In this document: positions 1 through 64,000 of the stretch, piece after piece | How positions within the stretch are numbered: the first letter of the stretch is position 1 | Layout: the number at the start of each line of letters is the position of its first letter | The notes under the pieces: generated by a model | The model's database searches: none | The model's input: only the letters and a program-made list of their open reading frames with translations | What the model was told of the DNA's origin: nothing | Source of the DNA: Acidobacteriota bacterium | GTDB lineage: Bacteria; Acidobacteriota; Vicinamibacteria; Vicinamibacterales; UBA2999 | Length of the DNA stretch: 64,000 nt | Reading direction: 5' to 3' | NCBI GenBank assembly: GCA_021730945.1 | Contig: JAKFYH010000037.1 | Span: 1 to 64,000, forward strand | Program-made: the position numbers and the translations under genes

Positions 1-1
1 C

Positions 2-1195
2 GGCGGGAACAATCCGGCGCCGTTGGTGTTCTACAGCCGCCGGATCGGACTGCAGAACGACGCCCCGGTACCCATTCTTGGCGGCGGCCGGCTGCTCGGC
101 CGCGGCCGCGGGTTTCAGGTCGGTGCGCTGCAAATGCGCACCGAAAGCGACGCGTCGGTCGACGCTCCAGCCTCGGACTTCTCGGTCGTGCGCGTCAACC
201 GCGACGTCTTCAGCCGCAGCCGGGTCGGCGTGATTGCCACGCGCCGCTCACCGGGAGCGGAGCTGGGGGCAGGCGACAGCTATTCCTATGGCGCCGATGC
301 CTCGTTCAATTTCCTGACCGATCTGTCGATGACCGGTTATTTCGCCAAGACTGAGACCCCAGGCCAGACCGGCCTCGATACCAGTTATCGCGGGGCGTTC
401 AACTGGAATGCCGATCGCACGGGTCTTCAGCTCGAGCACCTGTTTGTGGGGGACAACTTCAATCCGGAGATTGGCTTCGTGCGCCGCTCGGCTTTTCGGC
501 GATCCTACGGGCAAGCCCGTTTCAGTCCGCGGCCCAAGGTCAGCAATGTCCGCAAGCTGACTTTCGAGGGCAGCCTCGACTATTACGAAAGCACGAGCGG
601 CGTGGTTGAATCGCGCGAGACTCAGGGAACCGCGCGCATTGAGTTGACCACCAGCGACACGCTGGGCGTCGAGTTCACCGATGCGTTTGAATACCTGGCG
701 ACGCCGTTCGACGTGGCCCCGGGGGTCACCATTCCGGTGGGCGAATACCAGTTCCGCCAGGCCAAGGCGACTTGGTTCATGTCGGCCTCCCGCCGGCTCT
801 CGGGGTTTGCCAGCATCAGCGCCGGCGAATTCTACGGCGGCAGGTTGCGCGAGTTGTCGTGGCGGGGGCGGGTCGAAGTGTCGCCGCAACTGTCGTTTGA
901 ACCCCAGGTGTCGCTCAATCACGTCGACACGCCGTTCGGCGTCGGCGATACCAACGTCGTCGGGTCGCGAGCTACCTACACGCTGACACCCAGAATGTTC
1001 GTCGGTGCGCTGCTCCAGTACCAGTCGTCGACCAAGTCGATGAGCGCCAACCTGCGGTTCCGCTGGGAATACCAGCCCGGCAGCGAGCTGTTCGTGGTCT
1101 ACAGTGACGCTCGGGATACCGACAATACCGGCTTTCCGCCGCCGATCCTTAATCGCAGTTTCGTGGTGAAGTTCACGAAGCTGTTCCGCTTGTAA
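2..1195 (+). CDS. DUF5916 family outer-membrane protein, 5' truncated
   Basis: The reading frame is open to the left edge of the window, so the start lies outside. The visible C-terminal part (about 398 residues) opens with a FYSRRIG motif, typical of the DUF5916 domain that follows a family 9 carbohydrate-binding module in Acidobacteriota and Bacteroidota proteins. The rest alternates short polar and aromatic stretches, as expected for outer-membrane beta strands (FNWNADRTGLQLEHL, FRWEYQPGSELFVVY), and it ends in KLFRL. The family is usually annotated as a membrane-associated hydrolase of unknown substrate. The assignment rests on recognised motifs; no catalytic residue can be named. It converges with the permease gene on the other strand. 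Confidence 0.7.
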   Translation, partial: GGNNPAPLVFYSRRIGLQNDAPVPILGGGRLLGRGRGFQVGALQMRTESDASVDAPASDFSVVRVNRDVFSRSRVGVIATRRSPGAELGAGDSYSYGADASFNFLTDLSMTGYFAKTETPGQTGLDTSYRGAFNWNADRTGLQLEHLFVGDNFNPEIGFVRRSAFRRSYGQARFSPRPKVSNVRKLTFEGSLDYYESTSGVVESRETQGTARIELTTSDTLGVEFTDAFEYLATPFDVAPGVTIPVGEYQFRQAKATWFMSASRRLSGFASISAGEFYGGRLRELSWRGRVEVSPQLSFEPQVSLNHVDTPFGVGDTNVVGSRATYTLTPRMFVGALLQYQSSTKSMSANLRFRWEYQPGSELFVVYSDARDTDNTGFPPPILNRSFVVKFTKLFRL

Positions 1196-1200
1196 CTTGC

Positions 1201-1227
1201 CCCGCCGTAGCCTGTGGCGAAGGCGGG
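1201..1227. terminator. Possible bidirectional terminator hairpin
   Basis: Six-base arms CCCGCC (1201-1206) and GGCGGG (1222-1227) surround a 15-base loop in the short gap between two convergent genes. There is no T-tract, so intrinsic termination is only a suggestion. Confidence 0.3.
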
Positions 1228-3903
1228 CTATTCCATGCGCAGCGCCCGCACGGGGTCGAGGCGCGCGGCCCGGCGCGCCGGCAGGTAGCACGCCAGGACC
1301 GCGGTGGCGGTCAGCAACACGACGGTGACGATGTAGCTGACGGGGTCGTAGACACTCACCCCCATGAGCTGGCTGGCAAACAGCCGCGTCACCCCTAGCG
1401 CGATCAGCACACCGAGCGCCAGGCCGACGACGGCCAGCACCAGCCCCTGGCCCACGATCATCTGCCGCACCTGGCCGCTGGTGGCCCCGAGCGAAATGCG
1501 GACACCGATCTCCCGCGTTCGCAGGATGACGCTTTGCGCCATCACGCCGTAGAGGCCGAGCGCCGCCAGCAGCCCGGCGGTCGCGCCAAAGATGCCGAGC
1601 AGCGTCGCCACCATCTCAAAGACAAAGAACGAGAACGCGATGTGCTCGTCGAGCGTTTGCACGTCGAACAGCGGGAGGTTGGGATCCAGCCGCTGCAGGG
1701 TCTCGCGCACCGGTGCGATGATCGCTTCTGGCGGGCCGGCGGTACGGACGATGATGCGCATGGCCGCTCGCCATGACTGCGCCACCGGCAGATACATGAA
1801 GGACCGCGGCGATTCGCTGATGCTGCCGTACTTCGAGTCCTTGGCGACCCCAATCACCTCCAGCCAGCGGTCGCCGACTTTGACCCGGCCACCCAGGCTG
1901 CTACGTCCGGCCCAATAGCGACGGGCCATGGTCTCGTTGATCACGATGACCGGCGTGGCATCGGCATCGTCGCGCGGCGTGAAATCACGGCCTTCGACCA
2001 GCGGCATCCGCAGCGTATCGAAGTAGCCGACCCCTACGGTTGCGTAGAAGGCGCCGACTTCTTCGCCCGTGGCGGGGAGATAGCCTTCGACTTCGACGCC
2101 GCGGTCGCTGCTCTCAAGCGAGGTCAACGGCAGCCGCTGGCCCACTGCCGCCGCTTCCACACCTGGCAAGGCTCGCAGTGCCTCGGTGAGCCGCATGAAC
2201 AACTGGCGGCCACCTGCTTCGTCGTATCCGGCCGGTGTGACATCGATCGCGCCGACGATGCCGTTTCTGGCCTGGAAGCCAGGATCCAGCGTCCGCGCGG
2301 CTCCGAGCGCGCGGATGAACAGGCCGGCGCTGACCAGCAATACCAGGGCGAGCGCCACCTGCACGACGATCAGGCCCTGGCGGAGGCGGCCGCGCCGCCA
2401 CGGCGCGCTGTTGCCGCTCGAGCCGTCCTTCAGCGGAGAGGCCAGGTCGGCGGCCTTCGATGCCTGCAGCCCCGGGAACAGGCCGAGCATGGCGCCGACG
2501 ACCAGGCTCACCGCGGTGGCAAAGGCAAGCACTTGCGTGCTGAGGCCGGCGTCGATGATCACGGGGATAGGGAGTGGCGGCAAAAAGGCGTTCAGCAGAT
2601 CGCCGCTCCAGCGCGCGATGAAGGCGCCGATCACACCGGCCGCCAGCGCCAGCACGATACTCTCGGTCATCAATAGCCGCACGACTTGCAGCCGGCCGGC
2701 ACCCAGTGATCGTCGCACCGCCAATTCACGCTGGCGTCCGTTGGCCCGGGCCAGGAGCAGACCGGCCATGTTGGCGCACACCAGCGCCAGCAGCAGCGCG
2801 ACCAGGCCGCCCAGTACCGCCATTACCGGCAGCAGCATGCCGGTGCCACCCGACGGAGTCCGCCACAACTCGAAGAGCCGCAGGCCGCGCCCGGTGTTCT
2901 CCGCCGGGTACTCGGTGGCCAGCCGCCGCGCCACCACATCGAGCCCCGCCTGCGCCTCGGCCATCGACGCATCCGGCTTCAGGCGCACCAGGCCCTGCAA
3001 CCAGCCGCTGCCACGCTGGGTCAGGCGGTCACCGGCGATGAAGCTCTTCTGCATCGCCACCGGCAGAAAGACGTCGAGGGCGATCATCGGCTGGGTCCCC
3101 TGGAACCCGCGAGCCGTGACGCCGATCACGGTGAAGTCGCGGCCGTTCAGCGTCAGCGATTCGCCGATGATGCCGGCGCGCCCGGCGAAGCGGCGTTGCC
3201 AGAATCCATGACTGAGCACCACGACCGGGTGCCCATCAGGCACGCGGTCATCGTCCGGCGTCAGCAGCCGCCCGGCCGCGGCGCCGACGCCGAGCATCGG
3301 GAACATGTTCCCTGAGACCACCTCGCCCCAGACGCGTTCGGTTCCGTCGGTCGTGCGCAAACTGAGTGCGCCCGCGCCGAAGACGGCCACATCTGCCACG
3401 CCGGGGACGGCGGCATCACGGATGTCGACGTAATTGGGATACGAGAGGCTCAGGTCGTTGCGGGTGGCGGTCGTGAAATGCAGGGCGGTGAGGGACCCGG
3501 CGTTGACAGCGCCCGGGATCGGCGTGAGCAGCGTGGCCTCGATCCAGCTGAAGATCACCGAGTTGGCGCCGATCCCGAGCGCCAGCGTCAGCACCGCGAC
3601 CGCAGTAAAACCCGGACGGCCCTTCAGGGAACGGATGGCGTCGCGCAAATCGTGAATCAACATTTGCAGGTCTCCCGATCGATATCGAAGCCAGGCGGCA
3701 TGCCACACCGCGCCACCGGCGCGGCCGACGATGGCCCGGGCTGTCCGGCGGCTGACGAGTTGCTTGCGTTCGAGCACGGCGCACCGATGCCAGATGTCGG
3801 CGCGCCACTGCGCGAGCCACCGTCGGCGCTCGGCGCCTGGCACCAGCCAGGCGGCGTGGTCGACAATCCACAGCGCCGTTCGCCGCGGGCGGTCAATGTT
3901 CAT
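1228..3903 (-). CDS. ADOP-type ABC transporter permease (MacB/FtsX fold)
   Basis: An 891-residue permease of the acidobacterial duplicated orphan type: an N-terminal soluble segment of about 75 residues, then two MacB periplasmic-core plus FtsX modules. The first transmembrane helix is near residue 100 (VLTLALGIGANSVIF). FtsX helices follow at about 360-420 (LALVCANMAGLLLARANGR) and again at the C-terminus, which closes with the family signature CYLPARRAARLDPVRALR. The ATG at 3903 was chosen because it overlaps the padR stop in an ATGA and begins the usual N-terminal extension. The frame is open further upstream, but that part is antisense-like and overlaps padR. No ATPase gene lies nearby, which is normal for this orphan family. 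The substrate is unknown; export of peptides or drugs is the usual guess. Confidence 0.85.
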   Translation of the reverse strand: MNIDRPRRTALWIVDHAAWLVPGAERRRWLAQWRADIWHRCAVLERKQLVSRRTARAIVGRAGGAVWHAAWLRYRSGDLQMLIHDLRDAIRSLKGRPGFTAVAVLTLALGIGANSVIFSWIEATLLTPIPGAVNAGSLTALHFTTATRNDLSLSYPNYVDIRDAAVPGVADVAVFGAGALSLRTTDGTERVWGEVVSGNMFPMLGVGAAAGRLLTPDDDRVPDGHPVVVLSHGFWQRRFAGRAGIIGESLTLNGRDFTVIGVTARGFQGTQPMIALDVFLPVAMQKSFIAGDRLTQRGSGWLQGLVRLKPDASMAEAQAGLDVVARRLATEYPAENTGRGLRLFELWRTPSGGTGMLLPVMAVLGGLVALLLALVCANMAGLLLARANGRQRELAVRRSLGAGRLQVVRLLMTESIVLALAAGVIGAFIARWSGDLLNAFLPPLPIPVIIDAGLSTQVLAFATAVSLVVGAMLGLFPGLQASKAADLASPLKDGSSGNSAPWRRGRLRQGLIVVQVALALVLLVSAGLFIRALGAARTLDPGFQARNGIVGAIDVTPAGYDEAGGRQLFMRLTEALRALPGVEAAAVGQRLPLTSLESSDRGVEVEGYLPATGEEVGAFYATVGVGYFDTLRMPLVEGRDFTPRDDADATPVIVINETMARRYWAGRSSLGGRVKVGDRWLEVIGVAKDSKYGSISESPRSFMYLPVAQSWRAAMRIIVRTAGPPEAIIAPVRETLQRLDPNLPLFDVQTLDEHIAFSFFVFEMVATLLGIFGATAGLLAALGLYGVMAQSVILRTREIGVRISLGATSGQVRQMIVGQGLVLAVVGLALGVLIALGVTRLFASQLMGVSVYDPVSYIVTVVLLTATAVLACYLPARRAARLDPVRALRME

Positions 3904-4238
3904 GCGCGGCGGCGCGCCGGCCACAAGCCGGGAATACCGAATGCCTTGAGCGACACCGGCCGCAGAGTCTTGTGCTTGGCCAGCGCTTCGGCGAGGGTAC
4001 GGGCCCCGAGTCCGGTGAGGGCGAAATAGCGGCGCGCCGGCCGCTTTTCCGACTGCGCGGAACCGGCGTCTTCCCACGACGAGCGCAGCAGGCCCAGGTC
4101 TTCAAGCCGGTCGAGGGAGGGATAAACCGACCCGGCGGTCAGGCCGGTGGCGTCGACAATGTCGAAGCCGAACTGGTAGCCGGCGGCCACTGCATGTAAG
4201 ACGGCGACGGTGCCAAAGCTCAGCGAGTCACTCCCCAT
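3900..4238 (-). CDS. PadR-family transcriptional regulator
   Basis: A 112-residue winged-helix protein. LSFGTVAVLHAV and GFDIVDATGLTAGSVYPSLDRLEDLGLL form the PadR recognition helix and wing, with the GSVYPSLDRLE motif at about residues 36-46. RRYFALTGLGARTL completes the wing. Its stop codon overlaps the permease start by four bases (ATGA), so the two are translationally coupled. PadR proteins repress their own promoter and are typically encoded next to ADOP permeases. A palindrome immediately upstream is a good operator candidate. The ATG at 4238 gives the normal family length. Confidence 0.88.
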   Translation of the reverse strand: MGSDSLSFGTVAVLHAVAAGYQFGFDIVDATGLTAGSVYPSLDRLEDLGLLRSSWEDAGSAQSEKRPARRYFALTGLGARTLAEALAKHKTLRPVSLKAFGIPGLWPARRRA

Positions 4239-4259
4239 GCAGGGCTTAGACGGGAGTGG

Positions 4260-4282
4260 CCTATATTGGGTTCCGATATAGG
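4260..4282. promoter_or_regulatory. Palindrome upstream of padR, candidate PadR operator
   Basis: Perfect 7-bp arms CCTATAT (4260-4266) and ATATAGG (4276-4282) are separated by 9 bases and lie 22 bases before the padR start. The element overlaps the stop codon of the upstream acetyltransferase gene. The TATAT arms stand out in GC-rich DNA and could also contain the -10 box. Confidence 0.55.
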
Positions 4283-5037
4283 TGGGCCAGCGGGGCCGTG
4301 GCCAGCGCCTCGTAGAACTGGCAATGGCGAACGAAGCCCAGCGACTCGTAGACGCGAATGGCCGCGAGGTTGTGGGCCCGCACATTGAGACCGATCGTGG
4401 CGATGCCGGCCAGGGCCTCAACGACCGCCGCGGTGACCACGCGCCCCAATCCGCGGCCGCGGCACGCGCGCAGCGTGTAGACGTTGCCGATCGCGGCGAC
4501 ATCTTCATCCCGCGCCAGCAGGTGGGTGCCGGCGGCCGACACCAGGCGCGCGCCCTCGTAGACGCCAAAGAACGCGCCTTCGTCCACCATCGAGGGGAAA
4601 AAGAAATCGGGCGCCTCGCCGGTGGCGTCGCCATCGGCGTACAGCGCCTGCAGGGCCGGCACATCGGCCGGGCCCAGTCGCACGGTCTGGGCCGCCGAGA
4701 AAGGCCGATGGGTGGCAGGGTGGCCCTGCCACCCCATGCGCCACATCTGCTCGACGCGCTCAACCACAGCCAGGGTGGCGACCTCGTCCAGGGCGTCTCG
4801 CTGCACCTGCAAGTGGACCGGCCAGGTCACATGCGTGAGCGCCTCGCCGATGCTGGCCGTGCCCATGGCGAACAGGATGTTGGTGCCGAAGTCGTGCAGC
4901 ACGAGTGTGAGGTCCGGGCCGAACCACTGCGTCTTGGCGAACATCGCCGGTGCCAGGTCGCCGAGCGCGTAGACGCCCCACACCGGGTCGCGGCGCAGAA
5001 TCGCGCGGATCGCATTCTTGTCAGTGAGAGGAGGCAT
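4261..5037 (-). CDS. GNAT-family N-acetyltransferase
   Basis: A 258-residue protein with the GNAT acetyl-CoA pyrophosphate-binding motif RACRGRGLGR at residues 190-199, followed by VTAAVVEAL and the conserved late motif LNVRAHNLAAIRVYESLGF. The first 115 residues form an additional N-terminal domain beginning DKNAIRAILRRDPVWGVYALGDL, as in GNAT proteins of the two-domain type. The substrate cannot be inferred. It is divergent from the beta-propeller gene with only 32 bases between the two starts, so the promoters must overlap or lie inside the genes. Confidence 0.8.
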   Translation of the reverse strand: MPPLTDKNAIRAILRRDPVWGVYALGDLAPAMFAKTQWFGPDLTLVLHDFGTNILFAMGTASIGEALTHVTWPVHLQVQRDALDEVATLAVVERVEQMWRMGWQGHPATHRPFSAAQTVRLGPADVPALQALYADGDATGEAPDFFFPSMVDEGAFFGVYEGARLVSAAGTHLLARDEDVAAIGNVYTLRACRGRGLGRVVTAAVVEALAGIATIGLNVRAHNLAAIRVYESLGFVRHCQFYEALATAPLAHLYRNPI

Positions 5038-5069
5038 CAGGGAGGCGCTTCAAGTATAAAGGAGGCATC

Positions 5070-6086
5070 ATGCAGTCAACACGTGTGCTCGTCGCGGCCA
5101 TCGCGGCCCTGGTTTCGTTACCGGCAATGGCCCAGCAGGGCAGTCCGCGCAACGACTTGCCGCAGCCGTACACCACGACGCGAACGTGGGGGGAGTTGCC
5201 GCCCGGCGTGAAGTGGGCCGCAGTCACCGCCATCGAGCCGGCGCCCGATGGCAGCATCTACGTGGTCCATCGCTGCTTCGAGAACTCGTGCCTCAATCGG
5301 CCGGAGGCGCCGATCCTGAAATACAACGCCGACGGCAAGCTGCTGGCGAGCTTCGGCCAGGGCCAGTTGATCTTCCCGCATGGCGGAACGGTGGACCGCG
5401 ACGGCAACTTGTGGATGACCGACGCCGGCAGCGCACCCGGCAAGGGACACCAGGCCATCAAGTTCAGCCCCGACGGCAAGATCCTTATGACACTTGGCAA
5501 GGCGGGCGTCAGCGGCTCGGGTCCCGACCTGTTCGACCAGCCTACCGATGTCGTGGTCGCGCCCAACGGCGATCTGTTCATCACCGACAGCCATCGCAAT
5601 GGCAAGAACAACCGTGTGATGCACTTCACGAAGGACGGCAAGTTCATCAAGCAGTGGGGCCGTAAGGGACAGGGCCGCGGTGAGCTGAGTGAGCCGCACA
5701 CCATGGCCATGGACTCACGCGGCCGGCTGTTTGTCGGCGATCGCGAGAACAACCGCATTGTGATCTACAACCAGAATGGCGACGTGCTGGACGAGTGGCG
5801 CCAATTCGGGCGGCCGAGCGGCATCGTGATCACGGCTGACGACACGATGTATGTCGCCGATTCAGAATCGTGGGGAACCGATACCGGCGCGCGCGAGTTG
5901 CCGGGCATCAAGAAGGGCATTCGCATCGGCAGTGCGAAAGACGGGCGCGTGACCGGGTTTATCGAAGACCAGGAGTCAACCGCGGCCGATCACGCCGGGG
6001 CCGAAGGCATCGGCGTGGACGCCCAAGGCAATGTCTACGGCGGCGTCGTGCGCCGCCGTATGCTGGAAAGGCATACCCGCAAGTGA
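5070..6086 (+). CDS. Secreted NHL-repeat six-bladed beta-propeller protein
   Basis: A signal peptide (MQSTRVLVAAIAALVSLPAMAQ) precedes a chain of NHL-type blades: NADGKLLASFGQG, DGNLWMTDAGS, NGDLFITDSHRNGKNNRVMHF, RGRLFVGDRENNRIVIYNQ and DTMYVADSES. The organisation resembles peptidyl-hydroxyglycine alpha-amidating lyase-like propellers, but enzymatic function is not shown. The start is supported by GGAGG at 5061-5065, four bases before the ATG. The stop overlaps the next gene's GTG start by four bases (GTGA), so the propeller and the following permease are probably co-translated. Confidence 0.82.
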   Translation: MQSTRVLVAAIAALVSLPAMAQQGSPRNDLPQPYTTTRTWGELPPGVKWAAVTAIEPAPDGSIYVVHRCFENSCLNRPEAPILKYNADGKLLASFGQGQLIFPHGGTVDRDGNLWMTDAGSAPGKGHQAIKFSPDGKILMTLGKAGVSGSGPDLFDQPTDVVVAPNGDLFITDSHRNGKNNRVMHFTKDGKFIKQWGRKGQGRGELSEPHTMAMDSRGRLFVGDRENNRIVIYNQNGDVLDEWRQFGRPSGIVITADDTMYVADSESWGTDTGARELPGIKKGIRIGSAKDGRVTGFIEDQESTAADHAGAEGIGVDAQGNVYGGVVRRRMLERHTRK

Positions 6087-8575
6087 ACGCCACTTGTGGC
6101 ATATCCCAGGACCTGAGGCAGGCCGCCCGGCGTCTGATCGCGACCCCGCTCTTCACGGTCTTCGCCGTGCTTTCGCTGGCGGTCGGCGTGGCTGTGACCA
6201 CCGCCGGCTACTCCGTCATCAACATGCTGTTCTTCATGGACCTTGGCGTCCCGGAACCCGACCGCGCTGCCTTCGTGGTCAGGCCCGACAACGGCCAGAT
6301 GCTGCGAGGGTCGCTCTCGTCGCCGGATTTCGCCGACTTGCGGGCGGTCCAGACCTCGTTTGCCCGCATCGCTGCGTCCACCGCGTTTCAAACCTCCGCC
6401 ACGCTCGCCTCCACCACCGAAGTGCTTACCGCGGAGGCCGTCGACGGCGAGTACTTCGCGACCTTGCAGGTCGCAGCGGTGGCCGGACGCATGATTCAGC
6501 ACGCTGATGATGAGCAGGGTGCGTCCGTGGTGGTCATCAGCGATGGGTTGTGGCATGGCCGCTTCGCATCGGATGCGGGCGTGGTCGGACGGACCATTCG
6601 GCTTGCTGGCCGGCCATATGAAGTGATTGGTGTGGCCGCTGCTGAGTTTGGCGGCGCGAATGGGAGAGTGCCCGGCACGCGGTTGTGGATACCGCTCGCG
6701 ACTTACGATGCGCAGTGGCCGCCTGAGAACGAAGAGGAAATCCCGCCGCGCGAACAGCGCCGGCTGGTCGTGTTGGGGCACCTGGCCGACGGCGTGTCGG
6801 AAGCCATGGCCTCTGCGGAGTTGGCGTCCATTGGCCGCAACCTTGATGCCGCGTTTCCGCAGAAGCCGGGCCCGAACGGACGGGCGAGTGAGCGGCCGTG
6901 GCGAGTACGGACAGTGTCCGCCTACCACGAGCAGGATGACACGGCCCGCCGGGTTGGCTTCACCATGGTGTTCCTGGTCTCGTTGGTCTTGGTCGTGGCC
7001 TGCACCAACCTCGCGAACCTGATCCTGGCGCGTGGGACGAGCCGACGGCAGGAGTTGGCCGTCCGTTGCGCGCTCGGCGCCTCGCGTTGGCGGCTGGTTC
7101 GTGAGCAGTGTGTCGAAAGCGTGTTGCTGGCGGGGATGGGAGCGGTCGCCGCGTTCGCCATGTTCCAGGTTCTGCGGGTCCTGCTCGATGTGGAGTTCAA
7201 CCTCCCGCTGCCCTTCGGCGGCAACTTCACCGTGGCCATCCGGCCCGCGCTCGACGTGACCGCGATTGGCATCGCGGCATCGTCATTGGTGCTCGCCCTC
7301 CTGGTCTTTGGCCTGGAGCCGGCGATTCAGCTGACCCGAACGCTCGATGTGCGCAGCGTGTTGGCAGAGGGCGCGGCCGGGGTGACGAGCGTGCGCGCCG
7401 GCCGCCAGAGGATGTTGCTGCGCTGGCAGGTCGCCATCGCCGCGGGGTTCTTCATCGTGGCCACCATGTTCGTGCGCAACACCGTCGCCCAGGCGCGCCA
7501 CGACAGTGGTGTCGAGTTGGGCGGACTGGCCGTGGCCGTCTTGAACGTGCGCACGCCGGCCTGGGACGAGAATCGCGTGCGGCGAATCGTCGCGATGGTG
7601 ATGGACGAAGCCCGGAGGGATCCGGCCGTGACGTCAGTGGCTGTGTCCACCGGGCTTCCGTTCGGCCTGCCGCCGGTTATGAGGTTCACGCTGTCCAGCC
7701 CTGAGGCAAGTGCCGGCGAGCGCCAGACGCTGGCGGCGACCGGCATTGCCGCCTCGCCGTCGATCTTCCAGACGCTCGGGGTGCCGATTCTCCGCGGCCG
7801 CGGATTCGACGACCGCGACCAGCCCGGCGGTCAGCCGACAGTCGTGGTCAGCGAGTTCACCGCCCGGCGCATCTTCGGCACCGCCGACGCGGTTGGCCGT
7901 CAGCTCGGCATCAGCCGCGTGGGCTTTCACGGGCGTACGGCGACGGTCATCGGGATTGCGAGAGACACCGACGTCGGTAGAATTCTGGCCGCGCCACGGG
8001 CGTTCGTGTACCTGCCGTTTACGCAGCACTACGACCCGTACCTCACGATTGGTGTCCGCGCGCGTGATGAGGTTAGCGCGGTGCGGGCCCTTCGCGAGTC
8101 GATGCGCCGTACGGATCTCGACTTGCCAGTTGATGTCTCGGGTCCTGCTCGAGAGGTGCTGTCCGGCTTCTTCGTGTTCTTGCGCGCGGCCGGGACCGGC
8201 GCCCTGACGCTTGGCGCCCTCACCCTCGCCCTCGCCATGGTCGGCCTGTTTGGCATTCAGTCGCACATCGTCGGAGGGCGGACGCGTGAAATCGGGCTGC
8301 GCATGTCGTTTGGCGCCACCGCGGGGCAGATTCAGCGGATGGTGCTGAAGGATGGCTACCGTCCCGTAGTCGAGGGCCTGATGCTCGGGCTGGCCGGCGG
8401 CCTTGCCGGTCGTGTCGTCGTGCGGTCGTACCTCGACCTCGAGGTCAACATTGTCGATCCGTGGATGATTTTTGTGGTGCCGATTCCGTTGATCGTGGCC
8501 GCCTTCTGTGCCTGTTACCTCCCGGCGCGCAGGGCCGCGGCGGTCGAGCCGACCGTGGCCTTGCGGCACATCTAA
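6083..8575 (+). CDS. ADOP-like ABC transporter permease (MacB/FtsX fold)
   Basis: An 830-residue permease starting at a GTG that overlaps the upstream stop. The first helix (FTVFAVLSLAVGVAVTTAGYSVINML) is only about 20 residues from the start, so the soluble extension seen in the 1.2-3.9 kb permease is missing. There are two MacB core/FtsX modules, with TNLANLILARGTSRRQELAVRCALGASRWRLV-type sequence in the middle and GRTREIGLRMSFGATAGQIQRM plus a terminal CYLPARRAAAVEPTVALRHI. No PadR gene accompanies it. Function is unknown; coupling to the propeller gene suggests a role linked to that secreted protein. Confidence 0.82.
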   Translation: MNATCGISQDLRQAARRLIATPLFTVFAVLSLAVGVAVTTAGYSVINMLFFMDLGVPEPDRAAFVVRPDNGQMLRGSLSSPDFADLRAVQTSFARIAASTAFQTSATLASTTEVLTAEAVDGEYFATLQVAAVAGRMIQHADDEQGASVVVISDGLWHGRFASDAGVVGRTIRLAGRPYEVIGVAAAEFGGANGRVPGTRLWIPLATYDAQWPPENEEEIPPREQRRLVVLGHLADGVSEAMASAELASIGRNLDAAFPQKPGPNGRASERPWRVRTVSAYHEQDDTARRVGFTMVFLVSLVLVVACTNLANLILARGTSRRQELAVRCALGASRWRLVREQCVESVLLAGMGAVAAFAMFQVLRVLLDVEFNLPLPFGGNFTVAIRPALDVTAIGIAASSLVLALLVFGLEPAIQLTRTLDVRSVLAEGAAGVTSVRAGRQRMLLRWQVAIAAGFFIVATMFVRNTVAQARHDSGVELGGLAVAVLNVRTPAWDENRVRRIVAMVMDEARRDPAVTSVAVSTGLPFGLPPVMRFTLSSPEASAGERQTLAATGIAASPSIFQTLGVPILRGRGFDDRDQPGGQPTVVVSEFTARRIFGTADAVGRQLGISRVGFHGRTATVIGIARDTDVGRILAAPRAFVYLPFTQHYDPYLTIGVRARDEVSAVRALRESMRRTDLDLPVDVSGPAREVLSGFFVFLRAAGTGALTLGALTLALAMVGLFGIQSHIVGGRTREIGLRMSFGATAGQIQRMVLKDGYRPVVEGLMLGLAGGLAGRVVVRSYLDLEVNIVDPWMIFVVPIPLIVAAFCACYLPARRAAAVEPTVALRHI

Positions 8576-8593
8576 GGCGTCAGGCTCTCGAAG

Positions 8594-10612
8594 CTATTTC
8601 GTCGCCCAGTCATAATGAGCACGGGCTCGCTGGATCATGGCTGGGACATCTTCGGGTAACAGCAGTCGCTGTTCCACCAGCGCGACCGCTTCAAGCGCGA
8701 TGCGCCCCAGATAGTCGGTCTGGCTGGCGTAGCGCTCCGCGATCGACTGCCGCCCATCCTTGGTGCGTTCACGATCGGCGCGGCTCTTGGGCAGTGGCAG
8801 GTACGAGCCAATTTCACTCGCCAGCCGATCGGGCGCGCCAATCTCAGGCCGCCGATAGTTCCAGCCCGTATGCGTGGCGAGCGGCACCGCGATTTCTGGC
8901 AACCTGATGCCCGCGCGGTCGTTGCCAGCCTCGTCCACGGCCGGGACGCGGCCAACGAACGGCTTGCCGATCGTCGGCGGCTCGATGGTGACGATGCCCT
9001 TGGGCCAATCGGGACCAAAGTCCAGCCGGTAGGTGGACATCGGTGAGCTGGGGCGTGCGTAGCCGGGAATGGTGGGCCAACCCGACGCGGCGACCGTGGT
9101 CAGCGTGCCATCGGCCAACTGCGGATACCGGCTCGCTGGCGGCGCGACTCCCTCGGCGACCCACCGATCGAGTGCGCGAAACAGCGCGCGAATCACCGGC
9201 GTGTAGACCAACGGATTCATGTCGGCGCGGCCCACGAAGTCCAGATCCGCGTACGGCGCCGGTGGGAAGGCGCCGACGATATGCGGGGCCGAGGCGATGA
9301 AATAGATGCGGCTGGTCGCCGGCGGCGGGATGTCGCGGGTGCCGGTGACATCGGTGTGCACCAGCGAGCCGGCGCGGTTGAAATACTCCGAGTCGGTCAG
9401 CACGTGGAAGAACTTCGGCACCGTGTTGCTGCGCGTGGCCCGGCGGAGCAGGCCATCGGTAACGCCGGTCTCGGGGTCGGTCTGGTCGGCGTCGGTGAAC
9501 GGGAACATGTCGACCGGGTAGAGGATGTTGAAGTGCTGCAGTTGATCGCGTGACTGCTGGCCGAAGCGGTGGTTGAAGGAGCCGCGGCCGGCGCCGCCCA
9601 CCTGATCGAACACGCCATCGAACACGATGCGCCCGCGTTCGTCTTCGTTGAAGCCCTCGTAGACGAAGTGCCGCAAGAAGCGGCCGGTCTGCGACACGCC
9701 CCAACCGATGGCCAGGGTAATGGCAGGCTTGCCCTGAGCGGAGTCGAAGGGCAGGGGATTGCCGTCAGCGGCGGTCGCATGCTTGAAGAAGCTGATGAGA
9801 TCGCGCGTGCCGGCCAGGCCGACGCCGATCACGCGCGGGTCACGGGCGCGGTAGATCACGTCGTAGATCAACCCGGCTTCGAAGCCGCGTTCGAGCGTGA
9901 CAGTACCGGGTCCGGTGAAGCGCCAGGTGCTCCGCGCGATCTCCTTCGGCGCGTCGGTCGGCAGCGATCGCATGAGCATGCGGTGTTCCGGGTTGTTCGG
10001 GTCAACCACGGGGTAGGCCAGGTGGCCGCGATCAGCAACCGAGGCAGTCGTGGCGTTGGCACCGGGGATGAAGTTGCCACGCACCCAGCCGGTGATCGCC
10101 TGGCCGTTGTCGGTGGCGATGGGAATCTCCATTCGCATGCGGCCTTCGGGCACGTCCCACTGCCATCCCATCCACAGCAGAGAGAAGCCCTGCTGCATCA
10201 ACGCGCCGTTGCCGAATTCGTCAGTGGTGGTTGGATCCGTCGAGTTGGCCGCGTTTTGAAACGTGGGCAGAATGCGTTTCGTGCCGCGATTACCTGCTTC
10301 GTAGAACAACCGGCCGTTGCCCCGTGCGGGATCAACTGGCTTCAGCAGGAAGAAGTCGGCGGAGAACTCCACCAGGCCCTGCGTATTGCGCGGCGCGAGC
10401 GTCAGGTCGACGATGCCCTGGTTCTGGGGAAGTGACGGGTCGAGCGCGAAGTGGACCGTGCCGATCAGTTTTTCATAGGGCCCCGCCGCCCCGAAGGGCT
10501 TGCCGGCCAGGACCGTCTCGCGGCGGTCGATCTGAAGGCGTGTGACGCCTGCCTCAGCCGCGCCGATCGTCAGCTGGGTGAGGACAACCACGGCGAGCAG
10601 GCGCTTGATCAT
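8594..10612 (-). CDS. Secreted alpha/beta hydrolase domain protein
   Basis: A 672-residue protein with a signal peptide (MIKRLLAVVVLTQLTIGAAEA) and the large alpha/beta-hydrolase domain family seen in Acidobacteriota. Early motifs include GRLFYEAGNRG; the nucleophile elbow GWGVSQTGRF places the likely catalytic Ser near residue 305. The substrate is unknown, though esterase or lactonase activity would fit the fold. A short repeat element at 9732-9751 encodes an extra PFDSAQGK just before the nucleophile elbow. The gene ends 18 bases from the convergent permease gene. Its start is just upstream of the stop of the toxin gene, which it follows on the same strand. Confidence 0.75.
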   Translation of the reverse strand: MIKRLLAVVVLTQLTIGAAEAGVTRLQIDRRETVLAGKPFGAAGPYEKLIGTVHFALDPSLPQNQGIVDLTLAPRNTQGLVEFSADFFLLKPVDPARGNGRLFYEAGNRGTKRILPTFQNAANSTDPTTTDEFGNGALMQQGFSLLWMGWQWDVPEGRMRMEIPIATDNGQAITGWVRGNFIPGANATTASVADRGHLAYPVVDPNNPEHRMLMRSLPTDAPKEIARSTWRFTGPGTVTLERGFEAGLIYDVIYRARDPRVIGVGLAGTRDLISFFKHATAADGNPLPFDSAQGKPAITLAIGWGVSQTGRFLRHFVYEGFNEDERGRIVFDGVFDQVGGAGRGSFNHRFGQQSRDQLQHFNILYPVDMFPFTDADQTDPETGVTDGLLRRATRSNTVPKFFHVLTDSEYFNRAGSLVHTDVTGTRDIPPPATSRIYFIASAPHIVGAFPPAPYADLDFVGRADMNPLVYTPVIRALFRALDRWVAEGVAPPASRYPQLADGTLTTVAASGWPTIPGYARPSSPMSTYRLDFGPDWPKGIVTIEPPTIGKPFVGRVPAVDEAGNDRAGIRLPEIAVPLATHTGWNYRRPEIGAPDRLASEIGSYLPLPKSRADRERTKDGRQSIAERYASQTDYLGRIALEAVALVEQRLLLPEDVPAMIQRARAHYDWATK
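9732..9751 (-). repeat. In-frame dispersed repeat element inside hydrolase gene
   Basis: The stretch contains CCTGAGCGGAGTCGAAGG, a near-palindromic short element I recognise from many environmental Acidobacteriota and Chloroflexota genomes. Read on the gene's strand it gives FDSAQGK, inserted between NPL and PAITLAIGWGVSQ. The reading frame is preserved. Confidence 0.6.
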
Positions 10613-10618
10613 GCGGCA

Positions 10619-10951
10619 CTATAACCCCAGCCAGTTCCTCAGCGCATCCTCAACCGCATGCGATGTGGACTCGTCACAGCGCCCGACGGCGCGAACGATG
10701 CTGGCGCGCGGCACGCTCACGATCTTGTCCACCATCACCTGTGAGGCCGCCTTCAGGCCAGTGCGTTCACCGGGGGGCAGATTGATCCGGAAGAGCGGCG
10801 CATCGATGCAAGCCGTAGTGATCGGGCAGATGGTCACGCTGGCGTGCGTCGGATTGAACGAGTCGGCCTGCACCACGAGCGCCGGGCGCGGCTTGCCAAC
10901 GTAGGCGCCACGGGCCGCGACCACCACGACGGCACCCCGGGCTATTGCCAC
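10619..10951 (-). CDS. mazF: MazF/PemK-type endoribonuclease toxin
   Basis: A 110-residue protein of the normal MazF length. It starts ARGAVVVVAARGAYVGKPRPALVVQ, where the RPALVVQ strand is the family hallmark, followed by VTICPITT and KAASQVMVDKIVSVPRASI, which matches the conserved S-x-x-x-x-D-x-I/V segment around the active site. The start is a GTG that overlaps the 3' end of the antitoxin gene by 10 bases, the usual antitoxin-toxin order. MazF toxins cleave mRNA at short motifs; the cleavage motif cannot be predicted from sequence. Confidence 0.85.
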   Translation of the reverse strand: MAIARGAVVVVAARGAYVGKPRPALVVQADSFNPTHASVTICPITTACIDAPLFRINLPPGERTGLKAASQVMVDKIVSVPRASIVRAVGRCDESTSHAVEDALRNWLGL

Positions 10952-11205
10952 CCGCGGGGATCCCCGGCGTGCTCGATGAAGTCCAGGGTCTCGCGATCGG
11001 CATCCTGCGCGCTGGCCAGCAACGACTGACGACGCGCTTCCGCGTGCGGATCGATGACGGGACCCGCGAGGTGGGCTTCGAGGATCGCGCGAGCCATCTC
11101 GCTCCGGCTGCGCCGCGACCGGCGGGCTTCCCGGGCCAGTCGGCGCTCCAGCTCACGAGTCAGCCGAACGGTAACGACGGCGGAGACGTTGGTGGAATCC
11201 GGCAT
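10942..11205 (-). CDS. Ribbon-helix-helix antitoxin of the MazF pair
   Basis: An 87-residue protein: an N-terminal ribbon-helix-helix fold (VSAVVTVRLTRELERRLARE, then RSRRSRSEMARAILEAHL) and an acidic C-terminal tail (QDADRETLDFIEHAGDPRG) that would wrap the toxin. I chose the ATG at 11205. A GTG 15 bases upstream is in frame but lies inside the operator palindrome, and a TATACT box then places transcription at or next to the ATG. The antitoxin would bind the palindrome and autorepress the pair. Confidence 0.8.
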   Translation of the reverse strand: MPDSTNVSAVVTVRLTRELERRLAREARRSRRSRSEMARAILEAHLAGPVIDPHAEARRQSLLASAQDADRETLDFIEHAGDPRGWQ

Positions 11206-11219
11206 GTATACAGTATACA
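11205..11219. promoter_or_regulatory. Operator palindrome and -10 box of the mazF operon
   Basis: A perfect 15-bp palindrome (arms TGTATAC and GTATACA around a central A) touches the antitoxin ATG. On the minus strand it contains TATACT, a good -10 hexamer, seven bases before the start codon. This arrangement implies a leaderless mRNA whose promoter is directly covered by the bound antitoxin. Confidence 0.6.
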
Positions 11220-11276
11220 CAACGACCCGAGCCGCTGCAGCGACCGCTCGGCGGCAAGCTCGCGCGGGCGGTCACC

Positions 11277-12317
11277 TCAGGTGCGCGGATCGGCGCACAT
11301 GTCGCACACGCGGTTCACCGAATCGAAGCCCAGCATCTCGACTCGCGGCGTCAGGTAGCCGTCCTTCACCGGCTCGACGCGCAACAGGTCGGTGCTCAGG
11401 TACTTCTTGTTGCTGTCGCACAGGACCGTGACCACGACGGCGCTGGGCCCGAGCTCGCGCTGGACCTTGAGCGCGCCAATGACGTTGGCGCCAGACGAGA
11501 TGCCGACCGCCAGCCCACGTTGCGCCAGCAACTGCGCCATCAAGATCGCATCGCCGTCGTTGGCCTGGACGATGCTGTCCAGTTCGTTGAAGTGGATGAT
11601 CGGCGGAACGAACTCGTCGGAGATGCCCTGGATGCGATGATGGCCCACCTTGTGACCGGTCGACATTGTCGGCGACTCCGCCGGCTCTAGTGGATGGACG
11701 CGCACCGACGGGTGGCGGGACCTCAGGAAGCGACCCACGCCCATGACGGTGCCGCCGGTTCCCACGCCGGCGACGAACGCATCGGGGCGCAGCCCTTGCC
11801 CCTGCAGTTGCAGCCAGATCTCCGGCCCCGTGCCGGTGAAGTGAGCGTCGATGTTGGCGTCGTTGGAAAACTGGTGCGGCAGGAACGTGCGCGGGACGGC
11901 ATCCCTCATGGCATCGGCGCGGGCGATCGACCCGAGAAAACCGCCATCGGCCTTGCTCACCAGCACCACCGATGCGCCGAAGCTCGAGATCAGTGAAATG
12001 CGTTCCGTGCTCATCCAGTCGGGCATGAACACCGTGACCGGATGGCCAAGCGCCCGGCCGATCGCGGCAAACGAGATCCCGGTGTTACCACTGGTGGCCT
12101 CGGCGATCGGATCGCCCGGCCTGACTTGCCCGCTCTCGTACGCCCGCTGCAGGATATGCAGCGCCATGCGGTCCTTGATGCTGCCGGTCAGGTTGAGGGG
12201 TTCGTACTTGGCGTAGATGGTGCGCGGTTCGCCGTCGACCCGCAGGGCGATGGCAAGAAGGGGCGTGTTGCCAACGAGCCGCCGCATCGAGTGGATGCGG
12301 CGGCTGACGTCGGTCAT
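11277..12317 (-). CDS. PLP-dependent cysteine synthase-family protein
   Basis: A 346-residue fold-type II PLP enzyme. NTPLLAIAL and [15 protein letters not shown] place the PLP lysine at K48; [19 protein letters not shown] is the substrate or phosphate loop and [15 protein letters not shown] the PLP-phosphate loop. The C-terminus ends with a CDMCADP motif, an unusual Cys pair after the catalytic domain. The family includes O-acetylserine sulfhydrylases, cystathionine beta-synthases and cysteine desulfhydrases; the reaction cannot be chosen from sequence alone. It follows the creatininase gene by two bases on the same strand, so both are probably transcribed together. Confidence 0.82.
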
Positions 12318-12319
12318 GT

Positions 12320-13258
12320 TTACTTCGTTCCGCCCTTGGCGGCGATGGCCTTGTTGATCGCCTCGACGGTCTTGGTGGCGCGGAACTCGACGATCTGCTT
12401 GGCCTGGGCGGTCGCCTTGGCCTTGTCAGCAATCGAGTGGCCGTTGATGGTGGCCTTGCCGGCCTTGACGCGCGCATCGTAGCGCACCGAGTTGGGATCA
12501 TCGATGAACATGTTGAGCGTGATGATCGGGTCGTCGTGCATGTTGTCCGACTTGCCCTCGGGAATGCCCTTGTCCTGCATGAACTTCGAGACGCTGGCGT
12601 AGTCGTAATACTCGGGGATGTGCAGCGCCAGCGCCTTGCCGGCCCACTTGGTGGTGAGCGCCTCGGCGACCGCCTTCTGGCCGCCCTGGTTGCCGCCGCT
12701 GTCGCCGATGAAGATCACGTTCTTGAAGCCGTGCGCCTGCAGGCTTTCAGCGGCGTCGGTCAGCACCGCGCGGAAGGTCTCCTCACGCATCGTCATGGTG
12801 CCGGGCGAGGTCATGTGGCCGGTCTTGGGCTCGATGCCGCCTTCGGGCACCAGCTTGATGATCGGCGCGCACAAGGCGTTGCCCATCTTGCGGGCGATGG
12901 CTTCGCAGTTGGCGTGCAGCACGTAGTTGTGCTTGCCGGTGACCAGCCACGGCCCATTGGGCTCCATGCCGCCGGTGGAGATGATGATGTTAGTCTTGCC
13001 GGCCTTGAGCGCGTCGCGGACGTCGATCCAGGTCATCTCTTCCAGCCACACCGAGTTGGTCGGCGGGAGCGGATTGGCCACGTCGTTGCAGTTATAGGGA
13101 TTCTCGCGGCAGTCGCCGCCGCCCATTGACCGTGGATCCGGAGCGGGGCGCTGGCGCTGCTGGCCGGCCGGTGCGCCGGCCGCGCCCGGCTGCTGGGCCC
13201 CGGCGGTGGCGGCTGCGATGACAACGAAGCTCAAGGCGGCAATCGCAATTCTCTTCAT
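12320..13258 (-). CDS. Secreted divergent creatininase-family protein
   Basis: A 312-residue protein with a signal peptide ([22 protein letters not shown]) and a creatininase fold. The strand with the canonical metal motif reads [16 protein letters not shown] (residues 97-111), so the usual E-x-H-G is E-P-N-G, and the NGHGGN motif has become GDSGGN (185-190). The single conserved glutamate remains, but two expected His ligands are replaced. The rest of the fold is intact: [18 protein letters not shown] and the IPEYYDY segment. A paralogue at 14.8 kb has the same changes. Amidohydrolase activity is therefore uncertain. A TGAGGGCCT leader precedes the ATG. Confidence 0.75.
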
Positions 13259-13265
13259 AGGCCCT

Positions 13266-13332
13266 CAGTTTTGAAAAACTCGAAACTCTAAACTGAAACT
13301 TTCAACTGTCAACTGTCAACGTTCAACTTTTC
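13266..13332 (-). repeat. AT-rich degenerate AACTGTCAAC repeat tract
   Basis: The gap between cytochrome and creatininase genes is filled with short related words (GAAACTC, TAAACTGAAACTTTCAACTG, TCAACTGTCAAC, GTTCAAC), much poorer in GC than its surroundings. It would form the 5' untranslated leader of the creatininase gene. Confidence 0.5.
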
Positions 13333-13334
13333 CC

Positions 13335-14207
13335 TTAGAGCCCGGCCTTGATCCGGAACGTGCCGTCTTCCATGCGCTCGCGGTACTTGCCGTGGCACGC
13401 GGCGCACGTGCCGCCGAGCGGCGTGACCGAGGTCTTGGCCGCGTCAATGTTGCCCAGGCCGAGGTTAATCAGGATCGCATCGGCGTGCTTCTTGCCGTCG
13501 GCCGCCCAGTTGGTTGCCTCGGTGTTGCCCTTGGCCTTCCAGAACGCCTCGGTTTCGGTGAACGCCGCCTTCAGGATATTCGCCTGTTCCTTGCTGAGGT
13601 TCATGTCCTTGCCGTCGAGCGCCTTGCGCAGCGCCGCTTGAGCGGGCGGCAGCTTGGTCATAATCTTCTGCAGCGACAGTTCCTCGGCCGACATCGGCGG
13701 AATCGGCAGCTTGGCAATGTCAATTCCTGCCGTGTTGATCACCGCCGTGGCCAGCACCACCGGCTTGCCCTTGAACTTCGCCTGGTCCTCGGCCGACAGG
13801 TCGAGGGTGTAGCCCTTGAGCTTGGTGGCGACCTCGGCCGGGTCGAATTTGATCAACTGGCCGATGACGGTGACGTAGCCGTTGGCGTCGGCCGGCTTCT
13901 GCAGCGTCGGCGCCAGCACCAGGACATCCTTGCCCGTCGACTTGGTCTTGTCCTGATCGACCGAGAACGACGTCTTGGTGAGGTTGGCTTCGACGGCGCC
14001 GGTCAGCGTCACATACTCACCGACGTAGGAATCAGGATTGGCCGCCACCGAACTGGCGGCAACGGGCACCAGCGGCTTGGGCGGGGTATTGGCCGCCGGC
14101 GGTGGCGCCTGGCCGCCTTGCTCGGCGGTGATCGCCGTATATGAAGTGAGAAACGCGGCCAGCGCAACGCCGGCAACCGTAATCGTGGACTTGGTCGATC
14201 GCTTCAT
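13335..14207 (-). CDS. Secreted c-type cytochrome with N-terminal OB-like domain
   Basis: A 290-residue protein with an N-terminal signal anchor (TITVAGVALAAFLTSYTAITA). Residues about 50-170 look like a small beta domain (YVGEYVTLTGAVEANL, DVLVLAPTLQKPADANGYVTVIGQL). The C-terminal helical half carries a single heme motif CAACH at residues 268-272 close to the C-terminus (GGTCAACHGKY), as in class II cytochrome c-prime-like proteins. CAGGAG seven bases before the ATG supports the start. The electron partner is unknown. It lies between two creatininase paralogues, and a similar cytochrome lipoprotein occurs at 61.5 kb. Confidence 0.75.
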   Translation of the reverse strand: MKRSTKSTITVAGVALAAFLTSYTAITAEQGGQAPPPAANTPPKPLVPVAASSVAANPDSYVGEYVTLTGAVEANLTKTSFSVDQDKTKSTGKDVLVLAPTLQKPADANGYVTVIGQLIKFDPAEVATKLKGYTLDLSAEDQAKFKGKPVVLATAVINTAGIDIAKLPIPPMSAEELSLQKIMTKLPPAQAALRKALDGKDMNLSKEQANILKAAFTETEAFWKAKGNTEATNWAADGKKHADAILINLGLGNIDAAKTSVTPLGGTCAACHGKYRERMEDGTFRIKAGL

Positions 14208-14326
14208 GTTCTGAACTCCTGGCGATTCCCAGGCATCATCCTGCCGGGGTCTCGAACCGCCACATTGTAACGCAGACGCAGATGAGACGAGGGTACCGGT
14301 CGCAGGCTTCGTCTTTGTTTGTAATC

Positions 14327-14462
14327 GGGGCCGCAGATGAACACACCAGGGCCACAGATGACGCAGATTACGCAGACATCCCCAGGGCCACAGATGACGC
14401 AGATGACGCAGATGACGCAGACATCCCCAGGGCCACAGATGACGCAGATGACGCAGAATCTC
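14327..14462 (-). repeat. CTGCGTCATCTG-family repeat array A1
   Basis: Three copies of a unit that on this strand reads CTGCGTCATCTGTGGCCCTGG are spaced 36 and 45 bases apart; the extra nine bases are one more CAGATGACG sub-unit. No gene covers it. With A2 it fills most of the 556-base gap between the cytochrome and the second creatininase; the 108 bases between the arrays show no gene. A1 and A2 are inverted relative to each other, so a long imperfect hairpin is possible. Confidence 0.8.
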
Positions 14463-14570
14463 TGACCAGTGGAATTTGACTTGCGCTCAGGTCGGCGAGT
14501 GCATGTCGGTGGAGTTTGTGCTGTATCCGTGTCGCGTGCCTCGTGTGTGTAGCTCCTCTTGTCCGCACTT

Positions 14571-14707
14571 AATCTGCGTAATCTGCGTCATCTGTGGCCC
14601 TGGTAGGTCTGCGTAGTCTGCGTCATCTGTGGCCCTGGTAGGTCTGCGTCATCTGCGTCATCTGTGGCCCTGGGGATGTCTGCGTCATCGGCGTTATCTG
14701 CGGCCCC
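14571..14707 (+). repeat. CTGCGTCATCTG-family repeat array A2
   Basis: Units TCTGCGTCATCTGTGGCCCTGG recur with GGCCCTGG at 14596, 14631 and 14666, an exact 35-base period, plus degenerate edges. The orientation is opposite to A1. It ends about 55 bases before the creatininase start and would be part of its upstream region. Confidence 0.8.
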
Positions 14708-14763
14708 GTTGATCGATCGGCGGCTACGTGGTGTACCCTCTGAGTTCCTTGGAGGGCCACCCG

Positions 14764-15645
14764 TTGACCAGATCATCTTTGTGCCTCGTTCTTCTGTTCA
14801 TCTCCGCGCCATCGGTGTCGGCGCAAACGCCGGCGGCGGCACCGCAGCCGCGCGTCGCCTCGGTCAACAGTCAGCCGCGCGTGGATGTCAGCGCCATGCC
14901 GCGTCCCATCGACATGCACGACAGCGTCTGGATCGAAGACCTGACGATGCTGGAAGTGCGCGACCTGCTGAAGGCCGGCAAGACTACCGCGTTGGTGCTG
15001 GTCGGTGGTATCGAGGAAAACGGGCCTTACCTGACCACCGGCAAGCACAACAACGTGCTGAAGGGCACTGGCGAGTCGATCGCCCGTGCGCTGGGCAATG
15101 CCCTGGTGGCGCCGATCGTCACCCTGGAGCCAGGCAACCCGTTGCGGCCCAACCTGTCGCCCGGCACCATCGTGCTGTCGCAGGCCACCTATCGCGCGGT
15201 GTTGACTGACATGGCCAACAGCCTGCGCAGCCAGGGCTTCACCGACATCGTGATGCTCGGCGACAGTGGCGGCAACCTCAACGGCATGAAGGAGGTGGCC
15301 AGCACGCTCAACGGCGAGTGGAAAGGGAAGGGGACCGTGCACTTCATTCCCGAGTACTACAACTACGGCGATGTCGAGCAGTTCCAGGAGCAGGTGCTGG
15401 GCATTCACGAGAAGCTCGAGGGCTACCACGACGATTACTACATCTCCGCGATGATTGCGACGGTCAGCACCGACGGCATCCGCATGCCCGAGCGGGTCAA
15501 GGCCGGCAACTTCGTGATCAATGGCGTGCCGCTCGCGCCGATTGAGAAGACGATCGCGAACGGCAGGAAGATGATTGCCTTCCGCACCGAGGCGACCGTG
15601 GCGGCCATCAAGAAGTCGATGGCCCAGTCACGAACCGCGCCATGA
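14764..15645 (+). CDS. Secreted divergent creatininase-family protein (paralogue)
   Basis: A 293-residue paralogue of the 12.3-13.3 kb protein. I chose the TTG at 14764: GGAGG at 14751-14755 is eight bases upstream, and the product then begins with a clean signal peptide (MTRSSLCLVLLFISAPSVSAQ). A GTG 36 bases earlier would disrupt it. The metal region reads GGIEENGPYLTTGKHN (81-96) and GDSGGN (166-171), again lacking the canonical HG and NGHGGN histidines. SPGTIVLSQATYRAVLTDMANSL and IPEYYNYG match the paralogue. The stop overlaps the start of the TPM gene (ATGA). Confidence 0.76.
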   Translation: MTRSSLCLVLLFISAPSVSAQTPAAAPQPRVASVNSQPRVDVSAMPRPIDMHDSVWIEDLTMLEVRDLLKAGKTTALVLVGGIEENGPYLTTGKHNNVLKGTGESIARALGNALVAPIVTLEPGNPLRPNLSPGTIVLSQATYRAVLTDMANSLRSQGFTDIVMLGDSGGNLNGMKEVASTLNGEWKGKGTVHFIPEYYNYGDVEQFQEQVLGIHEKLEGYHDDYYISAMIATVSTDGIRMPERVKAGNFVINGVPLAPIEKTIANGRKMIAFRTEATVAAIKKSMAQSRTAP

Positions 15646-16553
15646 CCCGCCGGCGCGCGGTGTTGGCGGCGTGGCTGCTGGCCGCGGGCGTGGGGCTCGC
15701 GCAAGGGACCCTGCCCAAGTCCACCGGCTACGTGAATGATTTCGCGGCGATCCTCGATCCGCAGACCCGCGCGGCACTGGAGCAGCGGCTCAAGCAGGTC
15801 GAGACCCGGACCTCGTCTGAGATCGCCGTCGCCACGGTGACGTCGCTCGACGGCATGTCGATCGAGGAGTATGCCAACCGCCTGTTCAAGGCGTGGGGCG
15901 TCGGCCAGGAGAAGACCGACAACGGCGTCTTGATCCTGGTGGCGCCCAACGATCGCGAGATGCGCATCGAGGTGGGCTACGGCCTGGAAGGCGTGCTGCC
16001 CGACGGCCTGGCCGGCGAGATCCGCGACGCGCAGTTCCTGCCTCGCTTCCGCGACAACGACTACGCGGCGGGCATTCGCGACGGCGTCGGCCGCATCGCC
16101 GACATCGTCGAGAAGAACCAGGTGCTGACGCCGGAAGAACTGGCGCGCTTCAACCAATCGAATGACGCGCCGGTGTTCGTGCTGATTCCGTTCCTGGGAA
16201 TCTTCGTCGCCATCGGCGCCTTCATGGTGGGACTCGGCCTGCGCACGAAGGCGGCGTTCCCCATCCTGTTTGGCGGCCTCTTCTCGGGGTTGCCGCTTCT
16301 CATGGCCTTCCTGGTGATGTTCACGCTGGCGCTCATGACGCTGGTGCCGTTCTGGCTGGTGATGGCCGTGATGGGCTATCGCCTGGGCGGCCGGCCCAAG
16401 TGGCGCGACTCCTTCCGCTCCGGGAAGGGCGGGGGTGGCAGCGGCTGGGTCATGGGCGGCGGTTCCGGCGGATCGAGTTCCGGCGGTTCGTCTGGCGGCA
16501 GCAGCTTCGGCGGCGGCTCGTCCGGCGGTGGCGGTGCCAGCGGCCGATGGTAG
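15642..16553 (+). CDS. TPM-domain membrane protein (YgcG/Psb32-like)
   Basis: A 303-residue protein: signal peptide (RAVLAAWLLAAGVGLA), then a TPM domain at about 25-150 with GYVNDFAAILDPQTRAALEQRL, SSEIAVATVTSLDGMSIEEYANRLF and the signature GYGLEGVLPDGLAGEI. Two hydrophobic segments follow at about 176-250, and the last 40 residues are a Gly/Ser-rich low-complexity tail. TPM proteins of this architecture are membrane proteins thought to act in envelope or respiratory-complex maintenance, but no activity is firmly established. It is coupled to the creatininase gene by ATGA and overlaps the next gene by seven bases. Confidence 0.82.
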   Translation: MTRRRAVLAAWLLAAGVGLAQGTLPKSTGYVNDFAAILDPQTRAALEQRLKQVETRTSSEIAVATVTSLDGMSIEEYANRLFKAWGVGQEKTDNGVLILVAPNDREMRIEVGYGLEGVLPDGLAGEIRDAQFLPRFRDNDYAAGIRDGVGRIADIVEKNQVLTPEELARFNQSNDAPVFVLIPFLGIFVAIGAFMVGLGLRTKAAFPILFGGLFSGLPLLMAFLVMFTLALMTLVPFWLVMAVMGYRLGGRPKWRDSFRSGKGGGGSGWVMGGGSGGSSSGGSSGGSSFGGGSSGGGGASGRW

Positions 16554-17119
16554 CAGCGTCGCTCCACGGCCGGCCGGTCAGCCGGCTGGTGCTGTGCGCC
16601 GGCGCGCTGCTCACGCTGGCGTGCGGACGCGAGCAGCGCTATGTGAACGACCAGCTGCTGGCGTTGCCGGATGTGGCCGGCGTTGAGCTCGGCTGTGCCG
16701 ATGCCGATTCGGCCGGCGATCGCGGCGTCTGCGCGACGGTGGTGACGACGGAAGGCGTGGTCTTGCGCTTTTCGAATCTGGGCTACCAGTCATTTGGCCC
16801 GGTCACGTCGCGGGTGCGCCTGTCCGCTGCCGGCCGCTTCGCCCCGGTGGTGGCTACCTGCGCCTCGCAAGCCAACTACGCCGACATCGATCGGTCGGGA
16901 CTCTTCGGCCATCACTTTGCGCCCCCGATTGACGGCGTCGTCGACGCCATCCGGCACCGGCGGGATGTGGTCAAGGAGTTGGAGTTCTGGCCGCAGTGTC
17001 CGCAGTTCTGGGAATTGTCCGAGGAGCCTGCGCGGGTGTACCGCTACTGCGCGCACGCGGTCGACGCCGCGGCAGTCGTGCTGCCACCGTGCGCTCAGTC
17101 GCTGGACAGCGCCAGGTAG
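16547..17119 (+). CDS. Hypothetical secreted protein, possible lipoprotein
   Basis: 190 residues with an N-terminal hydrophobic stretch ending in LLCAGALLTLAC-like sequence (LVLCAGALLTLACGRE), which could be a lipoprotein signal although the -3 position is not ideal. Further Cys residues (GCADAD, GVCATVV, ATCAS, QCPQ, RYCAH, PPCAQ) suggest disulfides. No family recognised. The ATG lies seven bases inside the end of the TPM gene. Its 3' end overlaps the convergent anti-sigma gene by 25 bases. Confidence 0.55.
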   Translation: MVAASLHGRPVSRLVLCAGALLTLACGREQRYVNDQLLALPDVAGVELGCADADSAGDRGVCATVVTTEGVVLRFSNLGYQSFGPVTSRVRLSAAGRFAPVVATCASQANYADIDRSGLFGHHFAPPIDGVVDAIRHRRDVVKELEFWPQCPQFWELSEEPARVYRYCAHAVDAAAVVLPPCAQSLDSAR

Positions 17120-17604
17120 AGCAGTACTGGCGCAATCACCACGCACGCCGCTGCGGCAATCGCGGCGACCAGGCTGTGGCGCAGGACACCGGCCAGCACG
17201 CCGGCAACTTCACGGTCGATCAGCAGCGGCATGACGGCGCTGCGGACCCACCCTGCACCCTCGACAGCGACCGGCCACGCGCTGCCGGCCACCGCCAGCA
17301 TGATGCCGAGCGTGATGGCGGCCGTGACCGCATGCAGCCAGGTCATGGGCCGGGTCGCCGCCTGCGCCGACTCAAGCCGCGCGCGCACCGCCGATCGCCA
17401 CCACACCTGTCCGGCCACCGGCACCTGCACGTCGCGGCCCGAGCGGTTGTGATCCAGGCGCAGCACCATGGCCACTTCCACGACTTCGCCGCACACCGCA
17501 CACTGAGCCGCGTGCGAGACCAGGGTGTCGTCGGCGTTAGGCCACGTGCCGGCCAGGACGGCGTCGAGTACCCGCGCTTCATGGACGCATTCGAGACTGT
17601 TCAC
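17095..17604 (-). CDS. Zinc-finger anti-sigma factor-like membrane protein
   Basis: 169 residues starting at a GTG that overlaps the sigma gene's stop (GTGA). The N-terminus carries the zinc-binding anti-sigma motif H31-x3-C35-x2-C38 (SHAAQCAVCGEV). Two transmembrane segments follow: one near residues 98-120 (VTAAITLGIMLAVAGSAW) and one at the C-terminus (LVAAIAAAACVVIAPVLLYLAL). Position and coupling indicate that it holds the co-encoded ECF sigma factor at the membrane. Confidence 0.72.
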   Translation of the reverse strand: MNSLECVHEARVLDAVLAGTWPNADDTLVSHAAQCAVCGEVVEVAMVLRLDHNRSGRDVQVPVAGQVWWRSAVRARLESAQAATRPMTWLHAVTAAITLGIMLAVAGSAWPVAVEGAGWVRSAVMPLLIDREVAGVLAGVLRHSLVAAIAAAACVVIAPVLLYLALSSD

Positions 17605-18173
17605 CAGGGGCCTCCCGGATTCCTGAGAATGACTGCCAGCCGATGCCGGGCGCGAAACAGCATGGCCTTGAGGCTGGCCGTCTTGACTCCGAGCGCACCG
17701 GCGATTTCTTCGTGCGACCAGCCTTGCGCGTAGGCCAGCCACAACAAGCTGCGTTCGCGGGGCTTGAGATGCGCCATGGCCCGTGACAAGTCGATGCGGG
17801 CCGCTGACCGTTCGGCCGAATGGGTGCCGGCCGGCGCCGCCATCGCTTCCTGCACCGCCGGCGAGGCGGCGATCTCGACGCGCGGCCGCCGCCGGTGGTC
17901 GCGCACCAGATTGGTGGCGATGCGGAACAGGTAGTGGCGTCGGTGGTCGTCGGTCTCGAAGGCGGCGTTCGACCGCAGGAACTTGTAGTAGGTCTCCTGC
18001 AGCAGGTCATCAGCCAGGAGGTCGTCGCCAGTCACGCGCCCCAGATAAAGCCGGAGGGGGCGCGCCGTCAGTTCGTAGAACACACGGAACGCCTCTTCGG
18101 TCATCTGGAACGTCCGCTCGGCTTCGTCAAAAGCGCCGATCCGTTCCATGTCGGTGAGCGTGAGATCACGCAT
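17601..18173 (-). CDS. ECF-type RNA polymerase sigma factor
   Basis: 190 residues with region 2 at about 25-95 (EEAFRVFYELTARPLRLYL, then DDLLADDLLQETYYKFLRS, with HRRHYLFRIATNLVRDHRR as region 2.4) and region 4 at about 130-180 (HLKPRERSLLWLAYAQGWSHEEIAGALGVK, where HEEIAGALGVKTASLKAMLFRARHRL is the -35 recognition helix). It overlaps the upstream membrane-protein gene by eight bases and the downstream anti-sigma gene by four. The signal sensed is unknown. Confidence 0.85.
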   Translation of the reverse strand: MRDLTLTDMERIGAFDEAERTFQMTEEAFRVFYELTARPLRLYLGRVTGDDLLADDLLQETYYKFLRSNAAFETDDHRRHYLFRIATNLVRDHRRRPRVEIAASPAVQEAMAAPAGTHSAERSAARIDLSRAMAHLKPRERSLLWLAYAQGWSHEEIAGALGVKTASLKAMLFRARHRLAVILRNPGGPW

Positions 18174-19041
18174 TGCCTGAACTCAGGTCGGGGTTGGCCT
18201 CGGCCTTCGGGAAGAGGCCAAGGCGCGCGGAGACGAGATACGCCACCAGGGAAGCCAGCATGAAGCCGGTGCCGAGCGACAGGAGGATCACGCCGATCAC
18301 TGCGAACGCCGGTTGGGCATCGACGGTCACCGAGGCGGCGGCCAGGCGGAAGCCACCGCCGAGTGTCGCGAGCACGACGCCGGCCATCACCGCCCAGATG
18401 ATCGGCCCGACCGGGGCGCCCAGGCGCGGGGCATCCGACTCGGGCGGCAGCGGAGCGGCCTCGAGGAAGCGCCGGCCGGCCGGACTCTGCACATATGCCA
18501 TCAGCTCGTCGTTGCTGGTCAGGCGATCCATCAACTTCACGTGGACCTCGGTTTGGACCTTGGATTGGCGCAACCACTTACGGTGTTGCATGACCGAGCG
18601 CACCAACCAGGCGACGACACCGATAAACATGCCCACCGCCAGGAATGCCGCCAGCCCTCCCATCAAGCCCTCGAGCGCCTCCATCTCCGGCGCCATCGGC
18701 TGGCGCCGTTGGGCGTAGTCGTAGCTGCCAAAGAAGTAGGTCGGGTTGCGGACGACCTCGGGATGCTGCTGCAGGAACGCCACCAACTGCGGATACGGCG
18801 CGATGTAGTCGGCATGGGTGAGCAGGCTGTTGTCGCGCCGCAGCACTTCACCGACGACGGGTGGAAACTGGCGCAGCAGTTCCTGTAATTGTTCGCGCGT
18901 TGTGTCGGCGTCAACCGGCGCCTGGTAGATCGGCGTGGTGGCGCCCGGCGCCGCGGGTGCGGCCGGTGGCGCCGGCTGCGCCGCCAGGACGGTGGTCGCC
19001 AGCAAGGTGATGCCGAGAGTGGCAAGAACGCGTTGATTCAT
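18166..19041 (-). CDS. Hypothetical membrane protein upstream of ECF sigma factor
   Basis: 291 residues: signal peptide (TLGITLLATTVLAAQ), a Pro/Ala-rich linker, a periplasmic domain at about 45-120 with QELLRQFPPVVGEVLRRD and PEVVRNPTYFFGSYDY, and three hydrophobic segments (GLAAFLAVGMFIGVVAWLV, IIWAVMAGVVLATLGGG, FAVIGVILLSLGTGFMLASLVAYL). No family recognised. The ATG at 19041 has AGAGGG very close upstream; a TTG 27 bases earlier is possible but less likely. Its coupling to the sigma factor suggests a role in the same signalling unit. Confidence 0.6.
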   Translation of the reverse strand: MNQRVLATLGITLLATTVLAAQPAPPAAPAAPGATTPIYQAPVDADTTREQLQELLRQFPPVVGEVLRRDNSLLTHADYIAPYPQLVAFLQQHPEVVRNPTYFFGSYDYAQRRQPMAPEMEALEGLMGGLAAFLAVGMFIGVVAWLVRSVMQHRKWLRQSKVQTEVHVKLMDRLTSNDELMAYVQSPAGRRFLEAAPLPPESDAPRLGAPVGPIIWAVMAGVVLATLGGGFRLAAASVTVDAQPAFAVIGVILLSLGTGFMLASLVAYLVSARLGLFPKAEANPDLSSGNA

Positions 19042-19095
19042 ACCCTCTAATACGGATGGCCGTGCCAAAGGTTAACAGCATGGTGTGCCAATGCG

Positions 19096-19117
19096 CCTCG
19101 GTGTCCTCGGTGGCGAA
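19096..19117 (+). repeat. CTCGGTGTCCTCTGTGG-family repeat, copy 1
   Basis: CCTCGGTGTCCTCGGTGGCG lies between divergent genes. Related copies occur near 31.33, 50.13, 51.34 and 56.02 kb, always at a gene boundary. Confidence 0.5.
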
Positions 19118-19145
19118 CACTTCTACGCAGCGATAAGATTGGGCG

Positions 19146-19937
19146 ATGCCCCTGCCGGCGGACACCCACATTGGTTCGGTCAGCCTGCGGGTCACGGACC
19201 TCGAACGGTCGGTGTCCTTCTACCGCGACATCCTCGGCTTTCAGGAAATTTCTCGCGACGGCCGGACCTCGTGCCTGTCCGCCAACGGCGCCGATGCGCT
19301 GGTCGAGCTGCATGGCCAGCCCGGCGCGGTGGCGCGGCCACGCCGGAGCGCGGGGCTGTTTCACTTCGCCATTCTTGTGCCGTCGCGTGCGGCGCTGGGG
19401 CGATCGTTACGCCGGCTGGTGGACCGGCAGTGGCCCCTGTCCGGCGCGGCCGATCACCTGGTCAGCGAAGCCCTCTATCTCAACGACCCCGACGGACTTG
19501 GAATTGAGATCTATCGCGACCGGCCACGCGAGGGTTGGCGGCAGGCCAATGGTGAATTGGCCATGGCGACCGACCCCCTCGACTTGCCGAACGTGGCGGC
19601 CGAAGCCGGAGCGGAGTTGCCCTGGGCCGGCCTGGAATCGGCGACCGTGATTGGCCACATGCATCTGAACGTGGCCCGGCTCGAGGACGGGGAAGCGCTG
19701 TACTGCGGCGATATCGGTTTTGAGCCCACGGTGCGCGGCTATCCCGGCGCGCTGTTCGTGGCGGCCGGCGGCTATCACCATCACCTGGGCATGAACACCT
19801 GGCTGGGCGCCGGTGTGCCGCCGCCGCCCGACGATGCGGTCGGGCTGCGCGCGTTCAGCATTCACGGCCGCGGCATCGTGGGGCGCGAAGTGCTCGATCC
19901 AGCCACGGGCACCCTCGTGCGACTGGTCGGAGACTGA
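19146..19937 (+). CDS. VOC-family dioxygenase (CatE-like, two glyoxalase domains)
   Basis: 263 residues with two vicinal-oxygen-chelate modules, about 6-130 and 165-260. Metal-binding type strands are HIGSVSLRVTDLERSVSFYRDILGF, LFHFAILVP, DGLGIEIYRDRP and GHMHLNVARL, and HHLGMNTWLG is typical of the catechol-2,3-dioxygenase-like family (CatE/YfiE). The likely reaction is extradiol cleavage of a catechol, but the substrate cannot be predicted. It is followed six bases later by a small TPR-like gene and may share a transcript with the genes leading to formate dehydrogenase. Confidence 0.78.
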   Translation: MPLPADTHIGSVSLRVTDLERSVSFYRDILGFQEISRDGRTSCLSANGADALVELHGQPGAVARPRRSAGLFHFAILVPSRAALGRSLRRLVDRQWPLSGAADHLVSEALYLNDPDGLGIEIYRDRPREGWRQANGELAMATDPLDLPNVAAEAGAELPWAGLESATVIGHMHLNVARLEDGEALYCGDIGFEPTVRGYPGALFVAAGGYHHHLGMNTWLGAGVPPPPDDAVGLRAFSIHGRGIVGREVLDPATGTLVRLVGD

Positions 19938-19942
19938 GGCCG

Positions 19943-20515
19943 ATGGGGATGGTGGTCGCGGCGCTGCTGATGGTGTTGGCCCAGGATACCGGTCGCGACG
20001 TGGAACGCGTGGCGATGGACGGCTGGGTGGCGGCGCGCGCGCTGGCGCCACGCGGCGGCGCGCTCGAACTGCTGGGCCCCGTGAACGAGCATCTCAAGAC
20101 GCTCGATCGCCTGCCGGGACCAGCGGCCCGATACGCCGAGGTGGCCATCCGCGCCGCCGTCAGCGCGGCACAAGACGAGCGCGGCGAATTGGACGTGTTT
20201 CTCGCGCATGCGCGCGACCTGTCAGCCACCATGGCGCTGGCGGGCGCGGCGGCCCAGTGGCCCGTGCCGATCGACGAGCTGGAGGGCGAGTTGTGGCTCG
20301 AGGTCGACCGCTACGCCGACGCGCGCGACGCCTTTCGCCGCGCCACCCGGCTGCGCCCCACCCCCAATGCCCTGGTCGGCCTCGCACGGGCCAGCGATCG
20401 GCTCGGCGACCTGGTCGGTGCCTGCGCGGCCTACACCCAGGCCGCCTCGGCAGCCGGCCTGCCGGCAGCGGTCGCGATTGAGATTTCGTTGTACGCCCTG
20501 AAGTGCCGGCGGTGA
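19943..20515 (+). CDS. Hypothetical helical protein with TPR-like repeat
   Basis: 190 residues starting MGMVVAALLMVLAQ, a short hydrophobic N-terminus that may be a signal peptide. The C-terminal half has helix pairs that resemble tetratricopeptide repeats: ELEGELWLEVDRYADARDAFRRATRLRPTP and ALVGLARASDRLGDLVGACAAYTQA. The final segment ends ALKCRR. No specific function is evident. It lies between the VOC gene and a small gene in front of the formate dehydrogenase operon. Confidence 0.6.
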   Translation: MGMVVAALLMVLAQDTGRDVERVAMDGWVAARALAPRGGALELLGPVNEHLKTLDRLPGPAARYAEVAIRAAVSAAQDERGELDVFLAHARDLSATMALAGAAAQWPVPIDELEGELWLEVDRYADARDAFRRATRLRPTPNALVGLARASDRLGDLVGACAAYTQAASAAGLPAAVAIEISLYALKCRR

Positions 20516-20532
20516 GCAATGGCGGAGCATCG

Positions 20533-20784
20533 GTGACTGGCGCCTATCGCCCGGAGGTGATCGAGGAACTGGCGCGGCACGGGTTGGTGCCGCGCGCCGG
20601 CACTACGCCTGAGCGGTTGCGCGAGCAGGTCAACGACCTCTACCGGTTCGAGATCCGCAAGCTGCGCGACCGCTGCCGCGCCGGAGAATTCAGCACGCGT
20701 GAACTGCCGGGCCGGGTGGTCGAGCTGCGCCGGCGCTACCTGTTGTTGTCGATCCCCATCGCTCAGTGGGTCGTGCTACCTTAA
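20533..20784 (+). CDS. Small hypothetical protein preceding formate dehydrogenase
   Basis: 83 residues from a GTG at 20533 supported by GGAG at 20524-20527; a GTG at 20512 that overlaps the upstream stop (GTGA) is an alternative. The product is basic and helical (YRPEVIEELARHGL, DLYRFEIRKLRDRCRAGEF, ELRRRYLLLSIPIAQWVVLP). I do not recognise the family. It ends eight bases before the formate dehydrogenase catalytic gene, so it is probably in the same operon. Confidence 0.6.
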   Translation: MTGAYRPEVIEELARHGLVPRAGTTPERLREQVNDLYRFEIRKLRDRCRAGEFSTRELPGRVVELRRRYLLLSIPIAQWVVLP

Positions 20785-20792
20785 ACCTCACG

Positions 20793-22706
20793 ATGAGTCG
20801 GATGACACGCTTGGTCCATCCCCTCGTTCGTGACACCCGCGGAGGTCCGCTGCGGCAGGCCTCGTGGGACGAAGCGCTGGAGCGCGCGGCCACCGGGTTA
20901 GACGCCGTGCGGCAGACGCAGGGCGGCCAGGCGTTTGGCCTCTTCAGCTGCTCGAAGAGCACGAACGAGATGAATTACGCGGCGCAGAAGTTCGCGCGCG
21001 TGGTGATGGGCTCGAACAATCTCGACAGCTGCAACCGCACTTGACATGCCCCGAGCGTCGCCGGTCTGGCGGCGGTATTCGGCATGGGGGGTGGGACCAG
21101 CTCGTATCGGGAGATTGAAGAGACGGACTGCATTCTGCTCTGGGGCTCGAACGCCAGGGAGACGCACCCGATCTTCTTTCACCACCTGCTCGCGGGGCTG
21201 AAGCGAGGGGCGAAGCTCTATGCGATCGACCCGCGCCGCACCGCCTCGGCCCAGTGGGCCGACCTGTGGGCCGGCCTCGATGTCGGCACCGACATCGCGC
21301 TATCGAACACCATGGCTCGCGAAATCATCCACGCCGGCCTGGTCAACCGCGAGTTCATTGAACACGCCACCAGCGGTTTCGACACCTATGCGGCGATGGT
21401 CGAGCCCTGGACCCTCGAGCGCGGCGAGGCGGAAACCCGGGTGCCCGCGGCGGTCATCCGCGAGATGGCGCACGCCTACGCCACCGCCAAGCGGGCCATC
21501 ATCTGCTGGACGCTCGGCATCACCGAGCACCATACCGCCGTCCATAACGTGATGGCGCTCATCAACCTGTCGCTCTTGACCGGTCACGTCGGCCGCTGGG
21601 GCTCCGGGCTCAACCCGCTGCGCGGCCAGAACAATGTCCAGGGCGGCGGCGACATGGGCGCGCTGCCCGATCGATTGCCCGGGTTCCAGCATGTCGAGAA
21701 CGAGGCGGTGCGGGCGAAGTTCGATCGCTTCTACGGCGTCGCCGTGCCGCCAAAGAAGGGCTGGCACCTGTCAGCCATGTTCGACGCGATGGAGCGCGGA
21801 GACCTGCGCGCGCTGTATGTGATTGGCGAGAACCCGCTGCAGTCGGAGGCCGATCAGCACCGGGCCACCCGGTTGCTCGAATCGCTCGACCTGCTGGTCG
21901 TCCAGGACATCTTCCTCACCGAGACCGCGCAGCGCGCCGACATCGTGTTCCCGGCGGCCGCCGGCGCCTTTGAATCGGAAGGCACCGTTACCAACAGCGA
22001 ACGGCGCGTGCAGCGCGTGCGCAAGACCCTCAATCCACCGGGCGAAGCGCGCGAGGACCTGGCCATTATTTGCGACCTGGCCGGCCGGATGGGGCACCCG
22101 TGGGCCGCCGATGCCGAAGCGATCTGGAACGAAGTGCGGCAACTCTCGCCGGCGCACGCCGGCATGAGTTACGCGCGACTCGAGCAACTCTCCGGACTGC
22201 AGTGGCCGTGCTACGACGAGCAGCACCCCGGCGAGGTCTTCCTGCACGGCCGGCTGTGGGAGCGGCCCGTGCGCGGGCCGCGGGCGCCGTTCTCCCTGGT
22301 CAAACACGCGCTGCCGCTGGATCACCTGGACGACCAGTTTCCACTGCGCCTCACCACCGGGCGGCGCCTGGCCGAATACAACACCGGCGTCCAGACCGGA
22401 TCCTATGCCTCGCCGACGCGGCGCGGCGAAACCATCGACGTGTCGCCGGAAGATGCCGCCCGCATGGGCCTGGTGGAGGGGCAGTCGGTGCGCGTCACCT
22501 CGCGGCGCGGCGCCGTCGTCGCGCCGGTGCATATCGATCCGTCCCTGAGGCCGGGTCTTACCTTCATGACCTTCCACTTCCCGGATGACGTGGCTACCAA
22601 CCTGTTGACCAGCGATGCCACCGACCCGCTGGTCGGAACCGCGGAGTTCAAGGCCACAGCCATACGGATTGAGACGGGAGACGGGACTCCCGCCTCCCGG
22701 CACTAG
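20793..22706 (+). CDS. fdhA: Formate dehydrogenase alpha subunit, catalytic part, selenoprotein (split)
   Basis: 637 residues if the in-frame TGA at 21042-21044 is read as selenocysteine (residue 84). The context NNLDSCNRT-U-HAPSVAGL matches the active-site segment of molybdenum/tungsten formate dehydrogenases, in which Sec or Cys ligates the metal. Downstream come the MGD-binding domains: WGSNARETHPI, DPRRTASAQWADL, CWTLGITEHHTAVHNVMALINL, GWGSGLNPLRGQNNVQG-like, IGENPLQSEAD, and a C-terminal molydopterin dinucleotide-binding domain (RLTTGRRLAEYNTGVQT). The N-terminal CxxCxxxC [4Fe-4S] domain normally present in this chain is absent; it is encoded by the last gene of the operon. The ATG at 20793 has no clear Shine-Dalgarno sequence. 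Confidence 0.9.
21042..21071 (+). promoter_or_regulatory. Selenocysteine UGA codon with bacterial SECIS-like hairpin
   Basis: TGA (21042-21044) is followed by a hairpin with CGCC (21059-21062) and GGCG (21068-21071) arms and a GGTCT loop. The loop's GGU begins 18 nt after the UGA, the spacing I recall for Escherichia coli fdhF, which has the same GGUCU loop. This would recruit SelB with Sec-tRNA. The frame continues for 553 codons after the UGA, so it is not an ordinary stop. Confidence 0.85.
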
Positions 22707-22708
22707 CA

Positions 22709-24661
22709 ATGGATCTGCACATTGTCGGCGCCGAGGCGAACGCGGCTGAACGCGAGGCCGTGGATCAACTGTTGGGACCGCCGTCCACGGGATGGCACGG
22801 TGCCAGCCGCGACATCGAGCGCGACGGCCGTTCGGCGGCGGGCGGACGGCGGGTGTCCGGCGGTCGCGACCAACTGTTGCCGGCGTTGCACGCCGTCCAG
22901 GACGCCATGGGCTGGGTCAGTCATGGCGCCCTGAACTACATCTGCGCGCGGCTGTCGGTGCCGCCCGCCGAGGCGTGGGGCGTGGTCACCTTCTATCACC
23001 TGCTGGCGACCGCGCCGCGGCCGGCGGCCGTCGCGCACGTCTGCGACGACATCGCATGCCGGTTACACGGCGCCGAATCGTTGTGCGCCGACCTCGAGGC
23101 GCGCCTGGGGCACGCCGTGCATCGGTCACCGTGCCTGGGCCAGTGCGATCGCGGTTCGGCGGCCCTCATCACCAGGGCCGGGCCCGAGCCCGAGCGCTTC
23201 GTGATCGCACCGGCGACCGCCGGTGCCATCGTCGATGCGCTTTCGACGGATGCCCGCCCCGAATCCACGGCCCAACCGGTGGTCGATGCCGCGGCGGCCG
23301 GCGACAAGGGCGCGCGCATCGTCCGCCGCATCAACGTGGCCGATCCGTGCAGCCTCGACAGTTACCGTCACCACGGCGGGTATGCCGTGCTGAACAAGGC
23401 CATCGCCATCGGCGCGGCCGCCGTCATCGCCGAGGTGTCGGCGGCCAAGCTGCTCGGCCGCGGTGGCGCCGCCTTTCCGACCGGCCGCAAGTGGCAGGCC
23501 GTGGCCGAAGCGCCGGCGCAGCCGCACTACGTGGTGTGCAATGCCGATGAGTCCGAGCCCGGCACGTTCAAGGACCGCGTATTGATGGAGCAGGATCCAT
23601 TCGCGGTGGTCGAGGCCATGACCATCTGCGGCCTGGCGACCGGCAGCGCGCATGGGTTTCTCTATGTCAGGGGCGAGTATCCCGAGGCCGAGCGGGCGAT
23701 GGCGTCGGCCATCGCACAGGCGCGGGCGGCCGGCCTGCTAGGGCCCAGCGTGGCGGCGTCGGGCTTCGCCTTTGACATCGAGATCCGGCGCGGCGGCGGC
23801 GCCTACATCTGCGGCGAAGAGACCGCGTTGTTTAATTCGATTGAGGGCAAGCGTGGTGAGCCGCGCTCGAAGCCCCCGTTCCCCGCGCAAGTCGGCGTGT
23901 TCGGCCAGCCGACCGTGGTGAACAACGTGGAGACGCTGGTCAACGTGCTGGATCTGCTGGATGAGGGCGGCGCCGCCTGGGCGAAGACCGGCACGGCCGG
24001 GTCGAGCGGCACGCGATTATTCTGTCTGTCGGGCCACGTCGCCGTCCCTGGCTTGTACGAAATTGAATGCGGCCGGACGCTGCGGCAGGCCATTGCCCTG
24101 GCCGGCGGACTTCCCGCCGGGCGCGCCCTGCAAGCGGTCCTGCTCGGCGGGGCCGCAGGCACATTCGTGGGCCCGGATGCGCTCGACATGCCGTTGTCGT
24201 TCGAGGGCGCCCGGGCCGCCAACGCGACGCTGGGCTCCGGCGTGATCATGGTGTTCGACGACACCGCCAACCTGCACGACACGCTCGCGCGCATCGCCCA
24301 GTTCTTCCGCGACGAGTCGTGCGGCCAGTGCGTCCCCTGCCGCGTCGGGACCGTCCGCCAGGCCGAACTGCTGCACGTGCGATCTGCGTCATCTGTGTCA
24401 TCTGCGGCCCCGGCTTCGTCTGCGTCATCTGTGTCATCTGCGGCCCTGGCTTCGTCTGCGCAATCTGTGTCATCTGCGGCCCTGGCCGAGTCTGCGTCAT
24501 CTGTGTCATCTGCGGCCCTGGCCGAGTCATCGGTGTTGCTATCTGAGTTGGGCCTGGCCATGAAGGATGCGTCGATCTGCGGCCTCGGCCAGACCGCTGC
24601 ATCGGCCATCGAATCGGCGTTTGCCAACATCGCATCGTTGAAGGGCAGCGAGCCATCATGA
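22709..24661 (+). CDS. Formate dehydrogenase diaphorase subunit, NuoE-NuoF (gamma-beta) fusion
   Basis: 650 residues. Residues about 50-175 are a NuoE/FdsG-like thioredoxin-fold [2Fe-2S] domain with ligands C112, C117, C142 and C146 (CDDIAC and CLGQC). From about 200 the chain is NuoF/FdsB-like: LLGRGGAAFPTGRKW and CNADESEPGTFKDR bind FMN and NADH, followed by an SLBB domain and the [4Fe-4S] site ESCGQCVPC, completed by SICGLGQ. It would pass electrons from formate to NAD+. A 144-base repeat array encodes four 12-residue SASSVSSAALAS-type units (residues 559-606) between CGQC and SICGLGQ. The gene begins two bases after the catalytic gene and overlaps the next gene by ATGA. Confidence 0.88.
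   Translation: MDLHIVGAEANAAEREAVDQLLGPPSTGWHGASRDIERDGRSAAGGRRVSGGRDQLLPALHAVQDAMGWVSHGALNYICARLSVPPAEAWGVVTFYHLLATAPRPAAVAHVCDDIACRLHGAESLCADLEARLGHAVHRSPCLGQCDRGSAALITRAGPEPERFVIAPATAGAIVDALSTDARPESTAQPVVDAAAAGDKGARIVRRINVADPCSLDSYRHHGGYAVLNKAIAIGAAAVIAEVSAAKLLGRGGAAFPTGRKWQAVAEAPAQPHYVVCNADESEPGTFKDRVLMEQDPFAVVEAMTICGLATGSAHGFLYVRGEYPEAERAMASAIAQARAAGLLGPSVAASGFAFDIEIRRGGGAYICGEETALFNSIEGKRGEPRSKPPFPAQVGVFGQPTVVNNVETLVNVLDLLDEGGAAWAKTGTAGSSGTRLFCLSGHVAVPGLYEIECGRTLRQAIALAGGLPAGRALQAVLLGGAAGTFVGPDALDMPLSFEGARAANATLGSGVIMVFDDTANLHDTLARIAQFFRDESCGQCVPCRVGTVRQAELLHVRSASSVSSAAPASSASSVSSAALASSAQSVSSAALAESASSVSSAALAESSVLLSELGLAMKDASICGLGQTAASAIESAFANIASLKGSEPS
24383..24526 (+). repeat. CTGCGTCATCTG-family array A3, in frame inside the diaphorase gene
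   Basis: Four tandem 36-base units beginning TCTGCGTCATCTGTGTCATC and coding SASSVSSAAPAS, SASSVSSAALAS, SAQSVSSAALAE and SASSVSSAALAE. The unit is exactly 12 codons, whereas the intergenic arrays A2 and A5 have 35-base periods. Confidence 0.88.
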
Positions 24662-25782
24662 GCCACGACGACATCGCGTTCCATTTGCCGCCGGCTCCGC
24701 GCGACATTCCGGCAGCGCCGGCCGGGCCGGCCCCGACGATGGTGCCGTTGACCATTGATGGCCGGGCGGTGGAGGTGCCGTCAGGTGCGACCTTGATCGA
24801 CGCCTGCGCCGCGCTCGACATCACGGTGCCCACCCTCTGCTACCTCAAGACCCTCACGCCGGTGAACGCCTGCCGCATGTGCGTGGTCGAAGTCGAGGGC
24901 GCTCGCGTGCTCGCGCCGGCCTGCTCGCGCCAAGTCGAGCCCGGCATGGTGGTAAAGACCCGCTCCCCGCGCGTCAACCTCTCCCGCAAGATGGTCCTGG
25001 AGTTGCTGGGCTCGTCGGTCGACCTGAGCACCGCACCCGGCCTGGCCGAGATGATGGCGGAGTACGACGCCCGCCCGGAGCGATTCCACCAGTCCCTGAC
25101 CTCTGCGCCATCGGTGTCATCTGCGGCCCTGGCGTCCGAGTCTGCGTCATCTGCGTCATCTGCGGCCCTGGGTGAGTCTGCGTCATCTGCGGCCCTGGGT
25201 GACTCTGCGTCATCTGCGTCATCTGTGGCCCTGGGTGACTCTGCGTCATCTGCGTCATCTGTGGCCCTGGCTTCGTCCGCGTCATCTGCGTCCCTGGCCG
25301 CCGGATCTGTGTCGGTGGCATCTGTGGCCCAACCGGTCAAGGTCGACAACGACCTCTACGTCCGCGACTACGGCAAATGCATTCTGTGTTACAAGTGCGT
25401 CGAAGCCTGCGGCACCGACGCGCAGCACACCTTCGCCATCGCCGTCGCCGGCCGCGGATTCAATGCGCACATCTCGACCGAGCTGGACGTGCCGCTGCCG
25501 GATTCGGCCTGCGTGTACTGCGGCAATTGCATTGCGGTGTGCCCGACCGGCGCGTTGATGGCTACGCCGGAGTTCGAGCTCAGGAAGGCGGGGGAGTGGC
25601 GGCCCGAGACCCAGGCCGTGACCGATACCATCTGTCCATACTGTGGCGTCGGCTGCACGCTCACCGTGCATGTGCAGGATCAGCAGATTGTGAAGGTGAC
25701 GTCGCCGTTCGACAACGACGTCACCCGCGGCAATTTGTGTGTCAAGGGCCGGTTCGGTTTCGAGTACGTCAACCGCACCTAG
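24658..25782 (+). CDS. fdhA: Formate dehydrogenase alpha subunit, N-terminal Fe-S part (split)
   Basis: 374 residues. A NuoG-like [2Fe-2S] domain has ligands C61, C72, C75 and C89. After a repeat-coded linker come two [4Fe-4S] ferredoxin motifs, CILCYKCVEACG at about 241-252 and CVYCGNCIAVCPTG at about 285-298. It ends with the [4Fe-4S] domain that opens every MGD-binding formate dehydrogenase: CPYCGVGC (326-333) and GNLCVKGRFGFEYVNRT. The chain stops there, and the sequence that would normally continue (RPLIR...ASWDEAL) is found at the N-terminus of the first gene of the operon (HPLVRDTRGGPLRQASWDEAL). The His-Cys cluster of full-length NuoG-like chains is not seen. Confidence 0.88.
   Translation: MSHDDIAFHLPPAPRDIPAAPAGPAPTMVPLTIDGRAVEVPSGATLIDACAALDITVPTLCYLKTLTPVNACRMCVVEVEGARVLAPACSRQVEPGMVVKTRSPRVNLSRKMVLELLGSSVDLSTAPGLAEMMAEYDARPERFHQSLTSAPSVSSAALASESASSASSAALGESASSAALGDSASSASSVALGDSASSASSVALASSASSASLAAGSVSVASVAQPVKVDNDLYVRDYGKCILCYKCVEACGTDAQHTFAIAVAGRGFNAHISTELDVPLPDSACVYCGNCIAVCPTGALMATPEFELRKAGEWRPETQAVTDTICPYCGVGCTLTVHVQDQQIVKVTSPFDNDVTRGNLCVKGRFGFEYVNRT
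25102..25329 (+). repeat. CTGCGTCATCTG-family array A4, in frame inside formate dehydrogenase N-part
   Basis: 228 bases (76 codons) of degenerate units coding SASSASSAALGE, SASSAALGD, SASSASSVALGD and SASSASSVALAS. One unit is nine codons instead of twelve, again a multiple of three. It forms a Ser/Ala linker at residues 149-224 between the [2Fe-2S] domain and the ferredoxin motifs. Confidence 0.88.
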
Positions 25783-25822
25783 CGAGTGCGCCGGCGGCCG
25801 GACCCGGCCGAATCGCGACGGC

Positions 25823-26521
25823 CTACTTCACGGCGAAGCAGTAGAGCAGCCCGGCGCCGCCGGTGGCGACCAGGTTGTCCTGGCTGCAGCCCTTGCTGGC
25901 GTGGGTCGAGTTCCACGAGCTGTTGCCGCCGCCCTGCTTGTCGCTGTGGCCGACCTGCGCCGAACCGGCGTTGTTGCTCGTCCAGTTGTTGCAGGTATGG
26001 TCGGCGGTGTCGGTGAAGGCGCGGCCGTCGGCGGTTGAGCCGGTGAGGATGTCGTGAACGTTCGGCTTGTCGCCGACGCCGTTCACCATTTCGCCCTTCT
26101 CGGTGAGCGCCAGCTGCTTGCCCAGCGGATTGCCGATGCGCGCCTGCTCGATGGTGTCGCCGTGCAGCACGCCGAGGTTGGCGGAAATCACCTGGCCACG
26201 GAAGTTGTGCCACGGGCCGCTGCCGATGCGGTCGCGGGCGCTGACCGCATTGGGACCCTGCGTGCTGAGGTAGGCTCGCCACACCGCGCCGCCCTGTCCG
26301 GCGGTCGCGGCCAGTGCCTGGCAATGCGCATCCGCGCCGGCCAGCCCGCCGAGGTTGGCGCCGTCGCCCTTGCCGACGCTGGTCACGAAGAACGACATCG
26401 GCTGTCGCGCCGCCGCCGGCTGACCGCCGGCCGGTGCGGCGGGCTGTTGCGCAAATGCCACCAGCGAACCGGTCACCATGACCACTGCCACCCCCGCACC
26501 GAAGAAACGTCCAGTCTTCAT
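25823..26521 (-). CDS. Secreted lectin-like protein (endostatin/C-type-lectin-like fold)
   Basis: 232 residues with a signal peptide (FFGAGVAVVMVTGSLVAFAQ) and a Pro/Ala/Gly linker. The domain starts SFFVTSVGKGDGANLGGLAGADAHCQALAA, then VWRAYLSTQG, DRIGSGPWHNFRG, DHTCNNWTSNNAGSAQVGHSD and a final YCFAVK. This resembles the collagen NC10/endostatin-like lectin domain found in many bacterial secreted proteins. The three Cys around the core probably form disulfides. Its ligand is unknown. AGGAGGAG precedes the ATG by about five bases. It converges with the formate dehydrogenase operon. Confidence 0.62.
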   Translation of the reverse strand: MKTGRFFGAGVAVVMVTGSLVAFAQQPAAPAGGQPAAARQPMSFFVTSVGKGDGANLGGLAGADAHCQALAATAGQGGAVWRAYLSTQGPNAVSARDRIGSGPWHNFRGQVISANLGVLHGDTIEQARIGNPLGKQLALTEKGEMVNGVGDKPNVHDILTGSTADGRAFTDTADHTCNNWTSNNAGSAQVGHSDKQGGGNSSWNSTHASKGCSQDNLVATGGAGLLYCFAVK

Positions 26522-26734
26522 GCTTACTCCTCCTGCAAGGCCGCGGCGATCTGGCCCGATGCCAGCCGAGCGGCGCCGCTCATTCTATCGTGGCCGAGGG
26601 GGCCGGCGAGTTGCCGATCCAGGCCAGCCCAGCCGTGGGCATCGGCGGCCGTCATGGAGTGTTTCCGAGCGGGCGCCGGCGGCGAACAGGAACCAACAAA
26701 GCAACAGGAGGGGGAGGAGATCAGCAGAAATCTC

Positions 26735-27505
26735 TTACGGCCGGATCGTGACCGGCTGGAACGCGTCGAGCATTGCCTGTTCGGCCGGTGGGTGCAGGAT
26801 GCTCCGATCGGCAAAGTCATCGGCCTCGGGGTAGTCCGTCTGTCTCACGGCGGCCGCCGCGAGATCGCGATCGTAGGCCGTGCACCGGAGATCGACATGG
26901 TGCCCGGCTATGGCCGGACTGGAATCGAGCAACAACCAATACGCGCCCGGCTCCTGGAACGGCATGCCGACGCTGCCGGCATTGACAATGCGGATGCCGC
27001 TCACCACGCGGTCAAACTGCATGTGGGTGTGGCCGCACACCACCACCCTGGCCGTCACGCCGGCCAGCGTCGTCGACACCGCGTTGTCAGGAGTGGCGGC
27101 GGTGAAGATCTCGACGTCGTTGCGCGGGGTGGCATGACAGAACAGCACCTCGCCGACCGTGGGCACGGTGAGTGCGATCGTCGCCGGCCAGCCTGCCAGT
27201 AACTGCTCGTCAGCCGGCGTGAGCTGGTCGGCCACCCACTGCATCATGGGGCGAAGCGCGTCAGGAAACCCGCCGGTGTGAATGCCGCGGCGCAGCGAGA
27301 CGATTTCGCGGTCGCCGTTGCCTTGGATGAACTGGGTCGGCGTGTCAATGGCGAGCAGCCGCTCGATGGTCTGGCGGGGCATCGGGCCCGGAACGACGTC
27401 GCCGCCGACGATGATGCGATCAACGTCAGCGGCGAACACGTCTGCCAGGACTGCCTCGAGCGCAGGCAGGTTCCCGTGGATGTCGTACAGCGCGGCGACG
27501 CGCAT
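26735..27505 (-). CDS. Calcineurin-like metallophosphoesterase (YfcE/MJ0936-like)
   Basis: 256 residues with the five metallophosphoesterase blocks: YDIHGNLPALEAVL (D-x-H), IIVGGDVVPGP (GD), FIQGNGDRE (GNxD/E), EVLFCHATPRND (H) and VVCGHTHMQFDR (GHTH), then IVNAGSVGMP. The first metal motif is D-I-H, as in the family. The ATG at 27505 is preferred over an upstream TTG. It follows gamma-glutamyltransferase by seven bases and is probably cotranscribed. The substrate is unknown. Confidence 0.85.
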   Translation of the reverse strand: MRVAALYDIHGNLPALEAVLADVFAADVDRIIVGGDVVPGPMPRQTIERLLAIDTPTQFIQGNGDREIVSLRRGIHTGGFPDALRPMMQWVADQLTPADEQLLAGWPATIALTVPTVGEVLFCHATPRNDVEIFTAATPDNAVSTTLAGVTARVVVCGHTHMQFDRVVSGIRIVNAGSVGMPFQEPGAYWLLLDSSPAIAGHHVDLRCTAYDRDLAAAAVRQTDYPEADDFADRSILHPPAEQAMLDAFQPVTIRP

Positions 27506-27512
27506 GCGCAAC

Positions 27513-29201
27513 TTACTTGCCGGCGGCGCCGCCGTCAGCCGGCCGGCGGTCGACGCCGCCTTCCAGCATGTTGTCCTTCTGGTTGAACACGATCACCTGC
27601 GCCGCGCCCTGGCCGCCGCCCTCAGTGACGGTGTGTCCCATCGCCTGCAGCATCTTGATGGTGTCGGCCGAAAAGCCGAACCGCTCGACACTCAACCGAT
27701 CGGGCAGCCACTGGTGGTGCATGCGGCCGGCGTCGACCGCTTCCTGGGCGTTCATGCCGTAGTCGATCACGTTGAGGATGGTGGTCAGCACCGTGTTGAT
27801 GATGGTGCGGCCGCCCGGCGTGCCGGTGACCATGAACAACTGGCCATCCTTGGCCACAATCGTCGGCGCCATGCTCGACAGCATGCGCTTGCCGGGCCGC
27901 GTCAGGTTGGGATTGGTCCCGACCATGCCGCGCTCGTCGGTCAGCCCGGGCTGGCCGTTGAAGTCGCCCATCTCGTTGTTCAGCAGGAAGCCGGCGCCGG
28001 GCACGACAATGCGCGAGCCATAGCCGTACTCAAGCGTGTAGGTCATCGCCACCGCATTGCGCTTGGCGTCGACAATCGACAAGTGGGTGGTCTCGGGCGA
28101 CTCCGACGTCCACGTGAAGGAGCTTGGCGACGACTTCGATGCCTTGTTGGGGTCGATGGTCTTGCGCAGCCCGTTGGCGTAGTCCTTCGAGATCAGCATC
28201 GGAATCGGGATGTCCTTCTCGAAATCCGGATCACCGATGTAGCGGGCGCGATCGGCAAAGGCGCGGCGCATGGCCTCGGCCGTCAGGTGAACGTTCCTGG
28301 CCGAGCCATAGCCGTTGGCCTTCAGGTCGAAACCCTCGAGCACGTTGAGCATCTGCACCACGGCCATGCCGCCCGAGCTCGGCGGCGGCATGCCGATGAT
28401 GTCGTAACCGCGATAGGTGCCCTTGATGACGCCGCGCTTCTTGGCTTCATAGGCTTTCAGGTCGCCCGCCGTGATCAGGCCGCCGTTGGCTTTCATTTCC
28501 TTTTCGACCAGCGCCGCCGTCTCGCCTTCGTAAAAGCCGGCCGGGCCCTGGTCGGCGATGCGGGTCAGCGTGCGGGCCAGGTCGGCCTGCTTCAGGATGT
28601 CGCCCGCGGCGTAGGGCTGGCCGTTCTTCGAGAACTGCGCCAGCGACGCGGGATACTTCTTGAACTCGGGGATCATCGACGCCAGCGAGCGGGCGAGGCC
28701 GTGAGTGACCTCGAAGCCGTCACGGGCCAGCTTGATGGACGGGGCCACCAGCTCCTTCCACGGTTTCGAGCCGGCTTCCTTCCATGCCAGGTGCAGGCCG
28801 GCGACCGTGCCGGGGACGCCGACCGACAGGTGGCTGTTGTGATGGGTGTCGAAGTCGTATTTGCCGTCCTTCAGCCACATCTCGGGCGAGGCGCGGGCCG
28901 GGGCCACTTCGCGGAAGTCATACGACACCGGTTCGCCACTGGCCGGGCGAAACACGATGAAGCCGCCGCCGCCGATGTTGCCGGCCGTCGGGTGGGTCAC
29001 TGCCATCGCGAAGGCGGTGGCGACCGCCGCATCGATGGCGTTGCCGCCACTCTTGATGACCTCGAAGCCCACCTGGGACGCAATGTCGCTCTGGGTGATG
29101 ACCATCCCCAGCCGGGCGCGAGCGGGCGACGAGCCGGCCTGAACCGTAAGTGACGTAAGGGCCAACGCGGCCAGGGCGACGAGGAATGCGCGGCGAATCA
29201 T
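27513..29201 (-). CDS. ggt: Gamma-glutamyltransferase
   Basis: 562 residues with a signal peptide (MIRRAFLVALAALALTSLTVQA). The large-subunit half has SGGNAIDAAVATAFAMAVTHPTAGNIGGGGF. The autocleavage and nucleophile threonine is the first T of TTHLSIVD near residue 370, followed by MTYTLEYGYGSRIVVPGAGFLLNNEMGDF and the substrate-binding LSSMAPTIV plus GTPGGRTI. This is the periplasmic Ntn-hydrolase that removes the gamma-glutamyl group from glutathione and related peptides. GGAGG seven bases before the ATG at 29201 decides the start. Confidence 0.93.
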   Translation of the reverse strand: MIRRAFLVALAALALTSLTVQAGSSPARARLGMVITQSDIASQVGFEVIKSGGNAIDAAVATAFAMAVTHPTAGNIGGGGFIVFRPASGEPVSYDFREVAPARASPEMWLKDGKYDFDTHHNSHLSVGVPGTVAGLHLAWKEAGSKPWKELVAPSIKLARDGFEVTHGLARSLASMIPEFKKYPASLAQFSKNGQPYAAGDILKQADLARTLTRIADQGPAGFYEGETAALVEKEMKANGGLITAGDLKAYEAKKRGVIKGTYRGYDIIGMPPPSSGGMAVVQMLNVLEGFDLKANGYGSARNVHLTAEAMRRAFADRARYIGDPDFEKDIPIPMLISKDYANGLRKTIDPNKASKSSPSSFTWTSESPETTHLSIVDAKRNAVAMTYTLEYGYGSRIVVPGAGFLLNNEMGDFNGQPGLTDERGMVGTNPNLTRPGKRMLSSMAPTIVAKDGQLFMVTGTPGGRTIINTVLTTILNVIDYGMNAQEAVDAGRMHHQWLPDRLSVERFGFSADTIKMLQAMGHTVTEGGGQGAAQVIVFNQKDNMLEGGVDRRPADGGAAGK

Positions 29202-29238
29202 GGAAGAGCCTCCGCCGCGAATTATACGCGGCTCCGAG

Positions 29239-30102
29239 CTATTTCTGCTTGATCGGGGTGTCGTCACGATTGCCCCACTCTTCCCAGGCGCCGTAGTAAT
29301 TGCTGAGCCTGGACAGGTCGTGGCCAATCAGCGCCAGGGTGAACAAATCGTGCGACGCTCGCATCCCCACCTGGCAATACACCGTGACCTCGTCGGCGGG
29401 CGTAACACCTTTGTCGCGATACAGGCGGGTGATCTCGGCCGCTGGCTTGAAGGTCTTGGTCTGCGGGTCGAGCGTATCTTCCCAGTACACCGCGACCGAC
29501 GATTCAATGAAGCCGCCGCGCTTGATGTTGCGCAAGTCCTTGCCGTCGATCTCACCCTGCGTGCGGGCGTCGATCAATTTCACGCCAGGCCGGTTGATGG
29601 CGGCCCGCACCTGGTCGGCGGTGGCCACCTTCACCGTGCCCGGCCGCACGGCAAAGGCCGCCGCGGCCGGCGCGGGAACGGCGGTGCTGGTGGGGCGCTG
29701 CTCGGCGGCCCACTTGACCCACCCGCCGTCCAGCAGCGCCACATTGGTGTGGCCGTAATAGTTGAGGATCCACCACAGCCGCGCGGCGTAGATGCCGCCG
29801 CGCTCGTCGTAGGCCACCACCTTGGTCGTGGTGGAGATGCCCAGACGCGACATCAGCGCCGCGAACTCCTCGGGGGTCGGGAGGAACGTCGGCGGCGCCT
29901 TGGGATTGCGAATCCAGTTGTTGTCGACGAAGACCGCCCCGGGAATGTGGCCGTCGCCGTAGCCACGGGCACGCATGTCGACGATCCGCACGTTGGCGTC
30001 GGTTGCGTGCTGGGCGACCCACGCGGTATCGACCAGCAGCTCGGGACGGGCATATCCGTTGGCGGCCTGCGCGGCCATCAGCATCGAGAGGAGCATCCAC
30101 AT
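29239..30102 (-). CDS. Two-domain sulfurtransferase (rhodanese)
   Basis: 287 residues with two rhodanese domains. The N-terminal one (ELLVDTAWVAQHATDANVRIVDMR, DGHIPGAVFVDNNW, VVAYDERGG) has no catalytic Cys. The C-terminal one has the active-site loop VYCQVGMRAS. A short hydrophobic start (MWMLLSMLMAAQAA) suggests export. The family transfers sulfur from thiosulfate or 3-mercaptopyruvate; the CQVGMRAS loop fits thiosulfate sulfurtransferases better, but this is a tentative choice. It is divergent from the aminotransferase gene. Confidence 0.85.
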   Translation of the reverse strand: MWMLLSMLMAAQAANGYARPELLVDTAWVAQHATDANVRIVDMRARGYGDGHIPGAVFVDNNWIRNPKAPPTFLPTPEEFAALMSRLGISTTTKVVAYDERGGIYAARLWWILNYYGHTNVALLDGGWVKWAAEQRPTSTAVPAPAAAAFAVRPGTVKVATADQVRAAINRPGVKLIDARTQGEIDGKDLRNIKRGGFIESSVAVYWEDTLDPQTKTFKPAAEITRLYRDKGVTPADEVTVYCQVGMRASHDLFTLALIGHDLSRLSNYYGAWEEWGNRDDTPIKQK

Positions 30103-30154
30103 GGCGCCGATTGTACCCGCGGGCGGGCGGTCGTGACAGAATGGCTGCACCGTG

Positions 30155-31309
30155 ATGACATCGGCAGTTTCGGTCACCTCCAAGCTCCCCGACATCGGCG
30201 TCAGCATCTTTGCGGTGATGACGCGCCTGGCCAACGAACACCAGGCGATTAACCTGTCGCAAGGCTTCCCCGACTTTGATTGCGATCCGGCGCTGGTCGA
30301 GGCGGTGGCCAAGGCCATGCGTGAGGGCCACAACCAGTACGCGCCGATGCCAGGCGTGCTGGCGCTGCGCGAGGGAATTGCCGCCAAGGTGGAACAGCTC
30401 TACGGTTCACGAGTCGACCCCGTGACTGAGGTGATCGTCACCTCGGGCGCCACCGCCGGGTTGTATGCCACCCTGACCACGTTCGTGCGGCCCGGCGACG
30501 AGGTCGTGCTGTTCGAGCCGTGTTATGACTCGTACGTGCCGGTGATCCGGCTGAGCGGTGGCGTGCCGGTGTTCGTCAGCCTGCGCTATCCCGACTACAC
30601 CGTGAACTGGGATGAGGTCCGGCGCGCAATCACGCCCAGGACCCGCCTGATCCTGGTGAACACGCCGCACAACCCGACCGGGATGATGTGGTCGGCAGAC
30701 GACATGCGGCAGTTGCGATCGATCGTCGACGGCACCGGCATCCTCGTGATCGGGGATGAGGTCTACGAACACATCATTTTCGATGGCCGGCGGCACGAGA
30801 GTCTGCTGCGCTACGAAGACCTGCGCGCGCGCTCGATCGTGATCAGCTCGTTTGGCAAGACCTTCCACACCACCGGGTGGAAGGTCGGCTACTGCGTCGG
30901 CCCGCAGGCCCTCATCGCCGAAGTCACCCGGATCCATCAGTTCCTGACGTTCACGGTCCATACGCCGTCGCAGATGGCGTTCGCGGAGTTTGTGCGCCGC
31001 GATCCGTCGGCACAGCAGCTCGGCGGCTTCTACCAGCAGAAGCGGGACCTGTTTCTCGAACTCACGGCCGGGTCGCGCTTCAAGCCGCTGCCGTGCGCCG
31101 GCACCTACTTCCAGCTGATGGACTTCTCCGCGATTTCGAGTGAGACCGACAAGCAGATCGCCAACCGCCTGATCATCGAACACGGCGTGGCCTCGATTCC
31201 CGTCTCGGCCTTCTCCTACCAGGACCCGGGCGGGCCCGTCCTGCGATTCTGCTTCGCCAAGCGGGATGAGACGCTGAGGGCGGCCGCCGAACGGCTGGTC
31301 AAAGTCTGA
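30155..31309 (+). CDS. Class I/II aminotransferase (methionine aminotransferase-like)
   Basis: 384 residues of PLP fold type I. NLSQGFPDFDCDPALVEAV is the substrate-binding N-terminus, VTSGATAGLYATL binds the PLP phosphate, and NTPHNPTGMMWS and GDEVYEHIIFDG follow. SSFGKTFHTTGWKVGYCVG contains the Schiff-base lysine, and LRFCFAKRDETL carries the substrate-carboxylate arginine. The pattern matches the YbdL/kynurenine-glutamine transaminase subgroup that works on methionine and aromatic amino acids. An adjacent GTG at 30152 is an alternative start. Confidence 0.88.
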   Translation: MTSAVSVTSKLPDIGVSIFAVMTRLANEHQAINLSQGFPDFDCDPALVEAVAKAMREGHNQYAPMPGVLALREGIAAKVEQLYGSRVDPVTEVIVTSGATAGLYATLTTFVRPGDEVVLFEPCYDSYVPVIRLSGGVPVFVSLRYPDYTVNWDEVRRAITPRTRLILVNTPHNPTGMMWSADDMRQLRSIVDGTGILVIGDEVYEHIIFDGRRHESLLRYEDLRARSIVISSFGKTFHTTGWKVGYCVGPQALIAEVTRIHQFLTFTVHTPSQMAFAEFVRRDPSAQQLGGFYQQKRDLFLELTAGSRFKPLPCAGTYFQLMDFSAISSETDKQIANRLIIEHGVASIPVSAFSYQDPGGPVLRFCFAKRDETLRAAAERLVKV

Positions 31310-31327
31310 TCGCATTTAGAAAAAGCG

Positions 31328-31350
31328 TCTCGGAGTCCTCTGTGGCTAAA
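31328..31350 (+). repeat. CTCGGTGTCCTCTGTGG-family repeat, copy 2
   Basis: TCTCGGAGTCCTCTGTGGCTAAA reaches the stop codon of the convergent phosphoesterase gene (the CTA on this strand is the complement of TAG). Confidence 0.5.
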
Positions 31351-32155
31351 GTATCCGCCGCAGGTAGTGCTCCAGCCCACGGGCCTGGTTCCATTGTTTC
31401 GGATACCCCAGCGACACTTCCTCGAACTTGACGCCATCGATCTCGCGCGACGAGCGCAGATGCAGGTGCCCTGACACCACGGTTTCGAAGTTGTAGCGCC
31501 GGCTCCACTCGTGGGTGCGCATCGTCCCGCACCAGATCGAAAAGCGCGGAATGCGGGGCAGCACTGCCAGGTCGCGTCTGAGCGGGAAGTGATTGGCGAC
31601 AATCAGCCGGGCCTCGGCCGGCAGCGCGTCGAGCCGGGCCTCGGTGGCTGCCACCCGGGCGGCGCACCAGTCATCACAGCGCGCGTAGGGGGCCGGCGCC
31701 AGCAGGCCTTCGTCGGCCGAGCGAACGCCGGATTCGGCGGCCCACGCGATGGCGCCTTCGCGCGAGACGTGATCGGGACGGAACGAGTAGTCGAACAGCG
31801 TGAACGTGGGCACGATCGCGCGCAGCGGCCCGTCGCCCGGCCACCTGGCGTAGGGGTCCTCGGGCGTGAGCACGCCGTGGCGGCGGCAGAGCGCCACCAG
31901 CCGATCGTAATGGGCGGCGCCGCGCTGATCCGGCGGCAGCGTGTTGGGCGTCCAGAGGTCGTGATTGCCGGGCGTCCAGATCAACTGTGCGAACTTCGGT
32001 GTCAGGCAACGCAGCACGAAGTCGAGATGGGCGGGAGTTTCGCCGGTGTCGCCGGCCACGATCAGCCAGTCGCCGGGGAAGGCGGGCAGGGCCTCCACCG
32101 CGCGCCGATTCTCTTCGTATCCGACGTGCAGGTCGCTGGTCGCCCAGAGCTTCAC
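31346..32155 (-). CDS. Metallophosphoesterase
   Basis: 269 residues with WATSDLHVGY (D-x-H), LIVAGDTGETPAHLDF (GD), WTPGNHDLWTP (GNHD), LIVANHFPLRRD (H) and VVSGHLHLRSSREIDG (GHxH). The GTG start at 32155 overlaps the stop of the phosphopantetheinyl transferase gene (GTGA). It is the last gene of a tightly overlapping five-gene unit. The substrate is unknown. Confidence 0.84.
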   Translation of the reverse strand: MKLWATSDLHVGYEENRRAVEALPAFPGDWLIVAGDTGETPAHLDFVLRCLTPKFAQLIWTPGNHDLWTPNTLPPDQRGAAHYDRLVALCRRHGVLTPEDPYARWPGDGPLRAIVPTFTLFDYSFRPDHVSREGAIAWAAESGVRSADEGLLAPAPYARCDDWCAARVAATEARLDALPAEARLIVANHFPLRRDLAVLPRIPRFSIWCGTMRTHEWSRRYNFETVVSGHLHLRSSREIDGVKFEEVSLGYPKQWNQARGLEHYLRRIL

Positions 32156-32877
32156 GGCACGACTTGCCGCATGCGCACGGGAAGGTCGGCGCCGGTGCGG
32201 CGGATGGCCAGGCCGAGGCGATGCGTCGGGGTGGGCCAATCCTGCAGGAACTGCCAGGTGGCCGGGTCGTCTTGCAGCGACGGCTCGAAGGCGATGGTTG
32301 GGGCTTCGCCCGGGTTCAGGTGAAACGCGAAATCGCCGAGCGGCAACGCCAGGCCGAAGCCGCGGGCCTTGATGTAGGCCTCCTTGAGGGTCCAGTAATC
32401 GAAGAACACCATACTCTGCTCATCGTCTGGCAGCGAGTGCAGCCGCGCCACTTCGGCCGGCGCGAAGAAGCGCCCCGCCACGTCCTGGGTCAGCCGGCGG
32501 CCGACGTGTTCCACGTCCACCCCCACTTCGCGGCCGATCGTCACCGCGCAGGCGATCAGTCCGTCGGTATGGGACAGGTTGAACCGCAGGTCGGGTACGC
32601 CGGCAGGGCGGTCCAGGATCTCCGGCCGGCCATGCACATTGGCCTGGAACTGCCAGTCGGCCGGAGCCACGCCGGCATAGCGCGACAGCGTCGTCCGCAC
32701 CAGCGCGCGGGTCAGCAGGAAGCGCTGGCGGTCGCGTTCGAACACCAGCCGCGCCATGCGCTCGTGCTCGTCTGGCGACAGCAACTGGAGGTATTGCTCG
32801 CGCTTCGCCAGCGCCTCGGCGCTGTCGGCCAGCAGCAGGTCGACGTGCACAGCGTTGACCGGTAGCAGCCCGATCAC
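32152..32877 (-). CDS. 4'-phosphopantetheinyl transferase (Sfp-type)
   Basis: 241 residues. HVDLLLADSAEALAKREQYLQLLSPDEHERMARLVFERDRQRFLLTRALVRTTLSRYAG is the N-terminal Sfp half. RFNLSHTDGLIACAV, VGVDVEHVGR and FFDYWTLKEAYIKARGFGL carry the catalytic D-x-E and W-x-x-K-E-A motifs. It would attach phosphopantetheine from CoA to carrier proteins of fatty-acid, polyketide or peptide synthases. The GTG start overlaps the stop of the upstream VTT-domain gene by GTGA. No synthase gene is visible here. Confidence 0.88.
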   Translation of the reverse strand: MIGLLPVNAVHVDLLLADSAEALAKREQYLQLLSPDEHERMARLVFERDRQRFLLTRALVRTTLSRYAGVAPADWQFQANVHGRPEILDRPAGVPDLRFNLSHTDGLIACAVTIGREVGVDVEHVGRRLTQDVAGRFFAPAEVARLHSLPDDEQSMVFFDYWTLKEAYIKARGFGLALPLGDFAFHLNPGEAPTIAFEPSLQDDPATWQFLQDWPTPTHRLGLAIRRTGADLPVRMRQVVP

Positions 32878-33473
32878 GCGGTGACCTGCCTTCGCCGGCG
32901 CACCAGGATCACGGTCGCGCCGGCCACGACTGCCAGTACGGCCAGGCCGATGCCGAGTTCCGCGCCATAGGTCTTCATGAAGTCGAGGGCGTGTTCGCCG
33001 TAGACCACCGCGAGGTAGCCCTGGCCAAAGTAGCGAATGCCGCGGCCGACGCCAACCGCGACCAGAAAACGCCAGGTGGCGACGTTGGCGGCGCCCGCGA
33101 GCAGCACGAACACCTTGAAGGGAACCGGCGGCGGCAGCAGGGCCGGCACCACCACGGCGAAGAGGCCGAAGCGTTGATAGAGGCGCAGGGCGCGGTCGAC
33201 GTGCGCGCCCTTGAGGCGCTTGCGCAGGAACACTTCGCCCCCCCGGCGCGCCACGGCGAACAGCATGTAGCAACCCACCAGCGAACCGGCGGTGGTCATG
33301 CCGGCGTAGTAGAGCATGCGATCGGGGAACTTCGCGCTGAGCACGATGATCAGGACGTCGTTGACCTGCGGAAACGACAGGAACGACGAATCAAGCGCGG
33401 CGATGATGAGCAAGCCGACGCCGCCCAGGCCCACCGCCCACCCGGTAATGGCCGCAATCATCTGGGCGAACAT
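32874..33473 (-). CDS. VTT/SNARE-associated (DedA/YqaA-like) membrane protein
   Basis: 199 residues, several transmembrane segments (GGVGLLIIAALDSSFLSFPQVNDVLIIVLSA, AGSLVGCYMLFAVARRGG, FGLFAVVVPALLPPPVPFKVFVLLAGAANV and a C-terminal IGLAVLAVVAGATVILV). The VVPALLPPPVPFKVFVLLAGA stretch with its prolines matches the re-entrant helix of the VTT domain, a family of lipid flippases or scramblases. The ATG shares one base with the stop of the upstream flippase-like gene (TGATG). Confidence 0.82.
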   Translation of the reverse strand: MFAQMIAAITGWAVGLGGVGLLIIAALDSSFLSFPQVNDVLIIVLSAKFPDRMLYYAGMTTAGSLVGCYMLFAVARRGGEVFLRKRLKGAHVDRALRLYQRFGLFAVVVPALLPPPVPFKVFVLLAGAANVATWRFLVAVGVGRGIRYFGQGYLAVVYGEHALDFMKTYGAELGIGLAVLAVVAGATVILVRRRRQVTA

Positions 33474-34468
33474 CAGGGCGCCTCCGCCGGCGCGGCGGCG
33501 GCCATCATGTCGCGCGGGTACAGGGCCAGCCCCAGCGTGGCGAAGATCAGGCTGCGCACGCGGCGGAACAGGGCCAACGTGCCGCCGCCGACCAGGCCGA
33601 GGGCCTGGACCACGGCCACGTTCGAGGCTTCGAGCGCGCCGAGGTTGCCGGGGATGGCGCCGCTGGCGACGCTGGCCGAGCGCGTGAAGGTTTCGACAAT
33701 GGTGCCGAGCCACAGGGAAACCGGCTGGCCGATCGCCCAGAACACCAGGTACACCTCCAGCGCCATCACCACGTAGCAAGCGACGCTCAGGGCAACCAGC
33801 GCTTCAATCCGCCGCGGGTCGGTGCGGGCCAGCTTCAGGAAGAGGTCCTCGATGGCGCTGATCACCCGCACGGTCCGTCCGCCGGCCCAGCCCCAGCCGG
33901 TGCGGGCGTGAATCCTCTCGACCAGCGGTCCGAAGTAGCGCCCGGTCCTGGTGAGAAACACCAGCGAGAAAACCAGCACAACCAACGCTGTCACCGCGAT
34001 CCCGACAAAGACGCTCTGCCAGGCGCCGGGCAGCATGTCCGACGAGACCGCGAAGGCCGCGAACAGGCCGACGCCGACCACGCTCATGATGCCCATCGCC
34101 GTGCGTTCGAGTACGGTCGCCGCGGCCGAGACGACCGGCGGCACGCGGCCCATCAGCAGGACCACCCGCAAGGGTTCACTGGCGACGCCGCGGATGGTGA
34201 AGTAGCCGACGCCATCGGCGGCCAGCCGCACCCGAAAGATGCGCCAGAACGACGGCCGGTGTTCCGGCGGAAAGCAGATCCACCAGCCGGCCGCGCGCAT
34301 GATGTGCCAGACGATGCTCGGAATCAGCACCAGCGGGAAGGCCAGGCCCAGCTCCCGCGCCTGCCGGATGGTCTCGTCGCGATCGAGGCCAAGCATCGTA
34401 TAGATGAACAGGGCCACGCCCAGGAGCAGCGCGGTCAGCGAGATCACTTGTGGGACGGAGCGTCTCAT
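33473..34468 (-). CDS. LPG synthase-type/UPF0104 membrane flippase-like protein
   Basis: 331 residues of polytopic membrane protein related to the flippase part of lysylphosphatidylglycerol synthases: SLTALLLGVALFIYTMLGL, IMRAAGWWICFP, YFTIRGVASEPLRVVLL, AAATVLERTAMGIMSVVGVGLF, VLVFSLVFL and a late SASVASGAIPGNLGALEASNVAVVQALGL. The start shares one base with the stop of the acetyltransferase gene (TGATG). It would move a lipid across the inner membrane, but the lipid cannot be named. Confidence 0.8.
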   Translation of the reverse strand: MRRSVPQVISLTALLLGVALFIYTMLGLDRDETIRQARELGLAFPLVLIPSIVWHIMRAAGWWICFPPEHRPSFWRIFRVRLAADGVGYFTIRGVASEPLRVVLLMGRVPPVVSAAATVLERTAMGIMSVVGVGLFAAFAVSSDMLPGAWQSVFVGIAVTALVVLVFSLVFLTRTGRYFGPLVERIHARTGWGWAGGRTVRVISAIEDLFLKLARTDPRRIEALVALSVACYVVMALEVYLVFWAIGQPVSLWLGTIVETFTRSASVASGAIPGNLGALEASNVAVVQALGLVGGGTLALFRRVRSLIFATLGLALYPRDMMAAAAPAEAP

Positions 34469-34968
34469 CAGCGCACGTTCTCGGGAATGAGGCGCTCCAC
34501 GATCACCACGTCGCGCCACACCCCGTCGAGCTTGCCGTGCTTCTCGTAGATGCCCACTTCGCGGAACCCCACCCGCGCCATCAGCGTCCGGCTCGCGGTG
34601 TTGTTCACGAACACCCGCGACACCAGCTTCCAGAACCCGGCCTGCGCGGCGGCAGCGACGAGCGCGTCCATCGCCACCCGGCCGGCGCCGTGCCCGCGCT
34701 CGGCGCGGGCGACGTAGACCGAAAACTCGGCAATCCCGGCATAACAGTCACGAGTACGATAGGCCGAGGTCGAGGCAAACGCGACCACGCGCCCGCCGGC
34801 GCCGGTGACCACGACGATCGGGTGGCGGCCGTCGAACCAGCTGCGCAGGTCGTCGGCCGACCGCGGCCGGGTCTCGAAGGTACCGACGCGGTCTTCGATG
34901 CCTTCGTTGTAGATTTGGGCCATCGCCGGGATGTCGCCCGGGGACGCCGCTCGTGCGGACAACGTCAT
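34468..34968 (-). CDS. GNAT acetyltransferase, phosphinothricin acetyltransferase-like
   Basis: 166 residues, the usual length for the Pat family. It starts ARAASPGDIPAMAQIYNEGIEDRVGTFET, contains the acetyl-CoA loop ERGHGAGRVAMDALVAAA, and ends RTLMARVGFREVGIYEKHGKLDGVWRDVVIVERL, the signature of phosphinothricin/methionine-sulfoximine acetyltransferases. The natural substrate is uncertain. It is the first gene of a five-gene overlapping unit and is divergent from the methyltransferase gene, with 18 bases between starts. Confidence 0.85.
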   Translation of the reverse strand: MTLSARAASPGDIPAMAQIYNEGIEDRVGTFETRPRSADDLRSWFDGRHPIVVVTGAGGRVVAFASTSAYRTRDCYAGIAEFSVYVARAERGHGAGRVAMDALVAAAAQAGFWKLVSRVFVNNTASRTLMARVGFREVGIYEKHGKLDGVWRDVVIVERLIPENVR

Positions 34969-34986
34969 GAGAATAGGAAGCTCTTC

Positions 34987-35664
34987 ATGTTAACCCGGAC
35001 CACCGCGCTCATTCTCGCCCTCTGTGTCGCGTGGGGCGTCCTGGTCGAAGCCCAACGCCGCCACCCAATCAGCGGCCGCATGTTCGCGCCGGTGATGGGG
35101 GTGGGTGGCGCGGGCTGGCTGGAGCGGCCCGAGCGCGAGGCCGAAGAGGCGCCGTCCAAGGCCCTGGCAGCCTTGCAACTCAAGCCCGGCATGGTCGTGG
35201 CCGACATCGGCGCCGGCTCCGGCTACTACGCGTCGCGGATGTCGGCCCTGGTGGGCCCGACCGGCCGCGTGTATGCCACCGACATCCAGCCCGGGATGAT
35301 CGACCTGCTGAACCGCCGCGTCGAGGCCGAACGCCTGGCTAATGTGACGACCGTCCTGTCGGGGATGGAGGAGCCGAAGTTACCGGTGGCCGCCATCGAC
35401 CTCGCCATCATGGTCGACGTGTATCACGAGCTGCAGAATCCACAGCTCTTCCTGCAGCGGCTGCGCGGCGTCTTCAAGCCGGGTGGACGCCTGGTCCTGT
35501 TCGAGTACCGCAAGGAAGACCCCAAAGTCCCCATTCTCGAGGTCCACAAGATGAGCGTGGCCGAGGTCAGGCTGGAACTCGAGGCGGAAGGGTATGTGCT
35601 CGACCAGGTGATCGACGTGCTGCCCTGGCAGCACATCATCGTGTTCCGGGTGCAGAACAAATAA
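34987..35664 (+). CDS. Secreted class I SAM-dependent methyltransferase
   Basis: 225 residues. A signal-peptide-like start (TRTTALILALCVAWGVLVEAQ) precedes a class I methyltransferase domain with motif I VADIGAGSGYYASRMSALVG, then VYATDIQPGMIDLLNRR, IDLAIMVDVYHEL and FKPGGRLVLFEYRKED. AGGAAG seven bases before the ATG at 34987 decides the start. A periplasmic SAM-dependent enzyme is unexpected; similar signal-bearing methyltransferases are common in Acidobacteriota, and the substrate is unknown. Confidence 0.8.
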   Translation: MLTRTTALILALCVAWGVLVEAQRRHPISGRMFAPVMGVGGAGWLERPEREAEEAPSKALAALQLKPGMVVADIGAGSGYYASRMSALVGPTGRVYATDIQPGMIDLLNRRVEAERLANVTTVLSGMEEPKLPVAAIDLAIMVDVYHELQNPQLFLQRLRGVFKPGGRLVLFEYRKEDPKVPILEVHKMSVAEVRLELEAEGYVLDQVIDVLPWQHIIVFRVQNK

Positions 35665-35699
35665 CGACGAAGCAATCACAACAGGTTAGAATCCCGCGC

Positions 35700-36482
35700 A
35701 TGCTTAGAGGCACAGCGCGTGAGGCCGCCGCCGAATTCTTCGGCACTTTCATCCTGATCGTGTTTGGTGTGGGCGTGGTGGCGCAGACCGTGCTCAGTCA
35801 GAACGCCGCAGGCTCCCAATTGGGCATCAACATCGGCTGGGGGCTGGCGGTGATGCTGGGTATCTACACCGCGGCGGGTGTCTCCGGCGCGCACCTCAAT
35901 CCCGCGGTCACCGTGGCGCTGGCAGTGCACCGGCAGTTCCCCTGGAACAAGGTGCTGCCGTATGCGGCGGCCCAGACCGCCGGTGCCTTCGTCGCCGCCG
36001 CGGCGGTCTATGTCACCTATCGAGAGGCGTTCACCGTCTTTGATGGCGGCACCCGGCTGGTGGAGGGCGCCACCGCGACTGCCGGCGTCTTTGCCACCTA
36101 TCCGCAGGCCTATCTCTCGCTTGCCGGCGGTTTCGTCGACCAGGTCATGGGCACCATGCTGTTGATGGCCGGCGTGATGGCGGTAACCGACCAGAAGAAC
36201 GTGGCGCCACCGGCCTGGCTCACCGCGCCACTGGTTGGCGCGCTGGTCGTGGCCATTGGCGTCGCCTTCGGTTTCAACGCCGGCTACGCCATCAACCCGG
36301 CCCGCGACCTGGGCCCGCGGTTGTTCACCGCAATCGCCGGCTGGGGGCCGGGCGTCTTCACGGCGGGCGGCGGGTGGTGGTGGGTGCCGGTGGTGGCGCC
36401 GTGCGTGGGCGCCATCCTGGGCGCCTGGCTCTACGACGCCTTCATCAACAAGCATCACGTCGCGCCGGAGGCCGGCCGATGA
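35700..36482 (+). CDS. glpF: Aquaporin / glycerol facilitator
   Basis: 260 residues of the major intrinsic protein family. The two half-helix motifs are [12 protein letters not shown] (NPA) and [12 protein letters not shown] (NPA-R, with the selectivity-filter arginine and the D typical of glycerol-conducting members). Six transmembrane segments can be traced from [20 protein letters not shown] to [18 protein letters not shown]. The stop overlaps the start of glycerol kinase (ATGA), which supports glycerol rather than water as the substrate. Confidence 0.9.
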
Positions 36483-37966
36483 AGTACGTGCTGGCCCTCG
36501 ACCAGGGCACCACTTCAAGCCGGGCGATTGTGTTCGACCGCGGTGGCCGCGCGGTCGCCACGGCGCAGCAGGAATTTCCACAGATCTTCCCGGGGCCTGG
36601 ACACGTCGAACACGATCCCGAGGCCATTTGGGGCTCGCAGATGCGAACGGCGGAAGCGGCCATCCGCCAGGCCGGCATTAAACCCTCCGACCTGGCCGCG
36701 ATCGGCGTCACCAATCAGCGTGAAACCACCGTTTTGTGGGAGAAGGCCACCGGCAAGCCGATCGCCAACGCCATCGTCTGGCAAAGCCGCGTGACGGCGC
36801 CGATTTGCGATCGCCTGAAGGCCGATGGTCACGAGGCGACGTTCCGCCAGAAGACCGGCCTGGTGGTGGATGCCTATTTTTCCGGCACCAAGATCAAGCA
36901 CCTGCTCGATTCGCACGACGGACTGCGCGCGCGCGCGGCGCGCGGCGAAGTGCTGTTCGGCACCATCGACTCATTCCTGATTTGGCGGCTGACCGGCGGC
37001 CAGGTCCACATTACCGACGTCAGTAACGCCAGCCGTACGCTGCTGTTCAACATCCACACCATGCAGTGGGATGACGAGTTGTTGAGGCTGTTGGACGTGC
37101 CGCGCGCCATGCTGCCCACCGTGAGGTCGTCGAGCGAGATCTACGGCTACACCGAGGCGTCGCTGTTCGGCGCGGCGATTCCGGTGGCCGGCGTGGCCGG
37201 CGATCAGCAGGCGGCGCTGTTTGGTCAGGCCTGCTTCGAGCCCGGTTCAGCCAAGAACACCTACGGCACCGGCTGCTTCATGCTGCTCAACACCGGCGAG
37301 AAGGCCGTGCCGTCCGAGAAAGGTCTGCTGACCACCGTGGCGTGGCAGATCGGTGGCAAGACGACCTACGCGCTGGAGGGGGCGGTGTTTGTCGCCGGCG
37401 CCGCGGTGCAGTGGCTGCGCGATGGCCTGAAGGCGATTGAGGCGTCCGCCGATGTCGAACGCCTGATGAACGAAGTGGCCGATACCGACGGCGTCTACCT
37501 GGTGCCGGCCTTTGTCGGCCTCGGCGCGCCCTATTGGGACCCGCGCGCCCGTGGCGCCATTGTCGGCCTCACGCGCAACACCAGGATGGCGCACATCGCC
37601 CGCGCCGCGGTCGACGCCATGGCCTATCAGACCCGCGATGTGCTGGAAGTGATGCAGGTCGAGTCCGGCCTGCCGCTGACAACGCTCAAGGTGGATGGCG
37701 GCGCCGCGGCCAACGCCATGCTCCTGCAGTTCCAGGCCGATCTCTTGAACGTGACCGTGCGGCGGCCGGTGGTGGCCGAGACCACGGCGCTCGGCGCCGC
37801 CTACCTGGCCGGCCTGGCGGTGGGCTACTGGCAAGGGATGGACGACGTGGCCGCCAACTGGGCGCTCGATCGCGAGTTCCGCCCGGCGATGCCGAAAGCG
37901 CAAAGCGACAAGCTATATGCGGGATGGAAGAAGGCAGTTGGGCGTTCGCTCGATTGGGAGACCTGA
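36479..37966 (+). CDS. glpK: Glycerol kinase
   Basis: 495 residues, the canonical FGGY kinase length. [16 protein letters not shown] is the phosphate loop, and [55 protein letters not shown] and [14 protein letters not shown] follow. [21 protein letters not shown] and [16 protein letters not shown] are the second FGGY signature. It phosphorylates glycerol to glycerol 3-phosphate. It is coupled to the facilitator gene, making a minimal glycerol uptake unit without glpD or a regulator in the window. Confidence 0.95.
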
Positions 37967-38036
37967 TCCCGGTTTATCGCAGCGTTCAGGCCTGAACCAC
38001 GCCGGGTGTATGCTGCGAGCGTAGGCCCACGACGCG

Positions 38037-41000
38037 ATGAGAATCCCCCTCCTGCTGCGCGACGAAGCGGCGCGGCTTGCAGCCTTGTCTGCCTACGGGC
38101 TGCTGGATACTCGTCCGGAGCCGTCCCTCGACGATCTCACCAAGCTGGCCGCGCAGATTTGCGAGGCGCCGATTTCGTTGATCTCGCTGATCGACGAGCA
38201 CCGGCAATGGTTCCTGTCGCGGGTGGGTCTGGACGTGCCGGAAACGCCGCGCGACGTCTCCTTCTGTGCCCATGCCATTCTGCAGCCGGAACTGATGATC
38301 GTTCCGGACACCGCACTTGACACCCGCTTTGCCGACAATCCGCTGGTGACCGGGGAACCCGGCATCCGGTTCTACGCGGGCATGCCGTTGTCCACACCGG
38401 ACGGCCATGCCTTGGGCACGTTGTGCGTGATCGACCGCATCCCGCGGCAATTGACCCCGCGGCAACAGGATGCGCTGCGCGTGCTCAGCCGCCAGGTCAT
38501 GGCGCAGGTGGAACTGCGAAGACAGACCCGCGAGTTGTCACTCAGTGAAGCCCGGTTGAAGGGCATCTTCCAGAGCTGTCCGGTGGCGCTGACGGTGAAC
38601 CGCTGGGAGGACCGGACGTTTGTCGATGTTAACGAATCCTTCACCGCCTTCCTGGGGTGGGACCGCGAGGAAGTGCTCGGCCGCACCGCAGTTGAGCTTC
38701 AATTGGTCGACGGCGAGGCTGTTGCCCGCTTGCGCCAGCGCCTGGCCAGCGGCGGCCCCCTGCGCGACCAGGAGATGACCATCCGGACCCGCTCGGGCGA
38801 TCCGCGCCGCGTGATGGTGGGCGCGTCCGCGGTGGAATGGTTTGGGGAACGGCACATCATTGCGTCGTTTGTCGATGTCACCGAACGCGAGCAAGCCCAG
38901 GCCGCACTGCGTGACCGCGAACGGCGGCTGCGCGCCATTGTCGACACCGAGCCGGAGTGCGTGAAGGTGGTGTCGCGCGACGGCCGGTTGCTGGAGATGA
39001 ATGCGGCCGGCCTGCAGATGTTGCAGGCCGGGACGCTGGCCCAGGCGCAAGAGCGGCCGCTGGTGGACTTCATCGTGCCCGAGCATCGACGCGCGTTCGG
39101 CGACCTGCATCGGCAGGTGATGAACGGCCACAACGGCACGATCGCATTCGAAGTGGTGGGCCTCGAGGGCCGGCGGCGGTGGCTCGAGACTCACGCGACG
39201 CCGTTGCGCGATGCCGACGGCTCGATTCAATCGCTGCTTGGCATCACGCGCGACATCACCGAGCGCCTCGAGGCCGAGCAGACCCTCCGCGCCAGCGAGG
39301 CGCGCTATCGCACGCTCTTCGACCGAGCGCCGGACGGGATCATCATCACCAGTCCCGGCGGCGCCATCCTGGACGTCAACGACGCGCTGTGCCGGATGCT
39401 CGGCTACGAGCGCGAAGAGCTGTTGCGGCTGGTGGCCGCCGATATCCTCATCCCAGCCGAACATGTGCGGATCGATGCGGCTTACGCGACCGTTGGCGCC
39501 GGACTGGAGGTCCCGCGCGAATGGCACTTCCGGCGCCAGGACGGCTCGGGGTTCACCGCCGACGTGGTGGCCACCCAAATGCCGGACGGCAACCCCATGG
39601 GCGTGATCCGCGACATCACCGAGCGTCAGCGCGCCGAGGCGCGGTTGCGCCGGCTGGTGGAGTCCAACGTCCAGGGCGTGATGTTCTGGCGGGCGGACGG
39701 CGCCGTGACCGGCGCCAACGATGCGTTTCTTCGCATCGCCGGCTACAGTCGCCTCGATCTCGAGGCTGGCCGCCTCAACTCGCAGGCGCTTTCGCCGATC
39801 GAATACGCGGGCCTGGACCGCCACGGCCGGGAGCAACTGGCCAAAGGTGGCGTGATCGCGCCATACCAGACCGAGTACATCCGCAAGGACGGCACCCGCG
39901 TTCCCGTGCTCGTCGGTGCGGCCGCCTTCGAGGACGATGCGTCCGAGGGCGTCTCGTTTGTGGTCGACCTCACCGAGAGTAAGGCCCTCGAGCGCCAGGT
40001 GCTGCGTGCCCAGCGGATGGAGAGCATCGGTACGCTGGCCGGGGGCATTGCCCACGACCTGAACAACGTGCTGACGCCGATCCTGATGTCGATTGAACTG
40101 CTTCGGGAAGGCGTGGCTGAGCAGCGTGTGCACAACCTTTTGGACGTGCTCGAGAGCAGCGCCAAGCGCGGGGCCGCGCTCGTCAAGCAGGTACTGACGT
40201 TTGCCAGCGGCGTCGAAGGCCGCCGCATCGCCGTCGATCCCGTGCAGGTTATCCGCGACCTGCTGGCAGTGATGCGCGACACCTTGCCCAAGGACATCGA
40301 AGTCACCTTCACCGCGGCGCCGAACATCCTGGCGGTCACCGGCGACCCGACCCAGATTCACCAGGTGCTGCTCAATCTGTGCGTGAACGCTCGCGATGCC
40401 ATGCCACACGGCGGCCGGCTGCACCTGGCTATCGAGAATGTCACGCTCGATCACACCTACACGTCGATGAACGTTGACGCGCGCCCGGGTCCGTACGTCG
40501 TCGTGCAGGTGGTCGACACCGGCGGCGGGATTCCCGAGGAGATCCGCGAGCGGATCTTCGAGCCGTTTTTCACCACCAAGGAAGTGGGCAAGGGGACCGG
40601 CCTGGGCCTGTCGACCATGCAGGCGATTGTGAAGAGCCACGGTGGCTTTGTGAACCTCTATAGCGAGATCGGGATTGGGACCACGTTTCGGGTCTACTTG
40701 CCGGCTGATTCCTCACTGAAGCCCGGTGCTGGCGAAGCGGCATCGGCCACGCTGCCGCGCGGTCACGGGGAAGTCGTGCTGGTGGTCGATGATGAACCCG
40801 CGGTTCGCGGAGTCGCGCAGACGACCCTTGAGCGCTTCGGGTATCGGGTGCTGCAGGCCGGCAATGGCGCCGAGGCGGTGGCGCTGTACGCGCAGCGCCG
40901 GGAAGAGATTGCCGTCGTGCTGGTGGACATGTCGATGCCGGTGATGGACGGCCCGGCGTGTATCGCGGCGCTCCTGGCGATCGACCCCGCCGTCAGGATT

Positions 41001-41144
41001 GTCGGCTCAAGCGGCATGGCCACCAATCAGGTCGTGGCCCAAGTCGTCAGCGCCGGCGTGACGCACTTCGTGCCGAAGCCCTACACCGCCGAGGTGCTGC
41101 TCCGCACACTGCACCTGGTGCTAAGCGGGCGATCGCCGAACTAG
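38037..41144 (+). CDS. GAF-multi-PAS hybrid sensor histidine kinase with receiver domain
   Basis: 1035 residues, with no membrane segment. It has a GAF domain at about 20-160 ([41 protein letters not shown]), then four PAS domains at about 170-655 (for example [50 protein letters not shown]). The HisKA H-box is [18 protein letters not shown] with the His near 670; the HATPase has [38 protein letters not shown] and [15 protein letters not shown]-terminal receiver has [12 protein letters not shown] and phospho-acceptor D in [12 protein letters not shown]. The lack of helices suggests a cytosolic signal. The cognate regulator is not adjacent. Confidence 0.92.
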
Positions 41145-42079
41145 CCGGAAGGAAACAGCAGCGCGCGGGCCCACTCGTTCTTCGCCGACAGGTGATACAC
41201 CAGCGACCGCGACAGCTCCGGCACCCAGGCCGCCGCCGGCACGAAGCCGGTGAACATCAACCCGTGATCCTCGTCCACGCACCAGGCCCCGAGCTGGTGG
41301 GCGTCCGGCTCGAGCCGCTCGCTGGCGTTCAAGCGCTGTGCCACCATGGCGTCAGGTTCGACCGGCAGCTTCAATCGCATTTGCAGGCCGCTGCCGAGGG
41401 CGGGGTGCCTGGCATCGGCATCCAGCTCGAGGCGTGCCGTGATGCCGGTGGCAAACTCGAGATCGGCATCGAGCCGATGGAGCTGGTTGGCGGCCAGCAG
41501 CCACGGCCGCGGTTCGACGTGGACCAGTTGCGCGATTTCTTCCGGGGTAAACGGCGACTCGGAGTCACCGCGTTGCTGGTAGATCTCCAGGATTCCCACC
41601 ATCTCGTCCGGTGTGGTTCGCAGCCCCTGGCGCGGGTGGGGCGAGGCCGCGACCTGTCCGCCGAACGCACTGGCAAGCTGCGCCGCCTCGGCGTAGCTAT
41701 CGGCCATCTGCAATGCCATGGCGTGCAGGGCGATCGTCTGTGCCAGTCGATAGTTGTCGGCCGTGAGCGAGACCGAGGCGTGCAGGCTGATGGTGCGGGC
41801 GATGGGGTCGGCGACGTAGGCGCTGAGCGACGCGAAGCGATTCACCGCCGCCAGCCGCGTCCAGGTGGCGGCGTCCACCGGCACGCCGGCGATCAGATCG
41901 GTCTCGACGTGAAGCGTGGTCAGCGGCACGCCTTGAAACTCGCGCGCCGGGGTCACCCACACGCGCTGCGCCAGCGACGACGCCCACCAGGTGAAGGAGG
42001 TCTGTTCCTGTACGGCCCAGTCCGCTTCGATTTGCATGCGAGCAGTAAGGAACCTTAGTACCTCTTCGACGAATTCCAC
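41141..42079 (-). CDS. Hypothetical protein
   Basis: 312 residues from a GTG start with AGGAG five bases upstream, inside the end of the RNA methyltransferase gene. It overlaps the convergent kinase gene by four bases. The sequence is mixed alpha/beta without signal peptide or membrane segment (RFLTARMQIEADWAVQEQTSFTWWASSLAQRVWV, RTISLHASVSLTADNYRLAQTIALHAMALQ, QMRLKLPVEPDAMVAQRLNASE). Two halves with similar strand-helix alternation recall secretion-chaperone or YbjN-like folds, but I do not assign it. It is probably cotranscribed with the methyltransferase. Confidence 0.62.
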   Translation of the reverse strand: MEFVEEVLRFLTARMQIEADWAVQEQTSFTWWASSLAQRVWVTPAREFQGVPLTTLHVETDLIAGVPVDAATWTRLAAVNRFASLSAYVADPIARTISLHASVSLTADNYRLAQTIALHAMALQMADSYAEAAQLASAFGGQVAASPHPRQGLRTTPDEMVGILEIYQQRGDSESPFTPEEIAQLVHVEPRPWLLAANQLHRLDADLEFATGITARLELDADARHPALGSGLQMRLKLPVEPDAMVAQRLNASERLEPDAHQLGAWCVDEDHGLMFTGFVPAAAWVPELSRSLVYHLSAKNEWARALLFPSG

Positions 42080-42080
42080 G

Positions 42081-42899
42081 TTACTCCTGCCAGCAATGGT
42101 ACATCGCGATCGACGCCGCCGTCGTCACGTTCAGCGAATCGACCGCCGGCGTCATGGGTATGTGCACGCGGAAGTTCGCGGCAGTGAGCGCCGCCTCACT
42201 CAGGCCGTCGCCTTCGGCGCCCACCATCAGCGCCAGCTTGGCCTGGCGCCGCAGGTCGTTCAGCGGCACGGTGTCGCGCCTGGGCGTCAGTGCCGCGACC
42301 GCGAAGCCATCGGCCCTGAGGTCGGCGATCGCCCCCGGCCAGCGGCGGGCGGTCACGTAGGGGACGGCCAGCGTCGCCCCCATCGAAGTGCGGATGGCTT
42401 TGCGATACAACGGGTCGCCGCACTGCGGTCCGAGCACGACCAGCTCCACCCCGAAGGCCGCGGCCGTGCGAAACAGTCCGCCCATGTTGTCGGGATTGTT
42501 GACGCCTTCCATCACCAGCACGCGCCCCAGCGGTCCGGTCGCCGTGCGATCGAGGGCCGTCCATTGCCGCGTCGGGCTGTCGTCGGCGGGCGGCCGGCGC
42601 GCCAATGCGAGGCAGCCGCGATGGATGTTGAAACCGGCGATGGCGTTCATCAGATCCTGATCCACCTGGTAGATCGGCGCCGGGCTCAGGGGCAACACAT
42701 CCGCGAGGTTCTCGGTGGCCGCCGGCGTGAGCAGGATGGACTCGATCGACCAGTGGCGCAGGTCCAGCAACCGCCGGACGACCAGCCGCCCCTCGGCGAC
42801 GAACAGCCCGTGATGGAGCAGGTGCTGATGGTCGGCGATGTGCTGGTAGTCGGCGACGCGCGGATCGTCGAGCGTGTCGATGACGATGGGCGGCAGCAT
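42081..42899 (-). CDS. SpoU/TrmH-family RNA 2'-O-methyltransferase
   Basis: 272 residues with the three SPOUT trefoil-knot motifs: VLVMEGVNNPDNMGGLFRTAAAFG (motif 1, with N and R of the catalytic site), LALMVGAEGDGLSEAAL (motif 2) and IPMTPAVDSLNVTTAASIAMYHCW (motif 3). The N-terminal part (FVAEGRLVVRRLLD) is a substrate-binding domain like that of rRNA 2'-O-methyltransferases. The modified nucleotide is not predictable. The ATG at 42899 follows an in-frame GTG by one codon. Confidence 0.88.
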   Translation of the reverse strand: MLPPIVIDTLDDPRVADYQHIADHQHLLHHGLFVAEGRLVVRRLLDLRHWSIESILLTPAATENLADVLPLSPAPIYQVDQDLMNAIAGFNIHRGCLALARRPPADDSPTRQWTALDRTATGPLGRVLVMEGVNNPDNMGGLFRTAAAFGVELVVLGPQCGDPLYRKAIRTSMGATLAVPYVTARRWPGAIADLRADGFAVAALTPRRDTVPLNDLRRQAKLALMVGAEGDGLSEAALTAANFRVHIPMTPAVDSLNVTTAASIAMYHCWQE

Positions 42900-42966
42900 C
42901 ACGATCCATTGTAGCGGGGGATGCCGTCCATCCCGCCGCAGCCGCCGCTCAGCTTAGAATTGGGGC

Positions 42967-43413
42967 ATGCGCGGGCATGTGCTGCTCTACGGGTTGCTGG
43001 GCGGCGTCCTGATCGCCGGCCTCAAGCTCGTGGAGTACCGCTGGTTGATGGTGGAGTACTCCGTCGAGATCTACGGCGGCATCGTCGCCGCCATCTTTTC
43101 CGGTGTCGGCATCTGGTTGGGTCTGCGCCTGACGGCGAAGCCGGAAACCGTGGTGGTGCGCGAGGTCATGGTGCCGGCGCCGGCCGATTTCGTCCGCGAC
43201 CAGGACCGGCTGCGGATACTGGCCATCACTCCCCGGGAGCTGGAAGTCCTCGAACTCATCGCCCAGGGGCTCAGCAACAAGGAGATCGCCGCGCGCGTGT
43301 TTGTCAGCGAAAACACCGTGAAGACCCACTTGAGCCGCGTCTTCGACAAGCTCGGCGCCCGCCGCCGCACCCAGGCGGTGCAGTTGGGCAAACAGCTTCG
43401 CCTCATTCCCTGA
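42967..43413 (+). CDS. Membrane-anchored LuxR-type transcriptional regulator
   Basis: 148 residues with two N-terminal transmembrane segments (VLLYGLLGGVLIAGLKLVEYRW and IYGGIVAAIFSGVGIWLGLRL) and a C-terminal LuxR helix-turn-helix at about 88-145: LAITPRELEVLELIAQGLSNKEIAARVFVSENTVKTHLSRVFDKLGA has the family's conserved T-x-R-E-x-E-V-L and TVKxHL motifs. It has no receiver domain. It precedes the DUF4199 gene, a pairing that suggests control of that gene, although a membrane-bound DNA-binding protein is itself unusual. Confidence 0.82.
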   Translation: MRGHVLLYGLLGGVLIAGLKLVEYRWLMVEYSVEIYGGIVAAIFSGVGIWLGLRLTAKPETVVVREVMVPAPADFVRDQDRLRILAITPRELEVLELIAQGLSNKEIAARVFVSENTVKTHLSRVFDKLGARRRTQAVQLGKQLRLIP

Positions 43414-43440
43414 TCCCTGATCCCTGATCCCTGAATCCTG
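43407..43440 (+). repeat. TCCCTGA heptamer tract at end of luxR-type gene
   Basis: Four exact TCCCTGA units (43407-43434) plus a partial copy. The gene's own TGA stop is inside the first unit. Because the unit length is not divisible by three, it provides TGA stops in all three frames. Confidence 0.7.
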
Positions 43441-43552
43441 CTTCTTTCGTATGATTCGACGCGCAGTTCGTCAAAATCATCCGTTTGGGTGACGCGGCTC
43501 TGCGCCTCCGGCAGCCAGAATCGGCCGGTCTTCAACCACGGAGGGGTGACTG

Positions 43553-44107
43553 ATGCGAAAAATTGTTCTGACCTTTGGCCTGATTGCCGGGGCCGTCATG
43601 TCGGCGTTGATGGTACTGGCGGTGGTCTATCAGGACGCCATCGGATTCGACCGCGGCGCCGTCGTCGGCTACACCTCGATGGTACTGGCCTTCCTGATGG
43701 TGTTCTTCGGCGTGAAGTCGTACCGAGACAATGTGGCCGGTGGGCAGGTGACGTTCGGCACGGCCTTCAAGGTCGGGTTGTTGATCACGCTGGTCGGCAC
43801 GGCCTGCTACATCGTGACCTGGCAGGTCGTCTACTACGGCTTCATGCCCGACTTCCTGGATAAGTACACCGCCTACGCGCTCGAACAGGCGCGGCAGTCC
43901 GGCGCGACGGACGCGGAGCTGACGCGGCGGGCGAAAGAGATGGCCGACTTCGGAGAGATGTACAAGAACCCGCTGGTGAACATCGCGTTCACCGCGATCG
44001 AGCCCCTGCCGGTAGGATTAATATTTACGCTGGTGACGGCCGGCGTCTTCGGTCGCAAGCGAACAAGTCAAACAAAAGTTCAGGAGAGCCGGAGTGAAGA
44101 AGGGTAA
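43553..44107 (+). CDS. DUF4199 membrane protein
   Basis: 184 residues with four transmembrane segments: IVLTFGLIAGAVMSALMVLAVVY, VVGYTSMVLAFLMVFFGVKSYRD, FGTAFKVGLLITLVGTACYIVTWQVVYYGF and IEPLPVGLIFTLVTAGVF. GYTSMVLAFLMVFFGVKSYRDN-type sequence is the DUF4199 hallmark. The function of this family is unknown. GGAGGGG about seven bases before the ATG supports the start. It follows the LuxR-type regulator by 139 bases. Confidence 0.78.
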   Translation: MRKIVLTFGLIAGAVMSALMVLAVVYQDAIGFDRGAVVGYTSMVLAFLMVFFGVKSYRDNVAGGQVTFGTAFKVGLLITLVGTACYIVTWQVVYYGFMPDFLDKYTAYALEQARQSGATDAELTRRAKEMADFGEMYKNPLVNIAFTAIEPLPVGLIFTLVTAGVFGRKRTSQTKVQESRSEEG

Positions 44108-44132
44108 CTCCTGATCTCGTGATCTGCTGTTT

Positions 44133-46004
44133 CTACGTCCACTCGTTCTTCTGCACGACAGGCATTTGCAGCGCGCGCTCTCGATCGAGATCGAGCGAGC
44201 CGACGTGCAGCGACAGCGGAGACTGCACCCACTTGTAAATCGACTGCGAGAACAGCGTCGTGAAGCGTTTCGCGTACTGATCGAGCGCGGCCGGCGCCAT
44301 CTGCGGGAAGAGTGCCGTCAACGCGTCGCCGACTTCGTGCGGTGACATCTTCTCACCAGCGTAGAGGTGCAGGCAGGCGTCGAGCACGGGGAAGGGCATG
44401 AGTTCGTGTTCCGCCACCTGGGCATCGGCCAGTTCGGGCCCGGGTTCGGTGGCGAGCGTGGCCGAGACCCCCGCGAAGCCGAACCGCCGCTCGAGGCGTT
44501 CCAGCAAGGCGACGACGACGGTCTTGGGGACGTTGGCGATGACCGACAGTGCGCCTTCGAGATCGCCGCCGATCGTCGTGTAGCCGACCGCCTTCTCGCT
44601 CATGTCGCCGGTCTGCAGGAACAGCGCGCCCGACGAGTTCGCCCAGTTCCACATGCGCTGCCCGCGGATGCGCGCCTGGATGTTCTGCCGCGTCAACTCG
44701 GTGATCGGCTCGCCTCCCAGCATGGCGGCGGTGGCGGCCACCTCGCGATCGGTGGCCTCGTCAATCGGCACGGTGGTGAGCGTCGCGCCGAGTTCGTCGG
44801 CCAGTTGCTGGGCGGCCTGCCGGGTCTCGGCCTGTGAGTGGCGGCTGGGCATGTAGAACGCCGAGATCGCGGCGCCGCCGGTGATCAACTGCGAGGCACG
44901 CCACGCCACCAGCAGCGTCAGCATGGAGTCGCGCCCGCCCGAGAGCGCGATGCCAAGCGAGGAGAACGCGCCGGTCTTCTCGTAATAGCTCTTGACGCCC
45001 AGCGCCAGCGCCTCGAACAGGTCATCGAGCGCGCGGTCCCGCGGGTCGGCCGCCGGCCCGCGGCTCGCCGGCAGGAAGAAGCTGCCGCCTTCGGGCGACG
45101 GGTAGGTGAGGCCCGAGCGGTCGGCGGTCGGCGCCGTCACGCGCAGGGCGGGCACGGTTTCGCGCTGCAGGCGGAAGGCCTCGCAGTCGCTGCGCCAGGT
45201 CGTGTTCTCCATGCGCAGGCGGCGCGTGCGGTCGAGATCGACCACCGACGACCACCAGCCCAGCTCGAACCGCGGCGCCTCGAACACCAACCGGCCATTC
45301 TGAAAGATGAAGCCGCCACCGTCGTAGATCAACCCGTCCTGGCCGCCAACCGCGTTGGCGTACAGCAGCACCGCCTGGTTATCAGCGGCGCGCGTCGCCA
45401 GCATTTCTCGGCGGGTCGAGTCGATGCCCATTCGGTACGGCGAACTCGAGACGTTGACGACGATTTCGGCGCCCGAGTAGCAGCGCCGGCGCATCGGTCC
45501 GTCCGGTGACCACGCGTCTTCGCACACTTCCACCGCGACCTCGCCGAAGTCGAACGTGAACAGATAGTCGCCGAGCGGCACGCCGCCGGCTTCGAGTGCC
45601 AACCCCGCGCCGCCGCGTGAAAAGGTGCGGCCTTCGTAGAACACGTTATAGGTCGGGAGCTTTTCTTTCGGCACCAGGCCGGCAATCACGCCGCGATGGA
45701 CGACGGCGGCGGCGTTGAAGAGCTGCCCGCCGACCGAAACCGCCAGGCCGACGACGTAGACCGTGTTGAACCGGGCGGTTTCGGCGGCGAAGCGGTCGAG
45801 TTCGCGGCGCTGCCCGTCGAGAAAGCCTCGCCACTGCACCAGGTCTTCGGGGGGGTAGCCGCCAATGGCCTGCTCCGGGAATGCGCCAATCGTGACGTCG
45901 GCCTGTCCCATGGCCACGGCCACTTCAATCAATCGATCGACGTTGGTCACTACCGCCCCTACCGTGGGGCTGACGCTGGCAACCGCCAGTTTGGCCAGGC
46001 GCAT
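44133..46004 (-). CDS. nadE: Glutamine-dependent NAD(+) synthetase
   Basis: 623 residues. The N-terminal nitrilase domain has a full triad: E44 (AFPEQAIGG), K115 (GLVPKEKLP) and C161 (EVCEDAWSP), for hydrolysing glutamine. The C-terminal synthetase domain has the P-loop ALSGGRDSMLTL near residue 355, SRHSQAETRQAAQQLADELG, QNIQARIRGQRMWNWAN and TGDMSEKAVGYTTIGGD. It amidates nicotinic acid adenine dinucleotide to NAD+. No other NAD synthesis gene is nearby. Confidence 0.95.
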   Translation of the reverse strand: MRLAKLAVASVSPTVGAVVTNVDRLIEVAVAMGQADVTIGAFPEQAIGGYPPEDLVQWRGFLDGQRRELDRFAAETARFNTVYVVGLAVSVGGQLFNAAAVVHRGVIAGLVPKEKLPTYNVFYEGRTFSRGGAGLALEAGGVPLGDYLFTFDFGEVAVEVCEDAWSPDGPMRRRCYSGAEIVVNVSSSPYRMGIDSTRREMLATRAADNQAVLLYANAVGGQDGLIYDGGGFIFQNGRLVFEAPRFELGWWSSVVDLDRTRRLRMENTTWRSDCEAFRLQRETVPALRVTAPTADRSGLTYPSPEGGSFFLPASRGPAADPRDRALDDLFEALALGVKSYYEKTGAFSSLGIALSGGRDSMLTLLVAWRASQLITGGAAISAFYMPSRHSQAETRQAAQQLADELGATLTTVPIDEATDREVAATAAMLGGEPITELTRQNIQARIRGQRMWNWANSSGALFLQTGDMSEKAVGYTTIGGDLEGALSVIANVPKTVVVALLERLERRFGFAGVSATLATEPGPELADAQVAEHELMPFPVLDACLHLYAGEKMSPHEVGDALTALFPQMAPAALDQYAKRFTTLFSQSIYKWVQSPLSLHVGSLDLDRERALQMPVVQKNEWT

Positions 46005-46083
46005 ATCTGATTCAGCTTAGCAGGGTTGAGACGGCGGCCGACGCCGGCGCGTCATAGTGGGCAACCGTGACACGGCCGGCCGC

Positions 46084-46812
46084 CTAGCCGGCCATCGGTT
46101 TCTCGCCGAGCAACCGGCTCGGGCGCGGCGCCTTGCGGCGCGTGAGGCCGAAGTGTTCCACGGCGTACTTGTCGAGGTGTGCCATCGCATCGGGCACCGA
46201 GTCGGTCACCAGCATCAGATCCAGGTCGCTGGCGGAGATCGTCCCGGCGTCGACCATCGCGTGCAGCATGGCGAGAAAGGGTTCCCAATAGGCGCGTCCC
46301 ATCAGCACGATGGGGAACTGGGAGATCTTCTGGGTCTGAATGAGCGTCAGGGCTTCCGCCAGCTCATCGAGCGTGCCCAGACCGCCAGGCAGCACCACGA
46401 ACGCATACGAATACTTGAGCAGCAATACCTTGCGAACGAAGAAGTAATGGCAGTCGACCCAGAGATCCAGGTAGGGGTTGGGCTGCTGTTCCATCGGCAG
46501 CTTGATGTTGCAGCCCACCGATCGGCCGCCGGCCTCGCGCGCCCCGCGGTTGGCGCCTTCCATCACGCCGGGACCGCCGCCGGTCATCACCGTGAACCCC
46601 AGCTTCACGACCGCGCCGCCCACTTCGCGCGCCAGCGCGTAGTAGCGGTGGTGCTGATCGAACCGCGCCGAACCGAAGACGGTGACGCACGGACCGACGA
46701 AGTGGAGCGCGCGAAATCCGCGGATCAAGTCGCGCCCGGCGCGTAACAACAGGAGTAGTTCACGGACCCGCGATTGGGGGCCTTCAAGCAGTACGCGATC
46801 CGGTTCAGGCAT
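46084..46812 (-). CDS. TIGR00730/LOG-family nucleotide 5'-monophosphate hydrolase
   Basis: 242 residues. The Rossmann-like core has CVTVFGSARF, VMTGGGPGVMEGANRGAREAGGRSVGCN and the signature LPGGLGTLDELAEALTLIQT. The family removes the base from nucleoside monophosphates, as in cytokinin activation (LOG) or general nucleotide turnover. A bacterial LOG homologue need not make cytokinins. The gene is divergent from the TonB receptor with 28 bases between starts. Confidence 0.88.
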   Translation of the reverse strand: MPEPDRVLLEGPQSRVRELLLLLRAGRDLIRGFRALHFVGPCVTVFGSARFDQHHRYYALAREVGGAVVKLGFTVMTGGGPGVMEGANRGAREAGGRSVGCNIKLPMEQQPNPYLDLWVDCHYFFVRKVLLLKYSYAFVVLPGGLGTLDELAEALTLIQTQKISQFPIVLMGRAYWEPFLAMLHAMVDAGTISASDLDLMLVTDSVPDAMAHLDKYAVEHFGLTRRKAPRPSRLLGEKPMAG

Positions 46813-46840
46813 GGAGGGAATAGTGTAAAGTCTACTTTCT

Positions 46841-49099
46841 ATGATCCGTCAGGCTAGCTTTGTTCTTGTCGGCCTCGTGTCGGCCCTGCTCGTGGCGCCG
46901 CCGCCGGCTTCCTCCCAGACTACCGCACCGGCGGCCTCGCCGTCCGGAGCCGCCACCCGCGGGCGGGTCACTGATATTTCCGGCGGCGTCGTGCCCGGCG
47001 CCGACGTCGTCGTGCAGACCCGCGACGGGCAGTCGGTGACGGTGCAAACCGACGGCGAAGGCAACTTCGACACCAGCACGCCGGCCTTGCGCGTGCGGGT
47101 AGTGTCCGACGGCTTCGAGCCCGCCGAGGTGGCGGTGACCGGCGATGGCCCGGTCTACGTCGTGCTGCGGCCGCTGAACTTTGCCGACTCGGTGGTGGTC
47201 ACCGCCACGCGCGGCGCCGAGCGCCTGCCAAGCGCGGCAAGTGCCACCGTGATCACTGCCGCCGAGTTGAACAACATGGCGGCCGGCGCGCTCGACGATG
47301 CGCTGCGGGCCACGCCTGGCTTCACGCTGTTTCGCCGCAGTTCGTCGCGCGTGGCCAATCCCACCACACAGGGCGTCACTTTGCGCGGCGTGTCGGGCTC
47401 GGGGGCGAGCCGCACCCTGGTGCTGGCCGATGGCGTGCCGCTCAACGATCCGTTCGGCAGTTGGGTGTACTGGAACCGCGTGCCGCAGGCCGCGGTCGAT
47501 CGGGTCGAAGTGGTGCGAGGCGCGACCGGCGACTTGTATGGCGCCGGCGCCCTGGGTGGGGTCATCCAGGTGTTGACCGTGCGGCCGAGCCGCAGCCGCG
47601 CGCGCGGCACCTTCGAGGGCGGGTCGCACGACACCTTCCGCGGGTCGCTGTTCGCGGCGGCCGAGCACAACGGCTGGTCGGCCACCGGCGCCTATGAAGG
47701 CGTCCGCACCGACGGCGCCTTCATCGTCGGCTCCGAAGTACGCGGGCCGGCCGACCTCAAGGCCAACAGCGACTACCAGACGGGGTTTGCCACGGTTGGC
47801 CGACGCCGCGACAACTGGCATCTGACCTTGCGGGGCGCCGGCTATACCGAAGAACGCGGCAACGGGACCAAGGTCCAGGTCAACTCGACCGACTGGCGCC
47901 AGTTCTCGGCCGAGGCCGGTGGCCTGGTCGGTGGCGGTGTCTTGCAGGCGCAGACCGCGGCCAGCAACCAGGACTACTACCAGACCTTTTCGTTCGTGGC
48001 CGCCGGCCGTGCCACCGAGCGCCTGACCTTCGCGCAGACCATCGACACCTCGCACGGTATGGCCAATGCGCAGTGGACCCGGCCCATGGGCCGCGTCACG
48101 ATGATTGTCGGCGGCGACTACCGCCGCACCAAGTCGTCGCAAGACGAGTTGCGCTACGCCCTGGTCAGCGGCGTGAATACCGCGAGCGGGCCGTTCGTAT
48201 CGGGCGGCACTGAGACGGTGACCGCCGCCTACGCGCGTGCCAGTATTACCGCTACCGACGCGCTGACGCTTGAAGTCGGCGCGCGCGCCGATCACTGGAA
48301 CTCCGAGCCGATCAATCCGGCCGATCCCACCAAGAACGTCAACTTCGTCAGCCCCCGCGGCGCGCTGGCGTGGCGCCGGGGACGCTTCCAGGTCCAGGCC
48401 TCGGCCTACTATGCCAACCGCACGCCGAGCCTGAACGAATTGCATCGCCGGTTTGCCGCCGGCACCGCGATCACCAACGCCAACCCACTGCTCGAACCCG
48501 AAACGCTGACCGGCGTCGAAGGCGGCGTGTTGACCCAGTTCGCCAGGGCCTCGATTCGGGCGACCGCGTTCTTCAACGACCTGGACGGCGCCATCGCCAA
48601 TGTGACGCTGTCGCAGACGCCGACCCAGACCGTGCGGCAACGCCAGAACTCCGATTCCATCCGCGCCAAGGGCGTCGAGTTCGAGATTGACTCGCGGCTG
48701 ACGCAGACCCTCAGCGTCAACGGCCAGGTCGTGTTCACCTCGAGCCATTTCCGCGGGTCGGTGGCGACCCCGGTTCTGGCGGGCAACTACGTGCCACAGG
48801 TGCCGAAAGTACAGGGCGGGTTCGGCATCACCTGGGCCGATCCACGCTGGTTCACCGCCGCAACCCAGGTGCGGCTCAGTGGCGAACAGTTCGACGACGA
48901 CCTCAATACCGCGACGTTCAAGCTGGGCGCCTACGCCGTCTGGGACGCGAGCGTGAGCCGTGCCGTGGTGCGCGGTCTCAATGCATTTGCCGCGGTCGAG
49001 AACATCACCGACAAGGAATACGACACCGCCCGCACGCCGCTGCGATCGATCGGCTGGCCGCGCACGCTGCGGGCCGGTGTGCGCGTCAGCTGGCACTGA
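46841..49099 (+). CDS. TonB-dependent receptor with carboxypeptidase-like N-terminal domain
   Basis: 752 residues: signal peptide (FVLVGLVSALLVAPPPASSQ), a carboxypeptidase-regulatory-like domain at about 38-115 (RGRVTDISGGVVPGADVVVQT), then a plug domain at about 120-240 (DSVVVTATRGAERLPSAAS, GVTLRGVSGSGASRTLVLADGVPLND, VEVVRGATGDLYGAGALGGVIQV). The remainder is a 22-strand barrel with repeated aromatic beta strands, closing with NAFAAVENITDKEYDTARTPLRSIGWPRTLRAGVRVSW. The plug resembles BtuB-like receptors. The ligand is unknown. Confidence 0.9.
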   Translation: MIRQASFVLVGLVSALLVAPPPASSQTTAPAASPSGAATRGRVTDISGGVVPGADVVVQTRDGQSVTVQTDGEGNFDTSTPALRVRVVSDGFEPAEVAVTGDGPVYVVLRPLNFADSVVVTATRGAERLPSAASATVITAAELNNMAAGALDDALRATPGFTLFRRSSSRVANPTTQGVTLRGVSGSGASRTLVLADGVPLNDPFGSWVYWNRVPQAAVDRVEVVRGATGDLYGAGALGGVIQVLTVRPSRSRARGTFEGGSHDTFRGSLFAAAEHNGWSATGAYEGVRTDGAFIVGSEVRGPADLKANSDYQTGFATVGRRRDNWHLTLRGAGYTEERGNGTKVQVNSTDWRQFSAEAGGLVGGGVLQAQTAASNQDYYQTFSFVAAGRATERLTFAQTIDTSHGMANAQWTRPMGRVTMIVGGDYRRTKSSQDELRYALVSGVNTASGPFVSGGTETVTAAYARASITATDALTLEVGARADHWNSEPINPADPTKNVNFVSPRGALAWRRGRFQVQASAYYANRTPSLNELHRRFAAGTAITNANPLLEPETLTGVEGGVLTQFARASIRATAFFNDLDGAIANVTLSQTPTQTVRQRQNSDSIRAKGVEFEIDSRLTQTLSVNGQVVFTSSHFRGSVATPVLAGNYVPQVPKVQGGFGITWADPRWFTAATQVRLSGEQFDDDLNTATFKLGAYAVWDASVSRAVVRGLNAFAAVENITDKEYDTARTPLRSIGWPRTLRAGVRVSWH

Positions 49100-49130
49100 A
49101 CACCGATGCTGTCTTCAGGGGCCGCAGCTC

Positions 49131-49235
49131 ACGGGGCCGCAGATGACACAGATGACGCAGATGTCACGGGGCCGCAGATGACACAGATGACGCAGATGTC
49201 ACGGGGCCACAGATGACGCAGATGACGCAGATACC
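49131..49235 (-). repeat. CTGCGTCATCTG-family array A5
   Basis: Three copies of a 35-base unit (on the + strand it starts ACGGGGCCGCAGATGACACA) begin at 49131, 49166 and 49201; a further partial copy lies at about 49118-49130. The third copy overlaps the start of the RidA gene. Confidence 0.85.
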
Positions 49236-49698
49236 GAGGGTGCTTGCGGTGCTCGCGGTTGTATTTGCGGCTGCACCGGCGGCGGCGCAGAAGATCGAGC
49301 GAATCAATCCGCCGGGCCTGAGTACGCCCGCGACCTACTCTCACATCGTCAAGGTCGGCGACATTCTCTACATTGCGGGCCAGGTCGGCGCCGATGCGCA
49401 GGGGAAGCTCGTTGGACCCGCCATGGTCGAGCAGCTGGAGCAGGTGCTGAAGAACCTGCAGGTTGCGCTCAAGTCCCAGGGCGCTGACTTCTCGCACGTC
49501 GTCAAGATCAACATTTACACCACTGACGTCGACGCCTTCCGGGCGCCGGAGGCGGCGGCCGTGCGCGCAAAGTACTTCGGCGCTCACCGCCCGGCCAGCA
49601 CGCTGGTGGGCGTGACGCGATTGGCGAGCCCGGACTACAAGGTCGAGATCGAGGCGACCGCGCATCTTCCTGGCGGCGTGCGGCTGCTGAAGCAGTAG
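49213..49698 (+). CDS. Secreted RidA/YjgF-family protein
   Basis: 161 residues. The RidA domain spans about 28-160: INPPGLSTPATYSHIVKVGDILYIAGQVGAD, VEQLEQVLKNLQVALKSQGADFSHVVKINIY, and HRPASTLVGVTRLASPDYKVEIEATAHLP, where the conserved R of the active-site pocket appears. Cytosolic RidA hydrolyses reactive imines and enamines; this one appears to be exported (IPRVLAVLAVVFAAAPAAAQ). The chosen ATG and residues MTQMTQ come from the upstream repeat array. Alternatives are an ATG at 49222 or a GTG at 49240, the latter preceded by GAGG. Confidence 0.8.
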   Translation: MTQMTQIPRVLAVLAVVFAAAPAAAQKIERINPPGLSTPATYSHIVKVGDILYIAGQVGADAQGKLVGPAMVEQLEQVLKNLQVALKSQGADFSHVVKINIYTTDVDAFRAPEAAAVRAKYFGAHRPASTLVGVTRLASPDYKVEIEATAHLPGGVRLLKQ

Positions 49699-49703
49699 TC
49701 GCC

Positions 49704-50117
49704 TTGCCCCAGCCCTCGCAGCACGCGCCGGCGGCGATCCTGTTTGACGGCGAGTGCGCGTTTTGTGAGGGCGCCGTCCGCTTCATTGCTACCCGCGACC
49801 GCGGGTATTTCCGGTTCGGCGCCTCGCAGTCGCCGGCGGCCGCGGCCCTGCTGGCCACGTTTGGCGTGACGCGAGAAGCGACGCGCAGCATCATCCTGAT
49901 TGAGGATGGGGTTCTCCACCTGCACTCGACGGCGTCCCTGCGGATTGCCAGCCGGCTCACCGCGCCGTGGCGCTGGGCGGCCGTGTTGTTGTGGCTACCG
50001 CGGCCGATCCGCGACGCGGCCTACAACGTGGTGGCCGCGGTGCGGAGGCGCATTGCCGGCACGTCCAATGCCTGCGAAGTGCCGCCACCTGAGATTCGCG
50101 CACGAATGATCCGATAG
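49704..50117 (+). CDS. DCC-family thiol-disulfide oxidoreductase-like protein
   Basis: 137 residues from a probable TTG start five bases after the RidA stop. The family signature D-G-E-C-x-F-C (LFDGECAFCEGAVRFI) lies near residues 13-22, followed by DRGYFRFGASQS, SIILIEDGVLHLHSTASLRI and LWLPRPIRDAAYNVVAAVRRRI. The physiological substrate is not established for this family. It is probably cotranscribed with RidA. Confidence 0.78.
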   Translation: MPQPSQHAPAAILFDGECAFCEGAVRFIATRDRGYFRFGASQSPAAAALLATFGVTREATRSIILIEDGVLHLHSTASLRIASRLTAPWRWAAVLLWLPRPIRDAAYNVVAAVRRRIAGTSNACEVPPPEIRARMIR

Positions 50118-50120
50118 CCG

Positions 50121-50147
50121 CTGAGGACGCCGAGGACACAGAGAAGT
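50121..50147 (-). repeat. CTCGGTGTCCTCTGTGG-family repeat, copy 3
   Basis: CTGAGGACGCCGAGGACACAGAGA begins four bases after the DCC stop; reverse-complemented it reads CTCTGTGTCCTCGGCGTCC. It starts a 351-base stretch without a convincing gene that also holds two hairpins and the left core of the cassette. Confidence 0.5.
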
Positions 50148-50186
50148 CCATCGCCGACGAAGGCGACGGCCCCGGGGATGTGCCAA

Positions 50187-50208
50187 CAGCCAGGTCAGAT
50201 CCTGGCTG
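50187..50208 (+). other. Inverted repeat, 8-bp arms
   Basis: CAGCCAGG (50187-50194) and CCTGGCTG (50201-50208) with a 6-base loop, 69 bases after the DCC gene. It could terminate the ridA-DCC transcript, but no T-tract follows. Confidence 0.4.
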
Positions 50209-50334
50209 ATAAGTAATGCACCCTGGTGCCCATGCTTCGCAGCCATGGCCCCACTGGCCGACGACCGAAATTGGGTGGTATCATCCGCCCGGTCAAGGGC
50301 TTTCAATATTCGCTTGCGGCCTGGCGGAGGTTCC

Positions 50335-50356
50335 ATGGCCGCATGCTCGCGGCCAT
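50335..50356 (+). other. Inverted repeat, 8-bp arms, upstream of toxin-antitoxin cassette
   Basis: ATGGCCGC (50335-50342) and GCGGCCAT (50349-50356) with a 6-base loop. It lies 44 bases before the GTTAGGC core. Its function is unknown. Confidence 0.4.
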
Positions 50357-50446
50357 TGGTTGGTCGCAACTATGCCGACCTGCTCGTCAGTCCAGATACA
50401 GTTAGGCCGTCATCCCGATTCGGAAAACTTCACTAGCGACGCTATG

Positions 50447-50463
50447 CGCCATTGGCGTATAAT
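50447..50463 (+). promoter_or_regulatory. Promoter -10 and operator of the HigBA-like pair
   Basis: A consensus TATAAT (50458-50463) is only five bases before the toxin ATG, implying a leaderless mRNA. Directly upstream is a perfect 11-bp palindrome, CGCCA-T-TGGCG (50447-50457), placed in the -35/-10 spacer where bound antitoxin would block RNA polymerase. A -35 box is not obvious. Confidence 0.6.
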
Positions 50464-50468
50464 CGCAC

Positions 50469-50786
50469 ATGCGGTTTGTCGAGACGCCGATCTTTACCAA
50501 GGTCATCACGGCGCTTCTCGACGACGAGTCGTATCGAGGCCTGCAGTCCACGCTTATGCGCCGGCCCGAACAAGGGCCAACCATCGGCGGTACCCATGGT
50601 GCCCGCAAGGTGCGATGGGCGCGGCCGGGCGCAGGGAAGCGGGGCGGAATTCGAGTGATCTACTACTGGGCGGCGCGTGAAGCGGCGTTCTACATGCTTT
50701 ACGCCTACGCCAAGAACGAGCAGGGCGACCTGACGCCTGGCCAGGCGCGCGTCCTGGCGGCGCTCATTCGGGAGGAGTTTCAGTGA
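50469..50786 (+). CDS. RelE/HigB-type toxin
   Basis: 105 residues. FVETPIFTKVITALLDDESYRGLQSTLMRRPEQGPTIGGTHGARKVRWAR, then GKRGGIRVIYYW and FYMLYAYAKNEQGDLTPGQARVLAAL, match the HigB/RelE-like toxin fold (GGxRVIYYW core strand and YAKxExxDLT tail). It would be a ribosome-dependent mRNA endonuclease. The toxin precedes the antitoxin, the higBA order. The stop overlaps the antitoxin GTG start by four bases (GTGA). Confidence 0.85.
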   Translation: MRFVETPIFTKVITALLDDESYRGLQSTLMRRPEQGPTIGGTHGARKVRWARPGAGKRGGIRVIYYWAAREAAFYMLYAYAKNEQGDLTPGQARVLAALIREEFQ

Positions 50787-51088
50787 AAGCCGATGCGTTT
50801 CAAGAGTTGGTCGCCAGCGTGCGACAGGCCAGTCGCATTCGTCGGGGCACCCTGCGTGCGTCTCGGGTGACTACGTTCAAGCCCGCCGACGTCAAGGCGG
50901 TTCGCAAGAAGCTGCGCGCTTCGCAGAGTGAATTCGCACTCATGATCGGTGTCAATGTCTCGACGTTGCGCAACTGGGAACAGGGTCGTCGGGTTCCAGA
51001 TGGGCCCGCGCTCGCGCTGCTTCGGGTGGCATCCAAGAATCCAGCCGCCGTGGCCGAAGCACTCCATGGTTGGCGAGGGGCGGCCTAA
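50783..51088 (+). CDS. XRE-type HTH antitoxin (HigA/NadS-like)
   Basis: 101 residues from a GTG overlapping the toxin stop. The helix-turn-helix is in the C-terminal half: FKPADVKAVRKKLRASQSEFALMIGVNVSTLRNWEQGRRVPDGPALALLRV, typical of HigA/NadS antitoxins. The N-terminal 40 residues probably contact the toxin. The TAA stop is inside the GCCTAAC core of the attC-like site, as is common for cassette genes. Confidence 0.85.
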   Translation: MKADAFQELVASVRQASRIRRGTLRASRVTTFKPADVKAVRKKLRASQSEFALMIGVNVSTLRNWEQGRRVPDGPALALLRVASKNPAAVAEALHGWRGAA

Positions 51089-51177
51089 CAGCCGCTGCAG
51101 CCGACGAGCGGCCGATGGTTTAGACTCCTTCGCGTGACCGTGCCCGTCGCTCGCGGCTGAGCGGCAGGCCGCTAGGC
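51083..51177 (+). other. Integron attC-like recombination site
   Basis: A 95-base imperfect palindrome. The R''-like core GCCTAAC (51083-51089) faces R'-like GCTAGGC (51171-51177). Inner pairing arms are GCCGCT/AGCGGC, AGCCG/CGGCT and CGAGCG/CGCTCG (51091-51110 against 51148-51165), with an unpaired A at 51104 and a GC bulge, the kind of extrahelical bases attC sites use to choose the strand. The R' core has C where the consensus has T (GTTRRRY), so recombination competence is uncertain. Confidence 0.6.
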
Positions 51178-51193
51178 GTACTCACTTGCCCTC

Positions 51194-51316
51194 ATGAAAT
51201 ACTTCATCTCACCGGTAATCTTCCACAGAGCCAACCCAATCGAGATTGCCGAGAGTGACTACCGCGCAATTGCCACGGCAAGCGACGGTCTAATCACTCT
51301 GATAGGTACCCCGTAG
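51194..51316 (+). CDS. Small ORF following attC-like site, possible truncated cassette gene
   Basis: 40 codons (MKYFISPVIFHRANPIEIA, ending TLIGTP) beginning 17 bases after the attC-like core, where cassette genes usually start. Base composition is about 52 percent GC, unlike its neighbours. The 3' end overlaps the end of the sialidase-like gene on the other strand, which suggests the original gene was cut off. It could equally be a fortuitous frame. Confidence 0.35.
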   Translation: MKYFISPVIFHRANPIEIAESDYRAIATASDGLITLIGTP

Positions 51317-52646
51317 ACAAGCGTTGTGACGCTGGGGCTCGGTGTTCGCGGTGTCCTCGGTGGCCCAAGTGGCGCAGGAACCAGTCTGAACCAAGGACCT
51401 TCACCGCGATGGTGGTGCGATTAGGAGGTCCAGCGGTCCAGACCGCGATCAGGCCGTTTGGTAGCGCCGCCAGCACCGGATAGGCGCTCGGCTCGCCGCT
51501 CAATCGTTGAATCGGCCCGAAAGAGGGGACGCCGCGAGTGCCGCTCCCAAGCCGGCTGAACGCCGCGACGCGAACGCCGTTCTGGACTTCGTCCCAGGCG
51601 ACGACGATGCGGCCGTTGCCGTCGAAGGCAATCTGCGGATGCGACGGTTTTGGCGCGCCGAGCGTGGGTACGCGAATCGGCGTGCCGAACGACTTGCCGT
51701 CGCGTGACACGGCATACATGAGGGCACCCTCCGTGCCCCCGGCCACCGTCGGCCAGACCAGGTGCACCGCGTTTTGCGCGTCCACCACCATCGCGGGTCC
51801 ATCGTCAGGGCAGCCATTGATGGACCAGCCATCCTGGTGCACACGCACGAGCGGCGCAAATGTCTTGCCGCCGTCTTGCGACATCGTGAAACCCATGTCG
51901 CGGAAGTTGCCGGCAAACACGTGCCGCCACGCCGCGTACAGTGCGCCGTTCGGCCCGGCTGCGAGGGCGGTCTTGCAGCAGTAGCAGACGCCCTTGAAGA
52001 GTTCCCGTTCGCGGCTGGTCCCGCCGGACTCGGACGAGTAGTACAGGCCGGAACGTTGCGCCATCTGCACGCCATCGTGCTCGCCCTTGTGCTCCATGGC
52101 CGTCGTGGTGCCGCCGGCCATTCCGCGATGATCGAGCCAGATGGCGTGCGCCGTGCCGCGCGAGTCGAGCGCCAGGGCCTGCCAGCCGCGATCGCCCGCG
52201 GCGCCGGCGGGCTGCAGCGCCGTCGGCGTGCTGAACGTGCGACCCCCGTCGCGGGAGCGGGCCACCTTGATCTGGGTCCCGCCGTCCTTGGCATTCCACA
52301 AGACGACGATCTCCGGACTCGTGGCGCCGGTGGGCGGCACCAGTGCCACCCGCGGCGCGATCTCGCCACTGACCCGCGCCTCGCCGTCGACGGCGTTGAC
52401 ACGGACGGGGGAGGCAAACGTCTGGCCCCGGTCGCGACTGACGGCCAGGAAGACATCAGCCTTGCCGTCTGCCGTCGCCCCCCAGGTGACCGCGACGAGG
52501 TCGCCGGCGGTGGCGACCCACGGGGTCTGGTTACTGCGACCGGCGATCGCCAGGGTGGTCTCCCCGCGCGACTGCGCGGTGGGCGCCATCGGTAGGAGCA
52601 CGGCAGCGCCGACGCTGAGAGCCAAGAGCGCTCGATGAATTCGCAT
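51294..52646 (-). CDS. Secreted sialidase/BNR-repeat-like protein with CYCC motif
   Basis: 450 residues with a signal peptide (RALLALSVGAAVLLPMAPTAQS). It is a beta propeller with Asp-box repeats SRDRGQTF (70-77), SRDGGRTF (131-138) and SQDGGKTF, as in BNR/sialidase-like proteins. Catalytic sialidase residues are not evident. A C221-Y-C223-C224 motif is unusual for the fold and could bind metal. The last 26 residues (RHLGHRGHREHRAP... to YLSE) are encoded by a short repeat and by DNA next to the attC-like site, so the original C-terminus is probably lost. AAGGA seven bases before the ATG at 52646 supports the start. Confidence 0.72.
   Translation of the reverse strand: MRIHRALLALSVGAAVLLPMAPTAQSRGETTLAIAGRSNQTPWVATAGDLVAVTWGATADGKADVFLAVSRDRGQTFASPVRVNAVDGEARVSGEIAPRVALVPPTGATSPEIVVLWNAKDGGTQIKVARSRDGGRTFSTPTALQPAGAAGDRGWQALALDSRGTAHAIWLDHRGMAGGTTTAMEHKGEHDGVQMAQRSGLYYSSESGGTSRERELFKGVCYCCKTALAAGPNGALYAAWRHVFAGNFRDMGFTMSQDGGKTFAPLVRVHQDGWSINGCPDDGPAMVVDAQNAVHLVWPTVAGGTEGALMYAVSRDGKSFGTPIRVPTLGAPKPSHPQIAFDGNGRIVVAWDEVQNGVRVAAFSRLGSGTRGVPSFGPIQRLSGEPSAYPVLAALPNGLIAVWTAGPPNRTTIAVKVLGSDWFLRHLGHRGHREHRAPASQRLSTGYLSE
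51335..51365 (+). repeat. CTCGGTGTCCTCTGTGG-family repeat, copy 4
   Basis: CTCGGTGTTCGCGGTGTCCTCGG within the 3' end of the sialidase-like gene, coding the GHRGHREHRA tail on the opposite strand. Confidence 0.5.
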
Positions 52647-52660
52647 GATGGATCCTTGAG

Positions 52661-55447
52661 TTAAAAGCGGAACCGCGCGCCAAGTTGAAACGACCGCGGT
52701 TCGCCCACGGCGGTAATCTGTCCAAACGAAGCCGACGGGCTGCCGGGATACGCGCCCGACCCGAAGTTGGTGTTGCGCGTCACCACGTTGGCGCGATCGG
52801 TCAGGTTGAAGCCCTCGACCAGCAGTTCGAACTGCAAACGCGGCGTCACCTTGACCACCCGGCTGACCCGGGCGCCGAGGGTGAAGTACGCCGTACCTTC
52901 GCCGGCATTGCGCGCGACGAACGCGCCGTTGACGATCGGCCGGCCCGCCGTCCCCTGCACCGTGGTGACGCCGGACGTGATGTTGAAGGGAGGGGCCGAA
53001 TAGGCCTGCAGCATGGCGCCGACCTGGAAACCCGCGAGCTGCACCGAGCCGTTCATGGCGAGACGGTGACGCTGGTCGTTGTCCGAACGTCCCCAATCCT
53101 TCGACAGGTCCCCGGGATCGATGGGCGAACTGAAGAAGAACTCGCCGAGGTTGTTCATGGCTTTCGACAGAGTGTACGAGACGCGGTACTGACCCCACTT
53201 GACGGTGCGCTGCGACAGCGAGACGTGGAGGCCGTGGTAGCTCGACTCGCCGGCCGACGAGTACTGACTGTTGTTGGCAAAGCCCGGGTTGGGCCGGCAG
53301 CCGTTGTTCGCGCCCGACGCCACGCAGGTGGGGACGTTCTGGTTAATCGACATCAGCAGGTTGCGGCCATCGAGATACTGATACGCCACGGCGACGGTCG
53401 TCCGGTGGCCCAGCTGCTGCTCGATCTCAGTACTGAGCTGCACCGACGATCCGCTCTGCAGGTCGCGGTCCATGGTGGTCAGGTTGGGGAGCGTCACGAG
53501 CGGCACCGCCGCCGCGAGGATGTTGGGGAAGGCTGGCGCGCCGGCCTGGGTCGGCGACAGGCTGACCACGTACTGGCGCAGCGCCGTGACGTCGGTGGTG
53601 TTACCGGCCGACATCAGCGCATTGGCGAGCGCGCGCAGGGGCACGCGGTCGAAGTAGCGGCCGGCGCTGCCACGCACCAAGGTGCGCCGCGACTGGAATG
53701 GCGTCCACGCAATGCCGACCCGCGGCGAGAGATTGTTGGTGTCGGTGTTGATGGTCTCCAGCCACTGCAGGTCGTAGCGCACGCCGGCATTCAGCGTCAC
53801 GTTGGGCGTGACCTTCCACTCGTCCTGGAGGTAGAGACCGAGGTTCGGGTTGGTCTGCGCCAGCTCGGTGATGCCGAAGGTCTGGGCAAAGCCGGCATTG
53901 TTATAGGTGCCTGACAGAAAGTTGGCCAGCGACGAAAAGGTGTAGCTGCCACGATTGGAGCGGGGAAACGTGATGACGTCGTCGTTGTAGAGAATGTCAA
54001 ATCCGGCCCGGAACGCGTGCGCGCCAGCCTGGTGTGACAGGTTGTTGACGATCTGGAACAGGGAGTTGCGGCGGCCGGTCGGGCTGTTCGAACTGGTGCC
54101 AAAACTGGCCACGCCGGCAATGCTGACGGCCGGCCCGATCGGATCCGACGGCAGCGCCCGCAGGTCGCCATGCGCAAACTGCGCGCGCGTCTCGAGGACC
54201 GTGCGCGACGTGAGAATCAGCGTATTGCCAATCGCGATCGCCTGATCGGTGTTGTCGAGGCCGGACGACGCCGAGGGCGCGCTCAGTCCACCGGCGCCCC
54301 TGGCGTTGGTGGCCGAGACATCATATCGACTGTAGCGGACGCTCAGCTGATCGCGGCCACTGAGCTGGTGGTCGACTTTTGCCAGGATATTGGTGGAGGC
54401 CACCGGGTTGTCGTAGATGCCAGTGGCGATCTGCGGTCCGCGGTACCCGGAGGCCGCCAGCCGCGCGTTGACCGCGGCGAGGTTGGTTTCAGCGATAGTG
54501 GCCAGGCCGGTTTGATCCAGTTGGCGGTGCTCGGCGTTGGCAAAGTAGAAGGTTCGGTCCTGCTTGATCGGTCCGCCAAGGCTGCCGCCAAACTGCGACT
54601 GGCGCATGGGCAACTTGGTGCCGGACAGCGCGTTGGTGCCGTTGAGGCGGTCGTCGCGAAAGAAGTCGTAGACCGTGCCGCGTACGGCGTTGGTGCCGCT
54701 CTTGGTCACGATGTTGACATGTCCGCCCATCGCCCGGCCCAGTTCGGCTTGCGCGCCGGAGGTGATCACCTGGAACTGCTCAATCGCGTCCACCCCGTAG
54801 GTGATCCCGCTCAGTCCCGCCGCATCGTCGTTGGCCGACAAGCCGTCGACCACGAAGTTGTTCGAGAGGTTGCGCTGGCTGCCGACCGAGATGCTGATGC
54901 CGGGCACCGCGGAGGTTTCCGGAAACAGCTGCGTGCTTGAGATGTTGGTCGGTGACACGCCGGGCACCAGCAGCGCCAGTTCCAGGAAGTTGCGCCCGTT
55001 CATGGGCAGCGCCTGCACTTCGGCCTCCGATACCGTGGCGGCAATCTGGCTGCGCGCCGCTTCGAGCACCGCCGCCTCGGCCCTGACCGTCACGCTGGAC
55101 TCGACGCCGCTGACCGACAGCACGATCGGCAGTTCGTAGGCGGCGCCGGGACCCAGCGAGAGCTGGCGCGTGGCATCCTCGAATCCAGCCAGCGCGATGC
55201 GGAACTCGTAGATGCCGATGCGCAGATAAGGAAAGCGGAACCGTCCGTCCTGATCGGTCACCGCACTGGCTACTAGATTGGTGCCGGCGTGGGTGGCGGT
55301 GACCTGCGCGCCCGGTACCGTGGCGCCGGAGGCATCGATCACGCGGCCGCTGACACTGGCGACATCAACGGTTTGCTGGGCGGCGACCGGCGCTGCCAGC
55401 GCGAGCAGGCAGGCGACGCCAACGACACGGCGAAAAAACGAGAACAT
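52661..55447 (-). CDS. TonB-dependent receptor with carboxypeptidase-like N-terminal domain
   Basis: 928 residues. The ATG at 55447 is supported by GGAGG five bases upstream. A signal peptide (FRRVVGVACLLALAAPVAAQ) precedes the regulatory-like domain (SGRVIDASGATVPGAQVTATHAGT, about 33-110), a plug (about 115-240) with the typical PMNGRNFLELALLVPGV and NNFVVDGLSANDD, and a long barrel ending GEPRSFQLGARFRF. This is the Oar-like type common in Acidobacteriota. It lies between a Cys/Met/His-rich secreted protein and the CYCC-bearing propeller on the same strand, which may indicate metal or siderophore-like ligand transport; this is inference. Confidence 0.9.
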   Translation of the reverse strand: MFSFFRRVVGVACLLALAAPVAAQQTVDVASVSGRVIDASGATVPGAQVTATHAGTNLVASAVTDQDGRFRFPYLRIGIYEFRIALAGFEDATRQLSLGPGAAYELPIVLSVSGVESSVTVRAEAAVLEAARSQIAATVSEAEVQALPMNGRNFLELALLVPGVSPTNISSTQLFPETSAVPGISISVGSQRNLSNNFVVDGLSANDDAAGLSGITYGVDAIEQFQVITSGAQAELGRAMGGHVNIVTKSGTNAVRGTVYDFFRDDRLNGTNALSGTKLPMRQSQFGGSLGGPIKQDRTFYFANAEHRQLDQTGLATIAETNLAAVNARLAASGYRGPQIATGIYDNPVASTNILAKVDHQLSGRDQLSVRYSRYDVSATNARGAGGLSAPSASSGLDNTDQAIAIGNTLILTSRTVLETRAQFAHGDLRALPSDPIGPAVSIAGVASFGTSSNSPTGRRNSLFQIVNNLSHQAGAHAFRAGFDILYNDDVITFPRSNRGSYTFSSLANFLSGTYNNAGFAQTFGITELAQTNPNLGLYLQDEWKVTPNVTLNAGVRYDLQWLETINTDTNNLSPRVGIAWTPFQSRRTLVRGSAGRYFDRVPLRALANALMSAGNTTDVTALRQYVVSLSPTQAGAPAFPNILAAAVPLVTLPNLTTMDRDLQSGSSVQLSTEIEQQLGHRTTVAVAYQYLDGRNLLMSINQNVPTCVASGANNGCRPNPGFANNSQYSSAGESSYHGLHVSLSQRTVKWGQYRVSYTLSKAMNNLGEFFFSSPIDPGDLSKDWGRSDNDQRHRLAMNGSVQLAGFQVGAMLQAYSAPPFNITSGVTTVQGTAGRPIVNGAFVARNAGEGTAYFTLGARVSRVVKVTPRLQFELLVEGFNLTDRANVVTRNTNFGSGAYPGSPSASFGQITAVGEPRSFQLGARFRF

Positions 55448-55534
55448 CAAGACCTCCGAACAGTCAGAAACCAGAATCGCAGGCGCGTCGCTCGGGACAC
55501 ACGTCCCGCCACGCGCCGAGGGAAGCGAGCGGTG

Positions 55535-55978
55535 TCAGGCTTTCGGAGGGGGAGCGTCGGGGCTGACGAGACGGCAGACGATCGGGGCGGGTCGCGGAAG
55601 GACGGACGGTGTCGATGCCGGAGGGCTCATACCCACGTCAGGGGCATCGAGCAGGCCGACAAAAGAAAATAAGTGGGTGAGCGGTTGATTCGGGCCGTCG
55701 CACCCGTTGTTGATGCCGCAGCAACCGGCGGCCGAGGACCGGTGCATGGGGCACGCCGCCGCCTCGTCCTGGTGCATGGGGCAGGCATCGCCGTCCTTCG
55801 GGACCGGCGCGGGTTCGGGTTCGGTCTCGTGGCAGGCCGGAGCCTCGGCGGTTGCATGAACCATCGCCGCCGTGTGCATCGCGCAGCAATCTTCCCGGAC
55901 GAATGCCGACAGCGAGGCCACCTGGAACAACAGCCAGGCCACCGCAATGAGGCGCACCCGCGACCGCAACGCAGACAT
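55535..55978 (-). CDS. Small secreted Cys/Met/His-rich protein, possible metal binder
   Basis: 147 residues. The N-terminal hydrophobic segment (LIAVAWLLFQVASLSAFV) is a signal or anchor. It contains CCAMH (31-35), ACH (48-50), CPMH at 66-69 and again at 76-79, and GCCG near 86. Such spaced Cys-Pro-Met-His motifs are typical of copper-handling proteins of the DUF2946-like kind. The family was not firmly recognised. It is followed by the TonB receptor on the same strand, 87 bases downstream. Confidence 0.62.
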   Translation of the reverse strand: MSALRSRVRLIAVAWLLFQVASLSAFVREDCCAMHTAAMVHATAEAPACHETEPEPAPVPKDGDACPMHQDEAAACPMHRSSAAGCCGINNGCDGPNQPLTHLFSFVGLLDAPDVGMSPPASTPSVLPRPAPIVCRLVSPDAPPPKA

Positions 55979-56016
55979 CGCTATCAGCCTACCGGAAAGG
56001 ACGGAGCCGGGCAAAT

Positions 56017-56045
56017 TCCCCGTCCTCTGGGTCCTTTGTGGCTAA
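56017..56045 (+). repeat. CTCGGTGTCCTCTGTGG-family repeat, copy 5
   Basis: CCCGTCCTCTGGGTCCTTTGTGG, then CTAAGG at the 3' end of the amidase gene; on the minus strand it supplies TTAG-type sequence with the TAG stop of that gene. Confidence 0.45.
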
Positions 56046-57958
56046 GGCACTTTGATTTGTGTCCTGCCGGCACCGAGCGGCGCCTGCCGCGTATAGACGT
56101 GCACGAACAGCGTACCCGCCACCAGGTCTTCCCGGTCGCGACCGCGCATCGGCACGGTGCCGGTCGCAGCGGTCTGATTCGGCGCCAGCAACTGGGCGAT
56201 GATCGGTCCCGGCTTGTCGCCGACGCTGCGCTGGATGGTCAACCCCAGCACTCGATCGTCACCCTTGATGGTGGCGCTGGCGTCGTAACGCAACGTGCCG
56301 GTCGTGCGGTCGTAGCTGAACTTGACGGCGCCCGGCCCGGCCGCGATCGCAAACGTGACCGGCAGCGGCGCCGCGCCGTTAACCAGCGGTGGGGTGCTGA
56401 AGGGCGCCCGGCGTGGCGTGGCGGCCTGCTCCCATCCGTAGGCGAGGTTCAACAGCGTCGGCTCGGTGAACGCGCCGCCCAACAGCTCCAGGCCAATCGG
56501 CAGGCCGTCGCTGGTGAAGCCCGCGGGCATCGAGATCGCCGGCAGCCCGGTGGTGGCGCTCAACTGGCAGTTGGTGCCGCCCTGCGCTTCGCCGATCAGC
56601 GTCGGCTTGCGGCGCAGCGTCGGGTAGGCCAGCGCGTCGATGCGCTGCTCTTCCAGCGTCGCCAGCACCGCCGCCCGAAGGGCCCGGCGCTTCACGAACG
56701 CCTGGCGGTAGTGCTCGGTCTCCCGCTTCTCGGGTGAGTTGCGCAACCGGAATGTCGCATCAAGCTGATCGTGATGCAGGCCGCGGTCGATGATCTCGCC
56801 GAGCGACTTCACGGGCGCATTGGGCTGCTTGGCCAGGTAGTCGGCCAGGTCGAACTTGAACTCGTCGGCAATGACGCTGCTGTCCCGTAACAAGTCGTCC
56901 AGGCCGGGCACGGTGATGTCGATCACCTCGGCCCCCTGGGCCTTCATGCCGTCAAGCGCCTTGCGAACGATGGCGGCGACCTCGTCGTCTTCGGGCGCGG
57001 TGCCGAACAACGCCCGCAGCACGCCGATGCGCGCGCCCTTCAATCCGCCGACGGCCAACCCGTCACGATAGCTTCGGGGAATGTGACTGGCGCCTTCCGC
57101 CGTGATGGGATCGGCCGGGTCGGGGCCGACGGTGGCATCGAGCATGATGGCCAGGTCGGTCACGCTGCGCGCCAGCGGACCGGCAATGTCCTGGGTCGAC
57201 GAGAGCGGCATCACACCGGTGCGGCTCGACAGGCCGTGGGTGCCGCGCAGGCCCACCAGGTTCTGGTTGGCGGCGGGAATGCGGATCGAGCCGCACGTGT
57301 CGCTGCCCATGCCGGCAGCGGCAAAGCTGGCGCCGACCGCGGCGCCGGTGCCGCCGCTCGATCCGCCGGGTACGCGCATCAGGTCGTAGGGGTTGCGCGT
57401 CTGCCCGGTCAGCGACGAGATGGTCGTGATGCCGGCCGCCAGTTCGTGCATGGTCGTCTTGCCGAGAATCACCGCGCCGGCCAGGCGCAGCTTCCACACC
57501 TGATAGGCGTCGGCGGCCGGCTGCATGGTGGCCAGTCCGAGCGCTCCGCCGGAGGTCGGCATGCCGGCGGTGTCGTAGTTGTCCTTGATCAAAACCGGAA
57601 TGCCATGCAGGGGTCCGCGGGCACCTTTGTCCGCGCGTTCACGATCGAGGGCCTCGGCTTCCTCTCGCGCGCGCGGATTCAGCATGACGATGGCGTTCAA
57701 GCGCGGTCCGGCCTGGTCATAAGCCTGAATCCGCGCGAGGTAGGCATCGACCAGGCCACGCGACGTCACCTGGCCGGCCGCCTGCGCCGCCTGTAGCTCG
57801 AGGATCGTCCGTTCGTGGGCATCAAACAGCGCGGCGGCAGGCTGCGCTGGGGTCGCCGGCGCGCGCTGAGCGACAAGGGGAGACCAGTGTCCGGCCATCG
57901 CGACTGCGACGAACATCAGGCCGAGAACTCGTTGCCGATTCGAAGTGTCTGACCGCAT
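56042..57958 (-). CDS. Secreted amidase-signature enzyme
   Basis: 638 residues with a signal peptide (VLGLMFVAVAMAGHWSPLVAQ). The amidase-signature Ser-cisSer-Lys triad is visible: K125 (GIPVLIKDNYD), the second Ser of PGGSSGG (about 201) and S224 (DTCGSIRIPA). A C-terminal addition of about 110 residues after the amidase domain (beginning near PLPVTFAIAAGPGAVKFSYD) looks like a beta domain. The substrate is a secreted or imported amide, unknown. The ATG at 57958 gives the clean signal peptide. It is divergent from the 58.0-60.4 kb cluster. Confidence 0.88.
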   Translation of the reverse strand: MRSDTSNRQRVLGLMFVAVAMAGHWSPLVAQRAPATPAQPAAALFDAHERTILELQAAQAAGQVTSRGLVDAYLARIQAYDQAGPRLNAIVMLNPRAREEAEALDRERADKGARGPLHGIPVLIKDNYDTAGMPTSGGALGLATMQPAADAYQVWKLRLAGAVILGKTTMHELAAGITTISSLTGQTRNPYDLMRVPGGSSGGTGAAVGASFAAAGMGSDTCGSIRIPAANQNLVGLRGTHGLSSRTGVMPLSSTQDIAGPLARSVTDLAIMLDATVGPDPADPITAEGASHIPRSYRDGLAVGGLKGARIGVLRALFGTAPEDDEVAAIVRKALDGMKAQGAEVIDITVPGLDDLLRDSSVIADEFKFDLADYLAKQPNAPVKSLGEIIDRGLHHDQLDATFRLRNSPEKRETEHYRQAFVKRRALRAAVLATLEEQRIDALAYPTLRRKPTLIGEAQGGTNCQLSATTGLPAISMPAGFTSDGLPIGLELLGGAFTEPTLLNLAYGWEQAATPRRAPFSTPPLVNGAAPLPVTFAIAAGPGAVKFSYDRTTGTLRYDASATIKGDDRVLGLTIQRSVGDKPGPIIAQLLAPNQTAATGTVPMRGRDREDLVAGTLFVHVYTRQAPLGAGRTQIKVP

Positions 57959-58038
57959 GTCATATTCTAGGCGCAAGGGCGGCTTGCCTTGACACGACTG
58001 TCACCGAATGTCAGCATCTCGGCCCAGTTGGAGGGTGC

Positions 58039-58905
58039 GTGGCCGTGCCGAACGCCGTGAGAGAAATATCGGTCGCGCTGATCACCGCGGTGGTGGTCGC
58101 CGCAGGATTCTGGTCGACGGCGCCCGCCACCGGGCAGGCCGCGCGGCCGGCGCGCCTGGCGGACGGTAAGCCCAACCTGAACGGGATCTGGCAGGCGCTG
58201 GGTACCGCCAACTACGACGTGCGTCCGCACAGCGCCAAGGCGGCGCTGGCGTTTCGCCCAGGTCCGGTCGTCCCCGTTCCCGCCGACCCCGTTCTCGCCT
58301 TTGGCGCCGTCGGCGCCGTTCCCGGCGGTGTTGGCATCGTCGAAGGCGGCGAGATTCCGTATCTGCCCGCGGCGGCGAAGAAGCAGCAGGAGAATCAGGC
58401 CGACTGGCTGAATCGCGACCCGGAGATCAAGTGCTACCTGCCGGGCGTGCCGCGCGCCAATTACCAGCCGCACCCGTTCCAGATTCTGCACAGCGACAAG
58501 GCGATCTTCTTCGCCTATGAGTTTGCCGGCGCTGTCCGCAACATCTACATGACGGACCCGGGCGAGGCGCCGGTGGATTCATGGATGGGGCAGTCGGTGG
58601 GCAGGTGGGACGGCGACACGCTGGTGGTCACGGTCACAGGCATGAACGATCAGACCTGGTTCGATCGCGCCGGCAATCATCACTCCGAGCAGATGAAGGT
58701 GGTTGAGCGCTATACGCTGCAGGGCCCCGACCACTTGTGGTACGAGGCCACCATCGAAGACCCGGCCACGTTCAGCCGGCCGTGGAAGATTCGCATGCCG
58801 CTCTACCGGCACATCAATCCCGATGCGCGGCTCAACCAGTTCAAGTGTGTCGAGTTTGTCGAGGAGTTGCTGTACGGCAAGTTCCGGAAAACCCCGGTGC
58901 AGTAA
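58039..58905 (+). CDS. Secreted hypothetical protein, first of a family pair
   Basis: 288 residues from a GTG start, with an N-terminal hydrophobic segment (VALITAVVVAAGFWSTAPATGQ). It shares GKPNLNGIWQ and MGQSVGRWDGDTLVVTVTGMNDQTWFDRAG with the next gene, and a VERYTLQGPDHLWYEATIEDPATFSRPWKIRMPLYR motif. The two belong to one family common in Acidobacteriota and some Gammaproteobacteria; the function is unknown. It is the first gene of a three-gene run ending with a DUF6152 protein. Confidence 0.7.
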   Translation: MAVPNAVREISVALITAVVVAAGFWSTAPATGQAARPARLADGKPNLNGIWQALGTANYDVRPHSAKAALAFRPGPVVPVPADPVLAFGAVGAVPGGVGIVEGGEIPYLPAAAKKQQENQADWLNRDPEIKCYLPGVPRANYQPHPFQILHSDKAIFFAYEFAGAVRNIYMTDPGEAPVDSWMGQSVGRWDGDTLVVTVTGMNDQTWFDRAGNHHSEQMKVVERYTLQGPDHLWYEATIEDPATFSRPWKIRMPLYRHINPDARLNQFKCVEFVEELLYGKFRKTPVQ

Positions 58906-58914
58906 GAGGACGTC

Positions 58915-59979
58915 ATGATGATGCCAATGCGGCGTTTGGGATCCAGCGTGTCCGTGGGCGTGGTACTGGCCGTCGCACTGGCGTCGGTCGCGCTACTCGC
59001 CAGCGAAGGGCCGCAAGCGCCGGCGGGCGTCGCCAGGCCGGGGGCCGTGCCGCGCACGCCCGATGGCAAGCCCGACCTCCAGGGCATCTGGAGCAACGCC
59101 ACCATCACGCCGCTCGAGCGTCCGCCGGCGGTCAGCAATCTCGTGCTGAGCGAAGCTGAGGCGTTCCGCCTCGAGAAGGCGACCGCCGATCGCGTGGAGC
59201 GGTTGAATCAAGACAGCGACCCCAATCGGCCGGCGCCTCCGCAGGGTGGTGACGGCTCGACCGGGGCCGCCGGCAACGTCGGCGGCTACAACAATTTCTG
59301 GCTCGATCCGGGTGAGCGCGTCGCGGTGGTCGACGGCCAGTTCCGCAGCTCCCTGATTATCGATCCGCCGGATGGCCGGGTGCCGGCGACCACGCCCGAG
59401 GCGCGGGCGCGCGCGCAGGCGCGCCTGAAGTCGATGGCCGGGCGCGGCCAGTACGACCATCCCGAGTTCCGGCCGCTCGCCGAACGCTGCCTGCTGTCGT
59501 TCGGGCCGACTACGCCGCTCATTCCCAACTACTTCTACAACAACAACCTGCAGATCGTGCAGACGCCCGATCACGTAATGATCCTGATGGAAATGGTGCA
59601 CGACGCCCGGATCGTCCGGATCGGCGGCACCCACTTGCCGTCGCACATCCGGCCCTGGATGGGCGACTCGATCGGGCACTGGGAAGGCGATACGCTGGTG
59701 GTCGACACCACCAACTTCCCCTTGCAGCAGCCCTTCCGCGGTTCGGCGGAAAACCTGCATGTAGTCGAGCGTTTTCGCCGGGTTGACGCCGCCACGATCA
59801 ACTACCGGTTCACGGTGGACGACCCGACGACCTTTACCCGGCCTTTCACCGGGGAGATTCCTTTCCGCGCGACAGACGAGTTAATCTATGAATACGCGTG
59901 CCACGAAGGCAACTACGCGTTGGCCAACGTGCTGAGCGGCGCGCGCAACGAAGAGAAACGCCTGGGGACCAAGAAATGA
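58915..59979 (+). CDS. Secreted hypothetical protein, second of a family pair
   Basis: 354 residues with a signal peptide (GVVLAVALASVALLAS). It contains PDLQGIWSNATITPLERP, the shared motif MGDSIGHWEGDTLVVDTTNF and VERFRRVDAATINYRFTVDDPTTFTRPFTGEIPF, which are the same as in the preceding protein. A Pro/Gly-rich insertion near residues 100-120 is specific to this copy. The last codon overlaps the next gene (ATGA). Function is unknown. Confidence 0.72.
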   Translation: MMMPMRRLGSSVSVGVVLAVALASVALLASEGPQAPAGVARPGAVPRTPDGKPDLQGIWSNATITPLERPPAVSNLVLSEAEAFRLEKATADRVERLNQDSDPNRPAPPQGGDGSTGAAGNVGGYNNFWLDPGERVAVVDGQFRSSLIIDPPDGRVPATTPEARARAQARLKSMAGRGQYDHPEFRPLAERCLLSFGPTTPLIPNYFYNNNLQIVQTPDHVMILMEMVHDARIVRIGGTHLPSHIRPWMGDSIGHWEGDTLVVDTTNFPLQQPFRGSAENLHVVERFRRVDAATINYRFTVDDPTTFTRPFTGEIPFRATDELIYEYACHEGNYALANVLSGARNEEKRLGTKK

Positions 59980-60431
59980 CAATGCGAACCACTCTCAGCG
60001 TGCTGCTACTGAGCGCCGGTGTGCTGCTGGCGGGCCGGACCGTGATTGCCCACCATGCCTTTGGCGCCGAGTTCGACCCGAATGCGCCGATTCGCCTGCA
60101 GGGCAAGGTCGTGCGCCTCGAATGGGTGAACCCGCACACGTGGATTCACATCGAGACCATCAACAAGGAGGGCCAGCCCGAGGTCTGGATGATCGAGGGC
60201 GGGACGCCGAATACGCTGCTGCGGCGCGGTGTCACGCGCGACACCGTGAAGGTCGGCACCGAAGTCATCGTTGATGGCTACCAGACCAAGGACCACTCGC
60301 TGAAGCGCGCCAATGGCCGCGACGTCACCTTCACCGATGGCCGCAAGCTGTTCATGGGATCGTCGGGCACCGGCGCGCCGAAAGACGGCCGCGACCCCAC
60401 CGAAACGCCGAAGAAGCCCGGCGGCCGCTAA
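59976..60431 (+). CDS. DUF6152 family secreted protein
   Basis: 151 residues with a signal peptide (TTLSVLLLSAGVLLAGRTVIA) and the family signature HHAFGAEFDPNAPIRLQGKVVRLEWVNPHTWIHIE. The repeated His (HHAF, NPHTW) suggest metal binding, but none is established. The ATG overlaps the previous stop (ATGA). In other genomes this family sits with the two upstream hypothetical types, consistent with one functional module of unknown role. Confidence 0.82.
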   Translation: MTMRTTLSVLLLSAGVLLAGRTVIAHHAFGAEFDPNAPIRLQGKVVRLEWVNPHTWIHIETINKEGQPEVWMIEGGTPNTLLRRGVTRDTVKVGTEVIVDGYQTKDHSLKRANGRDVTFTDGRKLFMGSSGTGAPKDGRDPTETPKKPGGR

Positions 60432-60447
60432 CTCCTGATCTCCTCCC

Positions 60448-60921
60448 CTAGGAGAATCCGATCCACCGGCCGGCCGCGGCCACGGTGAACCAGAGCGCGA
60501 TTGACAGCGCGCCGACCAGTTGCTGGCGGCGCGCTGTGCCGCGTACCGGCGCAGCCTGCGCCATCCGGGCCCGCAGCGTCAGCGTGAACACCAGCGCGAT
60601 CGGCAGCGTCGTCATCTTCACCCAGAACGCCGTGCTGTAGTAGCACTTGATCGGTTCGGACAGGAAGAGCGGGACGCCGGTCAACACCATCACGCACAGG
60701 CCCGCGAGCATCCACGGCCGGACATCGTTCGCCAGTTCCGCGACGCCGCGGTCCTTCAAGCCGAGGCCGAGCATCCGGAAATCGACGACGAAGACGGCGC
60801 CGCCGAGCAGGGCCAGGGCCAGCAGATGCACCGACTCGATTACCGGGAACAGCCAGTTGGACCCCACCACGAACTGACCCAGCCACAACGTCTCGCACCA
60901 CTCGAAGAACGGCAGCAGCAT
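60448..60921 (-). CDS. DUF6644 membrane protein
   Basis: 157 residues, four transmembrane segments: LFPVIESVHLLALALLGGAVFVVDFRML, MLAGLCVMVLTGVPLFL, FWVKMTTLPIALVFTLTL and LVGALSIALWFTVAAAGRWIGF. FPVIESVHLLALAL and the helix-embedded His recur in the next gene, a paralogue. Such small four-helix proteins could bind heme or quinone, but this is a guess. Six bases separate the two genes. Confidence 0.72.
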   Translation of the reverse strand: MLLPFFEWCETLWLGQFVVGSNWLFPVIESVHLLALALLGGAVFVVDFRMLGLGLKDRGVAELANDVRPWMLAGLCVMVLTGVPLFLSEPIKCYYSTAFWVKMTTLPIALVFTLTLRARMAQAAPVRGTARRQQLVGALSIALWFTVAAAGRWIGFS

Positions 60922-60927
60922 GAGTCC

Positions 60928-61494
60928 TCAGGGGGTCACGGTCGGCACGACGCAGCCGGCCGCCCAGTTGACGAAGGCGGGCTGCGGCTGAATGTCGCAG
61001 TCGAACCAGTTGTAGGCAATCATGCGTCCGGCCACGATGATCGCGCCCCACAGCACCAGCGACGCCAGTCCCGCCCGGCGCGCGGCCCGCGGCGTGATGA
61101 TGTCGTGATCCCACTCGGCGATGCGCGTGAAGATGCGTGAATGGAACAGCCAGACGTTGAGGCCGGCCAGGATCAGGAAGATCACCTTGGCCCTGAAGAA
61201 GATGCTTTGGTAGGTGCGGATCGGAATGGCATAGAACAACAGCACGCCGGTGACCACCATGACGACAAAACCGGCGATGGTCCACGGCAGCAGCCGCTCG
61301 GCGACCTGCGAAACCGGCACCCGCTTGAGCGTCAGGCCCAGCAGCCTGAGGTCGAGCAGCGTGGCGAAGCCGACAAACAGCATGAGCGCCAGCACATGCG
61401 TCGACTCGACGATGGGGTACATATACATCGACTCGTGAAGGGCGATGCTGCCCTCGGTGGCTGCCAGCCACTCGCAAAATGCCAGCAACGACAT
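60928..61494 (-). CDS. DUF6644 membrane protein (paralogue)
   Basis: 188 residues with the same plan as the downstream gene: YPIVESTHVLALMLFVGFATLLDLRLLGL, WTIAGFVVMVVTGVLLFY, FFRAKVIFLILAGLNVWLFH and a final SLVLWGAIIVAGRMIAYNW. A C-terminal tail with two Cys (FDCDIQPQPAFVNWAAGCVVP) is specific to this copy. It begins after the cytochrome lipoprotein gene by three bases, so the three are probably cotranscribed. Confidence 0.72.
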   Translation of the reverse strand: MSLLAFCEWLAATEGSIALHESMYMYPIVESTHVLALMLFVGFATLLDLRLLGLTLKRVPVSQVAERLLPWTIAGFVVMVVTGVLLFYAIPIRTYQSIFFRAKVIFLILAGLNVWLFHSRIFTRIAEWDHDIITPRAARRAGLASLVLWGAIIVAGRMIAYNWFDCDIQPQPAFVNWAAGCVVPTVTP

Positions 61495-61497
61495 CGG

Positions 61498-61977
61498 CTA
61501 GGGCTTGGCCGGCGCCGGCTCCGATGGCGGGGCCGCCACGATGAACTTGCGATGGCAACTGGTGCAGGTTTCGTAGATATCGCCGCCAATCGTGAACAGG
61601 GCGTCCTTGTCCCTGGCCGCGATCGCCTGGAGGGCGCGATTGCTCTCGGCCATCATCGCCTGGGCATCGGCGATCCATTCCGGCGAGCCGTTCGAACGCG
61701 ACGGCAGCATCAGCAGGTTGCCGGCCTCGGCCAGTTGAATCGCGTAACTGCGCACGCCGGCCCACTCGTCATCGGTGGCCGGGAACTTCTCGAACACTCC
61801 CTCGACCGTGGCAATCGTACCGACAGCGTCCCAGACGCCGTCGGCGGCCGGGTCGATGACGTTCAACATCAGGTCCTTCATGTTGACGGTGCTCTGAAAG
61901 GGCGGCGGGGGCGGCGGCGTGCTGCACGCCGATGCGCCGACCACGATCCACGACAGCAGCCAGGCCCTCGTTCGCAT
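61498..61977 (-). CDS. Cytochrome c-like lipoprotein (single CxxCH)
   Basis: 159 residues. The lipobox GAS-AC places lipidation at C18 (WLLSWIVVGASAC). The chain is helical, and the single heme motif CTSCH is at 138-142 near the C-terminus (YETCTSCHRKF), as in cytochrome c-prime-type proteins and in the 13.3-14.2 kb cytochrome. Start chosen at 61977 because it produces the lipoprotein signal. It lies upstream of the two DUF6644 genes, suggesting a small membrane redox unit. Confidence 0.75.
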   Translation of the reverse strand: MRTRAWLLSWIVVGASACSTPPPPPPFQSTVNMKDLMLNVIDPAADGVWDAVGTIATVEGVFEKFPATDDEWAGVRSYAIQLAEAGNLLMLPSRSNGSPEWIADAQAMMAESNRALQAIAARDKDALFTIGGDIYETCTSCHRKFIVAAPPSEPAPAKP

Positions 61978-62005
61978 TGGCCGCCATCTTAGCCGAGGTG
62001 TCGGG

Positions 62006-63346
62006 TTAAGGAAACGTGATCTCGCTGGCCGGTGGACCCGGACGGGCCACGAACCATGGCACCGGGCCGACCGCCGGGACTCGCCGCCGGTAGGCGCGAA
62101 TCCATTCGTCGGCAAAGGCGCGGGCGTCGTGCGTGGGGACCAGCGCCCAGACGCTGCCGCCGAACCCGGCGCCGAAGTTGCTCGCGGCAAAGGCGCCGGT
62201 GTCGCGCGCGAGCTGCGCCAGGGCGATGGTCTCCGGAATCTGGTTGCCGAGCAGGGTGTCGGCGTCGCGTTGGGAGGCGTCCGCCAGTTCGCCGAGGGCG
62301 GCGCGATCGGCGGCGGCGAAGGCCTGGGCGGCAAGCGGGGCGCGCCCGTCTTCGTTCACGAAATGCCGGAGCCGCCGGCGCAGGTCGTCCGGCGTGAACT
62401 CGCCGGTGGCGGCGTCAAGCCACCGATCGAATTGGCGGCCGGCGTCGGGGGCGCTGGCCAGTGCAGCCGACAACGAATGGGCGCTCGTGCCGGCATGCTG
62501 GTTCCACAGCGCGTGCAGTGCCCGCACGGCATCGGCGGCGCGGTTGTAGCGGGCCATCACCGAGCCGGCCTTGTCGGCTTGCACGCCGCTCGAGGCAATC
62601 ACGAAGCTCCAGTCAGGCGGCATCGGCACGTCGCCGAGGGCGCAGACCGGCATGAAGCGGTAGAGGCTGGCATGGCCGAGACGGCACGCGAGAATGGCCG
62701 TGTGGTCTTCGCTGCCGCCGTGCGTGCCGACGCCGGCGGCACCAGGCAGGCCATCGTAGTCGAGGCCATTCTCAACACAGCCCAGGTACCACGCGAGGTG
62801 CTGGATGGTCGGGAGGTGGCGTTGCCACTCGTCACGTTCGGCGAGCCGGGCGCGCGCGATTAGCGCCGCGGCAACGCCCACCACCAGCGCACTCGAACTG
62901 CTGAGGCCGGAGGCGCGGGGCAGGTCGCTGGCGATGGCGATCTCGGCGCCCAGTTCGCAGCCCGGGAAGTTGAGCCACAGCCGGCGCGCGACCACATGCA
63001 CATAGCGCCGCAGCCCGCGGTACTCGGGCGGCGCCGCCGTCGCCGGATCGACCTCCACGATCTGGCCGTCGCGAATGTCGCCGACCCGCACGATGCCGTC
63101 GGTGCGCGCACGGGCCACCAGGGCGATGCCGCGCGGCACGGCGGCGACGAGCGAATGGCCGCCGGCGTAATCGGTGTGCTTGCCGAAGATCTCGACGCGT
63201 CCCGGCGAGAATCGATACCAGGCCGGCGGGCCGTTGAGCACGGTGCCGCCGCGCTCTTCGAGTTCGCCAAACAGTGCCGCGCGCGACCAGGCTTCATCGG
63301 CCGGCATTCCGATCCGCTCGAAGTGATCGGCAAAGGCATTGGTCAT
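62006..63346 (-). CDS. galK: Galactokinase (GHMP kinase family)
   Basis: 446 residues. RVEIFGKHTDYAGGHSL is the galactose-binding signature, near residue 50. LPRASGLSSSSALVVGVAAAL is the GHMP ATP-binding loop. ENGLDYDGLPGAAGVGTHGGSEDHTAILACRLG and NFGAGFGGSVWALV complete the kinase motifs. It is longer at both ends than Escherichia coli GalK, so galactose is likely but not proven. It is coupled by ATGA to the upstream sugar nucleotidyltransferase-like gene. Confidence 0.86.
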   Translation of the reverse strand: MTNAFADHFERIGMPADEAWSRAALFGELEERGGTVLNGPPAWYRFSPGRVEIFGKHTDYAGGHSLVAAVPRGIALVARARTDGIVRVGDIRDGQIVEVDPATAAPPEYRGLRRYVHVVARRLWLNFPGCELGAEIAIASDLPRASGLSSSSALVVGVAAALIARARLAERDEWQRHLPTIQHLAWYLGCVENGLDYDGLPGAAGVGTHGGSEDHTAILACRLGHASLYRFMPVCALGDVPMPPDWSFVIASSGVQADKAGSVMARYNRAADAVRALHALWNQHAGTSAHSLSAALASAPDAGRQFDRWLDAATGEFTPDDLRRRLRHFVNEDGRAPLAAQAFAAADRAALGELADASQRDADTLLGNQIPETIALAQLARDTGAFAASNFGAGFGGSVWALVPTHDARAFADEWIRAYRRRVPAVGPVPWFVARPGPPASEITFP

Positions 63347-64000
63347 GGCCGTGGCTCCCGGCCGGCCAGCCGCGCCGCCACCAGCGGAATGTCGGCCTGG
63401 CGCGACAAGTCGAGTACCGGACCCTGCGCCGGCAGCACACGGAAGGGAGTGCCGCTCGCCAGCGCCTGCGACACCGCATCGGGTAACTCGTATTCGCCGC
63501 GGGGTGAAAGCCCGGTCGTGGCGCACGCCGGGAAGATGCGGTGGTCGAATCGCCACACGTTCATGCTGACTGCGGCGTGCCGGCCGGCGGCCGCCAGTTG
63601 CTGGGGCGACGGCTTCTCGATGATGCCGCGCAGGTGGCCGGAAGCATCGACGTCCAGGAGCGCGAAGCCGGCGACCCGATCGGCGGGGAAGCCGCTGTCG
63701 CGCACCAGTGCCGTGCGCTCGAACGCCGGCAGCCCGGGCCCATCCAGGGCCACCAGCGCCTGCAACACCGCCGCAGGATACAGGTTGTCGGCGTTCAGCA
63801 CGAGAAACGGATCGCTGCCGGCGAAGTCCCGGCTCGCCAGCACGGCGCGAGCGGTCCCGTCGGCGACCATCTGCACCGCGTACGACAGGCGGAGCCGCGA
63901 CGGGCGTCCCGGTCCGCTGTAGTACGCGCGAACCGCGTCGTGATCAGGCGCCACCACCAGGCAGGCCTCACGGCACCCGGCGTCAGCCAACGCGCTCAGG
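63343..64000 (-). CDS. Sugar-phosphate nucleotidyltransferase-like protein, 5' truncated
   Basis: The frame is open at the right edge; 218 codons are visible. FLVLNADNLYPAAVLQALVAL contains the D-x-D-type metal motif variant (NADN), and ALLDVDASGHLRGIIEKPSPQQLAAAG matches the I-x-E-K-P motif of NTP:sugar-1-phosphate transferases. The missing N-terminus would hold the G-x-G-T-R-L loop, so activity cannot be judged. Coupling to galactokinase suggests that it converts the galactokinase product or a related sugar phosphate to a nucleotide sugar. Confidence 0.75.
   Translation of the reverse strand, partial: LSALADAGCREACLVVAPDHDAVRAYYSGPGRPSRLRLSYAVQMVADGTARAVLASRDFAGSDPFLVLNADNLYPAAVLQALVALDGPGLPAFERTALVRDSGFPADRVAGFALLDVDASGHLRGIIEKPSPQQLAAAGRHAAVSMNVWRFDHRIFPACATTGLSPRGEYELPDAVSQALASGTPFRVLPAQGPVLDLSRQADIPLVAARLAGREPRP

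Follow-up and report, generated by a model that had tools for sequence, protein, structure and literature searches.

E. coli FDH-H (FdhF; 1aa6 and 1fdi) is a formate dehydrogenase (FDH) with selenocysteine (Sec) at the metal, made as one chain and without an NADH part. The Fwd/Fmd formylmethanofuran dehydrogenases build their bis-MGD catalytic subunit from two chains (FwdB and FwdD), the separate chain being the C-terminal part. Among NAD+-linked enzymes, Rhodobacter capsulatus FdsABGD (6tg9) and its kin combine a one-chain alpha subunit, FdsA, with separate FdsB and FdsG, and the alpha subunit of Methylorubrum extorquens FDH1 (7vw6, 8j83) is one chain of 989 aa beside a 572-aa beta chain (7e5z_B), which we take to be a NuoE-NuoF fusion. 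In one-chain enzymes the cofactor is faced by a 4Fe-4S cluster and by a lysine, both positioned by an Fe4S4 domain. Excerpts of PMC7171172 state that FDHs have an active-site His and Arg in common, and that Methanothermobacter wolfeii has an additional subunit in place of the FdsA C-terminus. A Sec-containing fdhA in an operon with nuoEF, shared only with Plesiocystis pacifica, is described for planctomycete P1 in the portion consulted of PMC4807772, which makes no mention of a split alpha. No paper was found that describes a split FdhA or the gene order reported below; the consulted portions of PMC3750248, PMC7325909, PMC5736913 and PMC8808070 describe neither, with PMC3750248 marking split genes in its supplement.

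The locus lies in a 64,000-nucleotide stretch of an Acidobacteriota genome (hereafter the window), where three tightly packed genes occupy positions 20793–25782 of the + strand. The first, aC (20793..22706), encodes the Sec-containing catalytic part of FdhA with the bis-MGD-binding domains and without an Fe4S4 domain (Pfam: Molybdopterin and Molydop_binding only). The second, EF (22709..24661), is a fusion of NuoE-like and NuoF-like parts, the NADH/FMN diaphorase (2Fe-2S_thioredx, Complex1_51K, SLBB and the first part of NADH_4Fe-4S). The third, aN (24658..25782), whose start overlaps the EF stop in an ATGA, encodes the electron-wire part of FdhA: Fer2, two 4Fe-4S and a Molybdop_Fe4S4 domain (Fer2_4, Fer4 types and Molybdop_Fe4S4 in the domain search). 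A 93-aa ORF just 5' of aC (20503..20784, +), of unassigned family and without a Pfam match, may also belong to the operon, though only within the window's own group. An earlier note on this DNA had placed a formate dehydrogenase operon at these coordinates and in this order, with the alpha gene split just behind the Fe4S4 domain and gamma and beta fused, and Pfam and the reading frames bear this out. Its term "circularly permuted" holds for the operon order, which is rotated, and not for a protein: aC, EF and aN are three separate reading frames and the alpha chain is split, so a circular permutation at the protein level was rejected.

The two alpha pieces are complementary at the residue level on R. 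capsulatus FdsA (6tg9_A), which they tile from residue 14 to 936, aN matching 14–305 in a profile search (to residue 303 with a single query) and aC 306–936. On the Fdh-alpha model TIGR01591, aN covers positions 1–50 (50.9 bits) and aC positions 49–672, the latter at 633.9 bits, just below the curated cut-off of 666.25, as would be expected of a piece. The predicted structure of aC superposes on the portion of one-chain FDHs that follows the Fe4S4 domain, with 8j83_A 341–981 as the best structural match (Z 38.8, rmsd 3.4, 590 aligned) and further matches to 1fdi residues 56–697 (Z 37.4, rmsd 3.5, 596 aligned) and 6tg9_A 305–943 (Z 31.0, rmsd 3.5, 591 aligned); the AlphaFold model of aN was of too low quality for such a comparison (mean pLDDT 50.9). 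The Molybdop_Fe4S4 domain of aN (25615..25773, +), with its CPYCGVGC motif, is the expected holder of the Mo-adjacent 4Fe-4S cluster, and the aN stop comes right behind GRFGFEYVNRT. Lys363 (codon 25744-25746, +) presumably corresponds, by motif, to Lys44 of E. coli FDH-H. The role of the lysine at the cofactor in that enzyme is covered in the portion consulted of PMC12176258. All alpha-subunit domains (Molybdopterin, dinucleotide-binding and N-terminal Fe4S4) are present, spread over two chains, and the domain content agrees with the earlier claim that the CPYCGVGC cluster, here with the lysine, is encoded on a different chain from the Sec/Mo site.

EF matches the 572-aa beta chain of FDH1, whose alpha subunit has the same kind of parts as aN and aC, and a NuoE-/NuoF-like diaphorase is encoded with alpha as in NAD+-dependent FDHs of the FdsABG/FDH1 type. 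With respect to FdsABGD, excerpts of PMC7171172 give His117, Cys121, Cys124 and Cys130 for FdsA cluster A4, at the dimer interface. The corresponding pattern, H-x3-C-x2-C-x4-6-C, was absent from all 57 split aN read (the L177 sequence being out of frame in its later linker); five of 13 one-chain relatives gave a match, with a true site by eye only in L063. As the 93-aa ORF has no Pfam match, no FdsD is seen there.

Taken together, the locus would encode a cytoplasmic NAD+-linked Mo/W-bis-MGD selenocysteine formate dehydrogenase with its alpha subunit made as two chains, to which we assign a probability of about 0.86, because of the gene order, the domains, the complementarity of aN and aC, the Sec codon and its hairpin, the Sec machinery, the single clade and the conservation across phyla (see below). 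In such an enzyme aC would provide the bis-MGD site with Sec84, His85 and Arg277, aN the 2Fe-2S and 4Fe-4S wire together with the Fe4S4 domain, and EF, through its domains of NuoE and NuoF type, the FMN and the site for NADH. We infer that aC and aN co-assemble as two chains, aN docking on aC and completing the active site; formate would be oxidised at aC, with electrons passing to the cluster on aN, along aN, and through EF to NAD+. The division would differ from that in Fwd/Fmd, since here it is the N-terminal Fe4S4 domain, along with its wire, that is made separately.

The earlier note called for a check of the gene order in related genomes, and the order aC-EF-aN was found in 13/13 complete loci of related genomes. 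A genome-collection scan yielded at least 592 rows and at least 585 relatives, of which the best 80 were kept (L089 and L090 being the same loci as L045 and L048); among these, 62 loci from at least nine named phyla, including Acidobacteriota, Chloroflexota and Actinomycetota, have the same order, "complete" meaning here that the Mo-type Fe4S4 domain is present in aN. One named carrier strain is Aquisphaera insulae JC669. The remaining 18 comprise 11 that are cut off and seven that show aC alone. Wherever a locus among the 80 has both a NuoE and a NuoF domain, the two are fused (73/73). A continuous alpha chain is absent from the window, from 13/13 complete related loci and from 62/62 complete collection loci; aN was joined to aC in none of the 80, a figure that gives no estimate of one-chain frequency since the scan patterns (NN[IL]DSCNR and [IL]CWTLGIT) favour the split clade. 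The arrangement therefore does not look like a local event and is the usual architecture of a clade in these phyla. Matches were also obtained in 1469 plasmid records, all at <60% identity, with no sign of the split type among them.

These loci also bear on the alternative that aC works alone or with another Fe-S partner, EF-aN being a separate diaphorase of the HoxFUE kind. Such a division would suit the 9 of 73 loci with both genes (among the best 80 of at least 585 relatives) in which aC and EF lie >1 kb apart, with unrelated genes inside the two gaps inspected by eye, as well as the seven of those 80 in which aC stands without EF-aN in the stretch examined, four of them with ~7 kb of downstream sequence. 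Furthermore, two stretches of aN match the HoxU model (136.5 bits). However, all seven genomes with a lone-aC locus have a split-type aN elsewhere, which shares 64–80% identity with the query aN, follows an F domain and terminates in a stop codon. The 62 loci counted complete have the Mo-type Fe4S4 domain in aN by the counting criterion itself, yet among the best 80 no locus with room for that domain is without it, and aN ends just past it in 62/62. The cofactor-facing Lys363 is kept in 17/17 aligned aN (alignment A3), and aC is without the Fe4S4 domain that its one-chain relatives have. We consider a separate diaphorase unlikely on these grounds.

Somewhat less probable still is that a molybdoenzyme of the same architecture acts on a substrate other than formate. 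Function was assigned by homology only, and Nap structures tie with the FDHs in the structural comparison (2nap: Z 38.7, rmsd 3.3, 574 aligned). Against this, TIGR01591 is by far the top curated model for aC, at 633.9 bits versus 407.9 for the next, and the solved chains closest to aC by sequence are FDHs. Position 84 (the Sec codon), His85 and Arg277 (codon 21621..21623, +, in PLRGQNNVQG; equated by motif with the conserved active-site Arg) do not vary among the 13 aligned aC (alignment A1), and neither does R-G-Q.

A gene that appears split in a draft genome is often an artefact, and aC and aN could be decayed or duplicated fragments, or the product of a misassembled, broken alpha gene. Assembly can be misled by repeat arrays, and two of the ORFs contain them, namely an array of 36-base repeats from a genome-wide family in the EF linker (24382..24522, +) and one of the same family in the aN linker (25101..25297, +), both in frame, and frame breaks occur in a few draft relatives (aC of L055 and L057, EF of L045). 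Nevertheless, the order and the cut are the same in the 13/13 and 62/80 loci given above, and the aC of 12 aligned relatives are 64–89% identical to that of the window. The earlier note held that a full-length alpha nearby would overturn its reading; none of the NAD-FDH type was found among the five further PF00384 loci in this genome, which are NapA (above its cut-off), one NuoG-like and one QrcB-like protein (each below its own cut-off) and two unassigned oxidoreductases that score far short of the Fdh-alpha cut-off. The note's other refuting outcome, a restored gamma-beta-alpha order, was likewise not found, aC-EF-aN being kept in other genomes. A faulty assembly and relic pieces, which we hold to be very improbable, were rejected because order and cut are conserved across genomes.

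The Sec codon, TGA at 21042..21044 (+), is residue 84 of aC, in frame and followed by His85, with a SECIS-like hairpin downstream at 21057..21073 (+) that has six pairs around a GGUCU loop (21063-21067). TGA stands at this position in 80/80 loci (the best 80 of at least 585 relatives in the collection scan), with the reading frame kept on both sides (alignment A1), and the aC start ATG is common to L044-L046. The hairpin was kept in the 47 sequences counted, picked for spread from 94 listed, with 99.3% of cells paired and two pairs changed on both sides; at one shift (+3) of a slide control, 86.2% of cells were paired, with 11 both-sided cells versus 6 for the hairpin and 1 both-sided pair versus 2. 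Taken alone, the window hairpin folds no better than shuffles (z -0.47, the folded segment starting from base 2 of the TGA), and Rfam at the gathering threshold gave no match in the whole window. The genome encodes SelA, SelB, tRNA-Sec and FdhD. An in-frame TGA, a downstream hairpin, SelA, SelB and tRNA-Sec are what is expected of a bacterial selenoprotein, and aC is predicted to be one. That the TGA is instead a true stop, with a 540-aa protein beginning at ATG 21084 exactly as plain ORF calling has it (the other product being a 92-aa piece, 20766-21044), is scarcely credible given this conservation and machinery and a product that would be without the metal ligand.

The order aC-EF-aN is the usual order rotated, as the earlier note proposed: the reference order EF-alpha was seen in 9/9 one-chain loci where EF was found (15 one-chain loci in total). 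In 8 of the 13 one-chain relatives with both parts, no more than about five codons separate the aN match from the aC match; in L064-L068, the remaining five, the aC match begins 20 residues in. Trees were built from 70 of the 74 rows with an aC match (L178, L180, L069 and L070 are out, being without aN) and include only 30 of the 80 collection loci, with L055, L057 and L058 out because of a broken frame or a contig end. In both trees the split sequences group as a single clade (SH-aLRT 100 for aC and 95 for aN, the aN tree with a long-branch warning). Distances of aC and aN correlate at 0.50 among 57 split rows, with 0/999 permutations as high, a correlation that common descent would also produce if the two chains did not touch. 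A single, ancient origin is probable for the operon, the alpha gene of an EF-alpha operon having been split and its C-terminal part moved to the front; the tandem duplication that had been suggested, followed by deletion of the outer halves, would be just one route to the rotated order.

The split FDH looks real and seems to be an undescribed form of a familiar enzyme. Among the one-chain relatives examined, the Mo/W site shares its chain with the cluster accepting its electrons; a widespread clade seems to form this contact between two proteins. If true, cofactor loading, capping and electron exit would be separable by genetics and biochemistry. We offer only tentatively the idea that aC is made open, loaded with bis-MGD and sulfurated by FdhD before aN caps it, that this capping is reversible and protects the Sec site or switches the flow of electrons, and that the rotated gene order, beginning with the Sec piece and ending with the cap, determines the sequence of assembly. 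Such genes may escape notice, as plain ORF calling cuts aC short at the Sec codon and the N-terminal half lies at the far end of the operon, top-scoring as a hydrogenase or NuoG. Since the carriers include Acidobacteriota, Chloroflexota and Actinomycetota, formate use in genomes of this kind may be undercounted.

On the forward strand of the window, a formate dehydrogenase (FDH) is encoded by three consecutive genes, with its alpha subunit FdhA divided between the outer two. The first gene, aC (20793–22706), carries FdhA cofactor domains only; the middle gene, EF (gamma-beta), starts at 22709 and joins NuoE and NuoF domains within one chain; the third, aN, starts within the ATGA at 24658–24661 that also holds the EF stop, extends to 25782, and contains ferredoxin domains and a Molybdop_Fe4S4 domain (Pfam and NCBIfam). 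The alpha cut point lies directly behind the Molybdop_Fe4S4 domain. An earlier note had read these genes as a split alpha, and this was borne out by model coverage: aN and aC occupy adjoining ranges of TIGR01591 (1–50 and 49–672) and of Rhodobacter capsulatus FdsA (aN profile, 14–305; aC, 306–936). Among 13 relatives with an undivided, one-chain alpha having both parts, the two matches adjoin within about five codons in eight; the remaining five have an aC match that starts only 20 residues in. A full-length alpha, which the note had named beforehand as speaking against its reading, was looked for in the window's genome, and no other NAD-FDH alpha was found.

The gene order was also followed into related genomes, as the note had suggested. 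Close aC relatives with the TGA present turned up among 60 genomes searched, of which 59 were relatives and one was the window's own, and aC-EF-aN lay on one strand in 13/13 complete loci of the 15 related loci examined, the other two running into contig ends. In a phylum sample of 297 genomes including the window genome (cut-off E 1e-200), the high-scoring type, at 939–1308 bits, was present in 22, and three more scored 670–694 bits with full-length open frames. A scan of a collection with one genome per species (84,980 species) yielded at least 585 relatives, the best 80 of which were analysed: 62 had the whole aC-EF-aN order, 11 were cut off (nine at a contig end; L124 and L166 at the end of the sequence stretch examined), and seven had aC alone, with about 7 kb downstream available in four. 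None of these best 80 had aN joined in front of aC. The TGA was present in 80/80, E and F were fused in 73/73, and aN reached a stop 1 to 56 residues past the last matched position in all 62 complete loci.

By record names, the 62 complete loci came from Acidobacteriota (21), Chloroflexota (15), Actinomycetota (11), Planctomycetota (3), Rokuibacteriota (2), Vulcanimicrobiota (2), and Dormiibacterota, Gemmatimonadota and Thermomicrobiota (1 each), with five lacking a phylum; these labels may err, since almost every carrier is a metagenome bin. Aquisphaera insulae JC669 (L107) is a named-strain carrier. Within the window's genus, four genomes (G003, G005, G006, G007; loci L044–L046, L055) have the split type and four (G001, G002, G004, G008; L065–L068) a one-chain alpha preceded by EF, and G006 has both kinds, its additional one-chain relative sharing 39% identity with aC. 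It is as if the two enzymes replace one another within the genus.

Trees built from 57 split and 13 one-chain rows set the split rows apart by a single branch, both for aC (SH-aLRT 100, on a long stem) and for aN (SH-aLRT 95, from 148 columns only and with a long-branch warning), pointing to a probable single origin. FastTree distances of aC and aN were correlated (0.50, above 999/999 label permutations), which fits co-inheritance without demonstrating contact. EF precedes alpha in 9/9 one-chain loci where EF was found; the split order is therefore the one-chain order rotated, as had been proposed. The rotation may have come about through the tandem duplication that the note put forward or through relocation of one half.

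The main rival to a split two-chain enzyme is a lone aC, which keeps some life because aC can drift away from EF-aN. The aC-EF gap exceeded 1 kb in 9/73 collection loci among the best 80, and two gaps inspected by eye held unrelated genes. Each of the seven aC-only loci comes from a genome that has a split-type aN at another site, following an F domain and ending in a stop. An artefact, another substrate and a true stop at the TGA were also considered, and the lone aC alone among these rivals retains some life.

Downstream of the in-frame TGA of aC (21042–21044), a stem of six pairs with a GGUCU loop is kept; this loop resembles that of E. coli fdhF. Across 47 sequences, 99.3% of stem cells were paired (0/500 shuffles as high), with both-sided changes at two stem pairs (8/500 as high). 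With one strand of the stem shifted by +3, 86.2% remained paired, with 11 both-sided cells vs 6 and one both-sided pair vs two (shifted vs true), and the other five shifts gave 14.9 to 67.0%. The window sequence alone folded no better than shuffles. Because the stem was picked from the same sequences and is located in coding DNA, this result is support rather than proof. The window's genome encodes SelA (522 bits), SelB (308 bits), FdhD and a tRNA-Sec with anticodon TCA.

A structure model of aC (mean pLDDT 70.8, pTM 0.70, from 13 sequences) spans one-chain FDHs from just past the Fe4S4 domain almost to the C-terminus, matching Methylorubrum extorquens FDH1 (8j83_A 341–981; Z 38.8, rmsd 3.4, 590 aligned) and E. 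coli FDH-H (1fdi 56–697; Z 37.4, rmsd 3.5, 596 aligned); Nap structures tie with the FDHs (2nap; Z 38.7, rmsd 3.3, 574 aligned). Sec84, His85 and Arg277 are located on aC, while aN supplies the cysteines of the Fe4S4 domain and Lys363 (no variation among 17 aligned sequences), so that cluster and selenocysteine do sit on different polypeptides, as the note had held. In E. coli FDH-H, a conserved lysine near the cluster and cofactor is reported to be required for activity, K44R alone of the variants described retaining any (7.1%; PMC12176258). Given this distribution of residues, aN would dock onto aC and the first electron step should cross between chains, from aC to aN.

Cluster A4 of R. capsulatus FdsA has His-Cys3 ligands and lies at the dimer interface, as described in PMC7171172, whereas the split aN lacks these ligands in 57/57. 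A true A4 site, judged by eye, occurred in only 1/13 one-chain relatives, and their absence is therefore no mark of the split. In many split aN (L095, L103, L110, L114 and others), the Fer2 and 4Fe-4S domains are connected by a stretch rich in His (GHHHAPDG, for example), which may handle metal or be just a linker.

The interspersed repeat TCATCTGYGTCATCTGYGGCCC has 249 copies in the genome (≤2 mismatches; reversed control, 0) and 21 in the window (≤3 mismatches), with further sites at 14349–14706 and 49129–49232. In-frame SSASSVSSAALA-like arrays occupy the forward-strand linkers of EF (24382–24522) and aN (25101–25297), which are shorter or different in the relatives compared. Other simple repeats, RDPGSGIRDPGSG and EQGAGNGEQGAG, occur in the EF linker of L045, at the C-terminus where its reading frame is broken, and at the C-terminus of aN in L051, so it seems that repeats of more than one family can settle at such places. 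Directly upstream of aC, a 93-aa ORF (20503–20784) without a Pfam match recurred at 62–82% identity in 13/95 loci searched (11 distinct, L089 and L090 repeating L045 and L048), all within the window's own group. Glyoxalase-fold and TPR genes further upstream on the same strand (19146–20515) recur in some related loci, not all.

Searches of open-access full texts, among which subscription papers and preprints are mostly absent, turned up no account of an FdhA split in the aC-EF-aN order. In a planctomycete, a Sec fdhA is reported to share an operon with nuoEF (PMC4807772); the section describing it makes no mention of a split. The chemistry is expected to be the same as in known enzymes; what appears new is that the active site is divided between chains, an arrangement retained across many phyla.
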